Source of the DNA: Verrucomicrobiota bacterium
GTDB lineage: Bacteria > Verrucomicrobiota > Verrucomicrobiia > Verrucomicrobiales > Akkermansiaceae
Length of the DNA stretch: 10,031 bases
Direction: 5' to 3'
Assembly (NCBI GenBank): GCA_026397695.1
Contig: JAPLUJ010000356.1
Span: 680 to 10,710 of the forward strand
The notes under the pieces were generated by a model that had not been told where the DNA came from, made no database searches, and saw only the letters and a list, made by a program, of their open reading frames with translations. The translations under genes were made by a program, and so were the position numbers. Shown here piece after piece: positions 1 through 10,031 of this stretch (the stretch's first letter is position 1; each line of letters opens with the position of its first letter).

Positions 1-114
1 GGATCCGGTGTAGTTACTGATCGTCGCCGTCAGGTTGACGGTGCCGGGCGTTGACACGGCCATGGCTACCGGGGTGATGAGCATGGCGGCAAGCACTGCG
101 GCGAATAATTTCAT
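1..114 (-). CDS. exported protein of unknown function, N-terminal part only
   Basis: Only the first 38 codons are inside the window; the gene runs off the left edge. The product starts MKLFAAVLAAMLITPVAMA, a compact Sec signal peptide with a likely signal peptidase I cleavage after A-M-A. The visible mature part (VSTPGTVNLTATISNYTGS) is rich in Thr/Ser and looks like the start of a beta-rich extracellular or periplasmic domain; I do not recognise the family. An in-frame ATG at 132 would add MQQKRE and a more basic n-region. I chose 114 because the A-rich stretch before it resembles the leaders of other genes here; the choice is weak. No Shine-Dalgarno is seen. It lies downstream of the Ig/Calx-beta gene on the same strand after a gap of about 400 bases, so it probably has its own promoter. 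The signal-peptide DNA is very similar to that of the small ORF at 3272-3430. Confidence 0.6.
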   Translation of the reverse strand, partial: MKLFAAVLAAMLITPVAMAVSTPGTVNLTATISNYTGS

Positions 115-528
115 TTCACGTTTTTGTTGCATGCTGGTCTGATGGTTGGTTGCGGGTACCATTCATCAACCAAAGATTACAGCCAACGCGCGCCGCGCTA
201 CGCAAAAGCAAGCAAATCATCCGCATATATTGCGTTCCGGGCTGACTGAGGCGGCCACAAGGTGGTAGCCAAACAGGAGTTGCGCTCTCGCTGAGAGCAC
301 ATGTCAAAGGACCGCCAATAAGGTGCCCTGGCATGAGCCCCCTCGTCCATACTGGTGGCTTGCGTGGACGAGCACGGCGAGCCCGGTTGGATCGGCCGCA
401 ATCCCACGTTGCGCATCCACCGGCTGAGCTTGCGCGGTTGCTGGCCGGTCATCCAGATGGAATAGCCGCGCGCAAGACAAGGCGCCCTCAGCGCGGCCGC
501 GCTGACTGTGAGGTTCTAACATGCGGGC
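115..528. other. intergenic stretch, no convincing gene
   Basis: This gap lies between two minus-strand genes. Short open frames exist on both strands, but their products are Arg/Pro/Ser-rich without recognisable motifs, as expected from frames opened by high GC. It holds an 18-bp perfect palindrome at 488-505 and a small hairpin at 284-298 (GCTCTC, 3-nt loop, GAGAGC). The part nearest position 115 should hold the promoter and leader for the gene at 1-114, but I see no clear -35/-10 pair. I see no tRNA, insertion sequence or CRISPR structure. Confidence 0.5.
488..505. repeat. 18-bp perfect palindrome (TCAGCGCGGCCGCGCTGA)
   Basis: The two 9-base halves are exact reverse complements. It begins 24 bases beyond the stop of the Ig/Calx-beta gene. 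As RNA it could form a GC-rich stem with a tight loop, so it may help end or protect that transcript, but no T-tract follows in the minus direction. As DNA it could be a dimeric protein site. The regional GC content makes chance GC palindromes more likely. Confidence 0.45.
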
Positions 529-2223
529 TCAAGGACTTTGAATCACCTTCACTCGGCCAAAACGCTGGTTTCCCCCTAACGGATCATCCACGACGACCCG
601 CTCCCAAGTCGAGTCGATCGAAGTGCCAGCCGGGGCCGTGGCATCCAGCCATGTGCCGAGGTCCGAGGAAAACTGCGGCGTGTAGCTGATGCCCGGATTG
701 GTGGCATCGACAAACTTGCGGCGGATGTATTCGATGCGCAGCTTGCCGCTCACCATGGATCCGCACGGCAGTCCTATGGTGTCGCCGTGGCCCGCAATCA
801 GCATGCGCACATCGGGCTTGGTGGCATCCATGTTGAAGGCGAATTTCGCCAAATTAGTTACCCCGTCGTTCTGCGGCGTCTGTGTCGGGCCGCGTTTATC
901 GACCGCCAGCACGCTCGCCCAACTGGAATAGGCGGTGTCGTCGTTGGTGATGGTGCCGCTGGCCACGTTTGGTGAACCCACCGTGTAGCCCGCGCCGGTG
1001 GCGACTGTTAGGTCCACAGTTTCGTTAGGTTCCACGGTGCTGTCCAAAGTCGGATCGATGGTCACTTTGACGGTTGCTGAACCCGCCGCGAAGCTCACGG
1101 TTCCGGTGGTCGCGGTGAAGGTGGTCGCACCGCTTGCCGTGTAATCGCTATCGGATAATGTGGCGCTTCCGCCTACGTTGAAGTTGATGGCAAGCCCTGC
1201 CGTCGTGGAGCCCGTCCGCGTGAAGGTGTACTCGAGGTTGCCTGCGCCGTCCTCGGCGACACTGACAGGCGCTACCGCGACTGTCACGGACGGACTGGTG
1301 ACGTTGACGACTGCCGTGGTGGAGTTGGCGTAAACCGTGCTCGCGCCCAGCACTGACTTGAGTCTCACCCAGTAGTTGGTGGTGGTAGTCAGTGCTGGTG
1401 TGGTGAAAGAAGACGATGTGCCAAGAATGGTACCGATGGTCCCTGTTGTTCCCTGATACCATTCATAGGTCAGCGTGCCGGCGGCTTGGGCGGCCGGGGG
1501 GCCAGAGCCTACGATGGGGATTGTAAGGGGATTACCCTCGGCGACGCAGTTCAGAATGGTGGTGCCACCGCTGCTGATCGTGGTCGTGGCGGCGGGTTGT
1601 GTGGAGAATCCCAGCACGCAGATGTTGAAGATCTGAGCTGCGGTGGAACTTCCATAGCTAGCGTTCCTGTAAACATTGATCGTCACCGGGTAGATCCCCG
1701 GTAAGGCGGTGGGAGTGCCACTGATAGTAATAAGGCCGCCGACACCGACAGCTGGATTTGGGAGCGGGTCTAGTGCCGGACCGAGACCGGCCGGCAGGGT
1801 GCCGACGACGCCGCCAGTCGTGCATCTCCAGCTTTTCACGGAAGAAAAACTATTGTTGGGGTCCCAGTTGAAACTGAAAGTGAGAGGGGCAGAGACCGTG
1901 GCGGGAACATTAATCGCAGTCGTCCCCGTAGGCGATGTGCCTGCCGGATTCTTACCGAGAACGACAAGAGGCGCCCTCTCGCTGATTTGGCTTTGTCCCG
2001 CGACCGAATCGAATACCCCCAGCCCGACGACGGTGGTGACGGCGAGGGTGAAGCTGTTAGCCAGCGCCGCGCCGCCCATGATGTTGGCTTCCGGAAACAG
2101 GAATTGGACAATGGGCGAGCGCTGGAAAAGCAGGATCAGCGAGCCGAGTCGCGAGAGAACGAGCCTCAGGCGGGGTGGGATTCGATAGGTATTCATCGAA
2201 ATCATGGAGCGGATGGTTTGCAT
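529..2223 (-). CDS. large exported Ig-like/Calx-beta protein, candidate flavin acceptor
   Basis: The protein has 564 residues. Residues 1-80 hold a basic, hydrophobic leader (LVLSRLGSLILLF around 21-33) and a second hydrophobic segment (about 56-71) that ends in D72-S-V-A-G-Q-S78. Residues 105-185 and 205-310 look like two Ig-like beta domains, the second with NCVAEG and YEWYQG. Residues 312-430 are a Calx-beta repeat: VSVAEDG, a beta-rich core with a DSDYT turn, EPNET, then SGTITNDD. The C-terminal part contains DGVTNLAKFAFNMD and SSDLGTWLDAT, a tail style I associate with Verrucomicrobia secreted proteins. No catalytic motif is visible. It starts 40 bases after the apbE stop and is probably co-transcribed with it. 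In-frame ATGs at 2205 and 2196 are alternative starts; the leader before 2223 is A-rich without a Shine-Dalgarno. I infer an extracytoplasmic adhesive or structural protein that may carry covalent FMN. Confidence 0.8.
   Translation of the reverse strand: MQTIRSMISMNTYRIPPRLRLVLSRLGSLILLFQRSPIVQFLFPEANIMGGAALANSFTLAVTTVVGLGVFDSVAGQSQISERAPLVVLGKNPAGTSPTGTTAINVPATVSAPLTFSFNWDPNNSFSSVKSWRCTTGGVVGTLPAGLGPALDPLPNPAVGVGGLITISGTPTALPGIYPVTINVYRNASYGSSTAAQIFNICVLGFSTQPAATTTISSGGTTILNCVAEGNPLTIPIVGSGPPAAQAAGTLTYEWYQGTTGTIGTILGTSSSFTTPALTTTTNYWVRLKSVLGASTVYANSTTAVVNVTSPSVTVAVAPVSVAEDGAGNLEYTFTRTGSTTAGLAINFNVGGSATLSDSDYTASGATTFTATTGTVSFAAGSATVKVTIDPTLDSTVEPNETVDLTVATGAGYTVGSPNVASGTITNDDTAYSSWASVLAVDKRGPTQTPQNDGVTNLAKFAFNMDATKPDVRMLIAGHGDTIGLPCGSMVSGKLRIEYIRRKFVDATNPGISYTPQFSSDLGTWLDATAPAGTSIDSTWERVVVDDPLGGNQRFGRVKVIQSP
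1990..2010 (-). other. candidate covalent flavinylation motif (D-S-V-A-G-Q-S)
   Basis: This encodes residues 72-78 of the Ig/Calx-beta protein. ApbE enzymes attach FMN to the last Ser/Thr of a D-x-x-[ST]-G-A-[ST]-type site in NqrB/NqrC/RnfG and related domains. Here Asp1, Gly5 and Ser7 fit; Ala4 and Gln6 do not. The next gene upstream in the operon is apbE, which makes the resemblance more meaningful. The assignment is inferred from motif and neighbourhood only. Confidence 0.35.
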
Positions 2224-2263
2224 GGTGTGTTTGTTTTTGTGTTTTGGTTAGGTGGGGAGATAA

Positions 2264-3235
2264 TCAGGCGGCTTGGACTTGGCGGCGGATGAAGCCGGGG
2301 GTGGCTTCGGTGCCACGGTCGGTTTGGATGCAGGCATCGACATCACGGCCGCAGGCGGCGAAGCGCAGGCCGGCCTTGAGGCCGAGCACAAAGATGGCAG
2401 TGCTGTAGATGCCCGCCTGCAGGCAGGTGGGGGCGATGACGGAGACGCCGCGCACGCCGTTGGCCACCGGCCAACCGGTGCGGGGATCGAGGATGTGACC
2501 GTAGCGCACGCCGTTGAACTCGAAGCGCCGGAGCGCGTCTCCCGAAGCGGCGACTCCGAAGTCCGATACCGCGAGACCGCCCCAGCAGGTACCGCTGTGC
2601 CGGGCATCCTCGAGACCGACGTACCAAAACGGATGCTGGCCATTGCCGCCTATGGCATAGAGATCGCGGCCGAGATCGACGAGCGCATCCTGGATGCCAT
2701 GCTCGCGGGCGATGCGGACCAACTGATCGACCGCGTATTCCTTGCCGAAGCCGCCAAAATCCAAGCCCATGCCTAACAGGGGGAGATAGACATGCCCCGG
2801 CTTGCGCTGGAGTTTCCGGAAACCGGTGAGGGCGAGTGCCGCCTTGATTTCGGCCTTGTCCGGGAGCTTGGTGTGCACGGTTTTCCAGTCCCAAACACGC
2901 AGCAAAGGAAGCATGGTGGGATCCAGAATACCGTCGGTTAGATGGTGCAGGTCGGCGGCAAGATCCAGCAGTTGCTCGGTTTCGGCGTCCACCTTGATCC
3001 ATTCACGACCGGCAGCGGCGTTGATCTTGGAAATGACAGAGTCTGGACGAAAGCGGGAGAACTTCGCTTCAAAAGAGGACAGCCAATCCAGCGCGGCGGC
3101 GAGGAATTGCCGCGCGGTCTTCTCCCCGGGATGGCGGAATTGGATCACGCACCCGGTTCCCAAGGCCCGAAACTCCACCCGCCGGACACCACGCGCATCC
3201 ACTGGCGGGACAAGGCTGGCGATGGAGGCGGTCAT
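2264..3235 (-). CDS. apbE: FAD:protein FMN transferase, ApbE family
   Basis: Transfers FMN from FAD to a Ser/Thr of target proteins, usually outside the cytoplasm, in a Mg-dependent reaction. The 323 residues cover the whole domain: RALGTG (23-28, usual MGT), SVISKIN (66-71), ILDPTMLPLLRVW (103-115), LDFGGFGKEYAVD (158-170), VDLGRDLYAIGG (186-197, usually GGD), ASGD (230-233) and HILDPRTGWPV (247-257). Near the C-terminus AGIYSTAIFVLG (274-285) matches the usual AD-ALSTA-FVLG block, but the conserved metal-binding Asp is Gly275 while Thr279 is kept. From the ATG at 3235 there is no signal peptide, which is unusual because many ApbE proteins are exported. A signal-peptide ORF lies directly upstream in the same frame behind a UAG. 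No Shine-Dalgarno precedes 3235. The next gene in the operon is the Ig/Calx-beta protein, a possible substrate. Confidence 0.92.
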   Translation of the reverse strand: MTASIASLVPPVDARGVRRVEFRALGTGCVIQFRHPGEKTARQFLAAALDWLSSFEAKFSRFRPDSVISKINAAAGREWIKVDAETEQLLDLAADLHHLTDGILDPTMLPLLRVWDWKTVHTKLPDKAEIKAALALTGFRKLQRKPGHVYLPLLGMGLDFGGFGKEYAVDQLVRIAREHGIQDALVDLGRDLYAIGGNGQHPFWYVGLEDARHSGTCWGGLAVSDFGVAASGDALRRFEFNGVRYGHILDPRTGWPVANGVRGVSVIAPTCLQAGIYSTAIFVLGLKAGLRFAACGRDVDACIQTDRGTEATPGFIRRQVQAA

Positions 3236-3271
3236 GACGGCGGAACTTGATTTAACTACTAAAGCAAAGGT

Positions 3272-3430
3272 CTAACAATCAGCCCCGGGACACACCTGGG
3301 CCATGGCCGCCGGGGTGAGGAGCATGACACCGAGCGTCACCGCCCACAAACCAGCACGCAGGGCACGCAGGCAATGGCGGGAGTTGGCACTGAGGGAGCG
3401 GAGAAAACGCAGGAAGAACAAGGGATGCAT
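3272..3430 (-). CDS. small signal-peptide ORF (52 aa), in frame with apbE across one UAG
   Basis: Translation gives a basic start (MHPLFFLRFLRSLS, several Arg), a hydrophobic core (WAVTLGVMLLTPAAMA) and, after a likely A-M-A cleavage site, only eight residues, QVCPGADC, before TAG at 3272-3274. The next 12 codons to the apbE ATG at 3235 are open and in the same frame, so removing the single UAG would give ApbE a signal peptide and a linker of about 40 residues. The 12 linking codons are AT-rich, unlike the gene body, which argues that they are not long-established coding sequence. Alternatives are a genuine tiny secreted Cys peptide or a decayed 5' end of a gene like that at 1-114, whose signal-peptide DNA is very similar. 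No Shine-Dalgarno is visible. Confidence 0.4.
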   Translation of the reverse strand: MHPLFFLRFLRSLSANSRHCLRALRAGLWAVTLGVMLLTPAAMAQVCPGADC

Positions 3431-3666
3431 GCGAGGTTGTGGGTGGGTATGGATTGAATGATTGAGGAATAAACGATATGGATTATTCTTACTATTTATT
3501 TCTCATGAGGCGAATCTGCCGCCCCTACCGCTGGGCGTCAACTATTTTTTGGGGATTTTTTTCGCGGTTAAGTAATAAGATTGACAACCCTCGCCCGGGC
3601 TTCATCAAGTTTCGCGGCATATTTTGCTTGTTGCTCACTTCATTTCAAACCGCCATCCCACTCTCC
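3431..3666. promoter_or_regulatory. AT-rich divergent intergenic region
   Basis: This separates the minus-strand apbE group from the plus-strand cytochrome-porin operon and is clearly more AT-rich than its surroundings between about 3450 and 3660. It should hold promoters for both sides. A perfect TTGACA occurs at 3581-3586, but no good -10 box sits 16-18 bases later. An inverted repeat GAATAA/TTATTC with a 10-base spacer lies at 3467-3488 and could be an operator. An open frame from 3478 runs in frame into the cytochrome, but its residues lack any motif and the real signal sequence starts at 3667, so I treat the stretch as non-coding. Confidence 0.4.
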
Positions 3667-4500
3667 ATGAAGACCCACTGGAAAATCCCGCATGTTTCGA
3701 CCATCCGCCGCTGGGTTTGTGAAAAACCAAGCCATCTTTTGTGGCTCGCGGGAGGCGGAGCATCGGTGGCTCTGGTCCTGATATCATGCGGCACCACTTC
3801 ACGCACGATGATGGCTCCGCCCAGCATCCCGGGGGCTACTTTCATCGGCTCGGGCGAGTGCGCGGAGTGCCATGCAAAGGTGGCCCGCGACTTCCGCACC
3901 GCTGACCATGCGAAACTTCAAGCCAAGGGCAAGAATGCCGCGGACATGGGTTGCGAATCCTGCCACGGACCGGGCAGCAAACACAAGGAAGCCGGCGGCG
4001 GCGCGGGTACCATCGTCAATCCCAAGAAATCCCCGGCAACCTGTTTCCAATGCCACCTCGACAAAAAAGCCGAGTTCATGCTGCCCTACAGCCACCCCCT
4101 GCTCGCCGGCAAAATCACGTGCGGCGATTGCCATGACCCGCACAAGGGCTCGGCCCACAAGGGCGGCGGCACCCAGATCACCGGCAAAAACGACACCTGC
4201 TTCAAGTGCCACACCCAGCAGCGCGGACCATTTGTGTTCCGGCACAATGCCGTGCGCGATGGCTGCACCACCTGCCACAACCCGCACGGCTCCGTGAATC
4301 AGAAAATGCTCACCGAACGCAACTCAAACCTGTGCCTGAAATGCCACTTCCAACGACAGATGAACGGCCCTGGCGTGGATGAGATCCAGATCGGCAGCAG
4401 AGTCCACGGAAACGTCAAACTCGGCACGGGTGCCTGCTGGTCGGGAGGCTGTCACGAAGGCGTCCATGGTTCGAACGTGAGCAACCATCTCCGCAACTAA
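3667..4500 (+). CDS. octaheme MtrA/DmsE-like periplasmic c-type cytochrome
   Basis: Expected to carry electrons through the periplasm into an outer-membrane barrel. From Met3667 the protein has 277 residues. The hydrophobic segment LLWLAGGGASVALVLISC (24-41) ends in a lipobox-like LISC, so it may be a lipoprotein on Cys41 or simply Sec-exported. Seven CxxCH heme sites start at Cys65, 96, 126, 152, 178, 200 and 223. An eighth, C257-WSGG-CH263, has four residues between the cysteines. GCESCHGPGSKH and the tail CHEGVHGSNVSNHLRN are typical of the DmsE/MtrA/PioA group, whose classical members carry ten hemes and are longer. The start at 3667 gives a normal signal sequence; the open frame continues upstream to 3478 without a recognisable product. 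No Shine-Dalgarno is seen. The MtrB-like gene begins 19 bases after its stop, so the two form an operon. Confidence 0.9.
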   Translation: MKTHWKIPHVSTIRRWVCEKPSHLLWLAGGGASVALVLISCGTTSRTMMAPPSIPGATFIGSGECAECHAKVARDFRTADHAKLQAKGKNAADMGCESCHGPGSKHKEAGGGAGTIVNPKKSPATCFQCHLDKKAEFMLPYSHPLLAGKITCGDCHDPHKGSAHKGGGTQITGKNDTCFKCHTQQRGPFVFRHNAVRDGCTTCHNPHGSVNQKMLTERNSNLCLKCHFQRQMNGPGVDEIQIGSRVHGNVKLGTGACWSGGCHEGVHGSNVSNHLRN

Positions 4501-4519
4501 CATCCAATCCTTTTCTTTC

Positions 4520-6631
4520 ATGAAACGCACCACTCTCAACGGAAAGACCGGCAAGCACACCATGATCCGGCTTGGCTGCGCCACGGCATGCTGCGTGCTG
4601 TCGCTACAGGCTTTCGCCAAAGACGGCATGGCCAAGCAAGATGAACCGGCCGCAGAGGAATCGCCCGCCAATTGGATCGACTTCACATTGGGTTATGCGT
4701 CTGTCACCGGCAGAGACGCCACCTTCCAAAGCCGCGCGCGTCAGAACGATGATTTCTACGGCGGCCTTTCGTCGCTGCGCTGGGAGAAGGAAATGGACGA
4801 TCTGACATTTCTCATCGAAGGTCACGCGTTGTTCGGGATGGCGGACTATGACATCACCCTGGGAGTCCCGAAAAAGGATGTCGGCTACGTGAAGGGCGGC
4901 TTCCGCCAGTTCCGCACCTGGTATGACAGCACCGGCGGTTATGTCCCGGGGATTGCCGGCGGATGGATCCCGCTTTATGGGGACGATGAACTATCCGTGG
5001 ATCGCGGCGAGCTTTGGTTCGAAGCCGGACTGCGCAAGGAACACGTCCCGGAAATAACCTTCGGCTACTCGCACGAATGGCGTGACGGCACCAAGGACTC
5101 CACAGCGTGGGGTCAAAGCGTCCCGCTCGGACCCTCAGGATGGAACTATGGCATCGTTCCAACACTCAACTACATCGACGAACGGCGTGACACCTTCCGT
5201 CTCGATATCACCCATACCCTTGGCAATACCGATCTCGGTTTGGGGCTGCGCTATGAGTCGGTGAGGAATGATGATACCCTGATCATCCACCAACAACCGG
5301 GCGCGGAGTTTGCCTGGGATGACCTGACCAGCAAGCAGCGCAATGTTTATGATTCCGATTTGTTCAGTGCGCATATCTTCAGCGAAACCCGCATCAACGA
5401 CCGGATGCTCATGAGTTTCGGCTATTTCCACACCACCATGGATACCGATACCAACGGCAGTTCCCGCATCGTGGTGGACCGGGATGGCACCCGCTCATAC
5501 AATGATCACGCTTTCGACACCTTGTCGGGCGGAGGGCAGCTTTCCCTCAACGTGGCCAATGCCAACTTCTGGTGGAATCCCATCGACAATCTGGTGATTG
5601 TCCCGTCCTTCCGCGCCGAGTGGGAAGACACCAGCGCGTCCTCGGATTTCTTCAATGGGGAACACATCCGGGATGCCAGCGATTCCGATACCAACCAACT
5701 CACCGAGCAGCTCGAAATTCTGTACACCGGCTGGGAAAATCTCGAGCTCTATTCCAAGGTTGAATTGTCACAGACCAACGGCGACATCTCGTATCACAAT
5801 ATCAATTACGACGCCGATAACAGCAGCTTCCACTTTCAGTCATCGGACATCACGCAGGAAAAATACATGGTGGGCGCCAATTGGTATCCGCTGCAAGGCT
5901 TGAGCGTGGCCGCCCAGTATTACCATAAAAACTTCAACGAGGATTATGACAACTCATACCAATACGATGCGTCCAAGTGGACCGATTTCGATGCCCATCT
6001 CAAGAACTACAACTGCAGCACCGATGACGCGAATCTCCGCCTGACCTGGCGCGCCATGCCCAACCTCACCCTCGTCAGCCGCTACGATTATCAACGCACG
6101 ACCATGGAAAACCGGGCCTACACCTTCAACCCGGGTGATGATCCACAGGTGATCACAAACCTCGCCCAGAGCGCCGAGATCACCCGCCACATCTTCAGCC
6201 AGAGCGTGAACTGGCTGCCGGTCAGCCAGGCTTATGTGCAAGGCTCTATCAGCTATGTGCGCGCACACACGAACACCCCCGCCGACAAATACGCCCCGCA
6301 GCGGGTGACCGACTCGAACAACGACTACGTGACGGCCAACGTGACGGTGGGTTACGCACTGGACCAGAAGACCGATATCCGGGTTAGTTACACGTATTAC
6401 TCTTCGAGTGACTTTGACATTCCTTACGAGTCGCCGGGCGTCCCCGGCTCCGTCCCCTACGGAACCGATTTGGAAGAACACGTTTTCTCCCTGTCCTTGA
6501 ACCGCCGGATCAGCCCGCGCATGATCTGGAACATGGGCTACGGCTACTTCACCAGCAATGAAGGGACCACCGGCGGCCACAGCGACTTCTCCGCCCACAT
6601 GGTCTCGACCGGCTTGCAAGTGCGCTTCTGA
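4520..6631 (+). CDS. MtrB/PioB-like outer-membrane beta-barrel (porin partner of the cytochrome)
   Basis: The 703-residue product has a signal peptide (MIRLGCATACCVLSLQAFA core, cleavage after AFA at about 33), then alternating short beta strands rich in Tyr, Trp and Asp to the end, closing with STGLQVRF, whose terminal Phe is the usual BAM insertion signal. Size, the aromatic early motifs (GGFRQFRTWYDSTGG, SHEWRDGTKDSTAW) and the position directly after an MtrA-like cytochrome support a barrel that encloses the multiheme protein. Such barrels are the sheath of porin-cytochrome electron conduits. The mature part has almost no cysteine and no CxxC. An ATG at 4562 is an alternative start that still leaves a signal peptide. 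The gap to the cytochrome is 19 bases without a Shine-Dalgarno, so translation may be coupled. No extracellular MtrC-type cytochrome follows; the next gene is convergent. Confidence 0.85.
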   Translation: MKRTTLNGKTGKHTMIRLGCATACCVLSLQAFAKDGMAKQDEPAAEESPANWIDFTLGYASVTGRDATFQSRARQNDDFYGGLSSLRWEKEMDDLTFLIEGHALFGMADYDITLGVPKKDVGYVKGGFRQFRTWYDSTGGYVPGIAGGWIPLYGDDELSVDRGELWFEAGLRKEHVPEITFGYSHEWRDGTKDSTAWGQSVPLGPSGWNYGIVPTLNYIDERRDTFRLDITHTLGNTDLGLGLRYESVRNDDTLIIHQQPGAEFAWDDLTSKQRNVYDSDLFSAHIFSETRINDRMLMSFGYFHTTMDTDTNGSSRIVVDRDGTRSYNDHAFDTLSGGGQLSLNVANANFWWNPIDNLVIVPSFRAEWEDTSASSDFFNGEHIRDASDSDTNQLTEQLEILYTGWENLELYSKVELSQTNGDISYHNINYDADNSSFHFQSSDITQEKYMVGANWYPLQGLSVAAQYYHKNFNEDYDNSYQYDASKWTDFDAHLKNYNCSTDDANLRLTWRAMPNLTLVSRYDYQRTTMENRAYTFNPGDDPQVITNLAQSAEITRHIFSQSVNWLPVSQAYVQGSISYVRAHTNTPADKYAPQRVTDSNNDYVTANVTVGYALDQKTDIRVSYTYYSSSDFDIPYESPGVPGSVPYGTDLEEHVFSLSLNRRISPRMIWNMGYGYFTSNEGTTGGHSDFSAHMVSTGLQVRF

Positions 6632-6640
6632 TGTGCTGGA

Positions 6641-6658
6641 TGATACCCCTCCGTATCA
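6641..6658 (+). terminator. weak hairpin after the cytochrome-porin operon
   Basis: TGATAC and GTATCA form a 6-bp stem with loop CCCTCC, starting 10 bases after the porin stop. A second 6-bp stem lies at 6719-6735 (CGGCAC/GTGCCG). Neither has a T-run after it, so intrinsic termination is doubtful. Confidence 0.25.
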
Positions 6659-6754
6659 GGGTTTGCGGGCTGGTTTCGTGGACGGCAACCGTAGGATGAA
6701 CGGTCGCAAAATGCACGCCGGCACCTCGCGTGCCGTGACGAGTCCGATGGTGAT

Positions 6755-6771
6755 CTGAAATTTGATTTCAG
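6755..6771 (-). terminator. hairpin at the end of acrB
   Basis: CTGAAAT (6755-6761) and ATTTCAG (6765-6771) form a perfect 7-bp stem with a 3-base loop that overlaps the acrB stop codon at 6768-6770. It sits in the short gap between convergent genes and could act in both directions, but the stem is AT-rich and no U-tract follows. Confidence 0.25.
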
Positions 6772-9700
6772 GGAGTTAGAGGGACCTGCTTCTTCGCACA
6801 CAACCGCGATACCAGGACGAAGAAAAACGGGATGAAGATCAGGTCGATGAAGGTGGCGGAAAGCAGGCCGCCGGTGACGGTGGTGCCGATGGCGTTCTGG
6901 GCCGCAGCGCCGGCACCCTTGGTCAGGGCCAGCGGCAAGGTGCCGAAGAAGAACGCCAGCGACGTCATGAGCACCGGGCGCAGCCGGATTCTAACAGCAG
7001 CCAGCGTGGCCTCCACCAGTTCATGCCCGTGAAGCATCTGGTCCTTGATGAACTGAATGATCAGGATGGCGTTCTTGGTGGAGAGGCCGACTGTTGTTAG
7101 AAGTCCGATCTGCAGATAGACGTCGTTAGGCAGGACCCGCAGCGTCACCGCCGTCACCGCCCCCACCAGTCCCAGCGGAATCATCAGCAGGTTGACAAAG
7201 GGAATCGTCCAGCTCTCATACAAAGCCGCCACACTGAGGAACACAACTAACAGCGAGATGGCATACAGCGCCGGTGCCTGTGCGCCGGCTTTCTTCTCCT
7301 CGTAGGAAAGACCGGTCCACTCGTAACCGATGCCCGGCGGAAGCTGCGCCGCCATGCGCTCCATTTCGGCCATCGCCTCGCCGGTGCTGACCCCGGGCAC
7401 GGCCTGCCCCATGATCTCGACGGACGGGATGCCGTTATAGCGTTCGAGGCGCGGCGATCCATATTGCCAGCGGGCGCTGGCAAAGGAGGAAAACGGCGCC
7501 ATCTCGTCACGGTTGTTTCTAACATACCATTTGTTGATATCCTCCGGCAGCATCCGGTATTCCGCGGCGGCCTGCAGAAAGACCTTCTTGACCCGGCCGT
7601 TTTGGATGAAGTCGTTGACGTAGGAACTGCCCCAAGCCGTGGCCAGCACGCTGTTGATATCATTGAGTGAGACGCCCATGGCACCGGCCCGCGTGTCATC
7701 GATGTCCAGCTTGAACTGCGGCGAGTCATCCTGGCCGTTGGGACGCACCAACATCAATTTCGGGTTTTGCATGGCCATGCCTAACAATTGGTTGCGCGCC
7801 GCCATCAATTGCGTGTGTCCCAGCCCGCTGCGATCCTGCAACATGAAGTCAAACCCGTTGGCCTGCCCGAGTTCGTTCACCGCCGGTGGAGAAATGGCGA
7901 ATGCCATGCCATCCTTGATTTGTGAGAAGGCCCCCATGGCTCTGGCAGCCAGGGCGGGTGCCTTCAATTCGGGGGCCTGGCGCAGCTTCCAGTCCTTGAG
8001 CCGCACGAAGGCCAGCCCCATGTTCTGGCCGCGCCCGGCATAACTGAAGCCCGCCACCGTAATGACCGAAGTCACCGCTGCTTGTTCATTTTTCTCAAAA
8101 TGCTGTTCGATCTGTTGCATCACCTTGACCGTGCGTTCCAGCGTCGCCCCGGCCGGCAACTGGACTATACAAATGATGAACCCCTGATCCTCATCCGGCA
8201 GGAAAGCGGTGGGCAGCCGCAAAAACAGGAAACCCATGCACGCCACGATCGCACCGTAAAGCGCCAGATACCGCAGCGGCTTGCCGAAGGATCGACTCAC
8301 TATCGATTCATATCGCGAGCGACTGAAGTTGAAACATGCGTTGAACACGCGGAAAAACCCCTTGAACCAGCCGGCTTCACCCGCAGTGTGCCCTTTCGCC
8401 ACTGGCTTGAGCAGGGTGGCGCACAGCGCCGGGGTCAGCGTCATGGCCAGCACCACCGAAAGGATCATCGCGGAAATGATCGTGATGGAAAACTGACGGT
8501 AAATGACCCCGGTGGATCCCCCGAAAAACGCCATCGGTATGAACACGGCTGTTAGAACGGTGACTATGCCCCACAGCGCGCTGGTGATCTGGCCCATGGA
8601 TTTGATCGTCGCCTCCTTGGGTGGCAACCCTTCCTCGGTCATGATCCGCTCCACGTTCTCCACCACCACGATGGCATCGTCAACTAACAGTCCGATGACG
8701 ATGACCAGGGCGAACATGGTGAGCGTGTTGATGGAAAAACCGCTGAGCGACAGAACCCCGAAGGTGCGTAACAAAACAACCGGCACCGCGATGGTCGGGA
8801 TCAACGTGGCGCGGAAGTTCTGCAGGAAGAGGAACATGATGATAAACACCAGGCAGATTGCCTCGACCAGGGTCTTGACCACCTCTTCGATGGAGATTTT
8901 GACAAACGGAGTGGTGTCGTAGGGGTAAACCACCTTCATCCCGGCGGGAAAGTATTTGGACAGTTCCTCCATCTTCGCCTTGATCCGCGTGGCGGTCTCC
9001 AGCGCGTTGGCGCCGGAGGCCAACCGGATCGCCATGGCTCCCACCGGCTTGCCTTTGAAGAAAGACTGAACATCGTAGTTCTCGGTGCCGATCTTGCACT
9101 CGGCCACATCCCGCAGCTTGACCGTGGATCCGTCGCTGTGCGTGCGCAGGATCACCGCATCGAACTGATCCGTGGTCTGCAGCAGCGTCCGCGCATTGAT
9201 GGTCGCGTTCAACTGCTGCCCGTGCTTGGCGGGGCTGCCACCAAACTGGCCCGCCGAAACCTGGCTGTTCTGCGCCTGCAGCGCGACCATCACATCATTG
9301 GAGGTCAGCCGGTAGTTGTTCAACTTGTTAGGGTTCAGCCAGATCCGCATGGCGTTCTGGGACCCGAACACCTGCATTTCCCCCACCCCTTCGAGCCGGC
9401 TGACAATCTCCTGGACGTTGGACACCAGATAGTCAGTTAGATTGTTGCGGTCCATGGAACCATCCTCGGAGACCAATCCGACCAACAGCAGGAAGTTCTT
9501 GGTGGACTTGACCACTGAGATCCCCTGCCGCTGCACGATCTGGGGCAACAGCGGGGTGGCCAGTTGCAGTTTGTTCTGCACCTGCACCTGGGCGATGTTC
9601 GGGTCGGTGCCGGCCTTGAACGTCAGGTTGATGGCCACGGCCCCGGCGGAGTCGCTGCTCGACGACATGTAGATCAGGTTGTCGAGGCCGTTGAGTTTTT

Positions 9701-9899
9701 GTTCGACCACCTGGGTCACGGTATCCTGCACCGTCTGGGCGGAGGCCCCCGGATACATGGCGTTGATGGTGATCTGGGGCGGGGCGATCGGCGGATACTG
9801 GGAGACCGGCAGGGTGCGGATGGCCAGCAACCCCGCCAGCATGATCATGATGGCGATCACCCAGGCAAAGATCGGACGGTTGATGAAAAAGCGCGGCAT
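6768..9899 (-). CDS. acrB: AcrB-type RND multidrug efflux transporter (HAE1 family)
   Basis: Inner-membrane proton/drug antiporter that works as a trimer with a periplasmic adaptor and an outer-membrane channel. At 1043 residues it is full length for the HAE1 family. It begins [20 protein letters not shown], typical of the group. Asp407 and Asp408 in [12 protein letters not shown] (TM4) match the E. coli AcrB proton-relay pair, and Lys942 in [10 protein letters not shown] matches Lys940. [25 protein letters not shown] sequence (about 617-637) fits the porter domain, and the C-terminal [13 protein letters not shown] block is intact. Arg378 in VVLLRTF replaces a Gly expected in TM3 from E. coli AcrB. 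A good ribosome site (AAGGAGA, 7 bases before the ATG) overlaps the stop of the adaptor gene, so the two are one operon. It is convergent with the cytochrome-porin operon. It contains eight copies of TGTTAG/CTAACA. The drug range cannot be told from sequence. Confidence 0.96.
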
Positions 9900-9905
9900 G
9901 AAGAA

Positions 9906-9912
9906 TCTCCTT
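9906..9912 (-). promoter_or_regulatory. ribosome binding site of acrB
   Basis: AAGGAGA on the minus strand lies 7 bases before the acrB ATG and overlaps the TAA of the adaptor gene. It is the only strong Shine-Dalgarno sequence I see before any gene in the window, and it fixes the acrB start. Confidence 0.8.
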
Positions 9913-10031
9913 TATTTCTGGTCGGCGGCGGGTGCGGTCGCCGCCGGAACCGCCGCCGGCGGGTTGCCAAATGGCACCGCTTTCACGGGGGTTTCCGGCC
10001 GCGCTTTCTGCAGTCATTCCACAATCACCCG
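9912..10031 (-). CDS. acrA: AcrA-type RND periplasmic adaptor, C-terminal end, with in-frame TGA
   Basis: The last 39 codons enter at the right edge. The frame reads RVIVE, a TGA at 10014-10016, then LQKARPETPVKAVPFG and an Ala/Pro-rich tail to TAA at 9912-9914. RND adaptors commonly end with a block like VIVEGLQKVRPG-PVK, so the TGA takes the place of a conserved Gly and could come from GGA by one base change. The adaptor links the inner-membrane pump to the outer-membrane channel. It lies 12 bases before acrB, the usual acrAB order. Whether the gene is truly broken cannot be judged here: the TGA would remove only about the last 34 residues, and it sits 15 bases from the edge of the window, where a sequence error is possible. 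Confidence 0.75.

Follow-up and report, generated by a model that had tools for sequence, protein, structure and literature searches.

The locus studied here raises the question of whether a flavin transferase gene, its large exported neighbour and a divergent porin-cytochrome pair make up one electron-transfer machine, or two that have come to lie side by side. The window, which is the whole stretch of 10,031 nucleotides that was analysed, had been predicted from its sequence to encode a single flavin-linked module at the cell surface. In our study, we arrived at a different reading, to which we give a probability of about 0.6: the window contains two extracytoplasmic electron-transfer modules that were inherited separately and are now adjoining. 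The transferase part and the conduit were probably joined recently and are not a single conserved machine.

Gene content of the window

The open reading frames of all four predicted genes were located at the positions claimed, and the interval of 40 bases between the ApbE stop and the Ig start was found as described. The cytochrome gene itself was also confirmed, but its start was not at 3478, where the reading frame opens; the conserved start lies at about 3667. Two features had been overlooked, a signal-peptide remnant and the beginning of a DUF2271-like gene, both on the minus strand. The features of the window were as follows.

1..162, minus strand: DUF2271-like secreted protein, first 54 codons; runs off the window (L004 2-841), with DGFTSAT further on
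529..2223, minus strand: large Ig/Calx-beta protein gene, 564 aa; helices at the N-terminus, then a candidate FMN-acceptor motif, sandwiches of the Ig and Calx-beta types and a beta domain at the C-terminus
1990..2175, minus strand: residues 17-78 of the Ig protein; N-terminal signature common to the Ig proteins of DUF3570-ApbE operons
1990..2010, minus strand: candidate ApbE acceptor motif D72-S-V-A-G-Q-S78 in the Ig protein
2264..3235, minus strand: ApbE FAD:protein FMN transferase of 323 aa, from a subfamily whose members have no hydrophobic signal peptide
3272..3430, minus strand: 52-aa open reading frame, signal-peptide remnant of a DUF2271-like gene; resembles the G213 gene facing the same cytochrome
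3360..6671, no strand: cassette holding the cytochrome and barrel genes plus the divergent promoter region; 95.7% identity with G213 locus L157
3667..4500, plus strand: octaheme MtrA/DmsE-type cytochrome with a lipobox-like LISC
4520..6631, plus strand: outer-membrane barrel; porin-multiheme cytochrome type known from Verrucomicrobia

ApbE and the DUF3570 operon of relatives

The window ApbE matched PF02424 with an E value of 2e-70 in a Pfam profile search. The predicted link between ApbE and the Ig protein was borne out by the family survey, in which the Ig gene was found downstream of ApbE on the same contig in 21 of 25 relatives' loci of this subfamily; in the other four the contig stops where the Ig gene would follow. 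The genes of these relatives, assigned by Pfam, were ordered DUF3570-ApbE-(thioredoxin)-DUF4266-Ig. Among 33 GTDB loci carrying the N-terminal signature, several of which lie on the same contigs as the family-survey loci, all five genes were present in 25, ApbE in 28 and DUF3570 in 29, and in three of the five loci without ApbE the Ig gene was 120 bases or less from a contig end. A second genus contained DUF3570-ApbE-DUF4266-Ig, with thioredoxin absent, in all 12 loci read (23 ApbE places listed).

Profile searches of the window genome, a draft of 759 contigs that is 83% complete and in which gene absences are weak evidence, gave no match for DUF3570 (PF12094) or DUF4266, and the window contig contained no thioredoxin-like gene. 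Of the other places seen, just one lacked DUF3570 and thioredoxin, L092/L138, and its genome also holds a complete operon (L090), which counts against the two-module reading. In that reading, the window's ApbE and Ig genes derive from the operon of relatives.

The relatives' operon has the same ApbE neighbours as the DsbD-type flavinylation cluster, for which the available text of Meheust et al. (2021, PMC8238504) lists ApbE, DUF3570, a thioredoxin-like protein and DUF4266, and DsbD adjoined the operon in 3 of the 33 GTDB loci. In the window, in contrast, none of DUF3570, thioredoxin and DUF4266 is found near ApbE. The Ig protein, constant in the relatives' operon, is absent from the cluster description in that text (PMC8238504). 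Judged from sequence, the operon is the published cluster with the addition of an Ig protein for which no description was found there.

A signal peptide was absent by hydropathy in 22 of 22 members of the ApbE subfamily, so that modification before export must be assumed. The subfamily also lacks the Asp that FmnB (7esa) carries just before STA. Both features count against the preferred reading. ApbE moves FMN from FAD onto a Ser/Thr of exported partners. Since DUF3570 was not found in the draft genome, the likely remaining partners would be the Ig protein (at S78) and the DUF2271-like protein encoded downstream; we infer their flavinylation and export, after which the attached FMN would pass electrons on, either within the periplasm or at the outer membrane.

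The candidate acceptor motif of the Ig protein

In the window Ig protein, the Ig_7 and Calx-beta matches were both under the Pfam cut-offs. An AlphaFold2 model (mean pLDDT 72) showed beta sandwiches with matches to Ig domains and to Calx CBD1, and the Foldseek hits were to Ig and Calx folds of a generic kind; a PDB profile search with the Ig family gave no match. Within the family sample of 195 genomes, the closest Ig N-terminus shared 51% identity with that of the window. In the model-based reading, S78 would be placed in a flexible linker after the N-terminal helices.

The acceptor consensus for ApbE is given as D-x-x-[S/T]-G-A-[S/T] in the available text of PMC12052999. The window motif DSVAGQS keeps D, G and S and departs at two of the five constrained positions. 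Conservation was counted over 88 distinct Ig N-termini, found by profile with no condition on the motif. The final S/T was kept in 88 of 88 and the G in 87; the leading residue was D in 83, H in 4 and N in 1 (the L153 fusion), and position 6 was A in 60, Q in 25, V in 2 and P in 1. The strict consensus was matched by only 14 of the 88. In the second genus, the leading D was replaced by H, and position 6 was Q, in 12 of 12 loci. Position 6 was also free in the DUF3570 motif (A 16, S 14, M 6, E 2; n=38). The unconditioned count of Ig N-termini gives less weight to the leading D and more tolerance to Q at position 6. A proven ApbE substrate, the C. luteolum member, belongs to DUF3570. Two fusions were also observed, P0013, which joins ApbE and Ig in frame, and L153, which joins DUF3570 and Ig and lacks the motif; both resemble deletion junctions and were not taken as proof.

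On these patterns, the Ig protein could plausibly be a substrate of ApbE. There is, however, an appreciable chance, smaller than that of the two-module reading, that it carries no flavin and instead has a structural role in the operon, as a surface or adhesive protein, its N-terminal signature being a membrane-anchoring or export signal that ends in an A-G-A cleavage site; the target of ApbE would then be DUF3570 in relatives and, in the window genome, the DUF2271-like protein. Hydrophobic helices do precede the motif, in many relatives the A-G-A that precedes T/S looks like a site for signal peptidase I, the strict consensus is rare as counted above, and the contig also carries a DUF2271-like gene that encodes DGFTSAT. 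The cleavage-site reading is weakened, however, by position 6, which is Q, V or P in 28 of the 88 N-termini and Q throughout the second genus: a signal peptidase would hardly accept these residues at -1. The S/T that follows is invariant. Also against a protein without flavin, 30 of the 33 GTDB signature loci showed ApbE, DUF4266 or DUF3570, and the remaining three start at contig ends. A separate argument, that the loss of DUF3570 is a natural knock-out which leaves the Ig protein as the substrate, was weakened by the DUF2271-like gene on the same contig.

We propose only tentatively, as a somewhat less probable idea than the flavin-free one, that the Ig proteins may be ApbE substrates of a new, non-FMN-bind class. 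FMN would sit on a flexible linker that separates an N-terminal helical hairpin from an Ig-domain stalk; the flavin would be loaded in the cytosol and displayed outside as the swinging redox arm of a DUF3570-thioredoxin-DUF4266 chain, and in the window lineage it would have been uncoupled from DUF3570 and set beside a porin-cytochrome conduit.

The conduit cassette and its neighbours

The window cytochrome was found to contain eight heme motifs (7 CXXCH and 1 CX4CH). Eight were also present in the 24 other cytochromes compared, 22 of them as 7+1 and two as 8 CXXCH. It matched PDB chain 6r2q_A (1e-31), which we take to be MtrA and to which the listing gives another label; it also matched DmsE/GSU2203 models with scores under their cut-offs (for TIGR03508, 163 bits where 192 are required). 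The barrel belongs to a conserved family, its window member having 703 aa and a C-terminal F, and no solved MtrB chain was among its PDB matches in the profile search. As in the MtrCAB/PCC conduits of Shewanella and Geobacter, an MtrA-type cytochrome is followed by a barrel gene. Unlike MtrCAB, the cytochrome has eight hemes instead of the ten of decaheme MtrA and the window has no MtrC/OmcA gene; a solved MtrB was not matched by the barrel sequence.

By sequence, the pair is assigned to the porin-multiheme conduits already published from Verrucomicrobia. A porin adjoining a cytochrome with eight heme sites is reported in the available text of He et al. (2017, PMC5615132), the Trout Bog genes being likened here by their description. 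Unlike the fuller clusters, one of which (L122) is found elsewhere in the window genome, the window pair has no monoheme, NapC-like, ResB or CcsA genes. The lipoprotein-type cytochrome and the barrel would form a porin-cytochrome conduit, here as an orphan second copy.

The conserved co-location of the four families that the original prediction implied was not observed. ApbE or the Ig gene was found in 0 of 24 other conduit loci, read over stretches of 3.7-18 kb in which some contigs end near the genes, and counting L122, the window genome's own second locus, as well as L173, which shows no barrel; a conduit was found in 0 of the 25 relatives' ApbE loci in the stretches read. The ApbE subfamily and the conduit occurred in the same genome in six cases (4.4 expected, p 0.24), which is near chance. 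On these survey results, a conserved four-gene unit was rejected.

Window positions 3360-6671 were 95.7% identical to the G213 locus L157, as against 81.0% and 81.9% at two other loci; from this excess the cytochrome-barrel region is read as a recently shared cassette. The G213 copy was flanked by other genes on both sides. There the conduit faces a DUF2271-like gene. What is left of a gene of this kind is retained in the window at 3272-3430, and the divergent partner of the cassette would have been such a gene.

The DUF2271 family includes a proven ApbE substrate according to the available text of PMC8238504. ApbE (PF02424) directly followed a DUF2271-like gene in L192, L193, L194 and L196. 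The relatives' DUF2271-like domains matched PF10029 (7 of 7 aligned, E 0.01 or better) and the L157 gene scored above its cut-off; the window gene had no Pfam match of its own and resembles the L157 gene. It contains a run of N and sits at the contig end. As with known DUF2271 proteins, a domain with DG[FY]T[GST]AT adjoins ApbE in the same genus; unlike them, these domains are joined to long repeat regions, and 5 of the 8 motif copies carry S or T at position 5. DUF2271-like genes and conduits co-occurred in 6 of 8 genomes (2.1 expected, p 0.003, kinship ignored), in 6 of 7 without G135, a weak match (p 0.0009), and in 5 of 7 without G000 (p 0.009); the genomes compared are drafts, many mutually kin, and these p-values are not independent. 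A flavin-conduit link thus received partial support, unexpectedly from another flavin-protein family.

It is unlikely that all these genes form one functional unit, in which a flavinylated Ig (and/or DUF2271-like) protein replaces the missing outer cytochrome and exchanges electrons with the octaheme-barrel conduit at the cell surface. The genes are immediate divergent neighbours, no outer multiheme cytochrome gene was found among the window's reading frames, and DUF2271-like genes accompany conduits as counted above; in G213 the repeats of the gene facing the conduit continue on contig L188 before ApbE, if the two contigs join as we suppose. The locus survey and the chance-level co-occurrence of ApbE with conduits speak against it, as do the DUF2271-like gene in only 1 of 24 other conduit loci and the flanks that differ between G000 and G213. 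Electron flow, any contact between the Ig/ApbE module and the conduit, and their cooperation are all putative.

Still less probable is an assembly or binning artefact at the ApbE-conduit junction. The fragmentation of the draft would favour one, as would two identity regimes to G213 inside one contig and the run of N close to the contig end. The remnant at 3272-3430, however, resembles the G213 gene at the same place, so that the left junction lies within a real gene, and 95.7% is too low for mis-joined reads from the G213 population itself.

The constant extra gene with an acceptor-like motif is a direct handle on where the DUF3570 system displays its flavin, a system whose function is described as uncertain in the available text of PMC8238504. 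If it is true that flavoproteins replace outer cytochromes on verrucomicrobial porin-heme conduits, models of electron transfer in humic waters would need to include covalent flavins.

Genes of the window and the conduit

The window spans positions 680-10710 of the 10,710-base contig C422. The four genes named in the original prediction were all found to be present in the window genome (G000, a draft of 759 contigs, 83% complete), where they lie between two other genes:

start at 162, minus strand: DUF2271-like gene, downstream of the Ig gene
529-2223, minus strand: large Ig/Calx-beta protein (Ig protein)
2264-3235, minus strand: ApbE
about 3667-4500, plus strand: octaheme MtrA-like cytochrome
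4520-6631, plus strand: barrel, forming the conduit with the cytochrome
6768-9899, minus strand: AcrB-type RND efflux permease, with matches of 75-85% DNA identity in 7 of 8 genus genomes searched; in the relative G213 it lies on another contig than the conduit

The window ApbE retained the GHILDP-TG segment and, among solved FMN transferases, matched 7esa_A best (E 2e-35). G000 has further ApbE genes on other contigs (L005 2886-3737 and L006 3-812), and the contig of L005 also encodes a DoxX-domain protein. In GTDB, the names of related records include Akkermansiaceae, Verrucomicrobiaceae and Prosthecobacter.

The window cytochrome contained seven CXXCH and one CX4CH heme motifs, and the 24 other sequences compared contained eight motifs each. 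In its lipobox-like LISC, S-C was invariant among 16 aligned sequences. The barrel shared 96% identity with that of L157, a conduit locus of G213, and 37-52% with the barrels from 14 other loci. The pair is of the same kind as the verrucomicrobial porin-multiheme clusters, likewise with eight heme sites, in the consulted part of He et al. (PMC5615132). The conduit cytochrome was found in 19 of 73 genus genomes (E 1e-30), and the fuller clusters also hold a monoheme cytochrome, a NapC-like cytochrome, ResB and CcsA. G000 itself has a second, fuller cluster, visible up to its NapC-like gene:

L122 6656-11889 (contig C225): cytochrome, barrel, monoheme cytochrome and NapC-like multiheme cytochrome

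Neither ApbE nor Ig was found at any of the 24 other conduit loci examined (23 in relatives), and a DUF2271-like gene was present at one, L157. The ApbE subfamily of the window (ApbE-A) shared a genome with conduits in 6 of 17 cases against 4.4 expected (p 0.24, kinship not corrected). The proposal that the four genes form one module was supported neither by locus nor by genome.

A probable shared cassette and the DUF2271-like proteins

L157 was 95.7% identical to window 3360-6671, whereas elsewhere G000 and G213 were 81.0% (main conduit locus) and 81.9% (RND gene) identical. In L157, tandem LHS repeats occupy 6993-7250, in the signal-peptide region of the DUF2271-like gene, and similarity to the window breaks up there. 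The G213 cytochrome faces this DUF2271-like/ASH protein, and 3' of the barrel a sulfatase fragment and a GH106 gene stand in place of the RND gene. The window ORF 3272-3430 is the truncated signal-peptide portion of a DUF2271-like gene of this sort. On the simplest reading of these sequences, window 3360-6671 would be a recently shared cassette with a recombination junction inside that DUF2271-like gene; the ApbE-Ig pair would have come to adjoin the conduit afterwards.

DUF2271-like proteins were found in 8 of 73 genus genomes (G135 being a weak match), and all eight copies compared contained DG[FY]T[GST]AT. An ApbE of another subfamily followed the gene in L192, L193, L194 and L196. In G213, repeats at the end of L157 recur on L188 ahead of an ApbE, and we take the two to be one DUF2271-like gene split across two contigs. 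These genes shared a genome with conduits in 6 of 8 cases against 2.1 expected (p 0.003, kinship not corrected). Should flavins indeed serve the conduits, this family offers better candidates than the Ig protein does. L174, L175 and L176 each encode a single protein with a region that we read as ApbE-like, followed by a DUF2271 domain with SSATRP, and the three genomes also carry the DUF3570 operon.

The ApbE-Ig operon in relatives

ApbE-A was a sharp subfamily (56-75% identity, E < 1e-109), found at 26 places in 24 of the 195 family genomes searched, window included. At the 25 places outside the window, the Ig gene lay downstream on the same contig in 21, and the contig ended there in the remaining four, one of which (L099) still showed the opening residues of the Ig signature. 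DUF3570 lay upstream, with thioredoxin and DUF4266 between ApbE and Ig, some loci having gaps. A GTDB-wide scan with the Ig N-terminus gave 33 loci, in part on the same contigs, of which 25 had the complete five-gene operon (ApbE in 28, DUF3570 in 29, DUF4266 in 29, thioredoxin in 25, DsbD in 3). Among the five loci without ApbE, the Ig gene lay less than 120 bases from a contig end in three, L155 retains DUF4266 and DUF3570, and L153 resembles a fusion produced by deletion.

In a second genus, 23 places were listed for an ApbE group that is less closely related (about 40% identity). Of these, 12 loci were examined: every one contained DUF3570-ApbE-DUF4266 and, after them, a short relative of the Ig protein, which measured about 290 aa in the four loci listed gene by gene. 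None contained thioredoxin or a conduit. In the window, 40 bases separate ApbE and Ig, with no thioredoxin or DUF4266 between them, and DUF3570 and DUF4266 had no match in the 83% complete draft. Another partial loss, ApbE-DUF4266-Ig, was found at L092/L138, in a genome with a complete operon (L090).

The Ig protein as a possible ApbE substrate

The Ig N-terminus was well conserved, followed by variable repeats; its predicted structure has helices at 17-48 and 51-67 and then a low-confidence linker. Most members contained D-[ST]-[VI]-[AST]-G-[AQ]-[TS] in this linker. Among 88 distinct N-termini, the last S/T was present in 88, G in 87 and D in 83, and position 6 was A (60), Q (25), V (2) or P (1). 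In the published ApbE consensus, D-x-x-[S/T]-G-A-[S/T], the final residue carries the FMN (PMC12052999). It occurred strictly in 14 of the 88, and the window motif DSVAGQS retains three of its five positions. In one test protein, flavinylation fell by about half when Ala at position 6 was changed to Val; the effects of D-to-A were minor (PMC12052999). Position 6 was likewise free in the 38 DUF3570 proteins encoded in the same operons, where it was A in 16, S in 14, M in 6 and E in 2. The second-genus Ig motif was H-[AS]-L-S-G-Q-[ST] in 12 of 12, so Q recurs and D is lost. No signal peptide was found by hydropathy in 22 of 22 ApbE-A proteins; since ApbEs of cytosolic type exist (PMC12052999), FMN loading ahead of export is possible. 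Flavin attachment to the Ig protein is plausible.

Without the Ig gene, the operon of the relatives corresponds to the DsbD-type cluster that Meheust et al. described and in which flavinylation of a DUF3570 protein was demonstrated (PMC8238504). The Ig protein differs in being present in the relatives' operon, whereas the consulted part of that account does not mention it, and no description of an Ig partner of DUF3570/DUF4266/ApbE was found in the portions consulted of the open-access literature on ApbE flavinylation. What is new is that the DUF3570-type flavinylation operon has a constant Ig partner, apparently not described before, in two genera and also outside them. In the second genus (L201-L212), the DUF3570 motif was DSLTGMT or similar; together with the H[AS]LSGQ[ST] Ig proteins, these loci offer a natural comparison for the motif positions needed by ApbE.
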